In this document: positions 1-64,000 of the stretch, one piece after another
How the letters are laid out: every line of letters begins with the position of its first letter
Numbering within the stretch: the stretch's first letter is position 1
Assembly (NCBI GenBank): GCA_001657385.1
Contig: LYSZ01000002.1
Coordinates: 372,001-436,000 of the forward strand
Length of the DNA: 64,000 nucleotides
From: Parvularcula sp. BBD 1991-13
GTDB taxonomy: Bacteria > Pseudomonadota > Alphaproteobacteria > Caulobacterales > Parvularculaceae
Reading direction: 5' to 3'
The notes under the pieces: model-generated
What the model was told of the DNA's origin: nothing
The model's input: the letters and a program-made list of their open reading frames with translations, nothing else
The model's database searches: none
Program-made: the position numbers and the translations under genes

Positions 1-526
1 TGACTTCCGGGTCGCCGATATAGGCGACGCCCAGCATCGCCTGGAACCCGAAGCGTTTCAGCGCATGCGCTCCATTATTGAAGCCGACGCCGATGAAGGG
101 CGCGGCGGCGTTCCATTCCGACCGCCCGTTCAGGACGCCCACCTGCTCCGGCGTGAAGACGACGTCGCCGATTTCAACCGGGCTTGCCGGCGCGGCCCTC
201 AGTTCGATGTCGCGCCCGCCGATATAGACGCCCGACGACAGCCTGAAGCCATTCGCAAACGGATGAACGTCAAGGGCGACGACGCCGGAGGTAAAGCCGA
301 TATCGGCGTCGTAATCGATGTCGTCGAACTCCCGGTCTATTGAAAAATCCGCATAGCGAACGCCGCCGCGCGCGACGAGCAGCGGCGAAAGTTTCAGCAT
401 CGCGTCCGCGCCGATGCCGTCCGTACCCGCCGACATGCCGACGCCCAGCGGCTGCGCTGTTGCGCACAAAAGCGGCGCAAGCGCCATGGCGGCCGCCGCC
501 GCGAAGATCGTTCCTGCCTTTTTCAT
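1..526 (-). CDS. Outer-membrane beta-barrel protein, N-terminal part (runs off the window)
   Basis: The gene starts at 526 on the minus strand and continues beyond base 1, so only about 175 residues are visible. They begin with MKKAG and an Ala-rich hydrophobic stretch ending near ATAQP, a typical Sec signal peptide. The rest alternates hydrophobic and polar residues with Gly and aromatics (for example VARGGVRYADFSIDRE and SSGVYIGGRDIEL), which is the pattern of transmembrane beta strands. Inferred to be a small outer-membrane barrel of unknown function. The C-terminal strand that would confirm this lies outside the window. Confidence 0.6.
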   Translation of the reverse strand, partial: MKKAGTIFAAAAAMALAPLLCATAQPLGVGMSAGTDGIGADAMLKLSPLLVARGGVRYADFSIDREFDDIDYDADIGFTSGVVALDVHPFANGFRLSSGVYIGGRDIELRAAPASPVEIGDVVFTPEQVGVLNGRSEWNAAAPFIGVGFNNGAHALKRFGFQAMLGVAYIGDPEV

Positions 527-681
527 CGAGATCGCCCGCAGATGATGTTGCTCCAGGCGAGACCTTGTGCGGCGGGCGTAAAATTCGGATCAACATCACG
601 GCTAAAATTCTATCCATGCCGGCCTTTAGAGCCTGACGCTTTGATTGCGCCCGCGCGCCTTGTCGTCGCTGCGGGCTCGCC

Positions 682-1341
682 CTAACCCGCCTGTTTCGCG
701 ACGAGGCCGGCGCGGTCGATGAAGTCGATCATCGCCTTGTCCACCGTCTGCGCCGCGGCGCGCAGATGCGGGTTGGCCGCTTCGCGTCCGGCGCGGCCCG
801 TGGCGTAAAGCGGCGAGTAGCCGTCCTTTTGCGGAAACACCGCATCCAGCGCCGGGATGCCGTTCATCTTCAGGATCGAGCGCACCTGTTCCTCCTGCGG
901 CTTCGAACCGCCGGTGCGGCAGAAAACGATAGCGGTCGCATCCATGCACGCCTTTTGCCGGCGCAGCGTTTCGATCACGCGCAGAGCCGGCGCAATATCG
1001 TCAAGGGAAAAGCTCGACGGCAGCAAGATCGCGTCCGCCCGCGCCGCAAGGATCAGCGTCGTGTCGTCGAGCCGGCCGGGGCTGTCGATCACCACGTCTT
1101 GATACCGGCGCAGCGGTCGTCCGAGCTTTTTCGGATTGTCAAAGCCCTCTGTGGGCACGCGCGGTTTCAGCTTGCGCGCATCCCGCTGCGCGCGCCAACG
1201 CAGGCACGTGCCCTGGTCGACGTCGAAATCGGCGAGCAGGACCTTGCGGCCCCTTTCCGCCAGGGCGACCGACAGCGAGCGTGCGAGGACGGATTTGCCG
1301 ACGCCTCCCTTTTGCGAGGCGAACAGGATGCGGCGCGTCAT
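682..1341 (-). CDS. Orphan ParA-family ATPase
   Basis: A ParA/MinD-type P-loop ATPase of 219 residues. The deviant Walker A motif (SQKGGVGKS) lies near the N terminus, with LLADFDVDQG and VVIDSPG as the other nucleotide-site motifs. I chose the ATG at 1341 because GAGGGG lies 9 bases upstream; an ATG at 1383 would add 14 residues without a good site. There is no N-terminal DNA-binding domain and no ParB gene beside it, so it is not the chromosomal parAB pair. Such orphan ParAs usually position a cellular cargo, which is not identified here. It is divergent from the CYTH-CHAD gene across a symmetric operator-like dyad. Confidence 0.85.
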   Translation of the reverse strand: MTRRILFASQKGGVGKSVLARSLSVALAERGRKVLLADFDVDQGTCLRWRAQRDARKLKPRVPTEGFDNPKKLGRPLRRYQDVVIDSPGRLDDTTLILAARADAILLPSSFSLDDIAPALRVIETLRRQKACMDATAIVFCRTGGSKPQEEQVRSILKMNGIPALDAVFPQKDGYSPLYATGRAGREAANPHLRAAAQTVDKAMIDFIDRAGLVAKQAG

Positions 1342-1390
1342 GGCGAATAACCCCTCGTTGTTGTCTTGCTTATTATTCGTCAAAAAGTTG

Positions 1391-1429
1391 TATGACAGAT
1401 TCGTGACAAGCTGTCCAAACTATGTCATA
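1391..1429. promoter_or_regulatory. Nested dyad in the parA/CYTH-CHAD intergenic region
   Basis: Outer arms TATGACA (1391-1397) and TGTCATA (1423-1429) and inner arms GACA (1405-1408) and TGTC (1412-1415) are all centred on base 1410. On each side the two TGACA/TGTC elements are 11 bases apart, one helical turn. The dyad sits between two divergent genes, which fits an operator bound by a dimer or tetramer. No regulator gene is adjacent, and I did not assign -35/-10 boxes. Confidence 0.55.
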
Positions 1430-1493
1430 GACGTACTTAGTGCGCCTTTTCAAGGCGCGACCGTCTTTTTTCTTTCCCATGGAGATCGCCAAG

Positions 1494-3155
1494 GTGACCC
1501 CGACAGATGATCACGACACAGTTGAAACGGAGCTGAAGCTGCGCCTGAACAGCGATGAGGCCGCCCGTCTGCGCGCATCGCCATGGTGGCGGTCGCTGGA
1601 AGACGAAGGCGACGCCGAACTTAACAGCGTCTACTTCGATACCCCTTCCCGGCGGCTTCGTAAACTGGGCATTTCATTGCGCACACGGAATAAAAATGAC
1701 GTCATCGAGCAGACCTTGAAGATGAACGCGCTGGGCGCGTTTCAGCGGCGGGAGTGGTCTTCGGTCATCCCGGACATGATCCCGGACCCTGCTCTGGTGA
1801 TCGACCCGGCGCTTCCCGCGCCGGTGCGCGCGTTGACCGCCGCCGACCTGGAGCCGGTGTTCAAGGTGGATGTGCACAGGGAAAAACGCCTTTCAAGGCA
1901 CAAGCGCGGCGCGATCGAACTCTCCCTCGATGAAGGCGCGGTTGTCAACGGCAAGGGGCGCGCCGGTTTGCGCGAGGTGGAACTGGAACTGAAGCAAGGC
2001 GATGCGCGCCTGCTCCTGGCGGCGGCGCGGCGCATCATCGACATCGCCGGCGGGCGGCTGCATTTCACCACCAAGTCGGACCTCGGCTACGCCGTCGCTG
2101 ACAGGGGCGCCGGCGACGGCGCCGATGCCGGCGCGGGCGGGGCGGCGACCTGGTCCAGAGCGCCGGCGCTGGCGGTCGATCCGCAGGCGGATGTCGGCGA
2201 CGTCGTTCAGGCGGTTCTGCTGCATGGGCTTTCGCACCTGACGGCGAACGACGATTGCGCGCGAACCGGCGCTCACGTGGAGGGGGTGCATCAGTGCCGT
2301 GTCGCGATGCGCCGAATGCGCTCGGCGCTGCGGCTCTTCAGGAAGGCCTTGCCGCGCGCGGCGTTCGCCCCCCTGGAAGCTGAGCTGAAGCGCCTCGCCG
2401 GGGCGCTGGGCGGTGCGCGCGATCTCGATGTACTGCATACGGAGCTTCTGGAGCCGGCGCGCCTCGCCCTTGACGCGCCGGAAGACGTCGCTCCGCTGAT
2501 GGCCGCGCTGGAGCGCCAGCGCGCCGCGGCCTATGACGAGATCGCGGCGCTCCTGAGCGCCGCCGGCTATGGACGCTTCCTGATCGATGCGTTCGCCCTA
2601 GCCGCGACGGACGACTGGCGGCGGTTGAAAAAGGGCGGCGCAAACAGCGCCGAGGCTGCGTTGCTCAAATCTCCCGCCCGCGATTTCGCAAGGGCGGCGC
2701 TGGAAAAGGCCCACAAGCGGCTGTTGAAGCGCGGCCGCAATTTCAAGCGCAAGTCGGCGAAGGAGCGCCATGCGCTGCGCATCGAGATCAAGAAAATGCG
2801 GTACACGGCTGAAACCCTGTCGCCATTGTTCAACGCCAGGAAGGCCAGGCGGTTTCACAAAGGACTGGCGGGATTGCAGGACGGCCTCGGGGCGCTGAAC
2901 GACGTCGTGGTGGCGGAGGACCTGCTTGCGCGGCTGGTTGACAAGGCCGCCGCGCGCGGCGCCGGAAAAGGCGTTTGCAATGAGGGCTTCGCTGACGCCT
3001 CCAGTGACGTTCCCGGAGCGGGCGCGGACCGGGCGGCGCTTTCCTACGCGGCGGGATGCGTTCTCGGCTGGCACCGTCACCGCGCCAGCGAATACAACGA
3101 ACGCCTCTACAAGGAATGGCGTAAATTTCAGAAAACCGCCCCGTTCTGGCGCTGA
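1494..3155 (+). CDS. CYTH-CHAD domain protein (inorganic triphosphatase / polyphosphate-binding type)
   Basis: The N-terminal third is a CYTH domain: the ExExK signature (ETELKL) is at residues 11-16, followed by the basic and acidic strands of the triphosphate tunnel. The second half is a CHAD domain with the two conserved basic helices, HQCRVAMRRMRSALRLFRK and RHALRIEIKKMRYTAETL. CYTH domains bind or hydrolyse triphosphates (YgiF-like), and CHAD domains bind polyphosphate granules. I prefer the GTG at 1494 because GGAG lies 9 bases upstream; the ATG at 1479 lacks a ribosome site. A Gly/Ala-rich linker joins the domains. Confidence 0.88.
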   Translation: MTPTDDHDTVETELKLRLNSDEAARLRASPWWRSLEDEGDAELNSVYFDTPSRRLRKLGISLRTRNKNDVIEQTLKMNALGAFQRREWSSVIPDMIPDPALVIDPALPAPVRALTAADLEPVFKVDVHREKRLSRHKRGAIELSLDEGAVVNGKGRAGLREVELELKQGDARLLLAAARRIIDIAGGRLHFTTKSDLGYAVADRGAGDGADAGAGGAATWSRAPALAVDPQADVGDVVQAVLLHGLSHLTANDDCARTGAHVEGVHQCRVAMRRMRSALRLFRKALPRAAFAPLEAELKRLAGALGGARDLDVLHTELLEPARLALDAPEDVAPLMAALERQRAAAYDEIAALLSAAGYGRFLIDAFALAATDDWRRLKKGGANSAEAALLKSPARDFARAALEKAHKRLLKRGRNFKRKSAKERHALRIEIKKMRYTAETLSPLFNARKARRFHKGLAGLQDGLGALNDVVVAEDLLARLVDKAAARGAGKGVCNEGFADASSDVPGAGADRAALSYAAGCVLGWHRHRASEYNERLYKEWRKFQKTAPFWR

Positions 3156-3191
3156 CGCGGGTCCGGCCTTGCGGCGCGCGCCGGGCCGGGC

Positions 3192-3755
3192 TCAGTCCGC
3201 CCGTTTCACATATTCGAGGGTTTCGGTGTTGACGACGATTTTCTGACCGGTCGTCATGTGAGGCGGCACCATGATGCGCAACCCGTTCTCGACGATCGAC
3301 GGTTTGTAGGATGAAGAGGCGGTCTGCCCCTTGACGGTCGGTTCGGTCTCGGTGATTTCAAGCGTGACATGTTCCGGCAACTGAACGCCGATGGCCTTGC
3401 CTTCGTGACTTTCCACGATCACTTGCATCCCGTCCTGGAGAAACGCGACCCGCTCGCCGATCATGTCCTTGGGGATCGAGATCTGCTCGTAGCTTTCCGC
3501 GTCCATGAAAACCAGCATGTCGCCTTCCTCGAAGAGGAAGGTGTGGTCTTTCTGTTCGAGGCGCACGCGCTCGACCGTTTCCGAGGCGCGAAACCGCTCA
3601 TTCAGCTTCGAACCGGTAAGCAGGTTTTTCAACTCGACCTGGTTGTAGGCCGGCCCCTTGCCGGGCTTGACCGCGTTGGTCTTGACCGCCACCCACAGGC
3701 TGTCCTGATGCTGAATAACATTGCCCGGGCGGATCTCGTTGCCGTTAATTTTCAT
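3192..3755 (-). CDS. efp: Elongation factor P
   Basis: EF-P binds ribosomes stalled on polyproline and stimulates peptide-bond formation. The 187-residue length is normal for the family. The N-terminal KOW-like domain carries the loop KPGKGPA, whose tip lysine (Lys33) is the usual site of lysylation. Two OB domains follow, with the C-terminal [21 protein letters not shown] signature region. The gene is convergent with CYTH-CHAD and stands alone. No epmA or epmB gene is in the window. Confidence 0.97.
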
Positions 3756-3955
3756 AAAATGAGCGCTTTCCAGGAAAAGGCGTGGTTAATGCTTGACGGC
3801 CCTCTAGCAGGGCGCGGGAAATCAGGCAAGGGCGCGGGAATGCGGCGTTCGGGCGGCGAGGGCGCGGTTTTTGGCCGGGATTATCAATAATCGCTTAACG
3901 CAAGCTCCCTATCATTACACAGGTTTGCTTGGTTGTGCTGAGGGAAAACTAGGCG

Positions 3956-6307
3956 ATGAACGCTGCGTCTCCGCCAAGCGCCGGCTATGAGGAGTCTGAC
4001 GACGACGAAGCTGTTTCAACTGTTCTGAAATCCGTCGCGACGACTCAAGTCTTGCGCTATCTCAATATTGCCGTCTGGGGCGCGCTGTTGCTGTCTCTTA
4101 CGTCAATGCTGACGGCCGGCGCCTGGTACGCCCTGACCATGGCGGCCGGGTCGGCGCGTTCCATTCTGGAAAGCCGCATGCGCGGGAACGCGGACGTCCC
4201 GTCGGGCGTCCGCCGGCGGCGCTATGCGTATTTCGCCATGGCGACAAGCGTTTTCTGGGCCGCCGCGCCGGCGCTGGCGTGGACGGCGGACCATCCGTTT
4301 TCGCAGGCCGCCGCGCTCGCCATGATTGCAACCGGCTATATCCTCGCGCTGTCGCAGTTCCGCACGACCCCCGCCGACGCTCTCATCGCCACCTCGCCTT
4401 ACAGCGCCGTGATGCTGATCCTGCTCGGCCAGTCGGCGGGCGGGCCGGCCTTCCTGCCCATGGCTGCGACGACGGCGGTGTTCGCGGCGGCGATCGCCAC
4501 CATGCTGATGCTCGGCTACCGGTCCCGTCAGGAAATGCTGCGCGTGAAGGAGCACCGCGCGGCGTTGATCGCCGAGCTTGAGAATGCGCGCCTCGTCGCC
4601 GAGCGCGCCTCGGAAGCGAAATCGATGTTTCTGGCGAATATGAGCCATGAGATCCGCACCCCGATGAATGGCGTTCTGGGGATGGCGGAACTCCTGGCGG
4701 CGACCGAACTCGACGGCCGTCAGCAGGTGTTCGCCGACACCATCCACACCTCCGGCGCGGCCTTGCTGACCATCATCAACGACATTCTCGACTTCTCCAA
4801 GATCGAGGCCGGGAAGGTGGACTTCGACAACGAACCCTTTGACCTGCGCGCCCTGATCGAGGATGTCGCCGCCCTGGTGGCGACGCGGGCGCAGAAAAAA
4901 CAGATCGAAACCATCGTCCGTTTCCAGCCAGGCCTGCCGTTCAATTACATCGGCGACAGCGGGCGCATTCGTCAGGTGATCACCAACCTCGTCGGCAACG
5001 CGGTGAAATTCACTGAAAAAGGATATGTGCTGATCGACGTATCGGGCGAGGACAGGGGCGACAGGGCGGATGTCTGCATCGAGGTCAAGGACACGGGCGT
5101 CGGCATCGAGCCGGACAATCTCGGCAAGATTTTCGACGCCTTTCAGCAGGCGGACATTACCACCACCCGCCGCTTCGGCGGCACCGGCCTCGGCCTCGCC
5201 ATCACCAAGCGCCTGGTGGAGGCGATGGGCGGGGAGATCAGCGTCGCCTCCGAAGCGGGCGAGGGGTCGAGCTTTTACGTCCGGCTGACCCTTGAGGTCA
5301 GCGAATCCGAGGAAATCGTCTGGGAAACCACGTTCACCGCCGAGGGCAAGCGCGCCCTCGTCGTCGATGACATCAGCGTCAACCGGCATATTCTCTGCGA
5401 GCAACTGGCGTCATGGGGATTCGCCGCCGACGCGGCGGGCGCCGGCGACGAGGCCCTGGCCATGATGCGGGCGGCGCAGGCCGCGGGCGCGCCCTATCAT
5501 TTCGCCATTCTCGATTTGTGCATGCCCAGAATGGACGGGGAAACGCTGACGCGCGCCATCAAGAACGACGCCCGCATCCGGCATACCGCGCTGCTGATCC
5601 TGACCTCCGTCGACCGCGCCGGCGACGCCCGCAAGTTCCGCCGGCTCGGCGTCGGCGCCTATCTGGTCAAGCCCGTCCGGTCGGCGTTGCTGCGCGAAAC
5701 GATCGAAAAACTGTTCCAGGACGCGGACGGCTTGATCGAGGATGACGGCGTCATGTTCGTCGATCCCGGCGCGCCGCTGACCCCGCGAATGGAGGCCGAG
5801 CGGCCTTCGGCGGCGCCGCCGTCGGGCGCCCCCGCCTTGCGAAGGCTGGCGGCCGGTCCGGGCAAGGAGGCGCCGGTCTCCGGCGTCTCGGACCAGCGGC
5901 GGCGCATCCTCCTGGCGGAGGACAACGAGGTCAATCAACTGGTGATCAAGCACATGCTCGATCCCAACCGGTACGAGCTGTCGATCGCGTGCAACGGGGT
6001 GAAGGCGTGCGAGCTTTACAAGCAGCGCGAGGACGGCTTCGACCTGGTCTTCATGGACGTCTCCATGCCCGAGATGGACGGTTACGAGGCGGCGCGGGCC
6101 ATCCGCAAGATCGAGACGAAGCTGCGGCGCAGGCGCACCCCCATCGTCTGCCTGACCGCTCACGTCCTCCTGTCCGACATCGAGCGCAGCACCGAGGCGG
6201 GCATGGACGACTTCCTGTCGAAGCCGGTCAGCAAGGACAAGCTGGACGCGGTGATCGAGCGCTGGACCGATGAACGGGACGCCGCGGGTCGGGCGATCAG
6301 CGCCTAG
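3956..6307 (+). CDS. Membrane hybrid histidine kinase with two receiver domains
   Basis: A 783-residue sensor. Hydrophobic segments at about 37-62, 91-110, 118-133, 146-160 and 166-188 form a membrane input module, followed by a short coiled coil. The HisKA domain carries the phosphorylated His231 ([12 protein letters not shown]), then the ATPase domain with the N box ([13 protein letters not shown]), DTGVGIE and GGTGLGLAI. Two receiver domains follow with acceptor aspartates at about 520 (AILDLCMP) and 701 (FMDVSMP), each with its conserved C-terminal KP. No HPt domain or separate response regulator is adjacent, so output must go to an unlinked partner. A 20-base-spaced GC repeat lies just upstream. 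Confidence 0.93.
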
Positions 6308-6399
6308 CTCTCCGGCCCCTCGGCGCCGGCGGGTCGCTGCGCGCAGCGGACGGGAAGATTCCTCGAAGATGACAGGACGTCTTTACACTGACGGTTTCG

Positions 6400-7146
6400 T
6401 CAGCCCGCGAGGCGCTCCATCTCCTCGTCGGAAAGTTCGAAATTGGCGTAGACGTTCTGCACGTCGTCGCAGTCGTCCAGCGCGTTCATGAGCTTCATCA
6501 AGGTTTCCGCCTTGTCCCCTTCAAGGCCGATCGTATTCTGCGGGCGCCAGACGGGTTTCGCCGACTGCGCCTCGCCGAATGTTTTCTCAAGCGCGCTCGC
6601 CACTTCCGCCAGCTGGTCGAAGGCGCAATAGATTTCATGCGTGTCTTCCGACGACTGAACGTCGTCCGCGCCCGCCTCGATCGCCGCCTCGAACATGGAG
6701 TCCTCCGACGCCTTGTCCGCCGGGTACTCGATATAGCCGACCAGGTCGAACATGAACGATACCGATCCGGTTTCGCCCATATTGCCGCCATTCTTGGAGA
6801 AGATCGTGCGAATGTCGCTGGCCGCCCGGTTGCGGTTGTCGGTGAGCGCCTCGACGATCACGCCGACGCCGCCGGGGCCGAAGCCCTCATATCGGATTTC
6901 CTCGAAATTGGCTTCATCGGCGCTGGTCGACTTCTTGATCGCCCGGTCGATGTTGTCCTTGGGCATCGATTGCGCCTTGGCGGCCTGGATGGCCAGACGC
7001 AGGCGCGGATTGAACTCCGGGTCCGGCGCGCCCATTTTCGCGGCGACGGTGATTTCCTTGGAAAGCTTGGAAAACATTTTCGACCGCTTGGCGTCCTGAC
7101 GCCCCTTGCGGTGCTGGATGTTCGCCCATTTACTGTGTCCGGCCAT
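6400..7146 (-). CDS. yebC: YebC/PmpR family protein (TACO1 family)
   Basis: The family signature [15 protein letters not shown] is at the N terminus and the 248-residue length is typical. The family has been described as transcriptional regulators and, for some members and mitochondrial TACO1, as factors that help ribosomes translate difficult runs such as polyproline. The acidic C terminus ending in EEMERLAG is usual. It lies convergent to the histidine kinase. In other genomes yebC often precedes ruvC, but no ruv gene is present here. Confidence 0.96.
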
Positions 7147-7297
7147 GGCGGTCTCGCGGTCCTGGTCTGTCTTCCGGCGCCATCGACGGCGATGGCTTGC
7201 AATGGCGACGGGCGGAGCCGCCGCCGCCGAAAAGCCGTTCCATAGCGCGCCGTCGCGCCCCGTTCAAGGCGCTTGCCGGACGCGCCCGCCGCCCCGC

Positions 7298-7999
7298 CTA
7301 GAGGATGGGGTCGAACGCCTCCCCCCGGGCGGCGTAGGCGAAACCGCCCCGCGAATGGTGCTCGCGGAAGGGAACGCCGATGAGCCGCCCCCAGTCCCTG
7401 GCGATCTGCGCGTGTGAGGGCCGGTGAATGTCGTCGAGGAAAATCGCGCAGCGCTCCGCCAGCGCGTCCTTCAGCATCGGCAGCGCCGGCGCCCGCGCGA
7501 ACCGCACGTCGCGCCCGCTGGCGACCGGGCCGTCCACCAGCAACAGGTCCGCCTTGTCGCCGCCGAGCGCCGCCGCAACCGCGTCGCGGTCGTACCATGG
7601 CGGGGCGTCATCGCCGCCCGCCGCCGGCGCCAGCGGCGCATGCACGAAGGTCATGCGCCCGTCGACGCCCGCCCGCGCCGCCGCGTCCTTGATGATGTCG
7701 AGCCACCCGGCATGCGCGTCGACCGTGATCACGCGCGCGTCCGGCAAGTCGAGGAGGTCGAACAGTTTTGAGATGTACAGGGATGAATAGCCGCTGCCCA
7801 GCTCCATCACGACGCGCCGCTGGTTGATGGCGATGTCGTTCAGCACCGTCAGCAGGGCCGAAGGCGTCAGCGCGTACCGGGTCGCGGGGAAAAACGGCAG
7901 GTCGAAGCGCGTCAGTTCGACCGCCGCGCGCGCGTCGAAGGCGGGACGGCGCAAGCGACCCACGCCGGTCTTGATCATGTGAACCAGGTCGACGGCCAT
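7298..7999 (-). CDS. Class I SAM-dependent methyltransferase-like protein
   Basis: A 233-residue Rossmann-type protein. MELGSGYSSLYISKL resembles methyltransferase motif I, VITVDAHAGWL is the acidic post-II strand, and LLLVDGPV fits motif IV. The nearest recognisable type is the small class I group that modifies sugars or lipids. It begins 39 bases after the GT2 gene on the same strand, so it probably acts with the two glycosyltransferases on a cell-surface glycan or glycolipid. The substrate cannot be read from the sequence. Confidence 0.7.
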   Translation of the reverse strand: MAVDLVHMIKTGVGRLRRPAFDARAAVELTRFDLPFFPATRYALTPSALLTVLNDIAINQRRVVMELGSGYSSLYISKLFDLLDLPDARVITVDAHAGWLDIIKDAAARAGVDGRMTFVHAPLAPAAGGDDAPPWYDRDAVAAALGGDKADLLLVDGPVASGRDVRFARAPALPMLKDALAERCAIFLDDIHRPSHAQIARDWGRLIGVPFREHHSRGGFAYAARGEAFDPIL

Positions 8000-8038
8000 C
8001 GCGAGCCCCCTTTTTTACGGTTTGTTATTCGCGGCGTC

Positions 8039-8950
8039 TCACGGCGCCTTCGCGTCGGTTTCCGCCCAGGGCTGAGCGCGCAGATTGTTGATGCTCATTT
8101 GCCGGCGCTCGAATCGCCGCCACAGAAAATCGTAGAAAAACCAGTCTTTCAGCGCGAACGGCGTGGCGTGATAGACCAGCCGCTCGAACAGGGTCCAGGT
8201 GACCCGCCGGCGGTCCCCCCGGCGGGTGGAGGGGCGGCACCATAAATCGCGATGATAGGCGCAGGCCCCGTGTTTCAGCACCCGGTGCGTGATTTCGTGA
8301 TCGGACAGGACAAACGGCCAGATGGCGTTGGCGTAGCCGCCGGTTTTCCGTACAATCTCTGTGCGGAATATCTGGCCGTAGCCGCCGGTGTGGCACTGTT
8401 TGGCGAGAAGCGCGCCCACCGCTGCGCCCTTGAGGCGCTGAAAGCGTCCCTTCGGGCTTTCCGGGTCGGCGGTCACGCCGAGCGCCATCGCTCCGGCCAG
8501 CCCGTCGCCGCGTTGCGCGAAGAGGCCGGCGGCGGTTTCGAGATAATGCGGCGGATACGCCGTATCCGCATCGCAAAACGCGATTAAGGGGGTTTTGGCG
8601 TGCGGCAGCGCGGTCTCAAGGGCGTTCAGCTTGCCCGGCTTTTCCTCGCGCAGGAGCGTGACCTCGGTTCCGGGGCGTTCCCGGCGAAAAGCCTCGCAGA
8701 TCTCGGCGGAACGGTCGGTCGAGGCGTTGTCGACCAGAACGAACGCGGCCGGGGGGCGCGTCTGGCCGGCGAGGGAGCGCAGGGTCGCGCCGATATACGC
8801 TTCCTCGTTGTAGAACGGGATCATGACGGTGACGGCCCAGGGGGCGTGCGCCGCGCCTGACGCGGCGTCGTGCGGCATGCTGATGTCCGGGGCATGCGCA
8901 TGCGGCGCGCCCTCATGCGGAGCGCCGTCGTCCGGCCTCGCCGTCGTCAT
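8039..8950 (-). CDS. Family 2 glycosyltransferase
   Basis: A GT-A fold transferase of about 303 residues. The N-terminal region after a short His-rich tail has VMIPFYNEEAYIGATLRSL, followed by LVDNASTDRS and the metal-binding AFCDADTAY (DxD-like). The start at 8950 is chosen because its ATG overlaps the TGA of the upstream GT4 gene (ATGA), which implies translational coupling. It lacks the long membrane domain of processive synthases, so it probably transfers single sugars from nucleotide-sugar donors. Confidence 0.88.
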   Translation of the reverse strand: MTTARPDDGAPHEGAPHAHAPDISMPHDAASGAAHAPWAVTVMIPFYNEEAYIGATLRSLAGQTRPPAAFVLVDNASTDRSAEICEAFRRERPGTEVTLLREEKPGKLNALETALPHAKTPLIAFCDADTAYPPHYLETAAGLFAQRGDGLAGAMALGVTADPESPKGRFQRLKGAAVGALLAKQCHTGGYGQIFRTEIVRKTGGYANAIWPFVLSDHEITHRVLKHGACAYHRDLWCRPSTRRGDRRRVTWTLFERLVYHATPFALKDWFFYDFLWRRFERRQMSINNLRAQPWAETDAKAP

Positions 8951-10242
8951 CAGCCGGCTTTGGCCAGTTTTTTCTGGCCGCTCTTGCGGATCTTGTCGTC
9001 GCCGAGCGCGGAGCGCTTGGCCAGGGCGTCCGGATAGATCTGATAGAACAGGGTTTCGAAGGTTTTGGTCCAGGAAAAATTCTCCAGGACGTGCGCGCGC
9101 GCGCGCTCGCCCATGTGCGACAGGCGGTCCATCCATACCGCCGCGATGTTCGCGGCCATGGCCTCGCTGTCTCCCGGCGGGCCGAGGCGCCCCAGCGCCG
9201 GCGGGACGCGGTCGATCATGGCGCCGGAGCGCACGCCGACGACCGGAAGGCCGGACGCCTGCGCCTCCAGGACGGAAATCCCGAAGGTTTCGTCCTCCAT
9301 GCCCGACACGTAGATATCGGAGGAGGCGAAGTAGGCCGCCAGGGTTTCGCGGTCATGGACGAAGCCCGGAAAATGGGCGTTGAGCCCCTCGCATTCATGG
9401 GCCAGCGCTTCGCGGTCGTTGCCGTCGCCGAGCATGACCAGCGCCGCGCCCCAGGCGGGCGGCAGCTTCTTGAAGGCTTCGACCACGACGCGCGCTTTTT
9501 TCTCGCGGTCGATCCGGCCCGCGTACACCAGGAGCGGCGCATCCTTGTCGACGCCGATGCGCGCGCGGAGTTGTTCGTCCCGCTGGGCCTTGTTGAACAG
9601 CGCCGTGTCGGCGCCGAGGGTGAGAATATGCGCGCCCGGCACGCCGAGATCGCTGAAATGCTCCGCCGCCACCTGGGTCAGCGTATAGAACGCGTCGAAC
9701 CGGCCGTAGAGATTGGCCGCGTATTTGTAGGAGAGGTTTTTCATCCGCCTGGCGACGAAGCCGCCGGCGCGCGGGGTGAGGTATTTTTCCACGTAAACGG
9801 ACGGAAAATCGGTGTGGAAGCCGGCGACGACGGCGGTCGCCGGACGCTTGCCCCGATGGAACAGGGCGGTCCAGGGCAGGTTATAGGCGTCCTGGCACTC
9901 AATCAGGTTCGGATTGACCAGCTCCAGCGCGCGCAGCACCGCGCGCGAGCGCAGCAGGAGGCGGTAATTAGGGCTGCCCGGCACCTTGGGCGAGGCGATT
10001 TCCACCGTGGTGGTGCGCCCGTCGCGGGTGACGCGGTCTTCCGGCCCCGGCACGATCAGGCAGTGCCTGACGTCAGTATGTTCCAGAAGGAAGCGCCGCT
10101 TTTCGGTGAGATATGTTTTTACGCCCCCGCCTTTTGCGGAATATGACTGTGTCACGTCACAAATGGTGAGCGCCGTCGAATTCTGTTGCACGACTTGAAA
10201 AGCCCCACCCTGATTTGCTGCGCAGAAAACTTCTGCGGACAT
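8950..10242 (-). CDS. Family 4 glycosyltransferase
   Basis: A GT-B transferase with a Gly-rich N-terminal acceptor domain (SYSAKGGGVKTYL) and a C-terminal donor domain with VYAGRIDREKK and the E-x7-E motif EDETFGISVLEA. GT4 enzymes retain anomeric configuration and commonly use GDP-mannose or UDP-sugars. The ATG at 10242 has no visible ribosome site. A GTG at 10191 is a real alternative, placing the ICDVTQSYS strand nearer the N terminus as in related enzymes. First gene of a GT4-GT2-methyltransferase operon, probably for surface glycolipid or polysaccharide. Confidence 0.9.
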   Translation of the reverse strand: MSAEVFCAANQGGAFQVVQQNSTALTICDVTQSYSAKGGGVKTYLTEKRRFLLEHTDVRHCLIVPGPEDRVTRDGRTTTVEIASPKVPGSPNYRLLLRSRAVLRALELVNPNLIECQDAYNLPWTALFHRGKRPATAVVAGFHTDFPSVYVEKYLTPRAGGFVARRMKNLSYKYAANLYGRFDAFYTLTQVAAEHFSDLGVPGAHILTLGADTALFNKAQRDEQLRARIGVDKDAPLLVYAGRIDREKKARVVVEAFKKLPPAWGAALVMLGDGNDREALAHECEGLNAHFPGFVHDRETLAAYFASSDIYVSGMEDETFGISVLEAQASGLPVVGVRSGAMIDRVPPALGRLGPPGDSEAMAANIAAVWMDRLSHMGERARAHVLENFSWTKTFETLFYQIYPDALAKRSALGDDKIRKSGQKKLAKAG

Positions 10243-10606
10243 TACGAACTGCGCTTATTCTGCACAAGTAACCATATTGGCGAAAATAGGGCTGCCGATG
10301 AATTTTTCGTTACGGCGGTCCCGCATACGCCATGGCCGGGAACCGCAATACCCCTGAAGCGCTTATGAAAAACGGTGTCCGCCGACTAAAATTGTAATTT
10401 TCTGAAATGGTATTTGTACCTCCCGGCGCCGGCCGGAAAGGCGTGTTGACAATCGCGCCGCTCGCGTATGTAACACGAATACAGACGCGCCGGATTCGCG
10501 CGAAACGAGAGTTTATGTTCGAGCTTGTTCTTCGTTGATCGGATTTGCCGCGGCGCGCCGTCCCCTTCGGCGCGCCCTGATCAACCTGTTCGTTCGGACA
10601 TTTTCC
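10243..10606. other. Intergenic region between the GT4 gene and yjhX
   Basis: This 364-base gap separates divergent genes. Its left half is AT-rich compared with the surroundings and should carry the promoter of the glycosyltransferase operon, though I cannot place boxes confidently. Its right half carries a good sigma-70-like promoter reading towards yjhX. No convincing reading frame is seen. Confidence 0.5.
10446..10474 (+). promoter_or_regulatory. Sigma-70-like promoter for yjhX
   Basis: A perfect TTGACA (10446-10451) is separated by 17 bases from TGTAAC (10469-10474). Transcription would start near 10481, giving a leader of about 125 bases before the yjhX ATG at 10607. Confidence 0.5.
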
Positions 10607-10867
10607 ATGAACCTGTCGAAAGCGGAGCAGAGAACGCTCCACGTCCTCGCGCGCGGCGGGGCGATCCTGATCGAGAAAAGCGATAACGGCAAAATCGTCG
10701 AGGTCAATTGCGTCACACGGGAGGGCTGGACCCTCCAGGATTGTACGCGAGCGGTCTTTACACGCCTCAAACGCAAGCGCCTGGTTGCGTCCCGCGGCGG
10801 CGGTCCCTACCGGATCACCCGCCTCGGGCGGGCGTCTGTACGCGGCCAGCTCGACAACCGCGCCTGA
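10607..10867 (+). CDS. yjhX: YjhX family (UPF0386) small protein
   Basis: An 86-residue protein that matches the YjhX family along its length: it begins [18 protein letters not shown], has the central [13 protein letters not shown] block and ends with [18 protein letters not shown]. The family looks like a small winged-helix protein. In Escherichia coli yjhX is annotated as a toxin paired with the acetyltransferase yjhQ. No acetyltransferase gene lies next to it here, so the toxin label is family-based only. The ATG at 10607 has no strong ribosome site but fits the family N terminus exactly. Confidence 0.85.
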
Positions 10868-10985
10868 AGACGCCTGAAACGCGGGCGCGCGCCGCCCTCG
10901 CGCTCCCGGCGCGGCGTAACGGGGCGTGCGTCTTGGGAACGCCGCAATGTTTGCTATGGTCCGCCCCGTCGTCGGAGGAAAGCGC

Positions 10986-13031
10986 ATGCGGTTATCAGGG
11001 TTTTGTCTTTTGTTGTGGGCGCTGGCCGGCGCCGCGTTCCTCGCGGCCGGGTTTTCCCCGAGCGAGGCCCGGACGCGGCCATCGGTTGCGAGCCAGCCGC
11101 CTGCGCCGTCTCCGGGCCGCGCGGGGCCGGTCGGCGTCGCGTCCATGAGCGTCGCGCCCCCCGACGCCGCGCCCTCCATGCCGGTCGAGGTGGCCGCGCT
11201 GCCGGACTTCGAACCCTCGCGGGAGGACGCCAAGCTCGAAGCCTTTGTCGACGGCGTCGTCGCCGCTCATCGCCGCGCGGCGGGGACCCCCGGCGTCGCC
11301 GTCAGCGTGGTGAAGGACGGCCGCGTCCTCTTCGCCAAGGGCTACGGTCTTGCGGACGCGCCTGCAAACCGCCCCGCCGACGGCGACGCGACGTTGTTCC
11401 GCATCGGGTCGATTTCCAAGACATTTACATGGACGGCCGTCATGATGCTCGCCGACCGCGGCCTGATCGATCTTGACGCGGACGTTAACGGATACCTGAA
11501 GGGCGTCGAGATCCCGCCGGCCTTCGGCGCCCCGATCACCATGAACCACCTCATGAGCCATCGCGCCGGGTTCGAGGATACGTTAAGCGTTTTCACTCAT
11601 GCCGACGACGGTGCGGCGGCCATGGGCGAGGCGCTCGAGCGGGACATGCCGGCGCGGGTGTTTGCGCCCGGCGCGCGCACCTCCTACTCCAATTGGGCGT
11701 CGGCGCTGGCCGCCAAGGTGGTGGAGGATGTCGCGGGGGTTCCCTACGAAACCTTCCTGCGCGAGGAAATCCTCGCCCCGCTCGGCATGGCCGCCGCCAG
11801 CGCGCGCGGGCCGGCGCTGATGACGCCCGTTCGGCGCGCGCGGCTTGCCGCGGGACACAAGCTCGAAGCGGGCCGGGCCCTCGGTCAGGACTACATGCAG
11901 ATCGGTCCTTACGCGCCGGCGGGCGTCATGGCCTCAAGCGCGGCCGACATGGCCCGGTGGATGCGGTTTCACCTCGCCGGCGGCGCCCTTGACGGGACGC
12001 GCCTGATGTCGCCCGCGACCCATGCGCTGATGCTGTCGCGCCGCTTCAACGATCGCGCCGACGCCGCCGACCTCGCCCATGGCTTCATGACGCAGCCCTA
12101 TCGCGGCGCCATTCTCTACGGCCATGGCGGGGCGACGGGCGCGTTTTACGCCAACATGATCATGGCGCCGGAACTCGGCGTCGGCGTCTTCGTCGCGCAG
12201 AACGCCGCGAACGACCGCCGGCTGGTCAACCACTTGCCGAAGCTCGTCATCGACCGCTTCCTGCCGTCGGCGCCGCCGGCGGCGCGGCGGATGCGCGCCG
12301 AGGACCTGACGCCCTATGCGGGCGATTACCTTGCCAACCGCCGTTCGTTCACGGGTTTTGAAAAGCTATTCGCCGCCGGCGATCTGGCCAGCGTATCGGC
12401 TGGCGACGACGGCCTTCTGATGGTCGCCCGCCAGGGCCGGGCGCGCGCCTTCGCGCCGGTCGGCGACGGCGTCTTTGAAGATCAGTATGGGGATCGTATC
12501 GCCTTCGCCCGGAACGCGGACGGGCGCGTCACGCACATGACGGGCTCCCTCGGCGTGCATTCCTATGACCGGATCGGCGGGTTTCGCCACCCGGCGACGT
12601 TGATCCTGGCGCTGGGCGCGGCGGGATTGTTCAGCGCCACGACGGCGCTGGGCGCCTGGCGGCGTTACGGTCACGGCGCCTTACACGGGCCGCCGACGCC
12701 GGCCGGGCGGGGACTCGCCGTTTTCGCCCTCGCCGCCGTCCTGGTCATGGCCTTGTTCGCCGCCGCGGCGATCGCCGCCGCCCTCGACTTCGCCGCGACG
12801 TCGGTGCACGAGATGGTCAATTATCCGTTTGCGTCCGTTATCCTGTTGCAGGTCGCGGCCTACGGCGTCTTCCTCGCCGCCCTGTGCGGCCTCGCCGGAC
12901 TGGCGCCGGCCTGGAAGGGGTCCGGCTGGAGCGTCTGGCGCAAGGTTCATTACAGCCTCTTCGCGGCGTCCCTCGGCTTCCTCGCCGCGATGCTGATGGT
13001 CTGGAACGTGATCTTCGCGCCCTTCGCCTGA
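10986..13031 (+). CDS. Membrane-anchored serine hydrolase (class C beta-lactamase-like)
   Basis: A 681-residue exported protein. The start at 10986 has GGAGGA just upstream and opens with a signal peptide. The beta-lactamase/DD-peptidase-like domain has SxxK at about Ser142-Lys145 (IGSISKTF), the YxN motif (SYSNW) and HGGATG as the third motif. After a linker domain, the last 140 residues hold four hydrophobic helices. This architecture (periplasmic serine hydrolase plus membrane helices) is common in Proteobacteria and acts as an esterase, D-aminopeptidase or peptidase; which one is not visible. True resistance function is unlikely. Confidence 0.88.
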   Translation: MRLSGFCLLLWALAGAAFLAAGFSPSEARTRPSVASQPPAPSPGRAGPVGVASMSVAPPDAAPSMPVEVAALPDFEPSREDAKLEAFVDGVVAAHRRAAGTPGVAVSVVKDGRVLFAKGYGLADAPANRPADGDATLFRIGSISKTFTWTAVMMLADRGLIDLDADVNGYLKGVEIPPAFGAPITMNHLMSHRAGFEDTLSVFTHADDGAAAMGEALERDMPARVFAPGARTSYSNWASALAAKVVEDVAGVPYETFLREEILAPLGMAAASARGPALMTPVRRARLAAGHKLEAGRALGQDYMQIGPYAPAGVMASSAADMARWMRFHLAGGALDGTRLMSPATHALMLSRRFNDRADAADLAHGFMTQPYRGAILYGHGGATGAFYANMIMAPELGVGVFVAQNAANDRRLVNHLPKLVIDRFLPSAPPAARRMRAEDLTPYAGDYLANRRSFTGFEKLFAAGDLASVSAGDDGLLMVARQGRARAFAPVGDGVFEDQYGDRIAFARNADGRVTHMTGSLGVHSYDRIGGFRHPATLILALGAAGLFSATTALGAWRRYGHGALHGPPTPAGRGLAVFALAAVLVMALFAAAAIAAALDFAATSVHEMVNYPFASVILLQVAAYGVFLAALCGLAGLAPAWKGSGWSVWRKVHYSLFAASLGFLAAMLMVWNVIFAPFA

Positions 13032-13064
13032 CGCGGCGATGGCTTCTTCGGGAAAGCCCGCGCC

Positions 13065-13880
13065 CTAGAAAGCCGGCGCCGCGGGGCGCAGCCGCCCGCC
13101 GACCCGCAATGGCGAGATGGCGCCGGCGAGCCCGCTCGCCGGGTCGGTTTCCACCACCACGCCGCAGACGGTGGCCTCGCCGGCGGCGGGGCTGAACCGA
13201 CCGCCTGGCATTTTCGAGACGAAGCGGTGCAGCGGTTCGGATTTTTCCATGCCGATCACGCTGTCGTAATCGCCGGTCATGCCGAGATCGGCGATGAAGC
13301 CGGCGCCGTGCGACAGGATCTGGTCGTCCGCGGTCGGAACATGGGTGTGCGTGCCGACGATGAGGCTGACGCGGCCGTCGAGATAATGCCCCATGGAATA
13401 TTTTTCCGACGTCGCTTCCGCGTGAAAGTCGACGATGATCGCGTCGGCTTCCCGCCCGAGCTTGACGCCCTCCAGTTCCCGGTCCACCGCCGCACACGGA
13501 TCGTCAACCGGGAACATGCCGCGCTGTCCCAGCGCGTGCACCACCAGGACATTGCGCCCCGCGGCGTCCTGGAACATGCCGCTGCCCCGACCGGGATTGG
13601 CCGCGGGAAAGTTCGCCGGACGCAGGAGCCGGGGCTCTGCGTCGAAGATGGCGATATCATCGCGCTGGTCGTAAGCGTGATTGCCCGTGGTCAGAACGTC
13701 CGCACCCGCCTCAAGCAGTTCCTCGCAGATGCGCGGCGTCACGCCGAAGCCGCCGGCGGCGTTCTCCGCGTTGACGACGATAAAATCCAGGGCGTATTTG
13801 CGCTTCAGGCCGGGCAGGCGCTGGGTTAGCGCGTTCCGTCCGCTTCGTCCCACGACGTCGCCAAAAACTGCGATCCGCAT
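13065..13880 (-). CDS. YmdB family metallophosphoesterase
   Basis: Matches the TIGR00282/YmdB family: starts MRIAVFGDVVGRSGRNAL, then NAENAAGGFGVT, TTGNHAYDQ, DFHAEATSEK and GTHTHVPTADDQI, which supply the aspartate, asparagine and histidine ligands of the two metals. Members hydrolyse 2',3'-cyclic nucleotides, and in Bacillus YmdB affects biofilm and RNA turnover. The 271-residue length is normal. It follows fthC on the same strand by 33 bases, the order common in alphaproteobacteria, so the two are probably cotranscribed. Confidence 0.94.
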   Translation of the reverse strand: MRIAVFGDVVGRSGRNALTQRLPGLKRKYALDFIVVNAENAAGGFGVTPRICEELLEAGADVLTTGNHAYDQRDDIAIFDAEPRLLRPANFPAANPGRGSGMFQDAAGRNVLVVHALGQRGMFPVDDPCAAVDRELEGVKLGREADAIIVDFHAEATSEKYSMGHYLDGRVSLIVGTHTHVPTADDQILSHGAGFIADLGMTGDYDSVIGMEKSEPLHRFVSKMPGGRFSPAAGEATVCGVVVETDPASGLAGAISPLRVGGRLRPAAPAF

Positions 13881-13913
13881 AATGTCGCTTTCATCCCGTT
13901 GGCCGCCATCCGG

Positions 13914-14537
13914 TCAGCATCGATGCGCCGCACGCTCGGTAACGACCCAGTCGAGAGGTTCATCTAGGGGGTCCGGCGGCAGGGCGTCAACTTCCTGCGC
14001 CCCGTAGGCGTAGCCAACCGCCAGCACGTCGCCGGACCGGCGCAGAGCCGCCAGCGTGCGGTCGTAATAGCCGCCGCCGTAACCGAGCCGTCCGCCTGCG
14101 CCGGTGAAGGCCAGCAGCGGCGCCACGACGACGCTCGGCGCGACCGCCTCGGCGTTTTCCTCCGGAACCATTTCGCCGAACCTGCCGGCAATGAGCGGAT
14201 CGCCCGGCGTATAGCGCCGAAACAGGAGCGGGCGGTTTTTTCCCTGCGTCGCCGGCAAGGCGATGGCGACGCCTTTTTCCACCAGCGCCGCCGCCAGCGG
14301 TTCGGTGTCCAGTTCGTCGTTTATGGGATAGTAAAGAGCGACGAGCGAATCGTCCGCTAACGGAATGGCGTCGAGAAAGTTCCGCGCCGCGTGACGCGCC
14401 GCGTCCGGTCGCGCCCGGGCCGCCCGTCGGCGCGCGCCGCGGGAAAGCGCGCGCAGCGCGGCTTTCCTGTCGATGAAGGGTTTGATCAGCAAGCGGGCGC
14501 GTTTCCTCCGGGGGTGTTTGCGGTCCGCCTGAGACAT
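13914..14537 (-). CDS. 5-formyltetrahydrofolate cyclo-ligase
   Basis: Converts 5-formyl-THF to 5,10-methenyl-THF with ATP, returning a stored folate to the one-carbon pool. The C-terminal signature LGYGGGYYDRTLAAL and the YYPINDELDTEPL substrate region are clear. The ATG at 14537 has GGACGG three bases upstream; a longer frame extends upstream but crosses a repetitive segment and is not credible. The enzyme follows a probable 6S RNA and precedes the YmdB gene, an arrangement known from Proteobacteria (ssrS-ygfA). Confidence 0.9.
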   Translation of the reverse strand: MSQADRKHPRRKRARLLIKPFIDRKAALRALSRGARRRAARARPDAARHAARNFLDAIPLADDSLVALYYPINDELDTEPLAAALVEKGVAIALPATQGKNRPLLFRRYTPGDPLIAGRFGEMVPEENAEAVAPSVVVAPLLAFTGAGGRLGYGGGYYDRTLAALRRSGDVLAVGYAYGAQEVDALPPDPLDEPLDWVVTERAAHRC

Positions 14538-14606
14538 AAGCCGTCCGGGCCGTCCGACCAAGGCCGGCCTGAAAAATCGCCCAGCCTTGAATGGCCTGTT
14601 TGGAAT

Positions 14607-14646
14607 CGCCCAGTCCGAGAGCGCCCAGTCCGAAATCACCCAGTCT
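14607..14646. repeat. 15-base tandem repeat upstream of the cyclo-ligase gene
   Basis: Three consecutive units follow each other with a 15-base period: CGCCCAGTCCGAGAG (14607-14621), CGCCCAGTCCGAAAT (14622-14636) and the start of a third, CACCCAGTCT (14637-14646). They lie at the end of the proposed 6S RNA and ahead of the cyclo-ligase start. Confidence 0.7.
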
Positions 14647-14774
14647 TGCGCGGAACCCCTAGCCTTGCGCGGGTTCAAAGCGCCGCCCTGGCCGTCGGAC
14701 GCTTATTCGCCCTGGACCCAAAGGACCAGGTGGGCGCCACGTGAAAAGGACCGAGGGTCCGAGCCAGAGGCGGC
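14622..14774 (-). ncRNA. ssrS: Candidate 6S RNA
   Basis: A non-coding block directly upstream of the cyclo-ligase gene on the same strand, where ssrS lies in many Proteobacteria. Upstream is a -10-like TATAGAAT (14786-14779). The block folds: CGCCC/GGGCG with CTGG/CCAG (14708-14736) is a long imperfect hairpin, and GAACCC/GGGTTC (14653-14676) is another. These resemble the broken rod of 6S RNA, which binds the sigma-70 holoenzyme in stationary phase. The ends are approximate. I could not run a covariance search, so this rests on synteny and folding. Confidence 0.5.
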
Positions 14775-14893
14775 TCCCATTCTATAAGCTAAGGCCCCGG
14801 GGAATGTTGTCCTGACGCACCGGGCAGCCGCGTACATCTAGGCGCCCGCGGGCGGCTCGTAAAGGCCCCGCCGCGCGCCGGTCGGCGATCCCC

Positions 14894-15160
14894 TCAGCGG
14901 TTCCTTCGGAGGTCCCTGCGGCTCATCGACCGCCAGTCGGGATGGAACAGGCATCCCATCAGGGAAAAGGACGCGGCGATCAGCAGCGTCAGGGCGAACA
15001 CGCCGCCCCCCGCCTCGCCGAGCCGGTTCGAGACAAAGCAGGTGCAGGCGATGATCAGGTAGGGATAGACCGGCGGGTCGTGGGTGACGTAACGGCGCAG
15101 GAACAGCAACAGCGAAATCGCCAGCAGCGTCAGGGCGTAAATGTCGAAGATGCTGAACAC
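14894..15160 (-). CDS. Small membrane protein (resembles XrtV sorting-system accessory proteins)
   Basis: An 88-residue protein with three hydrophobic segments (about 6-22, 32-48 and 53-72), the loop DPPVYPYL, and a basic tail. The layout (DxxALTLLAISLLLFLRR, then YLIIACTCFVSNRLGE) resembles small proteins annotated as XrtV sorting-system accessory factors, which also have FLQR, DPP, YL and N-x-LG. No exosortase gene is in the window, so the assignment is only a resemblance. Confidence 0.5.
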   Translation of the reverse strand: MFSIFDIYALTLLAISLLLFLRRYVTHDPPVYPYLIIACTCFVSNRLGEAGGGVFALTLLIAASFSLMGCLFHPDWRSMSRRDLRRNR

Positions 15161-15239
15161 CAGGCTTGTCCGTTTTCAGTCGATGCACGTTTAAATACAT
15201 GCCGATAACGTAAACATCCCGCTAAGCGCGCGGCGGGCT

Positions 15240-15830
15240 TCAAACGGCCGGGCTTTCAACGTCTTGCTCGGGTTCGACAAGGTAAACCCCGATCTGGGCC
15301 GCGCCATAGCGGCGCCGGTCGACCTCGCTGAAGCCCGCGGCGGCGGCGGCGGGCTCGTCGGCGGCCTGCTCCACCGCCGCCAGCGCCCCCGGCGCCAGCC
15401 AGCCGCCCTCGCGCAGCGTCTCCATGGCCGGCGGCGCGAGGCCCTTGCGGTAGGGCGGGTCGAGAAAGGCGAGGGTGAAGGGCGGTCCGACGCCGGCCGG
15501 CTTCGCGCCGAGCGCGGTCGCCGAGCGGCGGTGGATGCGCGCGGCGCCGAACAGGCCCAGCGCCTCGACATTGTCCCGAATCGCGCCGCGCGCGCCGGCG
15601 TCGGTTTCGACGAACAGGCACCAGGCCGCGCCGCGCGACATCGCCTCAAGGCCGAGCGCGCCGGACCCGGCGAACAGATCGATCACCCGCGCGCCGCTGA
15701 AGTCGAACCCCTCGCGCGCGACCAGGATGTTGAACAGCGCCTCCCGCGTGCGGTCCGTCGTCGGCCGCGCCGCAGTCCCCTTCGGCGCGACGATCCGCCT
15801 GCCCTTGAATGTTCCGCCGACGATGCGCAT
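15240..15830 (-). CDS. rsmD: 16S rRNA (guanine966-N2)-methyltransferase
   Basis: RsmD methylates G966 in the small subunit rRNA using SAM. It starts MRIVGGTFKGRRIVAPKG, the family N terminus, with RPTTDRTREALFNIL, the SAM motif VIDLFAGSGALGLEA and the catalytic LDPPY. 196 residues is typical. The ribosome site for its ATG lies inside the end of the upstream DUF4169 gene, 3 bases separating them, so it is translated as the third gene of a rluB-DUF4169-rsmD group. Confidence 0.96.
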   Translation of the reverse strand: MRIVGGTFKGRRIVAPKGTAARPTTDRTREALFNILVAREGFDFSGARVIDLFAGSGALGLEAMSRGAAWCLFVETDAGARGAIRDNVEALGLFGAARIHRRSATALGAKPAGVGPPFTLAFLDPPYRKGLAPPAMETLREGGWLAPGALAAVEQAADEPAAAAAGFSEVDRRRYGAAQIGVYLVEPEQDVESPAV

Positions 15831-15833
15831 GGC

Positions 15834-16061
15834 TCAGGCGTCGTCTCCTTCGGGGGGCAGGGCGCAGCCGTCAAGATGGCCGTCGCGGCGGCGCCGGTCG
15901 TCGGCGTCTTTCATCTTTTCCTGTTTCGTGCGCCCATGGGCCTGTCGGTTCTGCGCGGCGCGGCGCTCCTCCTCGGCGCGCCGCTTGCGTTTGCGGAAAC
16001 GGTTGAGGTTGACGATGTCGTCGCCTGCGTTTTTGCCGCCGTCGTCGCCGGCGCCGGTCAC
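15834..16061 (-). CDS. DUF4169 family small protein
   Basis: A 75-residue very basic and helical protein beginning at a GTG (16061) that overlaps the TGA of rluB (GTGA). The core IVNLNRFRKRKRRAEEERR, followed by NRQAHGRTKQEK and ending LDGCAL, matches the DUF4169 family found mainly in alphaproteobacteria, usually with INLRRARK, RxxFGRTKAEK and LDG in the same positions. Function unknown. It ends three bases before rsmD, so the three genes are tightly coupled. The non-ATG start makes it easy to miss. Confidence 0.8.
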   Translation of the reverse strand: MTGAGDDGGKNAGDDIVNLNRFRKRKRRAEEERRAAQNRQAHGRTKQEKMKDADDRRRRDGHLDGCALPPEGDDA

Positions 16062-16813
16062 AGGCCGATCTCCGCCGCGATCGTCTTGCCGAGCTGTTCT
16101 TTCATCTGCTTGCCGGGGATTTCCTCGATCGCGCCCCTGGCCAGCTTGCCGAGCTGAAACGGTCCGTAGGCGGTGCGTATCAGCCGGTTCACCTGCAGCC
16201 CGAGATGGCGCATGACGTTGCGCACCTCGCGGTTCTTGCCCTCGTTGATCGACAGCGTGATCCAGACATTCCCGCCCTGCTGCTGGTCGAGCTGCGCGCG
16301 GATCGGCCCGTAAGCGACGCCGTCCACCTCGACCCCGTCGGCGAGCCGGTCGAGGGCGCCCTGGCTCACCCGGCCATGGGCGCGCACGCGATAGCGCCGG
16401 GCCCAGCCGGTCGAGGGCAGCTCCAGCCGCCGCGCCAGGGCGCCGGAATTGGTCAGCAGCAACAGCCCCTCGGTCGAAAGATCGAGGCGCCCCACCGAGA
16501 TGACCCGCGGCAGGCGGTCGGCGACCGCGTCGAACACCGTCGGTCGCCCCTGCGGATCCTTGTGGGTGGTCACGAGGCCCGCCGGCTTGTGATAGCGCCA
16601 CAGGCGCGGGCGCTGGGGCGCGGCGATGCGGGTCCCATCGACGCGGATGTCCATCTCCGGCGTCACCTTCACCGCCGGGCTGGTCAGGGTTTCGCCGTCC
16701 ACGGTGACGACGCCCTGTTCGATCAGGCGTTCGGCCTCGCGCCGCGAGGCGACGCCGGCGCGGGCGAGGTACTTGGCGATGCGTTCGCCGTCGGAGGGGG
16801 CTGTCTCGGTCAT
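16058..16813 (-). CDS. rRNA pseudouridine synthase (RsuA/RluB family)
   Basis: The N-terminal S4 RNA-binding domain (ERIAKYLARAGVASRREAERLIEQGVV) is followed by the synthase domain with the catalytic aspartate in VGRLDLSTEGLLLLTN. The C-terminal blocks SINEGKNREVRNVMRHLGL and LIRTAYGPFQLG are those of RluB/RsuA. Such enzymes make a pseudouridine in 23S (position 2605) or 16S rRNA; RluB is the likelier match. The start at 16813 gives the usual MTE-type short leader; an earlier ATG at 16864 is possible but not needed. Confidence 0.92.
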   Translation of the reverse strand: MTETAPSDGERIAKYLARAGVASRREAERLIEQGVVTVDGETLTSPAVKVTPEMDIRVDGTRIAAPQRPRLWRYHKPAGLVTTHKDPQGRPTVFDAVADRLPRVISVGRLDLSTEGLLLLTNSGALARRLELPSTGWARRYRVRAHGRVSQGALDRLADGVEVDGVAYGPIRAQLDQQQGGNVWITLSINEGKNREVRNVMRHLGLQVNRLIRTAYGPFQLGKLARGAIEEIPGKQMKEQLGKTIAAEIGL

Positions 16814-16902
16814 GGCGACCGGTCCTAGCATCGCCCCGGCGAACATGACAGGGGGCGGGCGCATATGGCGCCGCGGCGCGGAGCGGGGTAAAAAGCGCGC
16901 CG

Positions 16903-17355
16903 ATGAAAGACGATCAGCACTACGCCCGGCTGGCGCTCGAAGAAGCGCGCAAGGCCGCCGCCGCGGGCGAGACGCCGGTGGGCGCGGTGGTCGTCGCCGC
17001 CGACGGCGCGGTGGTCGCCGCCGCGCATAATGCGCCGATCGCCAGCCACGATCCGACCGCCCACGCCGAAATCCGCGCCCTGCGCGCGGCCGGGGCGGCG
17101 CTCGGCAATTACCGCCTGACGGGCCTCACCCTCTACGTCACGCTGGAGCCCTGCGCCATGTGCGCCGGCGCGATATCCCACGCCCGCATCGGACGGCTCG
17201 TCATCGCCGCCTCCGACCCCAAGGGCGGCGCGGTCTGGCACGGGCCCCGCGTGTTCGATCAGCCGACCTGCCACTGGCGCCCGGACGTGGCGCAGGGGCC
17301 GTTCGCCGAGGAGGCGAGCGCGCTCCTGAAGGCGTTTTTCCGCGAGCGTCGCTGA
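16903..17355 (+). CDS. tadA: tRNA-specific adenosine deaminase
   Basis: TadA converts the wobble adenosine of tRNA-Arg(ACG) to inosine. The zinc site is complete: HAEIRAL (His and the catalytic Glu) and PCAMCAGAI (two Cys). GETPVGAVVV and NYRLTGLTLYVTLEPC are family signatures and the 150-residue length is normal. It is divergent from rluB and three bases ahead of the next gene. Confidence 0.95.
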   Translation: MKDDQHYARLALEEARKAAAAGETPVGAVVVAADGAVVAAAHNAPIASHDPTAHAEIRALRAAGAALGNYRLTGLTLYVTLEPCAMCAGAISHARIGRLVIAASDPKGGAVWHGPRVFDQPTCHWRPDVAQGPFAEEASALLKAFFRERR

Positions 17356-17358
17356 CCC

Positions 17359-17973
17359 ATGCCGCCGGACCGGAGCGCAGGAAAGCAGGCGGGGAAAAAG
17401 CCGGACGCGCAGGCCATCCGCGGCGTGCGGAAAGAATTCGAGCGCGTCGAGGTCCGCTCGCGCGAGGCGTTGCGAAAATGGTTCGAGGAAAACCACCGGC
17501 GCGCCGAGAGCGTGTGGATCGTCACCTACAAGAAAAGCGCCGGCGCGCTTTATGTTCCGTATGGAGACGTCCGCGACGAGGCCCTGTGTTTCGGCTGGAT
17601 CGATTCGCGGCCCGCAAAGCTCGACGACGCGCGCACCATGCATCTCGTCTCGCCGCGAAAGCCCGGCAGCGGCTGGTCCGCCGTCAACAAGGCCCGCATC
17701 GAGGCGTTGGCCGCGGCGGGACGCATGCGCCCCGCCGGCCTCGCCGCCGTCGAAACCCTGACGGTCCCCAAGGACCTCGCCGCGGCGTTTCGCGCCTTTC
17801 CCGGCTCGAAAAAGCACTGGGACGCCTTTCCCCCGTCGGCGCGGCGCGGCATTCTCGAATGGATCGCGGCGGCTGTAAAACCTGAAACCCGCGCCCGCCG
17901 GATTGCGCAAACCGCCTCGCTCGCCGCCGACGACATCCGCGCCAACACCCCGCGCCAGCCGAAAAAACGGTGA
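17359..17973 (+). CDS. YdeI/OmpD-associated family protein
   Basis: A 204-residue protein with the family core FEENHRRAESVWIVTYKKSAG, YGDVRDEALCFGWIDSRPAKLDD and SPRKPGSGWSAVNKARIEAL. The C-terminal half holds the bacteriocin-protection (OmdA-like) helical part, with the block SARRGILEWIAAAVKPETRARRI. Members occur widely and have been linked with stress or peptide resistance, but no reaction is established. It sits 3 bases after tadA and overlaps the next gene, so the three form an operon. Confidence 0.85.
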   Translation: MPPDRSAGKQAGKKPDAQAIRGVRKEFERVEVRSREALRKWFEENHRRAESVWIVTYKKSAGALYVPYGDVRDEALCFGWIDSRPAKLDDARTMHLVSPRKPGSGWSAVNKARIEALAAAGRMRPAGLAAVETLTVPKDLAAAFRAFPGSKKHWDAFPPSARRGILEWIAAAVKPETRARRIAQTASLAADDIRANTPRQPKKR

Positions 17974-18629
17974 GCGCGCTGCGCGCGGCGCTTTCGCTTG
18001 ACGCCGCGGGCGCTATCATCACCGCGAAGAGAGATTGCGAGACCGATTTGCCGACCCTGCCGTCAAAAGAAAGCCTGTTGCGCCGTCTCGCCCCGGCGCG
18101 CGACAAATGGGGGCCGAGACCGGCGGCGGCGGTTCCCGAGCCCGCCGGGCCGGGAGAGGAAAGCGTGTGGGACTACCCCCGTCCGCCGGCGCTGCGCGAC
18201 GCGCCGGCGCGGGCGACGGTCGTTTTCGCGGGAGAGACGCTGGCTGATTCGGACCGCGCCCTGCGCGTCGTCGAAACCGCCGGCGCGCCGGTCTATTATT
18301 TTCCGCCGGAAGACGTCGCGCTTGACAGGCTGCGGGAAACCGACCTTGTTTCCGTGTGCGAATGGAAGGGCGCGGCGGTTTACTTCGATGTCGTTTGCGG
18401 CGACCGGCGCGCGCCCCGGGCGGCGTTTTCCTATCCCGACCCGCTCGACGATCTCGGGCGCGGTTTTTCGCGCATCGCCGGCTGGTTCGGGTTTTACCCG
18501 GGTCGGGTCGACGCCTGTTACGTCGGCGGCGAGCGCGTTTCGCCCCAACCCGGCTCGGTTTACGCCGGCTGGATGACGCGCGCGGTCAAGGGGCCCGTCA
18601 AGGGCGCGCCGGGCACGGAGCACTGGTGA
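17970..18629 (+). CDS. DUF427 domain protein
   Basis: 219 residues starting at a GTG that overlaps the TGA of the YdeI-like gene (GTGA). The DUF427 fold is seen from [20 protein letters not shown] through [14 protein letters not shown] to AAVYFDVV and [30 protein letters not shown], with GWMT near the C terminus. Function unknown; the family forms a small barrel with a buried pocket. The first 60 residues are poorly conserved, and a TTG near 18050 could be the true start. Confidence 0.85.
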
Positions 18630-18666
18630 CGCGCATTCATCGCTTTCAGGTATAAGGAGCAGCTTC

Positions 18667-19887
18667 ATGAATTTCGAATACTCGGACCGGTGCAAGGATT
18701 ACCTCAGGCGCGTCCAGGCGTTCATGGACGCGCATGTCTATGAAGGCGATGAGATTTACGAACGTCAGCATCAGGCGTTCGGGCCGGACGGGCGGTGGAA
18801 GGTTCCGCCGGTCATCGAGGAGTTGAAGGCCAAGGCGAAAGCCGAGGGTCTGTGGAACATGTTCCACCCGGACCCGCAATTCGGCCCCGGTCTTTCCAAC
18901 GCCGACTACGCGCCCATTGCGGAGCTGACGGGGCGCTGCCACATCGCGCCGGAGGTTTTCAACTGCGCCGCGCCGGACACGGGCAACATGGAAGTCCTGT
19001 CGAAATACGGCACGCCGGAACAGCAGGCGCAGTGGCTGAAACCGCTTCTGGACGGCGAGATCCGCTCCGCGTTCCTGATGACGGAGCCGCAGGTCGCCTC
19101 CTCCGACGCCACCAACATCGAAACCGACATTCGTCCCGACGGCGACGGCTACGTGATCAACGGCCGCAAATGGTGGTCCTCCGGCGCTGGCGATCCGCGA
19201 TGCAAGATCTTCATCGTCATGGGAAAGACCGACAAGACCGCCGAGCGTCACCGTCAACAGTCGCAGATCCTCGTGCCCGCCGACGCGCCAGGGGTGAAGA
19301 TCGTCCGTCATCTGCCGGTCTTCGGATATGACGACGCGCCGCACGGCCACATGGAAGTGGAGCTGAAAGACGTCCGCATACCGAAGGAAAATCTCATCCT
19401 CGGCGAAGGACGCGGGTTCGAGATCGCCCAGGGTCGTCTCGGGCCGGGCCGCATTCACCACTGCATGCGCACGATCGGCGCCGCCGAAGCGGCGCTGGAG
19501 AAAATGGTCAAGCGCCTGCTTACCCGGGAAGCCTTCGGCAAGCCGATCTACAAGCACTCGATCTGGGAGCAGCGGGTCGCCGAGGCGCGCATCGACATCG
19601 AGATGGCGCGGCTCCTGACCCTCAAGGCCGCGTGGATGATGGACACGGTCGGCAACAAGGTGGCGCAGGGGGAAATCGCCATGATCAAGGTCGCCGCGCC
19701 GCGCGTCGCGCTGAAAGTGATCGACGACGCCATCCAGGCCCATGGCGGCGCCGGCGTGTCGTCCGATTTCGGCCTGGCTCGGGCCTACGCCTCCTTGCGC
19801 ACCCTGCGTCTCGCCGACGGCCCCGACGAGGTGCATTGTCGTTCGATCGCGCGGCTGGAGTTCAAGAAACACTCCAACGCCGTCTGA
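18667..19887 (+). CDS. Acyl-CoA dehydrogenase (ACAD10/11-like)
   Basis: A 406-residue FAD enzyme oxidising an acyl-CoA to the 2-enoyl-CoA. The FAD and substrate motifs [44 protein letters not shown] and [13 protein letters not shown] are present, with [10 protein letters not shown] in the C-terminal helical domain. The overall pattern resembles the ACAD10/ACAD11 group rather than short-chain enzymes. AAGGAG is 8 bases before the ATG. The adjacent MAPEG gene begins 22 bases downstream. Confidence 0.94.
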
Positions 19888-19909
19888 ACGCGCGCGGATC
19901 GGATCGCCC

Positions 19910-20320
19910 ATGCTCGTTCCCGTTCTCGCCCTCGTCGTCTGGACCCTGATCGTCTGGGGCTGGATGTACGCAACGCGCATTCCGGCCATGAAAAAGGCCG
20001 GAATCGATCCGCAGTCGGCGATCCATCCGGGCTCGCTCACATCCCTGCCCGCCGGGGCGCGGGTCGTCGCCGACAATTACAATCACCTGCATGAGCAGCC
20101 GACGCTGTTCTACGCGCTGGCGGTCTATTCCCATCTCGTCGGCGCGGCCGACGGCTTCAACATCGCGCTGGCCTGGGGGTATGTCGGCCTGCGCGTCCTG
20201 CACTCGCTGGCGCAGATCGTGCTGCGCCGGGTCGTCGTCCGGTTTTCGATGTTCGCCCTGTCGTCGCTGGTCCTGGCGGCGATCGCGCTGCGCAATGTCT
20301 GGGCGCTTCTCGCGGTTTAA
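19910..20320 (+). CDS. MAPEG family membrane protein
   Basis: 136 residues with four hydrophobic helices. The NYNHLHEQPTLFYALAVY segment is the MAPEG signature, binding glutathione or lipid in eukaryotic members such as microsomal glutathione transferase. Bacterial MAPEG proteins of this length are poorly characterised. It follows the acyl-CoA dehydrogenase closely and its end overlaps the convergent GAF-PAS gene by four bases. Confidence 0.85.
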   Translation: MLVPVLALVVWTLIVWGWMYATRIPAMKKAGIDPQSAIHPGSLTSLPAGARVVADNYNHLHEQPTLFYALAVYSHLVGAADGFNIALAWGYVGLRVLHSLAQIVLRRVVVRFSMFALSSLVLAAIALRNVWALLAV

Positions 20321-21288
20321 ACGCGGCCGGTTTTGCGCATCGTGACGACGGCGTCGTGGATGTCGCAGAAGCCGCCGATCATGCGCTCCGGCTTGCCGTC
20401 CGCGTCGCGGATCACGTCGCCGCGCGAGACGAACCAGCGGTAATCCCCGTTCGGGCCGCGCAGCCTCAGGCGGATGTCATAGGGCACGCCGTCGTTGAGA
20501 TGGCGCTGCATGGCGCTGACATGCCGTCCGCGGTCCTCGGGATGGATCGTCTTCTCGATCCGGGCAAGGTCGTAGGGGCCTTTCCCGTCAGAGCCCGCGC
20601 AAAGCAGGCGCTCCATGCCGTGCGAGAGCGTCGTGCCGCCGGTGCGCAGGTCCCATTCCCAGACGCCGCCGAACACTTTCTCAATCGCCCATGAGTAGCG
20701 CGCGACGCGCTCCGTCGCATCGATGACGCCGCCGATTCGGTCGCGGAAATGGGTCATCAGGTCGAGCACGACATCCTTGCGCCGCAGCGGCGTCTCCCAC
20801 ATCGCCACCAGGACGCCCAGGACGTCGCCATCGGCCGAACTGAGGCGGGCGCCGGCGTAGCTGGAAAGGTTCATGTCGACCAGATCGCGGTCATACGGAT
20901 AGGCTTGCGCGACGTTATCGGTGTGAAAACACAGACCGTTGTTCACCGTGTCCCGGCAGGGCGTGCCGTCAAGGCTGTAGACGAAATTCTCCAGCGGCCC
21001 GTCCCTGCCCACGAACGACAGCGTGCGCATCATGTTGGAGAACGGGTTCATCCGTCCAATGAGGAGGTAATCGGCCTGCAACTCGTCGCGGAACGCGGCG
21101 GCGCATTCCGGCAGGAAGGCCTGCGTGGTCACGTTGCCGAGGCGACGTGAAATCCTGTCGATCGCGGCGCCCGTTTCTGGGTCAGCATGCGCATGCGGCG
21201 CTGGTTCTCCGTCCGCCCGGGAGGGCGGGCGGGCGGCACTGTTTGTATACTGATGAAGAGGCGTTTCGGAATTGGCGAGTATGTTCAT
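20317..21288 (-). CDS. GAF-PAS sensor protein without an output domain
   Basis: 323 residues. A GAF-like domain covers about 40-195 (ISRRLGNVTTQAFLPECA, then LDGTPCRDTV), and a PAS/PAC domain from about 200 to the end (WAIEKVFGGVWEWDLRTGG, RIEKTIHPEDRGRHVSAM, RLRGPNGDYRWFVSRGDVI, GGFCDIHDA). It stops directly after the PAC motif, with no kinase, cyclase, GGDEF or DNA-binding domain. It may act by binding another protein, or be a remnant of a longer sensor. Divergent from dinB. Confidence 0.8.
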   Translation of the reverse strand: MNILANSETPLHQYTNSAARPPSRADGEPAPHAHADPETGAAIDRISRRLGNVTTQAFLPECAAAFRDELQADYLLIGRMNPFSNMMRTLSFVGRDGPLENFVYSLDGTPCRDTVNNGLCFHTDNVAQAYPYDRDLVDMNLSSYAGARLSSADGDVLGVLVAMWETPLRRKDVVLDLMTHFRDRIGGVIDATERVARYSWAIEKVFGGVWEWDLRTGGTTLSHGMERLLCAGSDGKGPYDLARIEKTIHPEDRGRHVSAMQRHLNDGVPYDIRLRLRGPNGDYRWFVSRGDVIRDADGKPERMIGGFCDIHDAVVTMRKTGRV

Positions 21289-21477
21289 ATGAAATCTTTA
21301 AAATGATTTTCAGAATAATGAGCATACGGCGCAGCGTAAGCGCCAGATCTCAGTAAAGCCGCATTTCGCTATTTTTTTTACCCGTGTCGGCCGCAACCGG
21401 CTCCCCGTCGCCAGCGGGCGGCCTTGAAATCAACCTTTCGTTAACCCTGTTCGCCGCGCGGCCGGCGACGGCGGCGC

Positions 21478-21492
21478 GGTATTGAAAATACC
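21478..21492. promoter_or_regulatory. Inverted repeat upstream of the DinB gene
   Basis: GGTATT (21478-21483) and AATACC (21487-21492) form a perfect six-base dyad around GAA, in the 299-base gap between the GAF-PAS gene and the DinB gene. It could be an operator; no regulator is linked. Nothing else with clear structure is seen in this gap. Confidence 0.3.
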
Positions 21493-21587
21493 TTAACTCG
21501 CTCAATCCCAAGAAAACGTTTACGCTGGCCGCGCACGCCCGCAGCCGCGCCCCCCGCGCGGCCCACGCGCCGAACGGAGAAAACGCG

Positions 21588-22100
21588 ATGATCACGCCCG
21601 CCCATGCGCAACTGATGGCCGCCTACAACGCCTGGCAGAACGACAGCCTCTACCGCGCGGCGTCGGGACTCGACGACGGGGCGCGGCGGCGCGACCGCGG
21701 GGCGTTTTTCGGCTCCATCCACGAGACCCTCAGCCATGTTCTCTGGGGCGACAGGATCTGGCTCAGCCGGTTTTCGGACCACCCCGCCCCCGCCGGCGGC
21801 ATCGCACAGTCCGTCGATCTTTACACAGACTGGAACGCGCTGTGCGCCGGCCGCGCGGAAACCGACCGGTTCATCCTGGCCTGGGCCGACGGCCTGCGCG
21901 CGGGGGATCTTGAGGGCGGCCTTTCCTGGTTTTCAGGCGCCGTCGGACGCGAGCTGACCCGCCCGAAATGGGTTCTCGTGACGCATTTTTTCAATCACCA
22001 GACCCACCATCGCGGTCAGGTCCACGCCATGCTGACGGCGGCGGACGCGCGGGCGGACGACACCGACATCCCTTTCATGCCGGGCCGCTTCGACACTTGA
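21588..22100 (+). CDS. DinB family protein
   Basis: 170 residues forming a four-helix bundle of the DinB/YfiT type. The metal-ligand histidines are in HETLSHVLWGDRIWL and in VTHFFNHQTHHRGQVHAML. DinB proteins include bacillithiol and mycothiol transferases, but the substrate in alphaproteobacteria is unknown. An inverted repeat, GGTATT-gaa-AATACC, lies about 100 bases upstream (21478-21492). Its stop codon overlaps the candidate heat-shock promoter of the next gene. Confidence 0.85.
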   Translation: MITPAHAQLMAAYNAWQNDSLYRAASGLDDGARRRDRGAFFGSIHETLSHVLWGDRIWLSRFSDHPAPAGGIAQSVDLYTDWNALCAGRAETDRFILAWADGLRAGDLEGGLSWFSGAVGRELTRPKWVLVTHFFNHQTHHRGQVHAMLTAADARADDTDIPFMPGRFDT

Positions 22101-22123
22101 ATGCGCGGTTTCGTTCCCTAACT
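22096..22123 (+). promoter_or_regulatory. Candidate RpoH promoter for hsp20
   Basis: CTTG (22096-22099), 17 bases, then CCTAACT (22117-22123), close to the alphaproteobacterial heat-shock consensus CTTG-N17/18-CYTATNT with one mismatch. It overlaps the dinB stop codon and gives a leader of about 110 bases. A rpoH gene is in the same window. Confidence 0.6.
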
Positions 22124-22243
22124 GAATATCGTCAGCGGGCCGCGCCCCTCTCGTTGGCGCATGGAGCCGGGGGCGTTCCCGATTGGCTTTGTCTGGTTGA
22201 ACCGCTCCCTCAGGGGAGACTGTCAAGAAGGAGATGCAAAGTC

Positions 22244-22741
22244 ATGTTCAGACCGCTTTCGCTTTTCAATCGCAACCGCAACGCGCCCGCTCTTCGCGAG
22301 GGCGACGCCGCGGATCCGTTTTTTCAGCTTCATCGCGAGATGAACCGCCTGTTCGACGATTTCTTCGCCGATTTCGGCGCGCCGGCCCTGGCGCCCGCCG
22401 CGGCCGGGGCGCGCGGCGTTCACATGGAGGTTCATGAAACCAAGGATGCGTTCGAACTTGAGGCGGAACTGCCGGGCGTATCGGAAGACGACGTCCATGT
22501 GGAGTTGAACGACAACCTTCTCACCATCCGCGGCGAAAAAACCGCCGAGGAAAAAGGCGAGGGCGACGGCGATCCGCGCCGGCGCGCCTACTCTTCCTTC
22601 CAGCGTTCGCTGTCGCTGCCTTTCGACGTGGACGCGGACAGGATCGACGCGACGTTCAGGAACGGCGTCCTGAAGCTGAGGCTGCCCAAACCGGCCGGGC
22701 TGGAGTCGAGCGTGAAGAAGATCGCCGTCAGGCGCGGCTAA
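22244..22741 (+). CDS. Small heat-shock protein, Hsp20 family
   Basis: An ATP-independent holdase chaperone of 165 residues. The N-terminal arm (DPFFQLHREMNRLFDDFFADFG) and the alpha-crystallin domain from about 63 on, with EVHETKDAFELEAELPGV, LTIRGEKTAEE and NGVLKLRLPK, are characteristic. AAGGAG lies 10 bases before the ATG at 22244. A heat-shock-type promoter and a leader with hairpin-forming CTCCC segments precede it. Confidence 0.93.
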   Translation: MFRPLSLFNRNRNAPALREGDAADPFFQLHREMNRLFDDFFADFGAPALAPAAAGARGVHMEVHETKDAFELEAELPGVSEDDVHVELNDNLLTIRGEKTAEEKGEGDGDPRRRAYSSFQRSLSLPFDVDADRIDATFRNGVLKLRLPKPAGLESSVKKIAVRRG

Positions 22742-22788
22742 GCCAGGCTTTTCCGGGTCGGGCGCCTTCCGGCCGCCGGGAGCGCTCC

Positions 22789-24222
22789 TCACCCGGCGGC
22801 GGATGCGCGCGCGCCCGGCGGCGCGGCCGGCGCGGCGCGGGTGATCAGCCATAACCGGCCGCTCAACAGGAGCGAGGCCGAGGCGAGCCCCGCGAGCAGT
22901 CCCCACCACACGCCCGACGCGCCGAGCGGCGTCATCAGGCCCAGGACGGCGGATGTGGGGAAGCCGATCACCCAGTAGCTGAAGCCGGTGATGATCATCG
23001 GCATACGGACGTCCTTGAGGCCGCGCAGCGCCTGGTTGGCGGCGACCTGGGTCGCGTCGAACAGCGCGAACGCCGCCGCGATGGGCAGGAAGGACGCGAC
23101 CAGGGCGATCACGGCCCCGTTGGCCGGGTCGCCGGCGTCGAGATAGAGCCCGGCGATGAGGTAAGGCGCGAGCAGCATCGGGACCGCAAACGCCATGATC
23201 GCCGTAGAGCAGGCGAACATCGACGCCGCCGCCGCGCGCCGGACCCCGGCGACGTCGCGCGCGCCCGCCTTCAGCCCGACCCGCACCGCGCCGGCCATGG
23301 AAAGGCCCAGCGGCATCATGAAGGCGAGCGCCGCCACGTTGACGGCCACCTGATAGGCGGCCATTTCATCGACCCCGATGCGGCCCATCAGCAACACCGC
23401 CGCGTTGAACAGCGCCCCTTCGAAAACCATCGTCAGGCCGATCGGCCAGGCGAGGCGCGCGACCTCCCGGAAACGGTCCCAGTCGGGGGTCAGGAACTCG
23501 GCGAACAGGCGAAAGCGCTTCGCCGTCTTTTCCACGTCGATATAGACGACGAGCGCGAGGAAGCCGACCGCGTTGGAAATCGCCGAGGCGAGCCCGGCGC
23601 CGACAAGCTCCATTCGCGGCAGGCCCCAATTGCCGTAGATCAGGAGGTAGTTGAGCAGGGCGTTCAGCGCCGTCGTCACGATGATGAAGACGAGCGGCGC
23701 GTTCGCCCGTTCGATCGAGGCGAGGAAGTTGCGCAGCACGAGCACCCCGAGGGCGAACGGCAGGCCCGGCGCATAGGCGAGCACATAGGGCTCGGCGAGG
23801 CGGGCGACCGCCGCCGGCTGGCCCAGGGCCAGCGCAAGCTCCTCCGTAAACAGAAAAACCGCCGACAGGACGGGAAAAGCGCCGATGATCAGCCACAGGC
23901 ACATGCGCACCGACCGCCGGGCGTCGTCGTGGTTGTCCGGATCGGCGCCGAGCGCCTGGGACACCAGCGGCGAGACCGCCATGGCCGGCCCGAACCCGAG
24001 CAGAAAGAGCGCATAGATGACGACCAGGCCGAGCGCCGCCGCGGCGAGCGGTTCCGGTCCGAGCCGCCCGATCATCAGGACGTCAACCGTGTTGATCGAA
24101 AACTGGACGAGCTGCGTCAGTCCCATGGGCACGCCGATCGCCGCCAGCGCCGCGGCTTCGCGGCGCCAGGCCGTCCATCCGGCCGCAGTGCTGCCGGACG
24201 CGGGATTCGGGGCGGTCGTCAT
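22789..24222 (-). CDS. MATE family efflux transporter
   Basis: 477 residues with twelve predicted membrane helices. The NorM-like features are the start GVPMGLTQLVQFSINTVDVLMIGRLG, GFGPAMAVSPLVSQALGA, and the repeat in the second half (FEGALFNAAVLLMGRIGVDEMAAYQVAVN). MATE proteins export cationic drugs and metabolites using Na+ or H+. The gene is convergent with hsp20; the PEP-mutase-like gene lies upstream on the same strand. Substrate is not evident. Confidence 0.94.
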   Translation of the reverse strand: MTTAPNPASGSTAAGWTAWRREAAALAAIGVPMGLTQLVQFSINTVDVLMIGRLGPEPLAAAALGLVVIYALFLLGFGPAMAVSPLVSQALGADPDNHDDARRSVRMCLWLIIGAFPVLSAVFLFTEELALALGQPAAVARLAEPYVLAYAPGLPFALGVLVLRNFLASIERANAPLVFIIVTTALNALLNYLLIYGNWGLPRMELVGAGLASAISNAVGFLALVVYIDVEKTAKRFRLFAEFLTPDWDRFREVARLAWPIGLTMVFEGALFNAAVLLMGRIGVDEMAAYQVAVNVAALAFMMPLGLSMAGAVRVGLKAGARDVAGVRRAAAASMFACSTAIMAFAVPMLLAPYLIAGLYLDAGDPANGAVIALVASFLPIAAAFALFDATQVAANQALRGLKDVRMPMIITGFSYWVIGFPTSAVLGLMTPLGASGVWWGLLAGLASASLLLSGRLWLITRAAPAAPPGARASAAG

Positions 24223-24319
24223 CGATCTTGTCCAGGGCGCGGATTAGCAATGTCAGGCGGCGGAGACCGCCGACTTAGCCCATCTGCGCGAGCGATGAAA
24301 ACCCCCCATGCGGCCGCGC

Positions 24320-25144
24320 TCAGCCTTTCAGGAACGCGGCCGCCGCGGCGACCTCGCCCGGGTTCGTTTGCAGGACGTCGAAGCGCCCCTCGGACAGCAT
24401 GGCGCGGGCGCGCGCAAGGCTTGCATAAGCCGGCCAAGCGAGACCGGCGCCGATGGAAAGGCGGGCCGCGCCGGCTTCGGCGAACTCTTCGGCCCGGTGT
24501 TGCGTCAGCGCGCCGTAAAGCAGGACGTTCACCGGTTTCGAAACGCCGGCGCAGACCGCGCGCACCGCCGCCATATCCGGCAGACCGGGCGCATAGAGAA
24601 CGTCCGCGCCCTGCGCCTCGAACGCCTGCAGGCGCGCGATGACGTCGTCGAGGTCGCCCCGACCGTTGAGGAAGCCGTCCGCCCGCGCGGTCAGCACGAA
24701 ACCGTTGCCGGCGGCGCGCGCCGCCTCGGCCGCCGCGGCGATGCGCTCCGCCGCCAGGCCGGCGTCGACGATCGGATCGTCCGCGTCGCCGGTCGTGTCC
24801 TCGATCGAGCCGCCGCAAAGGCCGGTCTCGGCGCCGCGGCGAACCGTTTCCGCCGCGTCCTCCGGGGCGAGGCCGAAACCGTTTTCAAGATCCGCCGTAA
24901 CCGGAAGATCGACCGCGCCGATGACGGCCGCCGCGCCGGCGAGACTCTCCTCGCGGGTGACGGCGTAGTCCGGCCGGCCGAGGGTCAGGGCGATGCCGGC
25001 GCTGGTGGTCGCGAGCGCCTTGAAGCCAAGGCCGGCGAGAATGCGCGCCGAGCCCGCATCCCACGGGTTGGGAATGACGAAGGGGGCGCCGGGCTGGTGC
25101 AGGGCGCGAAAGGCGGCGGTCTTGTCCTGGGAGGCGAGGGGCAT
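24320..25144 (-). CDS. Isocitrate lyase / PEP mutase superfamily enzyme
   Basis: A TIM-barrel enzyme of 274 residues. Typical motifs are NPWDAGSARILAGLGFKALATTSAG, PVTADLENGFG (metal-binding acidic site), GGSIEDTTG and VLTARADGF. The family acts on phosphoenolpyruvate or 2-methylisocitrate-like substrates; the version without the KKCGH motif of isocitrate lyase is usually of unknown specificity. The start at 25144 has AAGGAAG eight bases upstream; an earlier ATG is less likely. Confidence 0.85.
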   Translation of the reverse strand: MPLASQDKTAAFRALHQPGAPFVIPNPWDAGSARILAGLGFKALATTSAGIALTLGRPDYAVTREESLAGAAAVIGAVDLPVTADLENGFGLAPEDAAETVRRGAETGLCGGSIEDTTGDADDPIVDAGLAAERIAAAAEAARAAGNGFVLTARADGFLNGRGDLDDVIARLQAFEAQGADVLYAPGLPDMAAVRAVCAGVSKPVNVLLYGALTQHRAEEFAEAGAARLSIGAGLAWPAYASLARARAMLSEGRFDVLQTNPGEVAAAAAFLKG

Positions 25145-25312
25145 GGGGCTTCCTTGGGTTCGGGGCGCGGCGACGTCGTCTTGCGCCGTGGGTGCAAGAC
25201 TTAGGATGCGGCGCGGGGAGCGCGACACCCGGTTCTTGCGGTCCCGAGGGGCCCGCCCGGGCGGATGCGGCTTGGGGGGCGGCTAGTGGCGCGGCTAGGG
25301 GCGCGGCGGCGT

Positions 25313-26374
25313 CTAGTCCGTCACCGCCGCATGCCAGGTTTTGTAAGCCCCCTGGCCGAGCACGGCCGACTGCACCTGCGCAAGCGCCGCGTTGGCGGCG
25401 TCCGTTGCGCTGGTGTCGGGATGCACGGGGCGGCGCAGCGGCCGCGCGCCGGCGGGCATGGCGATCAGTTCGGCGATGGCGCGCGGGACGTCCATCGGGT
25501 CGGCGGTGCGCGGCGATCCGGTGAACAGGCGCTCAGCCATGCCAAGATGGGCGGCGTAGGCGGCGGCGCGCTCGTCGTCGATGCGCGATTTCATGGCGTT
25601 GTAGTAGCGCAGGCCGTTGTCCCAGATTTTCGTGCGGTAGCCCCCGGGCTGCACGATCGTCGTGTCGACGCCGAACGGCGCCAGCTCGTAGGCCATCGCC
25701 TCGAACATCGCTTCCAGTCCGAACTTGCTGGCGCAGTAAAGGCCGAGATTGGGCAGCACGATGCGCCCGAGTTGCGAAGAGACGTGCACCAACAATCCCG
25801 CGCCCTTCGCCCGCATCGCCGGCAGGGCGGCCTGGGCCACCCGCATGTAGCCGAACAGGTTGGTGTCGACGACCAGTTTCGCCGATTCCATATCCGCCGC
25901 CTCCACCGGGCCGGAGATGCCGACGCCGGCGTTGTTGACGACGACATCGAGCGCGCCGCCGGCTGTCTCCTCCGCCGCGGCGACGCCTTGGCGAACGAGC
26001 CCGTCGTCGAGCACGTCGATTTCCACGATGTCGAGTTTGAGGTTTTCAGATGCCGCGATGGCGGCGAGGTCCTTCGCTTCCGGGCGGGCGCCGCCGTTGA
26101 GGTTGCGCATGGAGGCGATCACGGTTGCGCCGCGCCGCGCCAGGTGCAACGCCGTCAGCCGTCCGAACCCGGAACTGCATCCGGTGATGAGCGCCGATAC
26201 GCCGGCGAGATCCGGCGCGCCTTGCGCGCCCCCGCCCATCTGCGCGCCGGCGTCGGCGGCGAGGGTCGCCGTGGCGAGGGCCGAAGCCCCGCCCAGCCAT
26301 TCGCGCCGGGTCGGCCGGCCGCGCCAGGCCGATGAAAGGGCGGGCGATGCGGGGGCTGCGGCGCGTTCAGGCAT
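25313..26374 (-). CDS. SDR family oxidoreductase with Tat signal
   Basis: A classical short-chain dehydrogenase of 353 residues. The N terminus has a twin-arginine signal (TRREWLGGASALATATLA, AxA site around residue 44), so it is probably exported folded. The dinucleotide site is TGCSSGFGRL, the NAGVGIS and SSQLG blocks follow, and the catalytic Tyr-Lys is YCASKFG. Tat export of an NAD(P)-dependent SDR is unusual but seen in alphaproteobacteria. The substrate is unknown. A GGAACATATTG direct repeat lies upstream. Confidence 0.86.
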   Translation of the reverse strand: MPERAAAPASPALSSAWRGRPTRREWLGGASALATATLAADAGAQMGGGAQGAPDLAGVSALITGCSSGFGRLTALHLARRGATVIASMRNLNGGARPEAKDLAAIAASENLKLDIVEIDVLDDGLVRQGVAAAEETAGGALDVVVNNAGVGISGPVEAADMESAKLVVDTNLFGYMRVAQAALPAMRAKGAGLLVHVSSQLGRIVLPNLGLYCASKFGLEAMFEAMAYELAPFGVDTTIVQPGGYRTKIWDNGLRYYNAMKSRIDDERAAAYAAHLGMAERLFTGSPRTADPMDVPRAIAELIAMPAGARPLRRPVHPDTSATDAANAALAQVQSAVLGQGAYKTWHAAVTD

Positions 26375-26427
26375 GGGATCTCCTCATGGTTTCCGGGCGA
26401 TGGCCGGGTGATTTCAAGACGTCTTCC

Positions 26428-26453
26428 GGAACATATTGTTCTGGAACATATTG
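26428..26453. repeat. Direct repeat of GGAACATATTG
   Basis: Two exact 11-base copies (26428-26438 and 26443-26453) with a 15-base period. The first overlaps a dyad GAACA-tat-TGTTC (26429-26441). Located 54 bases upstream of the SDR start; likely regulator binding sites. Confidence 0.45.
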
Positions 26454-26601
26454 CAAGGCGCTTTCGGCGGGGCCTGCAAGCTGTCCTTTGCAACCCTATC
26501 ACGCCGCAGCCATTGGCCGGTTCGCCCGCCCGGTTAACGCTGTCCGGTCCGGCCTCATTCTAAAGCGCCGTTCTTATCCGCGCTGGACGAAGGATGGATT
26601 G

Positions 26602-26640
26602 TTTTGCAACGGTTTTTGCTGCAAAATCGAGAGAATCTCG
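26602..26640. promoter_or_regulatory. Two adjacent dyads upstream of the RND pump
   Basis: TTTTGCA (26602-26608) and TGCAAAA (26620-26626) form a perfect 7-base inverted repeat with 11 bases between. Directly after it CGAGA-gaa-TCTCG (26628-26640) forms a second. They lie about 150 bases before the adaptor gene, where a TetR- or MarR-type repressor might bind. No such gene is linked. Confidence 0.45.
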
Positions 26641-26789
26641 CGTTTGTGATCTTGTTTTCGCGACGGATCGTAAAGATTTTCGCGTTGTAATAAAGACGCG
26701 CGCCCGGTCCTCGGGCATAAGCATGCGAGAGGTCGGCGGACGACGCCTTCGAGCGTCTATCCGCCGTCACGCGAAGGGACTTGGATATT

Positions 26790-27986
26790 ATGAAGGGTTT
26801 GGCTGGCGCGGCCATCGGCGCTGTCATCGGCGCGGCCGCAATGGGCGCGGCCTTGATGCTCGTCACCGACATCGGCGCGCCCGCAGCGCCGGGCGCCTCT
26901 GGCGCCCAGGCGGGCGCGGCGCGTGGGCCCGGCGGCGCGCCGCAGCGCGGCGGCTCCGCCCCGGCGGTCGCAATGGCGATGGCGGAAGCCTCGTCCATCG
27001 GCCGCACCATCGAGGTGATCGGCGAGGCGCGCGCGCTTCAGAGCATCGAGGTCACCTCGGAAGTGGACGGCTTCGTCGCCGAAGTGCGGTTCGCCCCCGG
27101 CAAGCGCGTCGCCAAGGGCGACGTCCTGCTGAAACTGGAAGACGAGGAACAGCAGATCGCCCTTGACCGCGCCCGCGCCCAGTTCCCCGTGGCGAAAGCC
27201 AATTCGGAGCGATATGCAAAGCTTGCGGCGGATAACGCGGCCTCGGCGCTGGAAGCGGAAGCGGCCTTCAACGCCTACAAGGCGCTGGAGGCGGATCTGC
27301 GCGCGGCGCAGTTCGCCGTCGCGCAGCGGCGCATCGTCGCTCCGTTCGACGGGGTTGCGGGGCTGACCCGCGCCGATCCCGGCGACTTCATTCGCGCCGG
27401 CGACGTCATCACTACGCTTGACGACATCTCGGCGATTATTGTCGATTTTTCCGTGCCGCAGGAAACGGCGGACATTCTCGAAATCGGCCAGCCCGTCGTC
27501 GCCGCGCTCGCGTCTGCGTCGGCGCGGCGCTACGAGGGCGTGATCAGCGCTATCGACAGCCGGGTCGACGCGGTCTCGCGCACGCTTCGGGTCGAGGCGC
27601 GGTTCAACGACTCATCGATGCTGCCGGGCGCCGTCTACGCCGTTTCGACCACAAGCCGCGGCGCGCCTGCGGTGGCGCTGCCGGGCCTTGCGATCCAGTG
27701 GGACCGCGCCGGCGCCTATGTCTGGAAGCGCGGCGCGGATGGCGCGGCGATGCGCGCGCCGGTCGTTATCCTCCAGCGTACGGATGACATTGTCCTTGTC
27801 GAAGGTTCGATCGCCCCCGGCGACGAGGTGGTGGCCGAAGGCGCCGACCGGGTGCGCGCCGGGGCGAGCCTGCCGCCCGCGCGGCCGCGCACCGGCGCAT
27901 TGAAGGCGCGGGCCGGCGGCGCCGGGTCGCCGTCCGGTGCGGCTTCCGGCGCAGCGTCGGGCGCGACATCGGGCGCATACGAATGA
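26790..27986 (+). CDS. RND efflux periplasmic adaptor subunit
   Basis: A membrane-fusion protein of 398 residues linking the inner-membrane pump to an outer-membrane channel. The start is ATG 26790, with AGGGA upstream; an in-frame TTG nine bases earlier is too close to that site. The hydrophobic N-terminal anchor is followed by the lipoyl half-motifs (EVTSEVDGFVAEVRFAPGKRVAKGDVLLKL and RRIVAPFDGVAGLTRADPGDFI). The tail is Ala/Gly/Ser-rich. Its stop overlaps the permease start (ATGA). Confidence 0.93.
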   Translation: MKGLAGAAIGAVIGAAAMGAALMLVTDIGAPAAPGASGAQAGAARGPGGAPQRGGSAPAVAMAMAEASSIGRTIEVIGEARALQSIEVTSEVDGFVAEVRFAPGKRVAKGDVLLKLEDEEQQIALDRARAQFPVAKANSERYAKLAADNAASALEAEAAFNAYKALEADLRAAQFAVAQRRIVAPFDGVAGLTRADPGDFIRAGDVITTLDDISAIIVDFSVPQETADILEIGQPVVAALASASARRYEGVISAIDSRVDAVSRTLRVEARFNDSSMLPGAVYAVSTTSRGAPAVALPGLAIQWDRAGAYVWKRGADGAAMRAPVVILQRTDDIVLVEGSIAPGDEVVAEGADRVRAGASLPPARPRTGALKARAGGAGSPSGAASGAASGATSGAYE

Positions 27987-30900
27987 GCGGCGACGGCGGG
28001 CTGATCGGCGTTTTCATCCAGCGTCCGATCCTTGCATCCGTGGTCAGCCTGATCATCATCCTGGCCGGCCTTGCGGCGATGCTGGGCATCGAGGTGCGCG
28101 AACTGCCCGATGTCGATCAGCCGGTGGTCTCGATTTCCGCCGATTATCCCGGCGCGACCCCCGAATCCATGGACGCGGAGGTCACCTCGATCATCGAAAG
28201 CGCCGCCGCCCAGGTCGACGGCGCGCAGGCGATTTCCTCCTCCTCGTCCTTCGCGCGCAGCCGGGTGACGGTCGAATTTTCCAGCACCGTCGACATCAAC
28301 GTCGCCGCCAATGACGTGCAGAACGCCGTTTCCTCCGTACGCAACGATCTGCCCGACGACGTCGAGGCGCCGACGGTGGTGAAGGCCGACGCGGACGCCT
28401 CGCCGATCATGCGCGTGACGGTGTTCGCCTCCAACATGGACCCCGGCGATCTCGCCGATCTGGTGGACGACGTCGTCCTGCCCCGGCTCGAAGCGGTGGA
28501 GGGCGTCGCGCAGGCGGATGATTACGGCTTGCGCAACCGCGTGATCCGCGTGCGCCTGTTGCCTGTCTCGCTGGCCGCGCGCGGCTATTCCATCGACGAC
28601 GTGGCCCGGCTTGTCGGCACGGCGGCGCAGAGCGCGCCGTCCGGCCGGCTGCGCAACGAAACGCAGCAACTGCTGATCCGGGCCGAAGCCGCCGCGGCCA
28701 CGCCGGAAGCGATTGGCGCCCTGCGTCTCGACGACAACACCCGGCTTTCCGACGTCGCCATCGTCGAATGGGGGTATGAGGACGAAACCACGACCGCTCG
28801 GTACAATGGCGACGCCGCGCTCGGCATCGCCATCATCCGCCAGGCCCAGTCCAACACCGTCGAAGTGTCCAAGGGCGTGCGCGCGGCGGTGGCGGAACTG
28901 GGGCGCACCCTGCCGTCCAATGTGCGGCTCGACATTCCCGTCGACGATTCCATCTTCATCAACGCGGCCATCAACGAGGTCATCAAAAGTCTCGGGCTGG
29001 CGACCGCGATCGTCGTCTTCGTGATCTTTCTGTTCCTGCGCTCCCTGCGGGCGACGATCATTCCCGCGGTGACGATCCCGGTCTCGCTTCTCGGCACGCT
29101 CGCCGCCATGTGGCTCGCCGGGTTTTCGATTAACCTGATCACGCTCCTGGCGCTGGTCATGGCGACGGGGCTCGTGGTCGACGACGCCATCGTGGTGACG
29201 GAGAACATCCAGCGCTGGCGGGCGAAGGGCGCGGGCAAGCGGGCCGCGGCGGTGATCGGCGCGCGGGAGATCGTGTTCGCGGTGCTCTCTACGACGGTGA
29301 CGCTGGCGGCGGTGTTCATCCCGATTTCGTTCCTGCCCGGACAGGCGGGCCGGCTGTTCTCCGAATTCGGGTTCGTGCTGGCTTTCGCCGTGATGGTCTC
29401 GTCCTTCGTCGCGCTGACATTATGCCCTGTGCTGACGGTTCGCTTTGGCCGCGAGTTCCGGCCGGAAATGGCGGAAAAGCTCGCCGCGGACATGGAAAAG
29501 CCCGCCCACCGGCGCGCGCCGGCGGGGCCGGTCTCCCTGGTTTACGGCAAGGTGCTGCGGTTCTGCCTGTCCCGGCCCCTGGTCCCGGCGGCGCTGTCGG
29601 TGCTTTTCGCCGCCGGCGCCGTCACCGCCTACAACATGACGCCCAAGGAATTGACGCCGACGGAAGATCGCGGCCGCGTGTTCATGATCGTCAACGGCCA
29701 GGAGGGGGCGAGCTTCGATTATGTCGACCGCAAGGTGCTTGAGATCGAGAGCCGGCTGCAACGCTTCGTCGATGCGGGCGAGGCCGATTCGGTGATTTCG
29801 ATCAACGGCGTGCGCGGCTCCAACAGGTCGTTCGTGATCCTGCGCCTGCCCGACTGGTCGACCCGTGAGAAACAGCAGCAGGACTTCGAGCGCGAGGTGC
29901 GCGCGATGGTTTCCGACATTCCGGGGATCAGCGTCATCATCGGCCGCGGCAACTCCCTCGGCATTCGCGGCGCCGGGCAGGGATTGCGCTTCGCCGTTGT
30001 CGGCGACGACTACGACAAGGCGGCGGACGCCGCCGACGCGCTGGTCGGCGCCCTGGAGCGGAACCCGGCCTTCGGCAATGTGCGCCTCAATTTCCAGACC
30101 TCTCAGCCGCAGATCACCATCGCTGTCGACCGCGACGCCGCGACATCCCTCGGCGCGCCGATCGACGCCATCACGACGACGGTTCAGGCCATGGCCGACG
30201 AGTTCGAAGCGGCGCAGATCTTTGTCGGCGACGACATCATCGAAGTGCTGATTTCCGCGGGCGGCGAGCCGATCAACGACCCGACGGATCTGGAAAACCT
30301 TTTCATCCGCACCGAAAGCGGCGCGTTCGTGCCGCTCTCCTCGGTGGCGAGCGTGGAGGAGGTCGCGGTGGCCTCCAACCTCGCCCGCGAGGAGCGGCGC
30401 CGCGCGGTCCCGGTGACGGCGGGGCTGGGCGACGGGGTCTCCCTCGGCGACGCGGTGGCGGCGCTGCGGGCGGAGGCCGCGGACATCCTGCCGGACGGCA
30501 TGTCGATCGTCCTCCTCGGCGAGGCGAAGCTGCTCGACGACAGCGCCAGCCGGACCCTCCTCGTTTTCGCCTTCGCGGCGCTGATCGTCTTCCTGGTGCT
30601 GGCGGCGCAGTTCGAAAGCTTCATCAGCGCCATGATCATTATGGTCACGGTGCCGTTCGGGCTGGCCGCCGCGATCTACGCCATCCTTCTCACCGGCGGA
30701 TCGATCAATTACTACAGCCAGATCGGGCTGGTGCTGCTGATCGGGATCATGGCGAAAAACGGCATCCTGATCGTCGAATTCGCAAACCAGCTCCGCGACC
30801 GGGGCGAAAGCGTGCGCGAGGCGATCGAGCATGCGGCGATGACGCGGCTGCGTCCGGTGCTGATGACGGCGATCTCGACGCTTCTCGGCGGCCTGCCGCT

Positions 30901-31096
30901 CATTCTCGGGGCGGGCGCCGGGTCGGAGGCGCGCGCCGCCCTTGGCTGGGTGGTGATCGGCGGGCTCGGCTTCGCCACGGTCTTCACGCTGTTCCTGACG
31001 CCGGTCGCGTTTCTGGCGCTGGCGCGGTTCTCGAGGCCGCGCGCCTCGGAAGGCGCCAAGGTCGCCGAGGAACTCGCCGAAGCGCCCGTCGCCTGA
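27983..31096 (+). CDS. RND efflux transporter permease
   Basis: A 1037-residue AcrB-type proton-driven pump. It opens with IQRPILASVVSLIIILAGLAAM and has the two large periplasmic domains and twelve membrane helices. The proton-relay Asp pair is seen in MATGLVVDDAIVVTENI in helix 4, and GLVLLIGIMAKNGILIVEFAN is the matching second-half motif. It is translationally coupled to the adaptor. No TolC-type gene follows, so it must use a shared outer-membrane channel. Confidence 0.95.
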   Translation: MSGDGGLIGVFIQRPILASVVSLIIILAGLAAMLGIEVRELPDVDQPVVSISADYPGATPESMDAEVTSIIESAAAQVDGAQAISSSSSFARSRVTVEFSSTVDINVAANDVQNAVSSVRNDLPDDVEAPTVVKADADASPIMRVTVFASNMDPGDLADLVDDVVLPRLEAVEGVAQADDYGLRNRVIRVRLLPVSLAARGYSIDDVARLVGTAAQSAPSGRLRNETQQLLIRAEAAAATPEAIGALRLDDNTRLSDVAIVEWGYEDETTTARYNGDAALGIAIIRQAQSNTVEVSKGVRAAVAELGRTLPSNVRLDIPVDDSIFINAAINEVIKSLGLATAIVVFVIFLFLRSLRATIIPAVTIPVSLLGTLAAMWLAGFSINLITLLALVMATGLVVDDAIVVTENIQRWRAKGAGKRAAAVIGAREIVFAVLSTTVTLAAVFIPISFLPGQAGRLFSEFGFVLAFAVMVSSFVALTLCPVLTVRFGREFRPEMAEKLAADMEKPAHRRAPAGPVSLVYGKVLRFCLSRPLVPAALSVLFAAGAVTAYNMTPKELTPTEDRGRVFMIVNGQEGASFDYVDRKVLEIESRLQRFVDAGEADSVISINGVRGSNRSFVILRLPDWSTREKQQQDFEREVRAMVSDIPGISVIIGRGNSLGIRGAGQGLRFAVVGDDYDKAADAADALVGALERNPAFGNVRLNFQTSQPQITIAVDRDAATSLGAPIDAITTTVQAMADEFEAAQIFVGDDIIEVLISAGGEPINDPTDLENLFIRTESGAFVPLSSVASVEEVAVASNLAREERRRAVPVTAGLGDGVSLGDAVAALRAEAADILPDGMSIVLLGEAKLLDDSASRTLLVFAFAALIVFLVLAAQFESFISAMIIMVTVPFGLAAAIYAILLTGGSINYYSQIGLVLLIGIMAKNGILIVEFANQLRDRGESVREAIEHAAMTRLRPVLMTAISTLLGGLPLILGAGAGSEARAALGWVVIGGLGFATVFTLFLTPVAFLALARFSRPRASEGAKVAEELAEAPVA

Positions 31097-31150
31097 CCGC
31101 ACGGCGGGCGTTCAAGCGTTGCGCCCAGGACTAGCGGCCGGCCGGCCAGC

Positions 31151-33382
31151 CTAAAACGACCGGCCGAGATGCAGAAACAGGCTGTACTGGCCTTCCTCGG
31201 CGAAGCCGGCGCCGAAAAAGGCGGGCCCGAGCAGGGTTTGCGCGCCGATGTAAACGCCGCCGGATGCGAAATTGGCGCGCTCGCCCTCCTCGAACAGATC
31301 GAACGCCGCATTCGCATACTCAACCGTTACGCCCACGTAGATCGGAAAGCTGACGACGGCGTCGGCGGCGGTCAGGCGCCGGAACGCCTCCACTGAAGCG
31401 AAGACATATTCGTTGTTCGGCAGGGAGTTTTCCGAAAACGCCGTAAGCTGACGAAATCCGCCGAGGGAGAGAACCTCGATCGGGTCGTTGTCGTCGTTCT
31501 CGACGGTTTCCATCCGGGCGCGCAGGATAACGCCGGTGTCGCCGAAACTGAAAGGCTTCATGGCGAAAATACGGTAGATATCCGTACGCTGACCGTCACC
31601 GAGGTCGAACAGCGTTTCGTTCGCCGCCCGAAATTGCAGGCCGCGCGTCGGCCAGTCCAGCTTGTCGAGCGTGTCGACGCCGGCCATGACGCCGACCCCG
31701 CCGAGGGAATAGCTGAACGGCTCAAGATCCGATGGCAGGAGCACGACCTGCGGGGTCAGCTCGCCCGCGCCGACGACGCCTTCCAGGGCGATGATCCCCC
31801 ATTGCCCCAGTTCGCGGCCGAGACGCAGCTCTGCGGTGGCCTGTTCCTGCACGAACTCGCCGAGGCGCAGATCGCCGACGTCGAAGATGAGTTCCTCGCT
31901 CCGGTAGCGCCCGGCGGGGATGACGAAAAACCGGCCCTCGCGGCCGAACGGCTGATAGAGCTCGGCCGCGACGCCGAAATTCGAACCGACCTCGAACGCA
32001 AGGCTTGCTTCCCCGCCGCGGGCGCTGACCGGGCGCAGCGACAGCCGCCCGAGCAGGCCGTATGCGGAATCGCCGTCGAACGTGGTCGACGCCCGCAGGC
32101 CCGCCTGCACCAGAACCCCGGTGAGGCTGCGCCGGCGGACGTCGAGGAGCGCGTTGTCGCCGCTGAGGCCCACGCTCACCTCTCCGAAACCGCCGAAGGC
32201 GGCGATGTCCTTCAGGCGGCGCTCGATTTCCTCCGGTTCGTCGATGGCGTCGGGGTCGAAGTCGAAGCGCCGCAGAATGACGTCGTCGCTGACGATCGTC
32301 TCGTTGGCGATCAACACGTCCTCCACTGACGAGGGGAGGCGTTCCGGATCGACGTCGCGCGTGCGCGGCGGCGCGGCCCGCGCCTTGATCGCCGCCAGCT
32401 TGTCGCGGGCGAGGCGGGCCGCCGCGCGCCCCGCTTCGAAGGCGGTTTCGGCGCGCTCGAAGCTCGACACCGTCAGGTCCTCAAGGGAGGGGCGGATCAG
32501 CGTGTCGGCCTCGCCGAGGCGGGCGACGTCGTCTTTCCAGTTGCGCCAGACGATGAGCCGGACAAGCTGGCCGGTGGTTTCGCCCAGGGACGGCGCACTG
32601 TCGATGGCGGGCGGCTCGACGGTGGTGTCGACAGCGATGATCAGGTCCGCGCCCATCGCCCTGGCGACGCCGACCGGCAACTGCGCCGACAGGCCGCCGT
32701 CCACATAGACCCGCCCGCCGATTTCGCGCGGCGCGAAGATACCGGGCACGGCCATGCTCGCGAGCATCGCCTCGGTGATGTCGCCCTCGGACAGGGCGCG
32801 CGCCTCGCCGGTGGAAAGGTCCGTCGCCACGGCCCGGTAGGGAACCCGGAGCGCGTCGAAATCCGCATTGACGTCGATATGCGCGGTCAGTCTGCGGAAA
32901 TGCGATTTCAGCCCCCGCATCTCCCGCCAGCCGCCGGGAAATTCAAGGCCGTCGCGGGTGATGCTGGCGACGGGGCCTGAGAAATACTGCCCTTCCAGTT
33001 CCTTTTCCAGATAGGGCTTGTTGCTGCGCTCGATCGCGCCGCTGAAAATGTCGCTCCAGTCGCTTGAGCGGAATATCTCCTTGAGGTCGTCCGCCTCGTA
33101 GCCGGCGGCGTAAAGACCGCCGACCACCGCGCCCATGCTCGTGCCGACGACGCAGTGAACGGGAATGTCCATCGCCTCGACAAGCTCCAGAACGCCGACA
33201 TGGGTCGCGGCGAAGGCGCCGCCGCCGCTCAGTACCAGCGCCACGTCCATGCCGTCCGCGTCCTGATCGTCGCAGGCGCCGGCGGCGCCCGGCAGGAGAC
33301 CAAGGGCGAGGGCGGCGAGCAAGGCCGGCATGCGCGCACGGGCAGGCGTGCGCCGCGCGGAAAGGCGTCTGGGGGCGTTCAT
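31151..33382 (-). CDS. Patatin-like phospholipase fused to an outer-membrane barrel
   Basis: 743 residues: a signal peptide (about 17-36), a patatin domain with catalytic Ser82 (VVGTSMGAV) and Asp228 (YVDGGLSAQLPV), a POTRA-like segment around 350-410, and a C-terminal barrel ending in GQYSLFLHLGRSF, a classic outer-membrane final strand. This is the layout of type Vd autotransporters such as PlpD. The oxyanion loop is GGGAFAATHVG, where most family members have GGGxRG. Convergent with the RND genes. Probably a surface or secreted lipase. Confidence 0.9.
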   Translation of the reverse strand: MNAPRRLSARRTPARARMPALLAALALGLLPGAAGACDDQDADGMDVALVLSGGGAFAATHVGVLELVEAMDIPVHCVVGTSMGAVVGGLYAAGYEADDLKEIFRSSDWSDIFSGAIERSNKPYLEKELEGQYFSGPVASITRDGLEFPGGWREMRGLKSHFRRLTAHIDVNADFDALRVPYRAVATDLSTGEARALSEGDITEAMLASMAVPGIFAPREIGGRVYVDGGLSAQLPVGVARAMGADLIIAVDTTVEPPAIDSAPSLGETTGQLVRLIVWRNWKDDVARLGEADTLIRPSLEDLTVSSFERAETAFEAGRAAARLARDKLAAIKARAAPPRTRDVDPERLPSSVEDVLIANETIVSDDVILRRFDFDPDAIDEPEEIERRLKDIAAFGGFGEVSVGLSGDNALLDVRRRSLTGVLVQAGLRASTTFDGDSAYGLLGRLSLRPVSARGGEASLAFEVGSNFGVAAELYQPFGREGRFFVIPAGRYRSEELIFDVGDLRLGEFVQEQATAELRLGRELGQWGIIALEGVVGAGELTPQVVLLPSDLEPFSYSLGGVGVMAGVDTLDKLDWPTRGLQFRAANETLFDLGDGQRTDIYRIFAMKPFSFGDTGVILRARMETVENDDNDPIEVLSLGGFRQLTAFSENSLPNNEYVFASVEAFRRLTAADAVVSFPIYVGVTVEYANAAFDLFEEGERANFASGGVYIGAQTLLGPAFFGAGFAEEGQYSLFLHLGRSF

Positions 33383-33487
33383 GGGCTTTAAGGCTATCCG
33401 TGTCGTGTGAACGCGCCTTTACCATCGTCCGAAAGGCCCGCCAAATCCGCGCGGCGCCTTCCGCGGACGATCCGCCCCGCGCGCGTC

Positions 33488-34633
33488 TCAGGCTTGCGCT
33501 TCGAACTCGCCCGCCGGGCGGGCGCCGCCCTCGCCGGCCCGGAAGGCGCGCGGGGTCTGGCCGGTCGCGTCCTTGAAGGCGCGATTGAAGGGGCCGACGG
33601 ACCCGAAGCCGCAATCGAGCGCGATGGTCAGGATGGGGGTGCGCGCATGGTCCGGATCGCGCAGGAGGCGTTTTGCCCGCTCGATCCGGAACCCGTTCAC
33701 CAGGCGGTTGAAATTGGCGTGCGCCGTGGCGGCGACGGCCTTGGAGACCCTGTACTCCGGCTCGCCGAGATCGGCGGCGAGATCGGCGACCTTGAGATTG
33801 GGGGTCGTGAAATAGTCGTCCCGTTCAAGGCGTCTGACGATCGTTTCCGCCAGGGCCGCCAGCGCCGGATCGGGAGAGATCGGCCGGGCCTTGCTTTGGG
33901 GCCGGGCGCGCGTCACCGCCGCTGCGTCCGCCACGCCGATGGCGGGCCGGGAGCCGGCCGCCGCCGACAGCGGCGCGCCCAGCCTGTAGGCCAGCGCGGC
34001 GGCGGAAAGGATCAGCGCGATCAACGGCGCGACCGACAGCACGGCGGTTTCGTATCGGGCGGCGAGGCTGCCCTCCGCCGCGCCGCGCATCCACAGCGCC
34101 GTCACCGCGACCAGCCCGCTGTAAACCGCAACGAACATCAGCCGCATCCGCCGTTCCGGCGCCGACAGCCGCGCGCTGTAGCGGCGCAGCGCCTCGATAA
34201 CCGGCGCCAGCAGCACGGTGGAGCTGATCATCCGGGTGAGATTGTCGACCACGTGCCGTGTCGGGGCGCCTTCCGCCAGGGCGGCGACGCCGAAGATCTC
34301 GCCCATGTCGCCGATATAGGCCGATGCGACGAGCGTCAGCACCAGGACGAGGGGCCAGCGCTCGAAGGCCGGCCGGGCCTGGAACAGCGCGCGCGAGAAA
34401 AGCCAGGACCAGCCGCAGGCGGCCGCGGCGCCGAGGGCGACAAGCGGCGCGGCGGGGCCGAGGGCGCCGCCGGCGACAACCTCCAGGGACGCGCAAAACA
34501 GCGCCAGGGCGAAAGCCGTCCAGTAGACCGTCACCGGCGAGATCGCCGCGCGGCGGTTGAGGATCACGACGCCGGCCGCCGCCGCCCCCGCGGTCGCCAT
34601 CCGCATGGCGGTCATCCAGTCAATGTCGATCAT
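33488..34633 (-). CDS. Membrane-bound AraC family regulator
   Basis: 381 residues. The N-terminal 240 residues hold about six to seven hydrophobic segments, then a linker and a C-terminal AraC DNA-binding domain with both helix-turn-helix units (LKVADLAADLGEPEYRVSKAV and TILTIALDCGFGSVGPFNRAFKDATGQTPRAFR). This architecture suggests a membrane sensor that controls transcription directly. It is divergent from two membrane-protein genes, across a perfect inverted repeat, so it likely controls them. Confidence 0.88.
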   Translation of the reverse strand: MIDIDWMTAMRMATAGAAAAGVVILNRRAAISPVTVYWTAFALALFCASLEVVAGGALGPAAPLVALGAAAACGWSWLFSRALFQARPAFERWPLVLVLTLVASAYIGDMGEIFGVAALAEGAPTRHVVDNLTRMISSTVLLAPVIEALRRYSARLSAPERRMRLMFVAVYSGLVAVTALWMRGAAEGSLAARYETAVLSVAPLIALILSAAALAYRLGAPLSAAAGSRPAIGVADAAAVTRARPQSKARPISPDPALAALAETIVRRLERDDYFTTPNLKVADLAADLGEPEYRVSKAVAATAHANFNRLVNGFRIERAKRLLRDPDHARTPILTIALDCGFGSVGPFNRAFKDATGQTPRAFRAGEGGARPAGEFEAQA

Positions 34634-34725
34634 ACCTGGCCTCGATCATACCCGTCTTCCCTGCGCCGCCGCGCCGTCGCATCACCGCCCCGGCGGCGCG
34701 TTTCATCGTCTTTGTCGCAAAAATA

Positions 34726-34749
34726 CTCGCCGAATTGCAAATCGGCGAG
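34726..34749. promoter_or_regulatory. Perfect 8-base inverted repeat in the AraC intergenic region
   Basis: CTCGCCGA (34726-34733) and TCGGCGAG (34742-34749) flank an 8-base AT-rich spacer, about 60 bases before the downstream membrane-protein start. Its position in the only gap between the regulator and the operon it faces makes it the best operator candidate. A hairpin in the leader is an alternative. Confidence 0.5.
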
Positions 34750-34810
34750 AAGCCTTGCCGTAATTTTCCTACGCCTTGACGCAATTGAAGCGCAAAACGG
34801 AGCGTTAAAC

Positions 34811-35680
34811 ATGAGCGAGCGGCAGGCGGCGGGAGCAGCAAGCGCGGGCGCGGGGGGCGCGGTGGCTGACGCCGGGGCGCGGGGCGCGCTGGCCAGGCTC
34901 GCCGCCGGCGCCCTGAAAGGGGCGGGCGTCGTCTGGTTCCTGGCCGCGGCCGTCGGACAAATCGCCTTCGTCTATTACATCCTCGTCTATTATGGGGGAC
35001 GCACCCTTTCGGGGAATTACGCCGCCTGGAACGATCGCCCCATCATTGACGGCTATATCGCGGGCGACGGCGTCGGGAATTTCATGTTCGCCGCGCATGT
35101 CCTGCTCGCGGCGGCGATCACCCTTGGCGGGCTGGCGCAGCTGACCCCGCAGATCCGCGACCGGGCGCGGCGTTTTCACCGCTGGAACGGTCGCGTCTTT
35201 CTGCTGATCGCGTATTTCATGGCGGGCGGCGGCATCTGGCTTGGCTGGGTGCGGGGAACGCGGCTGTCGGATATTTCCGCGGCGGCGGTTTCCCTGAACG
35301 GCGTGCTGATCATCCTGTTCGCCAGCCTTGCCTGGTTTTACGCGGCGACCCGCCGGATCGACACCCATCGTCAATGGGCGATGCGGACCTTCATCGCGGT
35401 GAACGGCGTCTGGTTTTTCCGCGTCGGGATCATGGCCTGGATCATTTTCAACCAGGGACCGGTCGGCATGAACGAGACCCTGTCCGGGCCGGCCGATATT
35501 GCGCTCAGCTTCGGCAGCTATCTTGCGCCGCTGGCGGTGCTGGAGGTTTATTTCGCCGCCGGCCGCGCACGCACCGCCGGTCCCAAACTCGCCGCGGCGC
35601 TCCTCGTTCTGATCATGACCGCGCTCATGGCGGTCGGGATCTTCGGCACGATCACGCTCATGTGGGGCGACTATATCTGA
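34811..35680 (+). CDS. DUF2306 membrane protein
   Basis: 289 residues with about seven hydrophobic helices. Features of the family are FMFAAHVLLAAAITLGGLAQLTPQIR, the RFHRWNGRVFLLI block and DTHRQWAMRTFIAVNGVWFFR, where His and Arg residues recur at helix ends. The function is unknown. The reading frame stays open far upstream, but the ATG at 34811 is the natural start because it lies past the intergenic dyad and precedes the first helix. The next gene starts 21 bases later. Confidence 0.85.
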   Translation: MSERQAAGAASAGAGGAVADAGARGALARLAAGALKGAGVVWFLAAAVGQIAFVYYILVYYGGRTLSGNYAAWNDRPIIDGYIAGDGVGNFMFAAHVLLAAAITLGGLAQLTPQIRDRARRFHRWNGRVFLLIAYFMAGGGIWLGWVRGTRLSDISAAAVSLNGVLIILFASLAWFYAATRRIDTHRQWAMRTFIAVNGVWFFRVGIMAWIIFNQGPVGMNETLSGPADIALSFGSYLAPLAVLEVYFAAGRARTAGPKLAAALLVLIMTALMAVGIFGTITLMWGDYI

Positions 35681-35701
35681 GACGGGAAAGGAAGAAACAG
35701 G

Positions 35702-36379
35702 ATGCAGGCGCTTATCGTTATTCACGTCCTGACCGGCGCGCTGGCGGTCGCCGCCGGCGCGTTCGCGCTCATGGCCCGCAAGGGGGGCGGCGTTCATGTC
35801 GCCGCCGGACGGGGGTTCGCCATCCTGATGGCGGTCTCGTCACTCTCCGGCGCCGGGCTTGGCCTGTTGGATTACGAGCGGTTCTACATCACGTTCCATG
35901 CGGGTCTGCTGACGCTTTGCCTGATCGCCAGCGGATGGATAACCGCGCGGGCAAGAGATGGCCGCCTCGGCGCGTTCGGGACAGCGGTCGGGCTCGCCAA
36001 TCTGGCCAATGTCGCCGGTCTTGTCGGGCTCGGCGTCCTTGCCGGCGCAACGGCGCAGGGGACTTATCTGGGTTTTCCGGCGGGAGACTATTTCTTCCTG
36101 GCGGGCATGGGCGGGATTGCCGCCGCCGGCGATGCGTCGTTTCTGTTCCGCGCAGGGCTGTCGCGGCGCCACCGCCTCGCCCGGCATTTGTGGCGCATGT
36201 GCCTGGGTTTTTTCATCGCCGCCGGGTCTGCGTTCACGGGTCCCGGCGCCAAGGTCTTTCCGGAGGCGCTTCGTCGCTCGGGATTGTTGTCGGCGCCGGA
36301 ACTCCTGATCATCGCGCTGATGCTGTTCTGGCTGGTTCGGATGCTGTTTTTCAAATCGGCGGCGAAACCGGAGGCCTGA
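35702..36379 (+). CDS. Membrane protein of unknown function, partner of the DUF2306 protein
   Basis: 225 residues with about seven hydrophobic helices, AAGGAAG upstream and a 21-base gap from the DUF2306 gene. The N-terminal IHVLTGALAVAAGAFALMARKGG and the RRHRLARHLWRMCLGFFIAAGSAF block resemble DUF2306-type membrane proteins, with His-Leu-Trp-Arg near the sixth helix. The two probably work together under the divergent AraC regulator. A heme or quinone role is conceivable from the membrane histidines but is not shown. Confidence 0.75.
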   Translation: MQALIVIHVLTGALAVAAGAFALMARKGGGVHVAAGRGFAILMAVSSLSGAGLGLLDYERFYITFHAGLLTLCLIASGWITARARDGRLGAFGTAVGLANLANVAGLVGLGVLAGATAQGTYLGFPAGDYFFLAGMGGIAAAGDASFLFRAGLSRRHRLARHLWRMCLGFFIAAGSAFTGPGAKVFPEALRRSGLLSAPELLIIALMLFWLVRMLFFKSAAKPEA

Positions 36380-36417
36380 GCGGCGCGTCCCCCGCGGCAG
36401 GGGCGGCGCCGTCCCGA

Positions 36418-37338
36418 TTACGCTTCGGCTTCTTCCGGCTCTCGGGGCTGACGCGCCTCGCGGTCGAGGTTCTTCATCGCCTTTTGCAGCTTTTCGAACG
36501 CGCGCACCTCGATCTGGCGCACTCGCTCGCGCGAGACGTTGTAGACCTGCGACAGCTCTTCCAGGGTGGCCGGGTTGTCCTTCAGCCGGCGTTCGGTGAG
36601 GATGTGCTGTTCGCGCTCGTTCAGCGTCGACAGCGCCTGTTCCAGAAGGCCCATGCGCATGTCGTACTCGTCTTCCTGAGCCAGCTTGGCTTCCGGGTTG
36701 ACCGCATCGTCGTCGACCAGCCAGTCCTGCCATTCGCCGCCGCCTTCGGCGTCCTTGCCCATGGGCGCGTTGAGGGAGGCTTCGCCCCCGGACATGCGCC
36801 GGTTCATGGAGATCACCTCGTCATGGGTGACGCCCAGCTTGGTCGCGATATGCTCGACCTGATCCGGGTGCAGATCGCCCTCGTCCACCGCGTCGATCTG
36901 GCCCTTGATCTTGCGCAGGTTGAAGAAGAGCTTTTTCTGGGCGGCGGTGGTGCCGATCTTCACAAGGCTCCAGGACCGCAGGATGTATTCCTGGATCGAG
37001 GCCCGGATCCACCACATCGCATAGGTGGCGAGGCGAAAGCCCTTGTCCGGGTCGAAACGCTTGACCGCCTGCATCAGGCCGACATTGCCCTCGGAGATCA
37101 CTTCTCCGATGGGCAGGCCGTAGCCGCGATAGCCCATCGCGATCTTGGCGACGAGACGCAGATGGCTGGTGATCAGCTTTTGCGCCGCATCCGGATCTTC
37201 ATGCTCGGCGAAACGCTTGGCGAGCATGTATTCCTCGTCCTTGCCGAGCATCGGGAATTTCCGGATCTCGGCGAGATAGCGCGACAGGCTGCCTTCTGGC
37301 GTCAGCGCCGACGCGGTGGTGGTTAATGCATTGCTCAT
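36418..37338 (-). CDS. rpoH: RNA polymerase sigma factor RpoH (sigma-32)
   Basis: The heat-shock sigma factor, 306 residues. Region 2 includes HLRLVAKIAMGYRGYGLPIGEVISEGNVGLM and FRLATYAMWWIRASIQEYILRSW. The RpoH box is present as AAQKKLFFNLRKIKG. Region 4.2 is LEELSQVYNVSRERVRQIEVRAFEKL. It probably drives hsp20 in this window and, by the promoter found upstream, its own transcription. GGAG lies about 10 bases before the ATG. Confidence 0.97.
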   Translation of the reverse strand: MSNALTTTASALTPEGSLSRYLAEIRKFPMLGKDEEYMLAKRFAEHEDPDAAQKLITSHLRLVAKIAMGYRGYGLPIGEVISEGNVGLMQAVKRFDPDKGFRLATYAMWWIRASIQEYILRSWSLVKIGTTAAQKKLFFNLRKIKGQIDAVDEGDLHPDQVEHIATKLGVTHDEVISMNRRMSGGEASLNAPMGKDAEGGGEWQDWLVDDDAVNPEAKLAQEDEYDMRMGLLEQALSTLNEREQHILTERRLKDNPATLEELSQVYNVSRERVRQIEVRAFEKLQKAMKNLDREARQPREPEEAEA

Positions 37339-37464
37339 ATGCGCCGTCTCTCCTCAAGCGGGTGGAATGCCGGCGCGCCTAGGCACGGAACATGCGCGGG
37401 CCGGATTCGTCGTGACTTTTCAGAAGTCCCCTGTAATACGCCGCTAAAAGGCGTTTTGGACCAT

Positions 37465-37493
37465 ATATAGGGAGCGGCGCGATCAAACCCAAG
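37465..37493 (-). promoter_or_regulatory. Candidate RpoH-dependent promoter of rpoH
   Basis: On the minus strand CTTG (37493-37490), 18 bases and CCTATAT (37471-37465) match the alphaproteobacterial consensus CTTG-N17/18-CYTATNT. It would give a leader of roughly 120 bases and make rpoH autoregulated, as reported for other alphaproteobacteria. Confidence 0.6.
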
Positions 37494-37501
37494 ATCTTCG
37501 T

Positions 37502-37523
37502 CGCCTTGTCTGCGCCTTGTCTG
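37502..37523. repeat. Perfect 11-base tandem repeat upstream of the rpoH promoter
   Basis: Two exact adjacent copies of CGCCTTGTCTG (37502-37512, 37513-37523), one helical turn apart and about 10 bases upstream of the candidate heat-shock -35 box. Could be an activator or repressor site. Confidence 0.6.
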
Positions 37524-37781
37524 CTCGTCGATGCTGATAATCGCTGAAAACAAGGCCGAACGCCAGCCGATCCGGGGCTTGCCGGAGGCAAGATTTCGTG
37601 ATCGACCGGGCCGAATAAGGGCATGGACGCAATCGATGGGCCGGGAAGAGCGCCATTGCGGGACAGTCTTGCGGGGACGGTTGCGATAGAGTTTTGAAGG
37701 CGCGACGCGGCGCTTTTTGCGCGCGAAAGGCGGCGGCCAGGCGCCAGCGGCGCGCGGTTTTAACCCCGCTCAGGCTCCCGT

Positions 37782-39395
37782 TCAGCCCAGTTCGCCAGCG
37801 TTTTGCGCCGGGTCGGTTGCCTCGGCTTGCGCGTGATCCTGGGCCAGGCGGCGTTCCATGATGGCGACGATTTCCTCGCGGCCTTCGCGGCGGGCGTCGT
37901 CGAGCGGGGTGTTGCCCCAGCGGTCCCGGGGCATGATTTGCGAACACCGGTCGAGCAGATAGGCGACCACCGAGGCGCGCCCCTCGCAGGCGGCCAGATG
38001 CAGCGCGGTGCGCCCGTCGTAATCGGCCATGCCCGGATCGACGCCATTCGCGGACAGGCGCCGGATTTCCCCCAGATCGCCCCGCGCTGCGGCGGCGCAC
38101 AGATGCACCGACGCATCCGCGTGACGTTCGATTTCCGACTGGCGCGGATCGATCAGGCGATAATCGTCGGTCATGTTGGCGTAGGTGTGGAACGCGAACA
38201 CGTCGACGAGCCGCCGGGAGAACTCCACGCCGCGTACGGAGTTTCCAAGCGCGTCGAGGCGCGGGCTCCACAGCGCGACGCCGCACACGCCGGGAACCAC
38301 CATCATCAACGCGCCGGAAACCCCGGATTTCGCGGGGATGCCGACGGTGAACGCGTACTCGCCCGAAAAATCGTACATGCCGCAGGAATACATCAGCGAC
38401 AGGCAGTTCTTCACGGTTTCGGTCTGGAACACCCGCCGGTTGGTCAGGGGGCAGACGCCGCCATTGGCGAGGGAGGCGGCGATCACCGCCATCTGCCGCG
38501 CGTCAAGGGTGATCGAACAGCACTGGAAGTAGAAGTCGAGCGTGTCTATGATATTCGTGTCGGGAGGGAAGGCGTTGTTTTCCCGCATGAAATAAGCAAG
38601 CGCGAAATTCCGGTCGGCGGTGGCTTTTTCGGAGAGGTATACGGAATTGTCGAAACCGGTCTTGCGCCCGCCCGCGAGCGCGCGCCAAACGCTCATGATG
38701 TAGTCGAAGCGGTCGGCGAGCGGCTGGTGCGGCTTGATCAGCGAGGCGCACATGATCGCGCCTGCGTTGATCATCGGATTATGGGGCAGCCCCTTGCCGT
38801 TAAGCGTCAGCTCGTTGAACGACCGTCCGGAGGGCTCGCGGCCGACATGGGAATGCACCGTCTGCTGACCGACGAGATCAAGCGCGATGGCGTAGTTGAT
38901 CGGCTTGCAGGTCGACTGCACGCAATAGGTTTCGTCATCGTCGCCATGGGAAAATTGCTGTCCGTCTACGGAGCATACGCCGAGGGCGTAAAGCTCCGGA
39001 TCGACGCGCGCGAGCTGGGGGATGTAGCCCGCGACCTCGCCGCCCGTGAACTCCCGGCAGTATTCGAAGATGTTGATCATCCGGTGACGGAATTCGGCAA
39101 AATCCGGGATGATGAGATCGCCCGACAGGGACCGGTGGATCAGCGTTGCGTTTTCCTTGGACAGCGCCTCGTGAAAGGCGTTGAAGTCGAGCCGCTCGCC
39201 GCTTTCATATGCGCTCAGCCGCTCGACGGTCTTGCGGATGCGCCGGTCCCGGCGGTCGACGCCGTTCGCTTCCAGCGCGGCGAAAATCTCGGACGCGGAA
39301 ACCGTATTGCTGTCCTCGCGACGGATGGCGTTGAAGATGTTGAGGGCGATGTTTTCTTCACGGAATTGGTCGAGATGGACGATATCGGTAGACAA
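37782..39395 (-). CDS. glsA: Glutaminase with EF-hand-like N terminus and ankyrin repeats
   Basis: Hydrolyses glutamine to glutamate and ammonia. Three parts in 537 residues: an N-terminal helical region of about 85 (RREDSNTVSASEIFAALEANGV, EF-hand-like), a serine-dependent glutaminase domain of about 85-400 with catalytic Ser161-x-x-Lys164 (VQSTCKPINYA), and C-terminal ankyrin repeats (ADYDGRTALHLAACEGRASVVAYLL, RWGNTPLDDARREGREEIV). Plain bacterial glutaminases are about 310 residues. This is the layout of animal kidney-type glutaminase, also known from some bacteria. Confidence 0.92.
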   Translation of the reverse strand: MSTDIVHLDQFREENIALNIFNAIRREDSNTVSASEIFAALEANGVDRRDRRIRKTVERLSAYESGERLDFNAFHEALSKENATLIHRSLSGDLIIPDFAEFRHRMINIFEYCREFTGGEVAGYIPQLARVDPELYALGVCSVDGQQFSHGDDDETYCVQSTCKPINYAIALDLVGQQTVHSHVGREPSGRSFNELTLNGKGLPHNPMINAGAIMCASLIKPHQPLADRFDYIMSVWRALAGGRKTGFDNSVYLSEKATADRNFALAYFMRENNAFPPDTNIIDTLDFYFQCCSITLDARQMAVIAASLANGGVCPLTNRRVFQTETVKNCLSLMYSCGMYDFSGEYAFTVGIPAKSGVSGALMMVVPGVCGVALWSPRLDALGNSVRGVEFSRRLVDVFAFHTYANMTDDYRLIDPRQSEIERHADASVHLCAAAARGDLGEIRRLSANGVDPGMADYDGRTALHLAACEGRASVVAYLLDRCSQIMPRDRWGNTPLDDARREGREEIVAIMERRLAQDHAQAEATDPAQNAGELG

Positions 39396-39516
39396 CGCCG
39401 TCTCCTTCCCCGGTTGCGGCGGGGGTTTGCCTAGTCTCGTTTTTTAAGAGATTTGCGACAAAACGCCGCTTCCCGTGGTTTGCCCGAAACTGTCGGCGGG
39501 TGCGCCGTCGCGGCCT

Positions 39517-40629
39517 CTACAGCGCGGCCAGCGCGGCTTTCAGCTTCTGAAAATCGCGCGGCGCGTCGCGCTCGAAGCGGATCTCCTCGCCGGTCACGGG
39601 GTGAACGAAGCCCAGCACCCGGGCATGCAGCGCCTGGCGGCGAAATTTTTTCAGTACGGCCAGCGCGCGATCGCCCGCCGCGTCGCCGGGCTTCAGCCCC
39701 GCCAGGCCCGGCCCGCGTCCATAAACCGGATCGCCGATCAGGGGATGGCCGATATGGGCGAGATGGGCGCGGATCTGGTGCGTGCGGCCCGTTTCCAGGC
39801 GGCATTCGATAAGCGACGCGACCGCGTCCCCTTTCAGTTTGGCGCGCGCGCGGCCGTAGCTTTCAAGCATCCTGTAATGGGTGACTGCGTGGCGCGCGGC
39901 GGGGCTCGTCGCCGCGTCGACGACGGCCATTTTCTTGCGGTCCGACGGGGCGCGGGCGAGGGCGGCGTCCACCCTGCCGGCGGCGGGGCGCGGCGCGCCA
40001 TGGGCGAGCGCTTCGTAGACCCGGTCGATATCGTGCGCGGCGAAGGCCGCGGCGAGGCCCTGATGGGCGGCGTCGTTCTTGGCGCAGACGATGAGGCCCG
40101 ACGTGTCCTTGTCGAGACGGTGCACCACGCCTGGGCGCGCGACGCCGCCGATGCCGGACAGGCTGTCGCCGCAATGGGCCAGAAGCGCGTTGACCAGCGT
40201 CCCGGTCCAGGAGCCGGCCGCCGGGTGGACGACCATGCCCGCGGGCTTGTTGACGACGATCAGGTCGGCGTCCTCATACGCCACGTCGAGGGGGATCGCC
40301 TCGGCCTTGGGCGCCGGGTCGGCGACGGGCGGCAGGGTGAGGCGGTAGGTTTCGCCGGCGCGCAGCTTCCAGGAGGGGTCGGCGAACGCTTGCCCGTCGC
40401 GGGCGAGGGCGCCGTTCTCGATCAGCGCTTTCAGCCGCGTTCGGGTCAGCCCGTCGAGCCGTTCCGACAGCCATTTGTCGAGCCGGGCGCCCGCGTCGTC
40501 CGCGGAAATCGCGAACTCGTGGACGCCGCCTTCCCGCGCCGCTTGCGGGGCCTGCGGTTCTGAACCGGGCGATCCCGAACTGGGGGATCCGGGGGCGGGG
40601 GGCTTGAGGGGATCGTCATTGCGCGTCAT
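39517..40629 (-). CDS. rluD: 23S rRNA pseudouridine synthase (RluD type)
   Basis: RluD makes pseudouridines at 1911, 1915 and 1917 in 23S rRNA. The S4 domain (GARLDKWLSERLDGLTRTRLKALIENGAL) is followed by the synthase core with catalytic Asp in VVHRLDKDTSGLIVCAKN, and LETGRTHQIRAHLAHIGHPLIGD. 370 residues includes an acidic Pro-rich N-terminal extension of about 40 residues, so the start could be later than 40629. Confidence 0.93.
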   Translation of the reverse strand: MTRNDDPLKPPAPGSPSSGSPGSEPQAPQAAREGGVHEFAISADDAGARLDKWLSERLDGLTRTRLKALIENGALARDGQAFADPSWKLRAGETYRLTLPPVADPAPKAEAIPLDVAYEDADLIVVNKPAGMVVHPAAGSWTGTLVNALLAHCGDSLSGIGGVARPGVVHRLDKDTSGLIVCAKNDAAHQGLAAAFAAHDIDRVYEALAHGAPRPAAGRVDAALARAPSDRKKMAVVDAATSPAARHAVTHYRMLESYGRARAKLKGDAVASLIECRLETGRTHQIRAHLAHIGHPLIGDPVYGRGPGLAGLKPGDAAGDRALAVLKKFRRQALHARVLGFVHPVTGEEIRFERDAPRDFQKLKAALAAL

Positions 40630-40725
40630 AAGCCTTGGCGTTTAGCCCCTTCGGCGCGCAAGCGCCAGCGCGGCCCGGCCGGGGCGTTGAAGACGCCGGG
40701 GCTTTGAAGGCAAGGAGCGGCGCAC

Positions 40726-41244
40726 GTGAAGCCGGAGATCAACAAGCCGCAGATCAAGGCGGTCGAGACCGTCGCGGAGGATGCGGCGCGCGATGAAGAA
40801 CCCGGAGCGGAGACGGCCGCGCCGTTGACGGCGGTTCATTCCTTTGCCGAGAAGATCGGTTCGCGCAACCTGATGATCGCGATCGTGACCATGCCGTTCT
40901 TCTTCATCGGCGTGCTGGCGCTCATTATCGCCGCGGTCGGCCTGCCGGAAGACGAAGCGGATCTCGCGGGAACGTCTTTGGAAACGCCAGTGGGAGCGCC
41001 TTTGGAGGCCGCTGTCCCGGATGCAGCGACGCTGGGCGATACGGTCGGCGGCGCGCCCGCTGCGACGTCATCGATCCTCCCGGGGACCCCTGCGGCGATC
41101 CCCCCGGGCGGCGTCGCCCTGGACGGCGACCGCCTCGCCGTGCGGATCGAGGGGCCTGACGGCCCGGTCGTGGTCATCTATGATCTCTCCAGAGGGGCGG
41201 TCACCCATGAAATTCCGCTCGCCGCACTCGGCGACGCGCGCTGA
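40726..41244 (+). CDS. Single-pass membrane protein of unknown function
   Basis: 172 residues. A charged N-terminal cytoplasmic segment of about 45 residues precedes one transmembrane helix (IVTMPFFFIGVLALIIAAVGL, about 54-74). An Ala/Pro-rich linker follows, and then a short globular region with VALDGDRLAVRIEGPDGPVVVIYDL. I do not recognise the family. Read from a good upstream AAGGAG region between rluD and sdhB, it is convergent with sdhB. It may be an envelope-anchored regulator. Confidence 0.6.
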   Translation: MKPEINKPQIKAVETVAEDAARDEEPGAETAAPLTAVHSFAEKIGSRNLMIAIVTMPFFFIGVLALIIAAVGLPEDEADLAGTSLETPVGAPLEAAVPDAATLGDTVGGAPAATSSILPGTPAAIPPGGVALDGDRLAVRIEGPDGPVVVIYDLSRGAVTHEIPLAALGDAR

Positions 41245-41308
41245 TCCGCTCATGAGGCAGGCGATGTGGGCCGGCGGCGCCGGCCGGCGTGCGAGGTTTG
41301 CCTAGCCG

Positions 41309-42145
41309 CTATTCCGCCGCGATCTTTTTCGGGTCCGCCTTGTCGTCAGGCCGGTTGACCATCATGCGCTTGATGCTCGCAATCGCCTCGGCCGGGTTGA
41401 GGCCCTTGGGGCAGACCTGCGTGCAGTTCATGATGGTGTGGCAGCGATACAGCTTGAACTCGTCTTCAAGCTTGTCGAGGCGTTCATTGGTGTGCTCGTC
41501 GCGGCTGTCGGCGAGCCAGCGATATGCCTGGAGAAGGGCGGCGGGGCCGAGATATTCCTGGTCGCTGTCGCCGTTTTTGTCGCCGTTCCACCAGTAGGAC
41601 GGGCATGATGTCGAACACGACGCACACAGAATGCATTCGTAAAGTCCGTCGAGCTGCGCCCGGTCGTCCTGGCTCTGGCGCCATTCCGTCGCCGGTTCCG
41701 GCGATTTCGCCTGCAGGTAAGGCTGGATATAGGCATGCTGTTTGTAGAAATTGGAAAGATCCGTAACGAGATCTTTCACCACCGGCTGATGCGGCAGGGG
41801 GTAGATCGTGATGTCGCCGTCGCCCAGCTCGTCCATGCCCTTGGTGCAGGCGAGCGTGTTCGCGCCGTTGATGTTCATGGCGCACGATCCGCACACTCCC
41901 TCGCGGCAGGAACGGCGGAAGGCGAGAGTCGAATCGGTCTCGTTCTTGATCTTGATGAGGCCGTCCAGCACCATGGAAACGTCGGCGACGTCAACGTCGT
42001 AGGCGTCGACGCGGGGGTTTTCCGGCGCGTCCGGATCGTAACGGTAGACTTTGAACGTGCGGATGGTCTCGCCGCCCTTGTCGGCCTTGTAGGTCTTGCC
42101 GTTGCGGTTGACTTGCGAATTTTTCGGCAGCGTCAGTTGAACCAT
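41309..42145 (-). CDS. sdhB: Succinate dehydrogenase iron-sulfur subunit
   Basis: Carries electrons from SdhA flavin to quinone. The [2Fe-2S] site is [17 protein letters not shown] and the C-terminal [4Fe-4S] and [3Fe-4S] sites are [12 protein letters not shown] and [11 protein letters not shown]. The 278 residues are slightly longer than usual. It stands alone, about 3.1 kb away from sdhA on the same strand, with three unrelated genes between. In many alphaproteobacteria sdhB is next to or near sdhA. Confidence 0.97.
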
Positions 42146-42650
42146 GGGAACGCGGTCTCTTTCGTCGGTGGGCCGGAAGCGGCGTGGTTAGTCCTGTCCG
42201 TTCGCGCCGCGTCGGCCGCTGCGGCAGCCGGCAGGGAGCGTGTGCTTTTGAACGTTGCGAGTAGATATATCAGAGCGAAAGCGCCTGAAAAGGTGACGAA
42301 TGCGCCAGCGCCTCGGAAATAGCTGTGAAATACCGTCGCGGCGCGATTGCGCGCCGGCGCTGCGGGCGATGCCGCTCTTACGGCAAACGCCGTTTCGAAA
42401 CCGATATGGTGAGGCGCGACCGGGGCTGGTGGATGGAGCAACAGCGCCGCAGGAGCCGGGCGGGAGGCGGCGCGCGGCGCGGACGCGTCCGCAAGGCGGC
42501 CTTTTCGTAGCGGAAAGCAAAGTAAAAACAACGCCATGAGCGAGCGGAGCGCATTCCGGCGCACGCGTTGCGCTATTGCCGGGCTGTGGACGGCGAAGCC
42601 GTCCGTCTTGAGCGCCTGGGCCTTGGGGGCTTGAGCCTTTGCGCCGCGGA
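42146..42650. other. Intergenic region upstream of sdhB
   Basis: 505 bases without a supported gene. Immediately upstream of sdhB a TTTTCA-N16-TATATC pair on the minus strand (near 42294-42262) could be its promoter. A perfect hairpin lies at 42588-42604. The remainder is GC-rich and only produces Arg/Ala-rich accidental frames. Confidence 0.45.
42588..42604 (-). terminator. Short perfect hairpin after the DUF2147 gene
   Basis: GGACGGC-gaa-GCCGTCC, a 7-base stem with a three-base loop, 47 bases beyond the DUF2147 stop on its transcription side. No U-run follows, so it may be a processing or protective hairpin instead of an intrinsic terminator. Confidence 0.35.
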
Positions 42651-43109
42651 TCAGTCGGCGGCGGCCTGTCCCGTTTCGGGCGCCGGCGTCCAGATCTGCG
42701 TCTGGCAGACCGGGCCGATGCACCCCTTGACCTGGAGCGACCCGTCGTCAAGGCGGCGCAGCCGCGAGCCGTAGGTCTTGCCGGTTTCCGGGTCGTAGAT
42801 GCGGCCTTTCTTCCACTGGTCTTTTTTCGCCTCGAACCCGTAGAGCATCTCAAGGCCGAGAAGCGGGCGGCCGCGCAAGGCTTCGTCCGGATTTTCCACG
42901 TCGGTCAGGCTTGCCGCATCCGGCGCGTCGATCCAGACGATTTCCCCGCAGGGAGTCGCGTCGCATTGTGAAACGACGACCACGGAGTTTTGTTTTTCCG
43001 TCAGCCAGGCGCCGTAGACGTCGAGCGCGTCATGGGCGGCGGCGGCGCCCGCGTGGGCGCCAAGCTGCGCGCCGGCGAGCGCGGCGATCATGGGAAAGAT
43101 ACGGGTCAT
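42651..43109 (-). CDS. DUF2147 periplasmic protein
   Basis: 152 residues with an N-terminal signal peptide (MTRIFPMIAALAGAQLGAHAGAAAAHD). The mature part matches DUF2147: GAWLTEKQNSVVVV, CGEIVWIDAP, LLGLEMLYGF, GRIYDPETGKTYGSRLRRL and CQTQIWTP. These small periplasmic beta-barrel proteins are common in Proteobacteria; function unknown. It lies between sdhB and the crotonase gene. Confidence 0.85.
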   Translation of the reverse strand: MTRIFPMIAALAGAQLGAHAGAAAAHDALDVYGAWLTEKQNSVVVVSQCDATPCGEIVWIDAPDAASLTDVENPDEALRGRPLLGLEMLYGFEAKKDQWKKGRIYDPETGKTYGSRLRRLDDGSLQVKGCIGPVCQTQIWTPAPETGQAAAD

Positions 43110-43148
43110 GTCGCGGGCTTGTTCCTGCTCATGGGGCGCGCTGCCGGC

Positions 43149-43994
43149 TCAAAGGCTCTTTTTCACCGGCTTGAGATCGTCATATCGGGGCGCGCGTTTT
43201 TCGGTTTTCGCGATGTAGCTTTCCTTGATGTCGTCTGCGCGCAGCATGGCGGCGTTCCACAGGCCGATATAGTCGAGGGTGTCGGCGGTTGCGTGATCGC
43301 GAGCATAATTGAGGAGGCGTTTACACCCTGTTACCGCAAGCGGCGAATGGCCGGCGATGGTGCGCGCGATCTCCATCACGCCGTCGAGCAGCGCCTCGTG
43401 CGTGTCGTAGACCTCGTTCACGAGGCCGATTTCCCTGGCCTTGGCGGCCGGCACCCGTTCGGCCGTGTACGCCATTTGCCGCGCCCAGCCCTCCGGGATG
43501 ACCTTGGCAAGACGCGGGAAGGTGCCGACATCCGCCGTCATGCCGATGGCGGTTTCCTGGACGCAGAAGAAGGCGTCGGCGCTGGCGTAGCGGCAGTCGC
43601 AGGCGGTGACGAGGTCGACGCCCGCGCCGACCGCCCCGCCCTGAACCGCCGCGAGCACCGGCTGACGCGCGTTTTCGAGCGCGGAGAAGGTGTCCTGAAG
43701 GATTTTCACGTGGCGGTGAAAGCTTTCGGCGGCGATTTCCCTGTTTTCCGCCGGCGCGTCCAGGGCGCCCTGCATGAACACCGATATGTCCATGCCGGCG
43801 GTGAAGTGCTTTCCTTCCGCGGACAGAACAATGACCCGCGCGGCGGCGTTCTCGGAAATCTCCGTCACCGCCTGCGGCAGTTCGCGCCAGAATTCCGGCG
43901 TGAAGGAATTGAACTTGTCGGGTCTTGAAAACCGCACATGCGCGACGCCGTCGGCAATCTCCAGTGTGAAGCATTCATAGGTCGCGGGGGCCAT
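43149..43994 (-). CDS. Crotonase family enzyme, dienoyl-CoA isomerase-like
   Basis: 281 residues from the ATG at 43994 (GGAG nine bases upstream). Crotonase features: GKHFTAGMDISVF (CoA and oxyanion loop) and GGAVGAGVDLVTACD. The block GMTADVGTFPRLAKVIPEG has the Asp of ECH1-type delta(3,5)-delta(2,4)-dienoyl-CoA isomerases instead of the enoyl-CoA hydratase Glu pair, so it most likely handles polyunsaturated acyl-CoA. The acyl-CoA dehydrogenase at 18667 could act in the same process, though unlinked. Confidence 0.88.
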   Translation of the reverse strand: MAPATYECFTLEIADGVAHVRFSRPDKFNSFTPEFWRELPQAVTEISENAAARVIVLSAEGKHFTAGMDISVFMQGALDAPAENREIAAESFHRHVKILQDTFSALENARQPVLAAVQGGAVGAGVDLVTACDCRYASADAFFCVQETAIGMTADVGTFPRLAKVIPEGWARQMAYTAERVPAAKAREIGLVNEVYDTHEALLDGVMEIARTIAGHSPLAVTGCKRLLNYARDHATADTLDYIGLWNAAMLRADDIKESYIAKTEKRAPRYDDLKPVKKSL

Positions 43995-44126
43995 GGCCGG
44001 CTCCTTTGCTGAAAAAGATAACGACGCGGCGATCTGGGAATCGCTCAATTCCATGCTATACTAAACGCTATTGAGTGGATTGGGCAGGGAGCGCTGCAGT
44101 CACGCGGCGACGCATGTCCTTACCCG

Positions 44127-44164
44127 CAAGTCAAGTCGCGTAGAACAAGTCGAGTCGCGTAGAA
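44127..44164. repeat. 19-base tandem repeat in the leader of the RodZ/TonB-like gene
   Basis: CAAGTC-[A/G]-AGTCGCGTAGAA occurs twice head to tail (44127-44145 and 44146-44164), differing at one base, and ends 18 bases before the gene start. Could be a regulator binding site or a 5-prime leader element. Confidence 0.6.
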
Positions 44165-44182
44165 ATAGGCTGGGACCAACCC

Positions 44183-45193
44183 ATGTCGCAGGAAAAAGCC
44201 GCCGAAATCATCGATTTCTCCGCCACGCTCGGGGAAGGCGGCTCTGAGGGCGTCCGCTCGCGCGGCGCCGATTCGTCTCCGGGTTCATTTCCGCGCGAAC
44301 GCGAGACCGCCGGCGCGTTCCTGGCCGCCGCCAGATGCGACGCCGGGCTCAGCCTCGCTGCGATCAGCGACGTCATTAAGGTCAAGACAAGCCATCTCGA
44401 AGCCATCGAGGCGACCCGCCCCGACTTGCTGCCCGCCGCGCCTTATGCGACCGGATTCGTCAAGGTTTACGCGCGCGCGCTCGGCCTCGACGCGGAAGCG
44501 CTGGCGCGCCAGTTCCGTGAGGATATCGGCGCCGCCGCGCCGGCCCAGCTGATATTCGCCGATGCGCCGCCCGCGGCGCAGACCAGTCCTTCCTTTCTCG
44601 AGGGCGCGCGCCTTGTTTCCGTTTTCGCGGTCATCGCCGTTGTCGCGTTCGTGTTCTGGATCGCTTCGCAGATTCTCAGCGGCGGCCCGGCGCAACAGGT
44701 CCCGGCCGTCGCGGAGGGGGCGCCGCGCGCGTTCGACGTGCCGCCCTTTACGCCTCGCGAGGGGGTTGCGACGGCGCCTGCCGGAACCGATGCGGCGGCG
44801 GCCAGGGCGCCGCTGGCCGCGCAGCCTTCGGCGGCGCAAGCCGCCGCGCCCGCGCCCAGCGGAGCGCCTGCTGGACAGCCCGGTGACGCGGCGGCGGGGC
44901 CTTTGCCGCGGCTCAAGCCGGCGGTGGTCGCCGCCTCGCTGTCATCCTCGGTCGCGCCAGCCTATCCGGAACCCTGCGCCGCCGGCGCGGCGCCGCTGGA
45001 AACGGTTACGGTCCTGTTCGACATCGCCGTCGACGGCCGGCCGGAGAACGCCCGGGTAATCGCCTCCAGCAACGCCTGTTTCGAGGATGCGGCTCTGGCC
45101 GCCCTGTCGCAATGGCGGTTTTCGCCGCGCATGGTGGGCGGCGCGCCGGCTGTCGCGGCGGGTAAGCGCGCGACGTTGAACTTCCGGGCGTAA
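44183..45193 (+). CDS. RodZ-like HTH / transmembrane / TonB-like fusion protein
   Basis: 336 residues. The N-terminal cytoplasmic domain (about 41-110) is a RodZ-type HTH: GAFLAAARCDAGLSLAAISD, IKVKTSHLEAIE, AAPYATGFVKVYARALGLD. One transmembrane helix (about 144-165) leads to a Pro/Ala-rich stretch of about 90 residues and a C-terminal TonB-like domain (about 259-336) with TVLFDIAVDGRPENARVIAS and ALAALSQWRFSP, plus two Cys that could pair. RodZ itself shapes the cell via MreB; TonB ends normally bind outer-membrane receptors. The fusion has an unclear role. Confidence 0.8.
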   Translation: MSQEKAAEIIDFSATLGEGGSEGVRSRGADSSPGSFPRERETAGAFLAAARCDAGLSLAAISDVIKVKTSHLEAIEATRPDLLPAAPYATGFVKVYARALGLDAEALARQFREDIGAAAPAQLIFADAPPAAQTSPSFLEGARLVSVFAVIAVVAFVFWIASQILSGGPAQQVPAVAEGAPRAFDVPPFTPREGVATAPAGTDAAAARAPLAAQPSAAQAAAPAPSGAPAGQPGDAAAGPLPRLKPAVVAASLSSSVAPAYPEPCAAGAAPLETVTVLFDIAVDGRPENARVIASSNACFEDAALAALSQWRFSPRMVGGAPAVAAGKRATLNFRA

Positions 45194-45255
45194 ACGGCTT
45201 TTGCGAAGGTCGGCGTAAGCTTGGCGCGCCTGGCGTGCGCCGCTGGCGCGTTTCG

Positions 45256-47052
45256 TCAGTAGACCCGCGCTTTCGGTTCGATATAGGAGATTTCGTCCGA
45301 CAGCGTGTATTCGTGGACCGGGCGATAATCGATCGTCACCTTGCCGTTGGCGAACCAGGCGGCGGTATGTTTCATCCAGTTGGAATCGTCCCGGTCCGGA
45401 TGGTCTTCGCGAGCGTGCGCGCCGCGGCTTTCGGTCCGGTTGGCGGCGGATTCCATGGTGACGACCGCCTGGCCGATCATATTGTCGAACTCCAGGGTTT
45501 CGACAAGATCCGTGTTCCAGACCATGCTGCGGTCGGCAACGCCGATATTCGGCATGGCGTCGTGGACGGCGCGGATCTTTTCCCTGCCTTCCTCCAGCAC
45601 CTCGCCGGTGCGGAAGACGGCGCAGTTGTTCTGCATCACGCCTTGCATTTCAGCGCGCAGTTTCGCGGTCGGCGTGTCGCCGCTGGCGTGGCGGAAGCGG
45701 TCGAGGCGGGCGAGCGCTTCTTCCGTGGCCTGTTTCGGCAGGTCGGGAACGGCGCCGTTCGCGCTCACCACCTCGCCGCAGCGAAGACCGGCGGCGCGGC
45801 CGAACACCACGAGGTCGATCAGCGAGTTCGAGCCGAGGCGGTTCGCGCCGTGCACGGAAACGCAGGCCGCTTCGCCGATGGCCATCAGGCCCGGCACGAC
45901 GGCGTCCGCGTCCTCGCCGCGCTTGGTGACCAGTTCGCCATGATAATTCGTCGGGATGCCGCCCATATTGTAATGAACGGTGGGCAGCACCGGGATCGGC
46001 TCCTTGGTGACGTCGACGCCGGCGAAGATCTTCGCCGACTCCGAAATGCCCGGCAGGCGTTCGGCGAGCACCGCCGGGTCGAGGTGGTTCAGATTCAGGT
46101 GAATGTGATCCTTGTTCGGACCGACGCCGCGGCCCTCGCGGATCTCGATGGTCATCGAGCGCGAGACCACGTCGCGCGAGGCGAGGTCTTTCGCCGACGG
46201 CGCGTAGCGCTCCATGAAGCGCTCGCCCTCCGAATTGGTGAGGTAGCCGCCTTCGCCGCGCGAGCCTTCCGTGATCAGGACGCCGGCGCCGTAAATGCCG
46301 GTGGGGTGAAACTGCACGAACTCCATGTCCTGAAGCGGCAGCCCGGCGCGCAGCACCATGGCGTTGCCGTCGCCGGTGCAGGTGTGGGCCGATGTGCACG
46401 AGAAGTAGACCCGGCCGTAGCCGCCCGTGGCGAGGACGACCATTTTCGCCGCGAAGCGGTGGATGATGCCGGTGTCGAGCTCCCAGGAGATGACGCCGCG
46501 GCACTCGCCGTCGTCCGTCATCAGAAGGTCGAGCGCAAAGTGCTCGATAAAGAACTTGGCGTTCTGCTTCACCGACTGGCCGTAGAGCGTGTGCAGAATG
46601 GCGTGGCCGGTCCGGTCCGCGGCCGCGCATGTGCGCTGCACCGGGCCCTCGCCGAAATTGCGGGTCATGCCGCCGAACGCGCGCTGGTAGATCTTGCCTT
46701 CCTCGGTGCGGCTGAAGGGAACGCCCCAGTGCTCCAGTTCGTAAACGGCGGCGGGGGCGTGTTTGCACAGATATTCGATTGCGTCCTGGTCGCCGAGCCA
46801 GTCGGAGCCTTTGACCGTGTCGTACATGTGCCAGCGCCAGTCGTCCTCGCCCATATTGCCGAGGGACGCGGAAATGCCGCCCTGCGCCGCGACGGTATGG
46901 GAGCGCGTCGGGAAGACCTTGGTCACGCAGGCCGTTTTCAGGCCCGCCTGCGCGGCGCCGAGGGTCGCGCGCAGGCCCGATCCGCCCGCGCCGACAACGA
47001 CGACGTCGTACTCGTGATCGACAATTTCATAGCTTTGCGTCATGGTCTTCAC
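45256..47052 (-). CDS. sdhA: Succinate dehydrogenase flavoprotein subunit
   Basis: Oxidises succinate to fumarate with covalently bound [26 protein letters not shown] is the dinucleotide motif, [13 protein letters not shown] holds the FAD-linked histidine, and [21 protein letters not shown] and the C-terminal [16 protein letters not shown] are substrate and active-site blocks. 598 residues is typical. It follows sdhD by 96 bases on the minus strand. Confidence 0.98.
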
Positions 47053-47148
47053 TCTGGTTGCGGATCGTTTCCGTGGTTGGGTCGGCCTTGCGAACGGTCT
47101 GGGCGCATGCTTCGGCCTGAAAATGGTTTAGTCCGCAGACGGTTCGTC

Positions 47149-47496
47149 TCAGCCGCCGAAGGACCCGCCGAAGGATAGGGCGTACACGGCCCAGGCGACG
47201 CCGGCGATAACCGCGAGCGAAAACGCCCAGTTCACAAACAGAAGTACGCCTTTCAGTCCGGAATGGATGTAGTCGACGATGATTTCCATCATGCCGATGC
47301 GCATATGCGCCGCGGCGGCGACCAGGAAGCCGCCTAGGGCCAGGCCGTTGACCGGATTGGCGAACCAGGCGCGCGCGGCGTCATAGTCGCTGCCCAGCAT
47401 GGCGACGATGTTGAACAGGAGCCAGACGGCGAACGGGATCAGGACGACGGCGCTGGCCCGCTGCATCACGAAGGTCGAGGTGCCTTTCTTGGACAT
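47149..47496 (-). CDS. sdhD: Succinate dehydrogenase membrane anchor subunit
   Basis: 115 residues with three membrane helices, one of the two subunits that hold heme b and the quinone. It starts MSKKGTSTFVMQRASAVVLIPFAVWLL, and AAHMRIGMMEIIVDYIHSG carries the heme-region histidine. The start at 47496 lies 11 bases after the sdhC stop. Part of the sdhCDA operon. Confidence 0.93.
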   Translation of the reverse strand: MSKKGTSTFVMQRASAVVLIPFAVWLLFNIVAMLGSDYDAARAWFANPVNGLALGGFLVAAAAHMRIGMMEIIVDYIHSGLKGVLLFVNWAFSLAVIAGVAWAVYALSFGGSFGG

Positions 47497-47507
47497 GGCG
47501 GGGCTCC

Positions 47508-47924
47508 TCAGGATTGTCCGGCGGCGACGTAGCCCGCCCACAGGAGGCCGGTGGCGAGCGCGGCCGAGGCGGCGTAGACCAGCCATGCGGTCATGCGCGC
47601 CGTCTCCAGTTTGAAGCCGCGCCCGGAATCCCAGTAGAGATAGCGAAGTCCGTTCATGAGATGAAACGACAGCGACCATACGAAGCCCGCGACGATGACG
47701 ACGCCGATGGGCGAGCGCGCGAAGCCGGAAACCGCGGCGAACAGCGACGGGCTCGTCGCCAGCGCGAACAGCCACAGGGTGAGCAGGACGGCGCCGCCAT
47801 ACATCGCGACGCCCGCGCCGCGATGGGTTATCGAAGCGGCCATCGTGACGGTGAACCGCCAGATCTGAAGGTGAGGCGACAGGGGCCGTGTTGCGCCCGC
47901 CCCTGAAACAGCGTTGTCAGCCAT
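47508..47924 (-). CDS. sdhC: Succinate dehydrogenase cytochrome b556 subunit
   Basis: 138 residues with three membrane helices. RPLSPHLQIWRF, ASITHRGAGVAM and SFHLMNGLRYLYWDSG (heme-ligand histidine region) are the SdhC signatures. First gene of sdhCDA, with a sigma-70-like promoter just upstream. Confidence 0.95.
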   Translation of the reverse strand: MADNAVSGAGATRPLSPHLQIWRFTVTMAASITHRGAGVAMYGGAVLLTLWLFALATSPSLFAAVSGFARSPIGVVIVAGFVWSLSFHLMNGLRYLYWDSGRGFKLETARMTAWLVYAASAALATGLLWAGYVAAGQS

Positions 47925-47963
47925 GAAATGTTCGTCCTGTCCGGCGTTGTCGAAAGCGCGCCG

Positions 47964-47991
47964 AAGATAGGCCGCCCCTTTTGCAAGTCAA
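47964..47991 (-). promoter_or_regulatory. Sigma-70-like promoter of sdhCDA
   Basis: On the minus strand TTGACT (47991-47986), 16 bases, then TATCTT (47969-47964). It gives a leader of about 35 bases before the sdhC ATG at 47924. Good agreement with the consensus. Confidence 0.55.
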
Positions 47992-48103
47992 TCTCCCGGC
48001 GCTGTGTCGCGTCGTCTCGCCGGCGCCTCCGGCGCGCCATTGCCAAGCCCTCGGCTTTACCCTCATGATGGACGCTATCGGACGGCGACAGCGGGGTTTG
48101 CGA

Positions 48104-48622
48104 ATGATTATCAGGCAGCGATCGATTCTTGTCGCGCTGGCCAGCGCGATTATGGCGGCGGGAGCGGGCGTTGCGTCCGCGTCGGCGCAGGTGATTGACG
48201 CGGTCGACGCCGACCAGCTCGAGGCGGCGCTGGACGCGGCCGGGCTCAGTCCGACCATGCTTTCCGACAGCGCCTCCGGCGCGCCGGTCGCACACGGTTC
48301 GGCCGGCGCGTTCACGTTTTTCGTGCGCGCCCTTGGCTGCGCCGGCGAGCCGCCGGCATGCGAGAACCTGATGTTCTTCGCCAATTTCGAACTCGGCCGC
48401 GAGGTCTCGCCGCAGGACTATCGCGTCGTGAATGATTTCAACGACAGCCAGGTGTTCGGCCGGGCGTATGTCCTGGAGCGCCAGTCCCAGGTCGGCGTCG
48501 ATTACGTGATCGAGCTTGGCGGCGGCGTCACGCCGGATCATCTCGCGGAGAATATCGGCCGCTGGGCGGATGTGATTTCGGCCTTCGTCGAGTCGTTCCG
48601 CGAAGGCCACGCCGGCTCCTGA
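48104..48622 (+). CDS. Exported YbjN-domain protein
   Basis: 172 residues with a signal peptide (MIIRQRSILVALASAIMAAGAGVASASAQ). The mature part matches the YbjN fold: IDAVDADQLEAALDAAGLSP, a central beta region, then VSPQDYRVVNDFNDSQVFGRAYVLE and VDYVIELGGGVTPDHLAENIGRWADVISAF. YbjN proteins resemble type III secretion chaperones but this one is exported; function unknown. Earlier ATGs at 48065 and 48068 are possible starts. Divergent from sdhC. Confidence 0.75.
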   Translation: MIIRQRSILVALASAIMAAGAGVASASAQVIDAVDADQLEAALDAAGLSPTMLSDSASGAPVAHGSAGAFTFFVRALGCAGEPPACENLMFFANFELGREVSPQDYRVVNDFNDSQVFGRAYVLERQSQVGVDYVIELGGGVTPDHLAENIGRWADVISAFVESFREGHAGS

Positions 48623-48650
48623 CGCCGGGCGATAAAGTCCGCGCTGCGGT

Positions 48651-49082
48651 TTACGTCGAGCGGCAGGCGTTGAAAAAGATATTGAACGTATTGCCGGGCT
48701 TGTCGGCGTCCAGGGCGACGACGGTGTTGGCGAGAAGCTCGCTCAGCGTCGCCGGCTTGTCGGCGGTGACGCCGGCCAGGCTGACGATCGCCTCGTCCTG
48801 CCCCGCGAGCACGGCGCCGGTGGCGAAACCGGGATCGCCGAGATCCCACAGGCGGTATTCGTTGACCTTGCCGCCGGAAAACACGGTGTGGTTGGCCATG
48901 ACCTTCACGTCATCGACTTTGTTCGCCTTCAGATCGTTATAGATCTCGACGGATCTGTCCCAGTCGAGGATTTCTCCCTGCGGACAGAAAAAGAAGAATG
49001 TATAGCCGCTGACGACGGTGAGTTTTGCGCCGTCGGGCGGCAGCGAGGCGTGAGCGGAAATCTGGATGTCGAAATGCGCCAT
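48651..49082 (-). CDS. Hypothetical protein ending in a Cys-Arg motif
   Basis: 143 residues from an ATG with AGGAAG upstream. I do not recognise the family with certainty. The N-terminal part reads as beta strands (FDIQISAHASLPPDGAKLTVVSGYTFFFF) and the end, NTFNIFFNACRST, resembles the closing strand of the putative adhesin Stv-type domain. There is no signal peptide or membrane segment. It follows the TerB-like repeat gene by about 125 bases on the same strand. Confidence 0.55.
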   Translation of the reverse strand: MAHFDIQISAHASLPPDGAKLTVVSGYTFFFFCPQGEILDWDRSVEIYNDLKANKVDDVKVMANHTVFSGGKVNEYRLWDLGDPGFATGAVLAGQDEAIVSLAGVTADKPATLSELLANTVVALDADKPGNTFNIFFNACRST

Positions 49083-49207
49083 GGGGCTTCCTGTGGGTTG
49101 CGGAATATGCAACTTTGGGTTGAATGTTTAAGGAAGCTTTAAGTCCCGCCCCTTGAGCGCCGTGGGCGTCGACGGTCCCCCGTCCGGCTGGGCCGACCGC
49201 TGGCCGC

Positions 49208-50173
49208 TCAGGCGGCGCGCGCGATCAGTTCTTTCAACGCCGCGGGCAGGTCTTTCTCAAGTTCGCGCATGCGTTCGACCAGCTTGCGCTCATTGGCGTC
49301 GAACGCGCCGTCGCGGCCGATGCGCCGGGCAAGCCAGGCCGCCTCGTCTTCGGTGACGGCCGCCGCCGCCGCGGCGTCCCTCGCCCGCGCTTCCTCGTAT
49401 TCCGTACGAAAACCTTTTTCCTTGGAAAAGACGGTGCGGAAACCTTCAAGACCCCCGGAGACCATTCTTGTGAAGAAGCCGCCCATGTCGACCGAGGCGT
49501 CGCGCGCCCATGCGTTGCGGCGGAACGCTTCCTCCCGGCTCGGCGCGGTGTAGCCCAGGTGAGCCATCAGGTGATTGATGACGCCCTGGATGAAAAGCTC
49601 CGTCCACGCTGGATTGTTGGGCGCGCCCGCGGCGGCGTCGTTGATGTCGAACAGAAGCTCGGCTTCTTTTCGGGTGACGGCGACATGGCCCGCCCCGCCA
49701 GCGGCGAAAAGATAGCGGCGCAACAACTCGGCGTCCTCCTTCGAGACGCAAGGCCCGCCTTTTCTGTTGAGGATCGTCGCCTTGATCTGTTCACCGACGA
49801 AGTCCGTCATCTCGGGCGGCGTCTGGCGCGCCTTCTCCAACAGGCTGACGAGGAGACGCAACTCCAGCATGCTCGCGCACACCCCGTCGCGCACAATTCG
49901 CGCCTTCAGCGAGGCGAATTCCTCCTGGGTCAGGTATCCTTGCGGCTCTTCCTCGCGCAGGTAGAAGTCGGCCGCGGCCTCTTCGAAGAACTGCGCCCAT
50001 TCGCGGTCCCCCGCCGGCGCGCGTTCGCCGAGGGCGAACAGCGCGTCAAGCTCTGCCGGGGAGACGACGCCGTCCTTGAACACCGCCCGGCGCAGCGTCA
50101 GCACGTCCTCGGCGTCGACATAGCCGTCGGCGCCGATCTGCGAGATGCGGCTTTGCCATGATTGCTCTGACAT
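49208..50173 (-). CDS. Protein with four TerB-like helical repeats
   Basis: 321 residues, no signal peptide. The unit has the pattern (acidic)xxxxLxxxIxxDGxxxxxExxLLxxLxExAxxxPxxWxxF. Copies start near 18 (DAEDVLTLRRAVFKDGVVSPAE), 80 (TQEEFASLKARIVRDGVC), 142 (SKEDAELLRRYLFAAGG) and 275 (TEDEAAWLARRIGRDGAFDANE). Between the third and fourth is a 65-residue insert. The repeats resemble TerB-fold helices, a fold linked with metal or membrane stress. No known name fits. Confidence 0.6.
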   Translation of the reverse strand: MSEQSWQSRISQIGADGYVDAEDVLTLRRAVFKDGVVSPAELDALFALGERAPAGDREWAQFFEEAAADFYLREEEPQGYLTQEEFASLKARIVRDGVCASMLELRLLVSLLEKARQTPPEMTDFVGEQIKATILNRKGGPCVSKEDAELLRRYLFAAGGAGHVAVTRKEAELLFDINDAAAGAPNNPAWTELFIQGVINHLMAHLGYTAPSREEAFRRNAWARDASVDMGGFFTRMVSGGLEGFRTVFSKEKGFRTEYEEARARDAAAAAAVTEDEAAWLARRIGRDGAFDANERKLVERMRELEKDLPAALKELIARAA

Positions 50174-50319
50174 GGGGCGGTCTCCGGGTGTGCCTGAAAA
50201 TCGTGTCCGGAGAATCGCCGATCGAAGTTAACAACCCGGAAAAGACCGGGGGCCGGAAACAGCGCGGGCGCGCCGCTTGCGCCGTCCCCTCTTGTTCTGG
50301 CGTTCTGTCCAGTTGCTCT

Positions 50320-50607
50320 TTATTCAGCCGCTTGGGCGCCGCCGTCGGCGCGGCGCTCCATGGCGGGCATCGCGCGGTCCGCGGCAAAGGCCGGCCCGCG
50401 CCGGTCCCGGTGCGTCACCATGCGCCGGTAAAGGGTCTCGATCCGCCGGCTGCCGCTTTTGGTGAAGGCGAAGGGGAACAGGCCGTGCAGCAGGCAGGCG
50501 AGACCGCCGATGATCATGCTGGCGCCGAACGAAAAGGCGCAGCCCATATGCGCGACATAGCTTTCGCCGACGCTGGCGGGGTGTTCGGTGAAGGCGCGTT
50601 TGATCAT
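50320..50607 (-). CDS. DUF6356 family membrane protein
   Basis: 95 residues. The family start FTEHPASVGESYVAHMGCAF is followed by one strong membrane helix (SMIIGGLACLLHGLFPFAF) and TKSGSRRIETLYRRM. The family is found mainly in alphaproteobacteria; function unknown. It is divergent from an AsnC-type regulator, so it may be under its control. Confidence 0.8.
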   Translation of the reverse strand: MIKRAFTEHPASVGESYVAHMGCAFSFGASMIIGGLACLLHGLFPFAFTKSGSRRIETLYRRMVTHRDRRGPAFAADRAMPAMERRADGGAQAAE

Positions 50608-50666
50608 GTTTCGCTGCTCGAATGACTGTTTTTTCGAACACTAGCCCCGGCGCGGGAGAAATTTAA

Positions 50667-50716
50667 TCTATAATTCGGTTTAGAAATTCTATATCATGCG
50701 ACTAACTTCTATAATT
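50667..50716. promoter_or_regulatory. Three phased TCTATA repeats between DUF6356 and the AsnC gene
   Basis: TCTATA occurs at 50667, 50688 and 50708, spaced 21 and 20 bases (two helical turns); the outer two extend to TCTATAATT. The AT-rich stretch stands out from its GC-rich surroundings. Lrp/AsnC proteins wrap DNA through phased sites, so this is a likely autoregulatory site. Confidence 0.5.
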
Positions 50717-50731
50717 AGGGTGAAAGATAGA

Positions 50732-51190
50732 ATGGATTCCATCGACAAAGCCATCCTGGCGCGACTCCAACGCGATTCCGACACCCCTGTGGCGGAGATC
50801 GCCGAATCGGTCGGCCTGTCGTCGACCCCGTGCTGGCGGCGCATCAAGAAGCTGGAGGAGCGGGGCGTGATCCGCCGCCGGGTTGCGCTGGCGGACATGA
50901 AGTCGGTGAACCTCAACCTCACCGCCTTCGTGGCGGTCAAGACGGCCCAGCATACCGAAACCTGGCTGCGCAGCTTCGCTGCGAACATCGCCCGCATTCC
51001 CGAGGTGGTCGAGGTGTACCGGATGAGCGGCGAAGTCGACTACCTCCTGAAGGTCGTGTGTCCGGACATGGCGCATTTCGACCGGATCTATAAGCGCCTG
51101 ATCTCGATCGCCGATTTCGCCGATGTGCGCTCGACCTTCTCCATGGAGGAGCTGAAATACACCACCGAACTGCCGCTTGATTACGCCTGA
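50732..51190 (+). CDS. Lrp/AsnC family transcriptional regulator
   Basis: 152 residues. The HTH domain is DSIDKAILARLQRDSDTPVAEIAESVGLSSTPCWRRIKKLEERGVI, followed by the RAM ligand-binding domain (EVVEVYRMSGEVDYLLKVVCPDM). I chose the ATG at 50732 because it fits the family start; ATG 50696 would add 12 residues. Ligand is unknown, usually an amino acid. Confidence 0.93.
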   Translation: MDSIDKAILARLQRDSDTPVAEIAESVGLSSTPCWRRIKKLEERGVIRRRVALADMKSVNLNLTAFVAVKTAQHTETWLRSFAANIARIPEVVEVYRMSGEVDYLLKVVCPDMAHFDRIYKRLISIADFADVRSTFSMEELKYTTELPLDYA

Positions 51191-51193
51191 CCT

Positions 51194-51853
51194 TCAGGCG
51201 GGGCGGGCGGGCCCCGCTGTGTTGTTCAGATCCCCTTCGAACAGGCCGGGCATCGGCCCCGCCCCCGCCTCGAACCGGTCCGCCGTCCACTTCTCGCCGG
51301 CGCGGCGAAACCGGAACAGGACATCGTTGGCGGTTTTCAGGCGCAGGGCGTCCTCAGGCGCGAGCCCGGCCAGCGACGCCATCATGGCGCGGCTGATAAA
51401 GCCGTGACTGACGACGGCGGCGGACTGACATTCCGTCGCCGTCAACTCGCGCAGAAAAGCGCCGCCCCGCGCGAGCAAATCCTCGAAATTCTCCGCGCCC
51501 GGAGGCCGGGTCCGCCACATGTCCGCGCGCCACGCCGCCCAGGCGGCGGGCCATTTCGCCGGGATCTCGTCATAGAGATAACCGGACCAGTCGCCCGCGC
51601 TCCATTCCTTCAGCCGGTCGTCGTAAACGATCTCGAGCCCGGTGCGCCGGGCGAGCGGCGCCGCCGACTGCCGCGTTCGGCGCAAGGGCGAGGCGTAGAT
51701 CGCTTCGACGCCGAGCCGCGCCGCCGTCTCGGCATTGACCTCGGCCTGCGCCCGGCCGCGCGCGTTCAGGTCGGATTCCGCCTGGCCCTGCATTCGCCGT
51801 TCGGCGTTCCATGCGGTCTCTCCGTGGCGCAGGAAGTAAATCGTTTCTGGCAA
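51194..51853 (-). CDS. Histidine phosphatase family protein
   Basis: 219 residues of the phosphoglycerate-mutase-like superfamily. The catalytic LRHGETAWN, the second Arg in SPLRRTRQSA, and the second catalytic His in VVSHGFISRAM are all present, so activity is likely. Small members remove phosphates from sugars, alpha-ribazole or cofactors; which one is not evident. Its end lies three bases from the convergent AsnC gene. Confidence 0.9.
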   Translation of the reverse strand: MPETIYFLRHGETAWNAERRMQGQAESDLNARGRAQAEVNAETAARLGVEAIYASPLRRTRQSAAPLARRTGLEIVYDDRLKEWSAGDWSGYLYDEIPAKWPAAWAAWRADMWRTRPPGAENFEDLLARGGAFLRELTATECQSAAVVSHGFISRAMMASLAGLAPEDALRLKTANDVLFRFRRAGEKWTADRFEAGAGPMPGLFEGDLNNTAGPARPA

Positions 51854-51924
51854 GGTCCACGCTCCGCGCCGGCTGCGCCCTTCGCCGCGGCGCCCGCTCT
51901 TGATATTCGGCCGTGTTGCAGGGG

Positions 51925-53268
51925 TCAGGGCGTCTTGTAGGCCGTCCCGCCTTTCATCACGAAGTCGACATCCTCAAGCTCTGTAACGTCCGTCAGCGGG
52001 TCGCCGTCGACGGCGATGATGTCGGCGTGTTTTCCAGGCGCTATGGCGCCGAGCATGTCTGATTGTCCCAGGTTCTCGGCGCCCGCGACCGTGGCCGCGT
52101 AAATCGCCTCCATGGGGGTGAGCCCCGCTTCCACGAGCAGCGCGAATTCGCGTGCGTTGTCGCCATGGCGCGAGACCCCGCTGTCCGTGCCGAACGCGAT
52201 CTTCACCCCGCCGGCATGGGCGCGTCGCGCCATGTCGAGCATGTTCGGGCCGACTTCCGCGGCCTTGGCGCGCTGGGGCGGCAGCAAAAAGCTCTCCGGA
52301 TCCTCGGCCCATTCGGCGACGGTGACGCCGGCGAGCACGGTCGGCACGAGATAGGCGCCGTTGCGTTTGAACAGGCGGATGGACTCGCTGTCCAGGTAGG
52401 TGCCGTGTTCGATGGAATCGACGCCCGCGCGCAGCGCCGCGTTGATCCCGTCGACCCCGTGGGCGTGGGCCGTCACCTTGCGGTTCATGGCGTGGGCGGA
52501 ATCCATGATGGCTTCCAGTTCATCCTCGAAGAACTGTTGTTCCAGCCCGGCGGCGGTGTTGGACAAAACGCCCGCCGTCGCCGTCAGCTTGATGTGATCG
52601 GCGCCTGCGCGCACCTGCTCGCGCACCGCCTGCCGGCACGAGCCGACGCCGTCGCAAACGCCGGTATGGTGCAGGATCTCGCCGATGTCCTCGCGATAAC
52701 CCTGCGTGCCGTCGCCATGGCCGCCGGTGACGGAAATGGTGGAGCCCGAGGCGAAGATCCGCGGGCCGACGACATCGCCGCGTTCAATGCCCGCGCGCAA
52801 GGCGAAGATCGCGTCCCGCTCGCGCGCGCCGACATCGCGGACGGTGGTGAAGCCCGCCATCAGCGTGGTGCGCGCAAAGCCCGCCCCGGCGACGGCGTAA
52901 TCGGCGGCGGACATTTCCACCCGCTGAAGGCGCGCGCGGGGGTTGTTCTCGTGGGTGATGTGGACATGCCCGTCGATGAGGCCGGGCATGACGAACATGT
53001 CGGAAAGGTCGTGGATGACGACGTCGTCCCCGTCCGCCGCGCCCGCCGCGGCGGCGTCGACGAAGCCCTCCCTGATTTCGGCGATCCGCCCGTCGCGGAT
53101 GATGACGCTGCGATTGCCGAGCGGCGCCGCGCCCGGTTCAGCCAGCAGCCTGCCGGCATGCACAATCGCCAGATCCGCCGCCAGCCCCGCGGACATTGTC
53201 GCGGACATTGTCGCGGTGACTATTGTCGCCGCCGCCGCGCATCCTTTGATAAACGCCTTGACAGTCAT
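51925..53268 (-). CDS. Exported amidohydrolase (prolidase/imidazolonepropionase-like)
   Basis: 447 residues. GGAGGGG precedes the ATG at 53268, followed by a signal peptide containing a short repeat (ATMSATMSAG). Metal ligands are HVHITHE, the lysine in IKLTATAGVL, HAHGVDGINAAL, and GTDSGVSRHGDN. The domain order (composite beta sandwich then TIM barrel) matches amidohydrolases annotated as Xaa-Pro dipeptidases. Probably periplasmic; the substrate is unknown. The aspartic protease is upstream on the same strand. Confidence 0.9.
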   Translation of the reverse strand: MTVKAFIKGCAAAATIVTATMSATMSAGLAADLAIVHAGRLLAEPGAAPLGNRSVIIRDGRIAEIREGFVDAAAAGAADGDDVVIHDLSDMFVMPGLIDGHVHITHENNPRARLQRVEMSAADYAVAGAGFARTTLMAGFTTVRDVGARERDAIFALRAGIERGDVVGPRIFASGSTISVTGGHGDGTQGYREDIGEILHHTGVCDGVGSCRQAVREQVRAGADHIKLTATAGVLSNTAAGLEQQFFEDELEAIMDSAHAMNRKVTAHAHGVDGINAALRAGVDSIEHGTYLDSESIRLFKRNGAYLVPTVLAGVTVAEWAEDPESFLLPPQRAKAAEVGPNMLDMARRAHAGGVKIAFGTDSGVSRHGDNAREFALLVEAGLTPMEAIYAATVAGAENLGQSDMLGAIAPGKHADIIAVDGDPLTDVTELEDVDFVMKGGTAYKTP

Positions 53269-53374
53269 GGGACGCCCCTCCTGAAACAACCATTATCGTT
53301 ATGGACGCCGATTCTAACCGCAGCCGGGCGGCGAGGACAATTGCGCCCGCCCGCATGCTTGCGAAAGCCCGCTG

Positions 53375-54364
53375 TCAGGATCGCTGGCGTTCCGGACCGA
53401 TGCGCATCTCCTCGCCCTGGAAATCGATCATGAAACTGCGCTCGCGCACGAGATCGGACCCGAACAGGCCGAACGGGCGGCCCGCCATGCCAAGCTCGGC
53501 GAAGATCGGCGCGTCGTGGACCGTGATGATCCGGCGCGTCCAGTTCTGCCGTCCGATGCGCAGCCGCTGGACGCGCACCGCGCGGGCTTCGTTCGGGTCC
53601 TGGTCCAGGGCGCCGGTGACCCGGCTGCGCAGCCGGCCGCTCTCGGTCGTCATCTCGATGACGAGGCGGTCCGGGTTGAGCGCGGCCTCGTTCACCACCG
53701 TGCCGGCGGCGCCCAGATCCAGCATGAACGGGATTTTCCGGTTGGTGTTGATGCGCCCGGTGACGGTGTAGAGGGGGTGCGAGATATCGAGGTCGAAGTC
53801 CCTCGGCCGCATTTTCAGCCGGTTCCAACTCCTCATCGGACGCATGCGCGGGCCGTGTTTCGGATCGTAAATGTCGAGCCGCCCGGCCTCGGCGTCGAAC
53901 ACCAGCGTATATTGCGACAGGAAATCGAGGCCCAGAATGCCTTGCGGCTTTTTCTCCACCATCCAGTCGGGCAGGATCACGCTTTCCAGGTTGTCGAGCC
54001 GCGCCGCGCCGATCCTCAGCTCGCCGATACGGCGCACCGGGAAGGTCCCGCGCGCCGCCATGCCGAGCACGTTCTGCGGCTCTTTGTCGACGGGCGCGAA
54101 GGCCTGTATGTCGGCGAGGTTCTGAAACGCCAGCGAATTGGTCGCGCCGGTGTCGATGATGAAATCGTAAGGCCCCTGGCCGTTCACCATGACCTTGACG
54201 GTCAGCCAGCCGTAATAATCGATTGTGTAGGGCGCGCTGGCGACCGGCTTCGCCGCCAGGGACGGGGCGGGTGCGAACAGGGTGGCGGCGGCGAACAGGA
54301 AGGCGATCGCCGTCAGCGCAAAGGCCGCCGGCGCCGCCGGGCGAATGGCGTTGCGATCGCGCAT
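53375..54364 (-). CDS. Exported retropepsin-like aspartic protease with two lobes
   Basis: 329 residues with a signal peptide (about 1-38). The first lobe has the catalytic motif IIDTGATNS (Asp71) and LGLDFL later in the lobe, typical of retropepsin-like bacterial proteases. A second lobe begins near 190 and has the corresponding motif as MLDLGAAGT (Asp216), with Leu replacing Thr, and GLFGSDLV. The repeat of the fold inside one chain gives a pepsin-like bilobal plan. Substrate not evident. Confidence 0.8.
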   Translation of the reverse strand: MRDRNAIRPAAPAAFALTAIAFLFAAATLFAPAPSLAAKPVASAPYTIDYYGWLTVKVMVNGQGPYDFIIDTGATNSLAFQNLADIQAFAPVDKEPQNVLGMAARGTFPVRRIGELRIGAARLDNLESVILPDWMVEKKPQGILGLDFLSQYTLVFDAEAGRLDIYDPKHGPRMRPMRSWNRLKMRPRDFDLDISHPLYTVTGRINTNRKIPFMLDLGAAGTVVNEAALNPDRLVIEMTTESGRLRSRVTGALDQDPNEARAVRVQRLRIGRQNWTRRIITVHDAPIFAELGMAGRPFGLFGSDLVRERSFMIDFQGEEMRIGPERQRS

Positions 54365-54678
54365 TGGAAGCGCTGTTTCCTCCCGCGTTGGTCAAGCCGC
54401 CGTCTGCTTTGCGTCATGAATACCGAATCGGCGTTGCCTTGTGAAGGAAAATACCCTTTTCCCGGTCCCGAAAACCGGCCGCTCCTGCGGCCCGGGCGGG
54501 CGCGCCGGCGGCGTGAAAAGCCCTTGCATCCCGGCTTTCTTCGGCTATAACCCGCGTTCTTCGAACCGGTCGTCGGGCCCCTTAACCGGGAAACGGCATG
54601 CCTTGGCGGCCCATCGGGAGCGCAAACGGCTCCCCGCGTTCCTTTCGGGGGACGCCAGATAACGGACAGGAAAAGAAA
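54365..54678. other. Divergent region and leader upstream of rpmI
   Basis: 314 bases before rpmI. It contains a sigma-70-like promoter (54524-54551) and a leader of about 120 bases with GGGAGC/GCTCCC and CCCC/GGGG stems near 54617-54655. In many bacteria such rpmI-rplT leaders bind L20 to repress translation. No infC gene lies in this gap or upstream. Confidence 0.5.
54524..54551 (+). promoter_or_regulatory. Sigma-70-like promoter of rpmI-rplT
   Basis: TTGCAT (54524-54529), 16 bases, TATAAC (54546-54551). Transcription would begin near 54558, leaving a structured leader before the rpmI ATG. Confidence 0.55.
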
Positions 54679-54879
54679 ATGCCAAAGATGAAGACGAAAT
54701 CGGGCGCCAAGAAGCGCTTCAAGATGACCGCCTCGGGCAAGGTCAAGGCGGGCGTCGCCGGCAAGCGCCACGGCATGATCAAGCGCACGCCCAAGCAGAT
54801 CCGCCAGAACCGGGGCATGGACGTTCTCGCCGATCCGGACGCGCGGATCGTCAAGAAATACATGCCCTATAACCGGTAA
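54679..54879 (+). CDS. rpmI: 50S ribosomal protein L35
   Basis: 66 residues, basic, with the L35 pattern [29 protein letters not shown] and [10 protein letters not shown]. It assembles into the large subunit. AGGA lies 8 bases before the ATG. First gene of rpmI-rplT, 12 bases from rplT. Confidence 0.97.
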
Positions 54880-54891
54880 GGAGCGCGCCCC

Positions 54892-55248
54892 ATGTCCCGT
54901 GTGAAAAGAGGCGTCACCGCCCACGCCCGCCACCGCAAGATCATCAAGAAGGCGAAAGGCTATTACGGCCGCCGCAAGAACACCTTCCGCGTCGCCAATC
55001 AGGCCGTGGAGAAGGCCGGCCAGTACGCCTATCGCGACCGCCGCGCGCGCAAGCGCAACTTCCGCTCGCTCTGGATCCAGCGCATCAACGCCGCCGCCCG
55101 CGAGGCGGGCCTTACCTACGCCCGATTTATCAACGGGCTCGACCGCGCCGGGATCGAGGTGGACCGCAAGGTTCTCGCCGATATCGCCGTGAAAGAGCCC
55201 GAGGCGTTCAAGGCCCTGGCGGAAAAGGCGAAAGCGGCCCTCGCTTGA
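54892..55248 (+). CDS. rplT: 50S ribosomal protein L20
   Basis: 118 residues of the normal L20 type: [30 protein letters not shown], then [28 protein letters not shown]20 is needed for early large-subunit assembly and represses its own operon in many bacteria. Its TGA overlaps a TTG that opens a possible Phe leader peptide. Confidence 0.98.
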
Positions 55249-55280
55249 GTTTTTTCCGTCCCCGGCCAACGCCAGATTGA
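55245..55280 (+). CDS. Candidate Phe leader peptide of the pheST attenuator
   Basis: An 11-codon frame from a TTG (55245) overlapping the rplT stop, encoding (M)[10 protein letters not shown] and ending TGA at 55280. Two Phe codons (55251-55256) sit just before the first attenuator arm. The start is non-ATG with only a weak AAGCGG-like site and may rely on ribosomes ending rplT. Supported by its position in the attenuator; no independent proof. Confidence 0.5.
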
Positions 55281-55345
55281 GACCGGGTGACGTTTGCGCA
55301 GGAACCGAATAAAGCGTCACTCCGCGGGTGACGCTTTTTCTTTTT
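55258..55345 (+). promoter_or_regulatory. Attenuator upstream of pheST
   Basis: Three alternative pairings can form. Arm 1 (55258-55265) pairs with arm 2 (55283-55291). Arm 2, GTGACGTTT (55287-55295), can instead pair with arm 3, AAAGCGTCAC (55311-55320). Arm 3 can also pair with GTGACGCTTT (55328-55337) as a terminator. Stalling at the Phe codons would cover arm 1 and let 2:3 form, permitting pheS transcription when charged tRNA-Phe is scarce. Confidence 0.6.
55311..55345 (+). terminator. Intrinsic terminator between rplT and pheS
   Basis: A perfect 10-base stem (AAAGCGTCAC/GTGACGCTTT) with a 7-base loop, followed by TTCTTTTT. Very strong by sequence. It ends the rpmI-rplT transcript and serves as the attenuator's terminator. 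Confidence 0.85.
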
Positions 55346-55370
55346 GCTGACTTCACGGGAGACGGACGCC

Positions 55371-56447
55371 ATGTCCGACATAGAAACGCTGGAAAACGAC
55401 CTCTTGGCGAAAATCGACGCCGCTTCCACCGAAGCCGGCCTCGAAGAGGTGCGCGTCGCCGCTCTCGGCAAGAAGGGCGCCGTCTCCGAGCGGATGAAGA
55501 CCCTCGGCAAGATGAGCCCCGAGGAGCGCAAGGAAATGGGTCCCGCGCTGAACGGGCTCAAGACCCGCATCGCCGAAGCGATCGAGGCCAGGAAAGCGGC
55601 GCTGGAAGAGGCGGCGCTGGAGGCGCGCCTCGCTTCGGAGACCGTGGACGTCACGCTGCCGCCCGCGCCGGAGGCCAGGGGCTCGATCCATCCGGTCAGT
55701 CAGGTGACGGACGAAATCACCGCGATTTTCTCGGCCATGGGCTTTTCCGTCGCCGAGGGGCCGGATATCGAGGATGACTTCCACAACTTCACGGCCCTCA
55801 ACTTTCCCGCCGACCACCCGGCGCGGGAGATGCACGACACGTTCTTCTTCGAGCCGAAGGAGGACGGATCGCGGATGCTCCTGCGCACCCACACATCGCC
55901 GGTGCAGATCCGCACCATGATGACCGAGAAACCGCCGCTTCGCATCATCATCCCGGGGCGGACTTTTCGCTGCGACTCAGACCAGACCCATACGCCGATG
56001 TTCCACCAGGTCGAGGGCCTCGTTATCGACAAGGAGACCCATATGGGTCACCTCAAAGGCACGCTGGAAGCTTTCGCGAAAGCCTATTTCGAGGTCGACA
56101 GCGTCAGGACCCGCTTCCGCCCGCACTTCTTTCCGTTCACGGAGCCGTCGGCGGAAATGGACATCGGTTACGAGCGCGTCGGGAATGAAATCCGCATCGG
56201 CCAGGGAGAGAAGTGGATGGAGATCCTCGGCTGCGGCATGGTGCATCCGAACGTGATGAGGAATTGCGGCCTCGATCCGGACGAGTATCAGGGCTTCGCC
56301 TTCGGCATGGGCGTCGATCGCCTCGCCATGCTGAAATACGGCATTCCGGACCTGCGCGACTTCTTCGCCGCCGATGCGCGCTGGCTGGAGCATTACGGAT
56401 TCGATGCGCTCGACACGCCGAGCCTGTGGGCGGGGTTAAGCCGGTGA
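55371..56447 (+). CDS. pheS: Phenylalanyl-tRNA synthetase alpha subunit
   Basis: 358 residues, class II synthetase catalytic subunit. The N-terminal coiled coil is followed by motif 2 ([19 protein letters not shown]) and motif 3 ([17 protein letters not shown]). GGGAGACGGA lies just before the ATG at 55371. Its TGA overlaps the GTG of an inserted membrane gene (GTGA) instead of leading directly to pheT. Confidence 0.97.
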
Positions 56448-56890
56448 CGCCTTCAGATACCCCTGATTACGTCAACGAATTCTATATTGGCCGTGCTAAT
56501 GCTTTCCATACGGCTGCGTTGGGGATTGCGGCGTTCAATGTGTTGCAAACCATAGCCTTTGCAAATGTCGTTGCTGGCCCGCCGCCGATATATTGCCGCG
56601 TGGATTCGCCGACGGGAATCATTGCGGTATACGCAGTATTACTGCTGTTGATGGCGCTGTATATGGCGGCGATTTTCATGTGCGACGCATTTCAGGGGGC
56701 GTATCTTGATCGCGCGAAGCTTGATATCGGCGGTCTGCGCAGGCGGATGCGCCGGTACTTGCTGGCGCTCATGGCGACAACGACAGTCCTTTCCGCGGGT
56801 ATTTTTTCGATTGTGATGTTTGTCAGTCCCACTATGTCGGTCTGCATTCAGAATGCCTCGCCGAACATTGAAATCGGAATTGCGTTATGA
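56444..56890 (+). CDS. Low-GC membrane protein inserted between pheS and pheT
   Basis: 148 residues with three hydrophobic helices (about 23-43, 58-80, 105-128) and an RR-rich loop. Starts at a GTG overlapping the pheS stop and ends in a TGA overlapping the pheT ATG, so it is translationally coupled to both. Its codons end in A or T far more often than its neighbours', so it was probably acquired more recently. No family recognised. Two Cys near the outer loops (50, 134) are conspicuous. Confidence 0.7.
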
Positions 56891-59298
56891 AATTCACCCT
56901 TAGCTGGCTCAAAGAGCATCTGGAAACGAACGCGTCTCTCGATCAGATTGTGGAGACCATGGTGGCGGTCGGTCTTGAGGTCGAAAGCGTCGAGAATCCG
57001 GCCGAGCGCCTGAAGGACTTCACCATCGGCGAGGTGCTGCACGCGGAAAAGCATCCGGACGCGGACAAGCTTCGCGTGTGCCGGGTCGCCACGAAAGACG
57101 GCGAAAAACAGATCGTGTGCGGCGCGCCGAATGCGCGCGCGGGGATCAAGGTCGCCTACGCCGCCGTCGGGACCTATGTGCCGGGCATCGACCTGACGCT
57201 GAAAAAAGCGAAGATCCGCGGCGTGGAAAGCCTCGGCATGATGTGCTCGGCGCGCGAACTGGAACTGGGCGACGATCACGACGGCATTATCGAAGCGCCG
57301 GCGGACGCTGAAATCGGCGCGCCCGTCGCCGAGATCCTGGGCGCCAACGACCCCGTGATCGATTTCGAGGTCACGCCCAACCGTCCGGACACGAACGGCG
57401 TCAACGGCGTCGCCCGCGACCTCGCCGCCGCGGGGCTCGGCCGGCTCGTCACACCGGCGCCGGAGGCGGTCAGGGGCGCCTTCGCGAACCCGCAGCCGAT
57501 CGGCCTGCACTTCCCGGAAGCGGCGAGGAACGCCTGTCCGGTGTTCGCGGGCCGGGTTATCCGCGGGGTGAAAAACGGTCCGTCTCCGGAATGGCTGCAA
57601 CAACGCCTGCGGGCGGTCGGCTTGCGTCCCATCAACGCGCTGGTGGATATCACCAACTACATGTCGCTCGACCGCGCCCGCCCGCTCCACGTCTACGACG
57701 CGGATAAGCTGAAGGGCGAGATCCGCGCCCGCCTCGGCGCGAAGGGAGAGCGTTACCTCGCCCTTGACGGCAAGGAGTACGAGGCGGACGAGACCATCTG
57801 CGTTATCGCCGATGACAACGGGGTTCTCGGTTTCGGCGGCGTGATGGGCGGCGAGACAACCGGGTGCACGGAGGAAACGACCAGCGTTTTCATCGAAAGC
57901 GCCTATTTCGATCCCCTGCGCACCGCCAAGACGGGCCGCAAGACCGGCATTGTCTCCGACGCGCGCTACCGTTTCGAGCGCGGCGTCGATCCGGCCTTTG
58001 TCGTTCCGGGCCTCGAGATGGCGACGCGCCTGGCGCTCGACATGTGCGGCGGCGAGCCGGGCGAGATCGAGGTTGCGGGCGCCGCCCCGGTCACGGACCG
58101 CGTCATCGATTTTCCGCCCGCTGAGGTTCTCCGCCTTACCGGCATGGACGTTGTGGCGGAAGACAGCAGGCGCATTCTGAAGGCGCTCGGCTTCAAGGTC
58201 GATGAAGGCGAGCCGCAGCGCGTATGCGCGCCGTCATGGCGGCCGGACATTCACGGCAAGGCCGACCTGGTCGAGGAAATCGCGCGCATTGTCGGCTTCG
58301 ACAACCTGCCCGCGGCGCCTCTGCCGGCGCGGCGGGCGGTGGAGACGCCGAAGCTGACCCCGATGCAACAGCGCCGCGCCCGCGCCCGCCGCGCGCTGGC
58401 TGCGCGCGGTCTCCATGAAGCGGTGACATGGTCGTTTACGGACGAATGTTTCGCGGCGCTGTTCTGCGACGGCGCGGACTGGCTGCGCGCGCGCGGCTTG
58501 ATCCTCGCCAACCCCATCGCTTCCGACCTGTCGGCGATGCGGCCGTCCATCTTGCCGAACCTGATCGCGGCGCTTCAGCGCAACGCCGATCACGGGCGCG
58601 GCGATCTCGCCCTGTTCGAGGCGGCGCCGATCTATCGCGGCGACGGCCCGGCGGACCAGTTGATGACGGCGAGCGGCGCGCGCCGTTCCAGCCCGCCGCG
58701 CCACTGGCGGGGCGGGCCTTCGCCGGCGGATGTCTTCACCGTGAAGGCGGACCTTGTCGCGGCGCTCGCCGCCGCGTCCGCGCCCACGGCCAGCCTTCAG
58801 ACAACGGATGATGCGCCTGCCTATTATCATCCGGGACGGTCGGGCGTCCTGCGCCTCGGCCCGAACGCGCTCGGCTATTTCGGGGAAATTCATCCGCGCG
58901 TTCTGAAAGCGATGGATGCGCACGGCCCGCTCTACGGCTTCGAGGCGTTTCTGGACGCCGTTCCCGAAAGCAAGAAAAAGGCGGTCAAGACCCGGCCGGC
59001 CCTGGACGTCGCCGAGCTTCTGCCGCTGACGCGCGACTTTGCTTTTGTCGTGGATCGGGATGTCGCCGCGGAAACCCTGCTGAAGGCTGTGCGCGGCGCG
59101 GACAAAAAACTGATCGCCGATGTCGCCCTGTTCGACGTCTACGAGGGCAAGGGCGTACCGGAAGGCAAGAAGTCTCTCGCGGTGGAGGCGGTGATCCAGC
59201 CGCGCGAAAAAACGCTGACCGATGAAGATATCGAGGCGCTCAGCGCGCGCATCGTCGCCCAGGCGGAGAAGGCGACCGGAGGCGTCCTGCGGCGATGA
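56887..59298 (+). CDS. pheT: Phenylalanyl-tRNA synthetase beta subunit
   Basis: 803 residues, the usual size. The N-terminal tRNA-binding domain (about 40-155, ADKLRVCRVAT, IVCGAPNARAGIKVAYAAVG), the B3/B4 editing domain, the B5 region (VDEGEPQRVCAPSWRPDIHGKADLVEEIARIVGFDNLP), and the C-terminal FDX-ACB anticodon-binding domain (LPLTRDFAFVVDRDV, EALSARIVAQAEKATGG) are all present. Together with PheS it charges tRNA-Phe. Confidence 0.97.
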   Translation: MKFTLSWLKEHLETNASLDQIVETMVAVGLEVESVENPAERLKDFTIGEVLHAEKHPDADKLRVCRVATKDGEKQIVCGAPNARAGIKVAYAAVGTYVPGIDLTLKKAKIRGVESLGMMCSARELELGDDHDGIIEAPADAEIGAPVAEILGANDPVIDFEVTPNRPDTNGVNGVARDLAAAGLGRLVTPAPEAVRGAFANPQPIGLHFPEAARNACPVFAGRVIRGVKNGPSPEWLQQRLRAVGLRPINALVDITNYMSLDRARPLHVYDADKLKGEIRARLGAKGERYLALDGKEYEADETICVIADDNGVLGFGGVMGGETTGCTEETTSVFIESAYFDPLRTAKTGRKTGIVSDARYRFERGVDPAFVVPGLEMATRLALDMCGGEPGEIEVAGAAPVTDRVIDFPPAEVLRLTGMDVVAEDSRRILKALGFKVDEGEPQRVCAPSWRPDIHGKADLVEEIARIVGFDNLPAAPLPARRAVETPKLTPMQQRRARARRALAARGLHEAVTWSFTDECFAALFCDGADWLRARGLILANPIASDLSAMRPSILPNLIAALQRNADHGRGDLALFEAAPIYRGDGPADQLMTASGARRSSPPRHWRGGPSPADVFTVKADLVAALAAASAPTASLQTTDDAPAYYHPGRSGVLRLGPNALGYFGEIHPRVLKAMDAHGPLYGFEAFLDAVPESKKKAVKTRPALDVAELLPLTRDFAFVVDRDVAAETLLKAVRGADKKLIADVALFDVYEGKGVPEGKKSLAVEAVIQPREKTLTDEDIEALSARIVAQAEKATGGVLRR

Positions 59299-59480
59299 GG
59301 GCTTCGCCCGTCCCGCCGCGTTTCAGCCAAGCCCCGGCGAGACCGGCGCTTTTTTCACTCGTCGGATTCATTTTCAGCAATGTCGCCAAGCGTTTGTTAA
59401 CAGGATTCAGCGTAAGATTTTGATACAGGACGCATTGTTACAATTTTATCTATCGGCTCCACCGTCTATAAAACAATTTG

Positions 59481-59499
59481 ATGCAACCTATAATTGCAT
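59481..59499 (+). promoter_or_regulatory. Dyad overlapping a -10-like box before the PilZ gene
   Basis: ATGCAA (59481-59486) and TTGCAT (59494-59499) flank CCTATAA; the segment TATAAT (59489-59494) lies inside. It is 31 bases before the ATG. A repressor bound here would block a promoter; the -35 box is not clear. Confidence 0.4.
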
Positions 59500-59529
59500 T
59501 CATGTCATTGCCACAGTCCAAGGTGAATT

Positions 59530-60147
59530 ATGGAGCGGCGCGCATTCCCTCGATTGAAAAGCCGGATCAACGTTCGGCTTCTGGTGAACGGCAGCAAGGA
59601 CGGGCAGGGCGTCGTCCTTAATTTTTCCGCCAGCGGGGCCGGGATCGAAAGCGATCTCGATGTCGCTCCCGGCGACCGCATCGTGCTTCACCTCGAAGGC
59701 GGCAGCCGTTTCGAAGGCATGGTCGCGCGCCTTTTCGGCGGCGGGTTCGGCGTCGAGTTCGGCATGCATGACAGCAAGCGTCAGCGGCTTGTCAACGCCC
59801 TTGAAACAATGGGCGAGGATGACGAAGAGATGACGGCTCTGCCGCTGAAGCAGCGCGTCGCGAGCCGCATCGGCGGCTTTCGCGGCAAGACTCTGTGCCG
59901 CACCGAGGCCGGCGATATCGAGTGCCGCCTGATCGACATGTCGCTCAGCGGCGCGGCCATCGAAACCGAGGAGACGCTGACGGTCGGCGCGCCGGTCATG
60001 CTCGGCCAGACCCGGGGACGCATCGTTCGCCGCGATGGAAACACCTATGGCGTCCAGTTCGACCCCCTGGACCGGGCGGCGCTTTCCGAGAGCGACCCGG
60101 CGGACGGCGCCGGTCCCGTGCGCAAGGACGTTGCGCAGGGGTCCTGA
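59530..60147 (+). CDS. Protein with two PilZ domains
   Basis: 205 residues. The first PilZ domain has RRAFPRLKSR (RxxxR c-di-GMP site) and NFSASGAGIES (D/NxSxxG). The second, from about 108, has QRVASRIGGFR and DMSLSGAAIE. PilZ proteins bind cyclic di-GMP and control motility or polysaccharide. It has no other domain, so it probably acts by protein contact. The gene stands alone, with a dyad over its promoter. Confidence 0.88.
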   Translation: MERRAFPRLKSRINVRLLVNGSKDGQGVVLNFSASGAGIESDLDVAPGDRIVLHLEGGSRFEGMVARLFGGGFGVEFGMHDSKRQRLVNALETMGEDDEEMTALPLKQRVASRIGGFRGKTLCRTEAGDIECRLIDMSLSGAAIETEETLTVGAPVMLGQTRGRIVRRDGNTYGVQFDPLDRAALSESDPADGAGPVRKDVAQGS

Positions 60148-60236
60148 CCGTGCGCGGCCGCGCCGCCTGATTGCGCCCGATCGTCCATGGCGTCTCTTGC
60201 GCAAAACGCCGCCGCAAGCTATGACCCGGCGCTGAC

Positions 60237-60312
60237 GCCGCATTAGCTCAGCTGGTAGAGCATCTCATTCGTAATGAGGGGGTCGCTGGTTCAAGTCCGG
60301 CATGCGGCACCA
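60237..60312 (+). tRNA. tRNA-Thr (anticodon CGT)
   Basis: Full cloverleaf in 76 bases: acceptor GCCGCAT/ATGCGGC, D arm GCTC/GAGC, anticodon arm TCTCA-TTCGTAA-TGAGG with anticodon CGT, T arm GCTGG-TTCAAGT-CCGGC, and an encoded CCA. It reads ACG codons. Confidence 0.95.
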
Positions 60313-60669
60313 CCCTGAAATCATCATTAAGTAATTGTTTTTATTAATTTTATTGCCTTGACTGGTTCATCTCGGAATGAGAACAAAACAAGATCGTGTG
60401 ACCTTTTTCGACCCTGTACGAAGGTCGCACGTGCGACCTTTGTTCATTTTCGAGCCGGTTTCGGGGCGCGCTGCGGTTGGCGCGTTCGGGACGCCCCGGG
60501 ACTGAATTGGAGAAAGAGCCGGGGACGGCGCAAGATATCCCGTCATGTTGGTATTCATAAGGCCGTTTCCCCTATGGCGTGTTTTGTTTGATTTTGTCAT
60601 AACATCGCCTCACCATAAGCTGAGGCCACGACTTGCAATGCAACAAAGCCGGTTCAGGAGTGTAAGCAA
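60313..60669. other. Region downstream of tRNA-Thr
   Basis: 357 bases with no convincing gene. It is AT-richer than its surroundings near the tRNA end and contains a 20-base perfect palindrome (60421-60440) with a related half-site just upstream. The tRNA 3' end could be an integration target, but no integrase or repeat of the tRNA end is visible. Confidence 0.5.
60421..60440. repeat. Perfect 20-base palindrome, possible terminator
   Basis: AAGGTCGCACGTGCGACCTT is its own reverse complement. As RNA it forms an 8-base stem with a four-base loop, followed by TTTGTTCATTTT, so it could end the tRNA-Thr transcript. A related half-site, GTGTGACCTTT, precedes it (60397-60407), which also fits a protein-binding site. 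Confidence 0.6.
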
Positions 60670-61296
60670 ATGTCTCGCAGCGCGATCCAGTCTTCAGGCG
60701 GCGACGCCGCAGATCCGGCCGCATCCTCGTCCCCGTCGTCATCGGCGGAGCCTGGGGCGGCGCACGGCGCGGCTGGCGAGGCCGGTCTGGCGGTGGGACG
60801 GCGCTATTTTTTCGACGGCTGGGGCGCTTACGACGTCGCCGGCGTCAGCCAGTATGAGATCACCGGCGACGACGGCGAGGTGCGGCGCTGGGACAGCTGG
60901 GGCCTTGTCGGCGTCGACGCCGATAATGAAGGCCAGTCGCTCTGCGTCGTCGCCACGACCCATATGGGGCTGTGCTACGCGCTGGAAGTCGCTTCTGACG
61001 CCCGGCCGGACCGCGCCGCGCCGTTTGCGCCCTATTGCGGCGAGGTTGCGGTCTCCGACTGTCAGTGCGTGGACCTGGACGAGCGTCCGCCGAAAGGCGC
61101 CGTTTTGTTCCGGACCCGCATGGATGCCTGGCTGGATAACGGCGCCGACGCCGATGGCCATGAAACCATTGAAGAAACGGCCGTCGTCTGGATCGAGGAG
61201 CGGTTTATTGAGCTGCCGGCCGGCGAAGAACACAAATTTCCGGACATGCTGTATCTCCAGCTGCGTCCGGTGCGCGGTTTCAGGCGCCTGGACTGA
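60670..61296 (+). CDS. Unknown protein A of a tandem paralog pair
   Basis: 208 residues; the first 40 are low-complexity Ser/Ala/Gly. From about 42 it shares a conserved core with the next protein: VGRRYFFDGWGAYDV, RWDSWGLVGV, HMGLCYALE, YCGEV, FRTRMDAWLDNG and VVWIEERFIELPAGEE. GGAG lies 10 bases before the ATG. No signal peptide, membrane helix or known domain is visible, so it is probably cytoplasmic. Family not recognised. Confidence 0.75.
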   Translation: MSRSAIQSSGGDAADPAASSSPSSSAEPGAAHGAAGEAGLAVGRRYFFDGWGAYDVAGVSQYEITGDDGEVRRWDSWGLVGVDADNEGQSLCVVATTHMGLCYALEVASDARPDRAAPFAPYCGEVAVSDCQCVDLDERPPKGAVLFRTRMDAWLDNGADADGHETIEETAVVWIEERFIELPAGEEHKFPDMLYLQLRPVRGFRRLD

Positions 61297-61663
61297 CGCC
61301 GCGCGCGCCGCGCCGCCCTCCGCATGCGATGCAACGCCCGTACGTCACGCGCCGCCTGCGCCGGCTCCCGGGCGCGTGCAGGCTTTATATGAGCCGGCCG
61401 CATGCGAGACTTATTGGGTTCGTTCAGGGCGTCTGCGGTCAAGACGTGCTTCGTTTACAGATCGCCGCATTTACAGACTGCCGAGGCCCGCCGGCGGCGG
61501 AGCGGAAGACACGCCGCCATCGCATCGGCCTTCCGAGGCGTCGTCGGCGTTCCGCGGGCCGCTGCGAACGCTTGCGTCTCAAAATAGCCTGTAAGATAGT
61601 CTAGAAAATTTTCGGGTCGGTCAAGAAAAGACGACTCAAAGAGGCCCTAAAGGAACATAGAAC
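61297..61663. other. Gap between the two paralogous genes
   Basis: 367 bases without a supported gene. TTTACAGA is repeated at 61454 and 61470, and a TTGCGT-N17-GATAGT pair near 61572 could be a weak promoter for the second paralog, suggesting the two genes are transcribed separately. Confidence 0.4.
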
Positions 61664-62191
61664 ATGCCCGACAGCACGCCAATGGAATCCGAGTTGCAGG
61701 TCGGTCGACGCCATGTGTTTCCCGGCAGGGGCGAATACGACGTGCTGGCGAAAAACCCGTATGCGATGCTGGCGGAAGACGGCGTTGATTTGCGCTGGAA
61801 CAGTTGGGTCGTGGCTGGCGTATCCGGCGGCCGCGCCAATGAATGCGTTGTCAGCTCGCCGCATCTCGGCCTTTGTTTCGTCAGCCTGGTCGATCCGGGC
61901 GCGCGGCCGGCGCGCGCGCGGCGCTTCGCGTCTTTTTGCGGCATTGCAACGGGTACGGAGAAAACCGGACCGGATCTGAGCCTTCGCGCCGACGGTCGCA
62001 CCGTGACGACCCGGTCGAGAATGGAAAGTTTTCTCGATAATGGCGAGGGCGCCGCCGATCACGGCGCGCCGTGCGATATGTCCGTCATGTGGATCGACGA
62101 GACGTTTGTCGAGACGCCGCCGGGCGAGGAGGACCTCTATCCGAAGATGATCCATCTCCTGCTGGAACCGGTGACGCGCGGCGGCCGTTGA
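61664..62191 (+). CDS. Unknown protein B of a tandem paralog pair
   Basis: 175 residues. It aligns with the previous protein over its whole length: VGRRHVFPGRGEYDV, RWNSWVVAGV, HLGLCFVSLV, SFCG, TRSRMESFLDNG, MWIDETFVETPPGEE. AAGGA lies 10 bases before the ATG. Divergence at most positions with conservation of Trp, Cys, His and GEE suggests an old duplication with both copies kept functional. No known family recognised; not obviously secreted. Confidence 0.75.
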   Translation: MPDSTPMESELQVGRRHVFPGRGEYDVLAKNPYAMLAEDGVDLRWNSWVVAGVSGGRANECVVSSPHLGLCFVSLVDPGARPARARRFASFCGIATGTEKTGPDLSLRADGRTVTTRSRMESFLDNGEGAADHGAPCDMSVMWIDETFVETPPGEEDLYPKMIHLLLEPVTRGGR

Positions 62192-62284
62192 CCGCGGCGC
62201 CTGTTTGGCGCCGGCGGGCAAATGGGCTATGAACAGGACTAATCGCCGGGAGTTCGTCCGATCCGCCTGACCCTGTTCACATCG

Positions 62285-63835
62285 GTGCGTCCGTTCGTTT
62301 TCTGGCCGCCGGCGTTTCTTCTCCTCGCGGCGCTCGGATTCAGCCTGATCGATTTCGGCGGCTTCCATGCGTTCCTGTCCGGCGTCAACGCCTGGCTGCT
62401 CAGCCGCTTCGACTGGTTGTTCAGCATCGGGTCCTTTGCAGCGGTTGCGCTGCTCGGCTGGGTCTTCGTCTCGCCGCTGGGCGCGGTGCGGATCGGCGGA
62501 CCGGACGCGCAGCCCATCCTCAGCCGCTGGAACTGGTTCGCGATTACGCTGTGTACGACCATTGCCGTCGGCATCCTGTTCTGGGGCGCAGCGGAGCCGA
62601 TTTTCCACGTCAACGGCCCGCCTGACTTCACCGGTCTCGACGCCCGTTCGGACGGCGCGGCGCGGTTCGCCCTGTCGTCCATGTTCATGCACTGGACGAT
62701 CACGCCTTACGCCATCTACAGCGTGCCGGCGCTCGCCTTTGCGCTCGCCCATTACAACCTCGGGCGCTCTTACTCTTTGAGCGGACCGTTATCGATCCTG
62801 TTCGGCCGCGCCATGACCGGGCGCGGGGGCGCGCTTGTCGACGCGCTTGGGCTCATCGCCCTGGTGGCGGGCGTCGCCGGCGCCCTCGGCGCCGGGGTGA
62901 TGACTCTCGCCGACGGCCTGGGCGGCCTGACGGGAATCGCGGACGGGCCCGTGCTGCGGCTGGCGGTCACGGCGGCCATCGTCGTCGTCTTTGTCGCTTC
63001 TTCCGTGAGCGGCGTGCAAAAGGGCATCCGCGTTCTGTCCGACATCAACACCCGGTTCTTTTTCCTTCTGGCGGCGTTCGTGTTCGTCTTCGGTCCGACC
63101 GGCGATATTGTCGTGCTCGGCCTGAAAGGTCTCGGCGATTATGCGGCGACCTTCATTCCCCAGAGCCTCGCGTTCGGCGCGCGCGCGGGTCACGAATGGA
63201 CGCGCGAGTGGACGGTGTTCAATTTCGCGCAATGGCTCGCCTGGGCGCCGATCACCGCCTTGTTCCTGGGGCGGATCTCCGTCGGCTACACGGTTCGCGA
63301 ATTTCTTTTCTTCAACCTGGCGGGCCCCGCCATGTTCGGCGCGTTATGGATGATCATCTTTGGCGGCGCGGCGATCAATATCGATGTCGAAACCGCCGGA
63401 TCGCTCACCGCGGCGTTGAACGAACGCGGTCCGGAAGCGGTCGTCTATGCGATGTTCGCGGCCTTGCCGCTGCCGGAGGCGGTCGGCCTATCGTTCATTA
63501 TACTGACATTCATATCCTTCGTAACGGCGATGGACTCCAATACGCATTCCATTTCCGGGGTATGCCTCAAGGACGCGGTGGGGGGCGAAAAACAAAGGCC
63601 CGCCGAGATACAGGTCAAGCTTTTCTGGGGCGCGCTGATCGGCGCGGTGGCCTGGATCATGACCGCGACGACGGGCGTCGGCGGCGTGCGCATGCTTTCC
63701 AATCTCGGCGGCGCGCCGGGACTTGTCATCCTGATCGCCATGGGCGCGGTGATCGTCGCCATGCGCGCGGCGTGGTTCGACGAGGTGAAATCCGCGTCGC
63801 AGCCCGCGCGGCAGGACCCTCCGCAAGCCTCATAA
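62285..63835 (+). CDS. BCCT family transporter
   Basis: 516 residues starting at a GTG, with twelve helices expected. The betaine/carnitine/choline transporter signature is clear: GWVFVSPLGAVRIGG, WGAAEPIFHVNGPP, MFMHWTITPYAIYSV, and the core WTVFNFAQWLAWAPITALFLGRISVGYTVREF. In the aromatic site of betaine transporters (WAWWISW), the third residue is Gln316 here while Trp317 and Trp320 are kept, so the substrate may differ. No betaine-synthesis genes adjoin. Confidence 0.9.
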   Translation: MRPFVFWPPAFLLLAALGFSLIDFGGFHAFLSGVNAWLLSRFDWLFSIGSFAAVALLGWVFVSPLGAVRIGGPDAQPILSRWNWFAITLCTTIAVGILFWGAAEPIFHVNGPPDFTGLDARSDGAARFALSSMFMHWTITPYAIYSVPALAFALAHYNLGRSYSLSGPLSILFGRAMTGRGGALVDALGLIALVAGVAGALGAGVMTLADGLGGLTGIADGPVLRLAVTAAIVVVFVASSVSGVQKGIRVLSDINTRFFFLLAAFVFVFGPTGDIVVLGLKGLGDYAATFIPQSLAFGARAGHEWTREWTVFNFAQWLAWAPITALFLGRISVGYTVREFLFFNLAGPAMFGALWMIIFGGAAINIDVETAGSLTAALNERGPEAVVYAMFAALPLPEAVGLSFIILTFISFVTAMDSNTHSISGVCLKDAVGGEKQRPAEIQVKLFWGALIGAVAWIMTATTGVGGVRMLSNLGGAPGLVILIAMGAVIVAMRAAWFDEVKSASQPARQDPPQAS

Positions 63836-63840
63836 AAGAA

Positions 63841-63862
63841 CCCCGGCCTTTCCGGGCCGGGG
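63841..63862. terminator. Bidirectional terminator hairpin after the BCCT gene
   Basis: CCCCGGCC (63841-63848) and GGCCGGGG (63855-63862) form an 8-base stem with a six-base loop. On the minus strand it is followed by TTCTTTT, serving the gene at 63896; on the plus strand only A-rich and mixed sequence follows, so that side is weaker. Confidence 0.65.
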
Positions 63863-63895
63863 CGAAAATCATCTTTCATGCAACTGGAGGGATTT

Positions 63896-64000
63896 TTATC
63901 GTTCGTCGGTTTTATCGGCGGTTTCGGGAAGCGCCGGCGTCAGCCGCTCCGGCGCGTTGTCGGCCGGCCCGGCCTCGGCAGGCGCGGCGTTTCCGGGCGC
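63896..64000 (-). CDS. C-terminal end of an Ala/Pro-rich protein
   Basis: Only the last 34 residues are inside the window, ending PADNAPERLTPALPETADKTDER before a TAA at 63896. The frame has high third-position GC like its neighbours, and a terminator hairpin lies 34 bases beyond the stop. An Ala/Pro-rich polar tail gives no function. Confidence 0.5.
   Translation of the reverse strand, partial: APGNAAPAEAGPADNAPERLTPALPETADKTDER

Follow-up and report, generated by a model that had tools for sequence, protein, structure and literature searches.

In E. coli the genes stand in the order rplT, leader, terminator and pheST, the same placement as that of the element described here. PheM is presented in a passage of PMC9291695 as the leader peptide that controls pheMST by attenuation, and gammaproteobacteria are known to attenuate pheST (passages of PMC1262725 and PMC9291695). 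Leader-peptide attenuation also exists in Alphaproteobacteria, e.g. at the ilv leader of Caulobacter crescentus (a passage of PMC4117421, where a figure legend terms rpmI-rplT a classical ribosomal protein operon), but ilv is a different operon from pheST. No alphaproteobacterial pheST attenuator was found in the open-access literature by title and start of abstract; Vitreschak et al. 2004 (FEMS Microbiol Lett) could describe some, and the main text of PMC2965389 contained no pheS, pheM or rplT.

The rplT–pheS junction in the window

In the window (the whole 64,000-nt stretch of DNA analysed, from a genome of 4.24 Mb), the order was rplT, candidate attenuator element and pheS. The 3′ end of rplT (54892–55248, + strand; ribosomal protein L20, Pfam PF00453) adjoined the element, followed by pheS (55371–56447, +; phenylalanyl-tRNA synthetase alpha, Pfam PF01409 and PF02912) and pheT (56887–59298, +; beta subunit, named by frame and place). 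Between pheS and pheT (56448–56886) lay a frame of about 150 residues that looks membrane-like, inside frame 56213–56890. A consensus scan of 54500–55500, covering only some promoter types, detected no sigma-70-like promoter, so pheS may depend on read-through. An Rfam search for a leader family, proposed as a check of the original prediction, gave no match at gathering score: the whole window yielded only tRNA and 6S RNA (the latter at 14677–14833, −, 58.2 bits), and below gathering score 55150–55450 gave nothing convincing (best ROSE_3, 20.9 bits versus 43 needed).

The original prediction was of a Phe-stalling attenuator with three pairing arms, and its parts were found in place. A short frame of 11 codons plus stop with adjacent Phe codons (55245–55280, +; TTG AGT TTT TTC CGT CCC CGG CCA ACG CCA GAT TGA) overlapped the rplT stop codon (55246–55248, +) and ended in a stop codon at 55278–55280 (+). 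Arm 1 (GTCCCCGG, 55258–55265, +), a possible anti-antiterminator, paired, with one bulged U, with CCGGGTGAC (55283–55291, +), a part of arm 2 (CCGGGTGACGTTT, 55283–55295, +). Through 55285–55295, arm 2 could instead pair with arm 3 (AAGCGTCACTC, 55312–55322, +) across a linker (55296–55311, +), and this antiterminator was longer than had been claimed, with 11 continuous pairs including G-U. Arm 3, common to antiterminator and terminator, was indeed the left half of an intrinsic terminator (55311–55345, +; stem 55311–55322/55326–55337 plus U-run). The stem ended 33 nt and the U-run about 25 nt before pheS; the window thus has, like the pheM-pheST kind, an intrinsic terminator shortly before pheS.

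The window's arms were more than chance. The fold of 55235–55345 had −41.9 kcal/mol (z = −2.97), and 1/200 shuffles was as stable; 0/500 shuffles contained an equally good upstream partner for arm 3, and the pairing of arms 1 and 2 gave p = 0.020. A terminator scan of 54500–55500 found 2 sites versus 1.9 in shuffles, and therefore proved nothing alone. As duplexes, antiterminator and terminator had −14.6 versus −16.8 kcal/mol, the former being slightly weaker because arm 2 is a near copy of arm 4, the right half of the terminator. In folding snapshots of the window, helix 1:2 formed alone before arm 3 was made, helix 2:3 formed with a ribosome on Phe-Phe, and a ribosome standing on the short frame's stop left arm 3 free; with nothing masked and the RNA extended to arm 3, 2:3 still won. 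These modelled folds agree in part with the attenuator logic.

When 55249–55282 was shuffled with TTGA kept, an adjacent-Phe frame arose in 5.4% of 5000 shuffles. Frames that also stopped close to arm 2 arose in 1.2% of the 5000, and in <0.05% when the rplT stop was drawn as among relatives, indicating that a chance origin of the short frame is moderately unlikely. By its position and by the snapshot, the stop of the frame was placed for a terminating ribosome to cover arm 2. The frame started with TTG, contained 2 Phe only and had no obvious Shine-Dalgarno sequence by eye.

Elements directly after rplT in relatives

Elements that follow rplT directly are called type A here, and those at a distance from its stop type B. 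A search for rplT in 60 genomes, including the window's, gave 59 loci in 58 genomes (two in G024), all of which were examined. A simple pattern identified the element in 17 of the 59, and a covariance model (R1, described below) added five type A genomes, making 22. The antiterminator, which excludes the terminator, had its 9-pair core intact in 17/17 loci (153/153 cells paired), with six of the nine pairs invariant and no covariation beyond that of shuffles (score reached by 152/500); on this alignment, the complementarity of 2:3 is conserved but not proven by compensatory change. The covariation score of the terminator over the 17 loci was reached by 3/500 shuffles, and its count of pairs changed on both sides was not above shuffles. 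In 16/17 loci ≤6/500 shuffles provided arm 3 with as good an upstream partner, the exception being L015 (p = 0.218). Pairing of arms 1 and 2 reached p ≤ 0.05 against shuffles in only 7/17 loci, covariation sought in the 17 gave it no support, and a locus's own arm 1 ranked first with its own arm 2 in only 4/17.

By eye, arm 1 paired with arm 2 in four loci of a second genus as an 8-pair helix, with G-U at the position of the window's bulge, and it started 7–12 nt after the rplT stop in 13 aligned, insert-free loci of two genera. Arm 1 and the pyrimidine tract preceding it were kept in two genera; the best candidate for arm 1 was about 30–35 nt from the rplT stop in L005 and L008. The distance from arm 2 to arm 3 was 26 nt in 14/17 loci (L005, L008 and L029 deviating). 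In equilibrium folding, 2:3 won with arm 1 unmasked in 16/21 loci, and so arm 1 can have an effect only if its helix forms earlier; in L005, 2:3 was never formed. The folds suggest that the default without any ribosome may be read-through. Inserts between arms 1 and 2 were present in L004, L015, L018, L019, L020 and L029, the arms being untouched (by eye), and those of L004, L015, L020 and L029 were CATCCTGAGG...GGATG-like sequences in the loop of hairpin 1:2.

Another same-strand frame lay between the element and pheS in 9/17 loci. The first gene behind the element was a peptidase S58 gene in L009 (Pfam; L013 alike by eye), a GNAT gene in L015 and a methyltransferase gene in L029; those of L002 and L007 had no Pfam match (L017 and L059 similar by eye), and L020 was another locus with an intervening gene. 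A peptidase S58-like gene ended just before pheS in G012, G017, G003, G024, G029 and G060 (by eye; by Pfam for G017, which carries L009), and in G012, G017 and G003 it sat behind the attenuator.

The predicted conservation of Phe-Phe codons in the rplT–pheS gap was not borne out. Phe-Phe behind a start (ATG, GTG or TTG) was detected in at least 1/22 type A genomes, the window's only, among up to four frames per locus in five of the 22, and a Phe leader conserved across type A was rejected. In G014, the closest neighbour of the window in the PheS tree (support 96/94), TTG was replaced by TTA, the frame had one Phe codon, and there was no stop at the position of the window's short-frame stop. 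By this comparison, the leader of the window would be at best reduced and private to its genome. Relatives that keep the terminator and lack the frame, the Phe codons or the pairing of arms 1 and 2, which had been named as counting against the prediction, do exist as far as frame and Phe-Phe are concerned (absent in 21/22); 2:3 is kept, and Phe leaders occur in type B. Longer TTG frames starting within rplT, with one or two separate Phe codons, occurred in L158, L161, L163 and L174 but not in the other loci, and were discounted. A frame opening with GTG in arm 2 and closing with TAA just before arm 3 (8 codons, e.g. MTFHAEFD) was present in 7/17 loci (L004, L007, L009, L018, L019, L020 and L027), elsewhere shortened or absent and in the window without such a stop; it was rejected as a leader.

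Homologous elements behind Phe-rich leaders

Nine genomes of the same genus as the window carried a homologous element upstream of the pheST operon, behind a Phe-rich leader (type B). It lay directly before pheS in 7/9, other genes (one peptidase S58-like by eye) intervening in G003 and G020, and was several hundred nt from rplT in eight genomes and about 220 nt in G020. The leaders were MTFFEFFFRSVD (G022), MTFFKFFFRSVD (G025), MPKFEFFFGSAH (G008), MMSIFLFFFRSAD (G003, start uncertain), MKTVFVDPFRAFVVFGGFFTGTP (G023), MRNTAVMPFRAFTRFKGFFTGAP (G015), MKNVAVFPFRAFAQFEGLFTGAL (G001), MNIAGRHFRECFTRAVGFFGSLP (G013) and, in G020, a 31-residue frame ending GFFFFRNAF. Each contained 4–6 Phe (P from 3.9e-5 to 0.011, assuming a 4% Phe background). 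A translatable Phe-rich leader was present in 9/9 of type B, compared with Phe-Phe behind a start in 1/22 type A genomes. The last Phe-Phe (Leu-Phe in G001) ended 4 codons ahead of the TGA stop, whose end lay 30 nt before arm 3, in all nine. In the antiterminator core 63/63 cells were paired, with no both-sided change. Just 5′ of most type B leaders (L180–L187), a GGGCCCTCGACA..GAGGGCCC-like hairpin with a T-run was seen by eye, as was a promoter-like TCGACA followed 15 or 17 nt on by TAT; the latter was kept in G013 (L184), where the hairpin preceding the leader seems broken.

Type B shared arm 2, arm 3, the terminator and nearly the same spacing with the type in the window, likewise upstream of pheST; unlike it, type B had a Phe-rich leader that begins at a start of its own, possibly a hairpin in the linker, and no obvious arm 1 (by eye). 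The window's frame stopped 33 nt before arm 3 compared with 30 nt in type B, i.e. 3 nt apart, and opened M-S-F-F where the G022 leader opened M-T-F-F; its Phe pair lay 7 codons before the stop, against 4 codons in type B.

Two covariance models were employed. R1, built from the 17 type A loci and run on 62 genomes of the family (E ≤ 0.01), matched in 32/62: 22 with type A (17 being training loci), nine with type B, and G024, whose match (E = 0.0045) was an unrelated chance terminator and was discarded; G001 had a second match (E = 0.0046). R2, built from the nine type B elements alone, recovered 21/22 type A elements (not that of G032), including the window's at E = 6.9e-7, although the G002 match covered the terminator half only and the weakest type A matches (about 1e-4) overlapped background. 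The type A and type B models thus find each other. Among the 62 genomes, three genera had type A and a single genus type B; the PheS tree gave no resolution at its inner branches. Across the order, R1 (E ≤ 0.001) matched 28/299 genomes, which all belonged to three genera of this family; because the strict filters applied here passed over G003 and G025, more distant elements, or ones resembling type B, may exist elsewhere. A repeated mobile element was rejected as an explanation, the pattern having 18 matches in 28 genomes of the genus: 12 were 32-nt copies, one per genome, in type A rplT loci, and the other 6 had different spacing and were located elsewhere.

A leader scan of 81 loci with pheS ≤400 nt behind rplT (Parvularculaceae loci included) gave no accepted Phe leader outside Parvularculaceae. 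Phe-rich frames in Rhizobium and Mesorhizobium rplT–pheS gaps were leader-like, some of their Phe codons coming from the terminator U-run, and were rejected; none was kept across the loci compared (by eye). In Rhizobiaceae and relatives, a different competing hairpin pair was seen by eye after rplT, CCAGCGC...GCGCTGG versus CCCGCGC...GCGCGGG plus U-run (L081, L085, L092, L110, L114, L115, L120, L128, L130, L132, L134 and L135); across these loci no Phe leader was kept, and four of them had no Rfam match at gathering score.

Proposed control of pheST and comparison with known attenuators

We consider it reasonably likely that 55245–55345 attenuates transcription of the pheST operon under the control of translation. 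Since congeners carry a homologous element with a Phe leader and R1 and R2 cross-match, it probably belongs to an attenuator family sensing Phe through a leader. A ribosome held 5′ of arm 2 would cover arm 1, so that 2:3 could form and RNA polymerase read into pheST; helix 1:2, as third helix, would free arm 3 for the terminator (3:4), and a ribosome advanced to the stop of the short frame (55278–55280) would cover arm 2, so that arm 3 stays available for the terminator. For the nine congeners, the ribosome held 5′ of arm 2 would be one starved at the Phe codons. In the window genome it is possible, with the balance somewhat against it, that this ribosome is starved at the Phe pair of the reduced TTG frame, and functional Phe sensing through that frame is viewed with the same reserve; a ribosome finishing rplT is a more doubtful candidate. 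Of the Phe-stalling logic originally proposed, the three helices stood, supported by 2:3 in 17/17 loci and by the Phe leader in nine congeners; the Phe-Phe frame, seen in 1/22 type A genomes, was not supported for that type. Stalling in the TTG frame may hold for the window genome but leaves the conserved element of type A unexplained.

In the other type A genomes, a ribosome finishing rplT is the main rival to leader sensing. Here rplT itself would be the leader: a ribosome at its stop would cover or crowd arm 1, coupling with polymerase would give read-through and uncoupling termination, no amino acid would be sensed, and the TTG frame would be chance. We regard this as rather unlikely. The position of arm 1 at 7–12 nt past the rplT stop (13 insert-free loci, two genera), the absence of the Phe-Phe frame from 21/22 type A genomes and the persistence of the element at rplT even when other genes come next speak for it, but arm 1 has hardly any effect at equilibrium, lies at about 30–35 nt in L005 and L008, and type B has Phe codons instead; moreover, a ribosome of usual footprint at the rplT stop of the window reaches only the first bases of arm 1. 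That antiterminator is favoured without masking in 16/21 loci, that no sensor is conserved in type A and that genes of other functions come first behind the element in 9/17 loci would also suit a fixed leaky terminator, sensing nothing and setting the rplT:pheST ratio, with the competing helix merely weakening it. The retention in two genera of arm 1 and its pyrimidine tract, and the leaders of fixed geometry in the homologous type B elements, argue against such a terminator, which we regard as improbable.

Least probable, in our judgement, is a pheST promoter hidden in arm 2 and the linker (GTGACG-N17-TAAAGC), from which transcripts starting within the terminator would escape termination. It would account for the near-constant spacing (26 nt in 14/17 loci), and there is little space for a promoter 3′ of the terminator, but the consensus scan, which covers only some promoter types, gave no promoter-like site, the first base of the putative −35 box was T in 0/17 loci and always paired with arm 3, and the spacing was broken in L005, L008 and L029. 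Under attenuation, the reading we prefer, a tentative and rather speculative extension is that, within one alphaproteobacterial family, the Phe-leader pheST attenuator has two interchangeable forms, of which the first possesses a leader peptide and the second is joined to the rplT end, and that in the latter an RNA arm and the ribosome finishing rplT replace the leader, synthetase supply then following ribosomal protein translation and not phenylalanine.

These results add a family of pheST attenuators, nine of them with a clear leader peptide, from one family of Alphaproteobacteria, and as the same switch occurs with and without a leader within one genus, loss or change of an attenuator sensor becomes experimentally approachable. 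The leaders of the nine type B elements seem to be further examples of an attenuator kind already known, and type A is a variant whose sensor is absent or altered and whose element is joined to rplT. Compared with the enteric pheM-pheST of E. coli, the window element has the same logic, whereas type A has no conserved Phe leader, and the window has instead a two-Phe TTG frame that overlaps the rplT stop.
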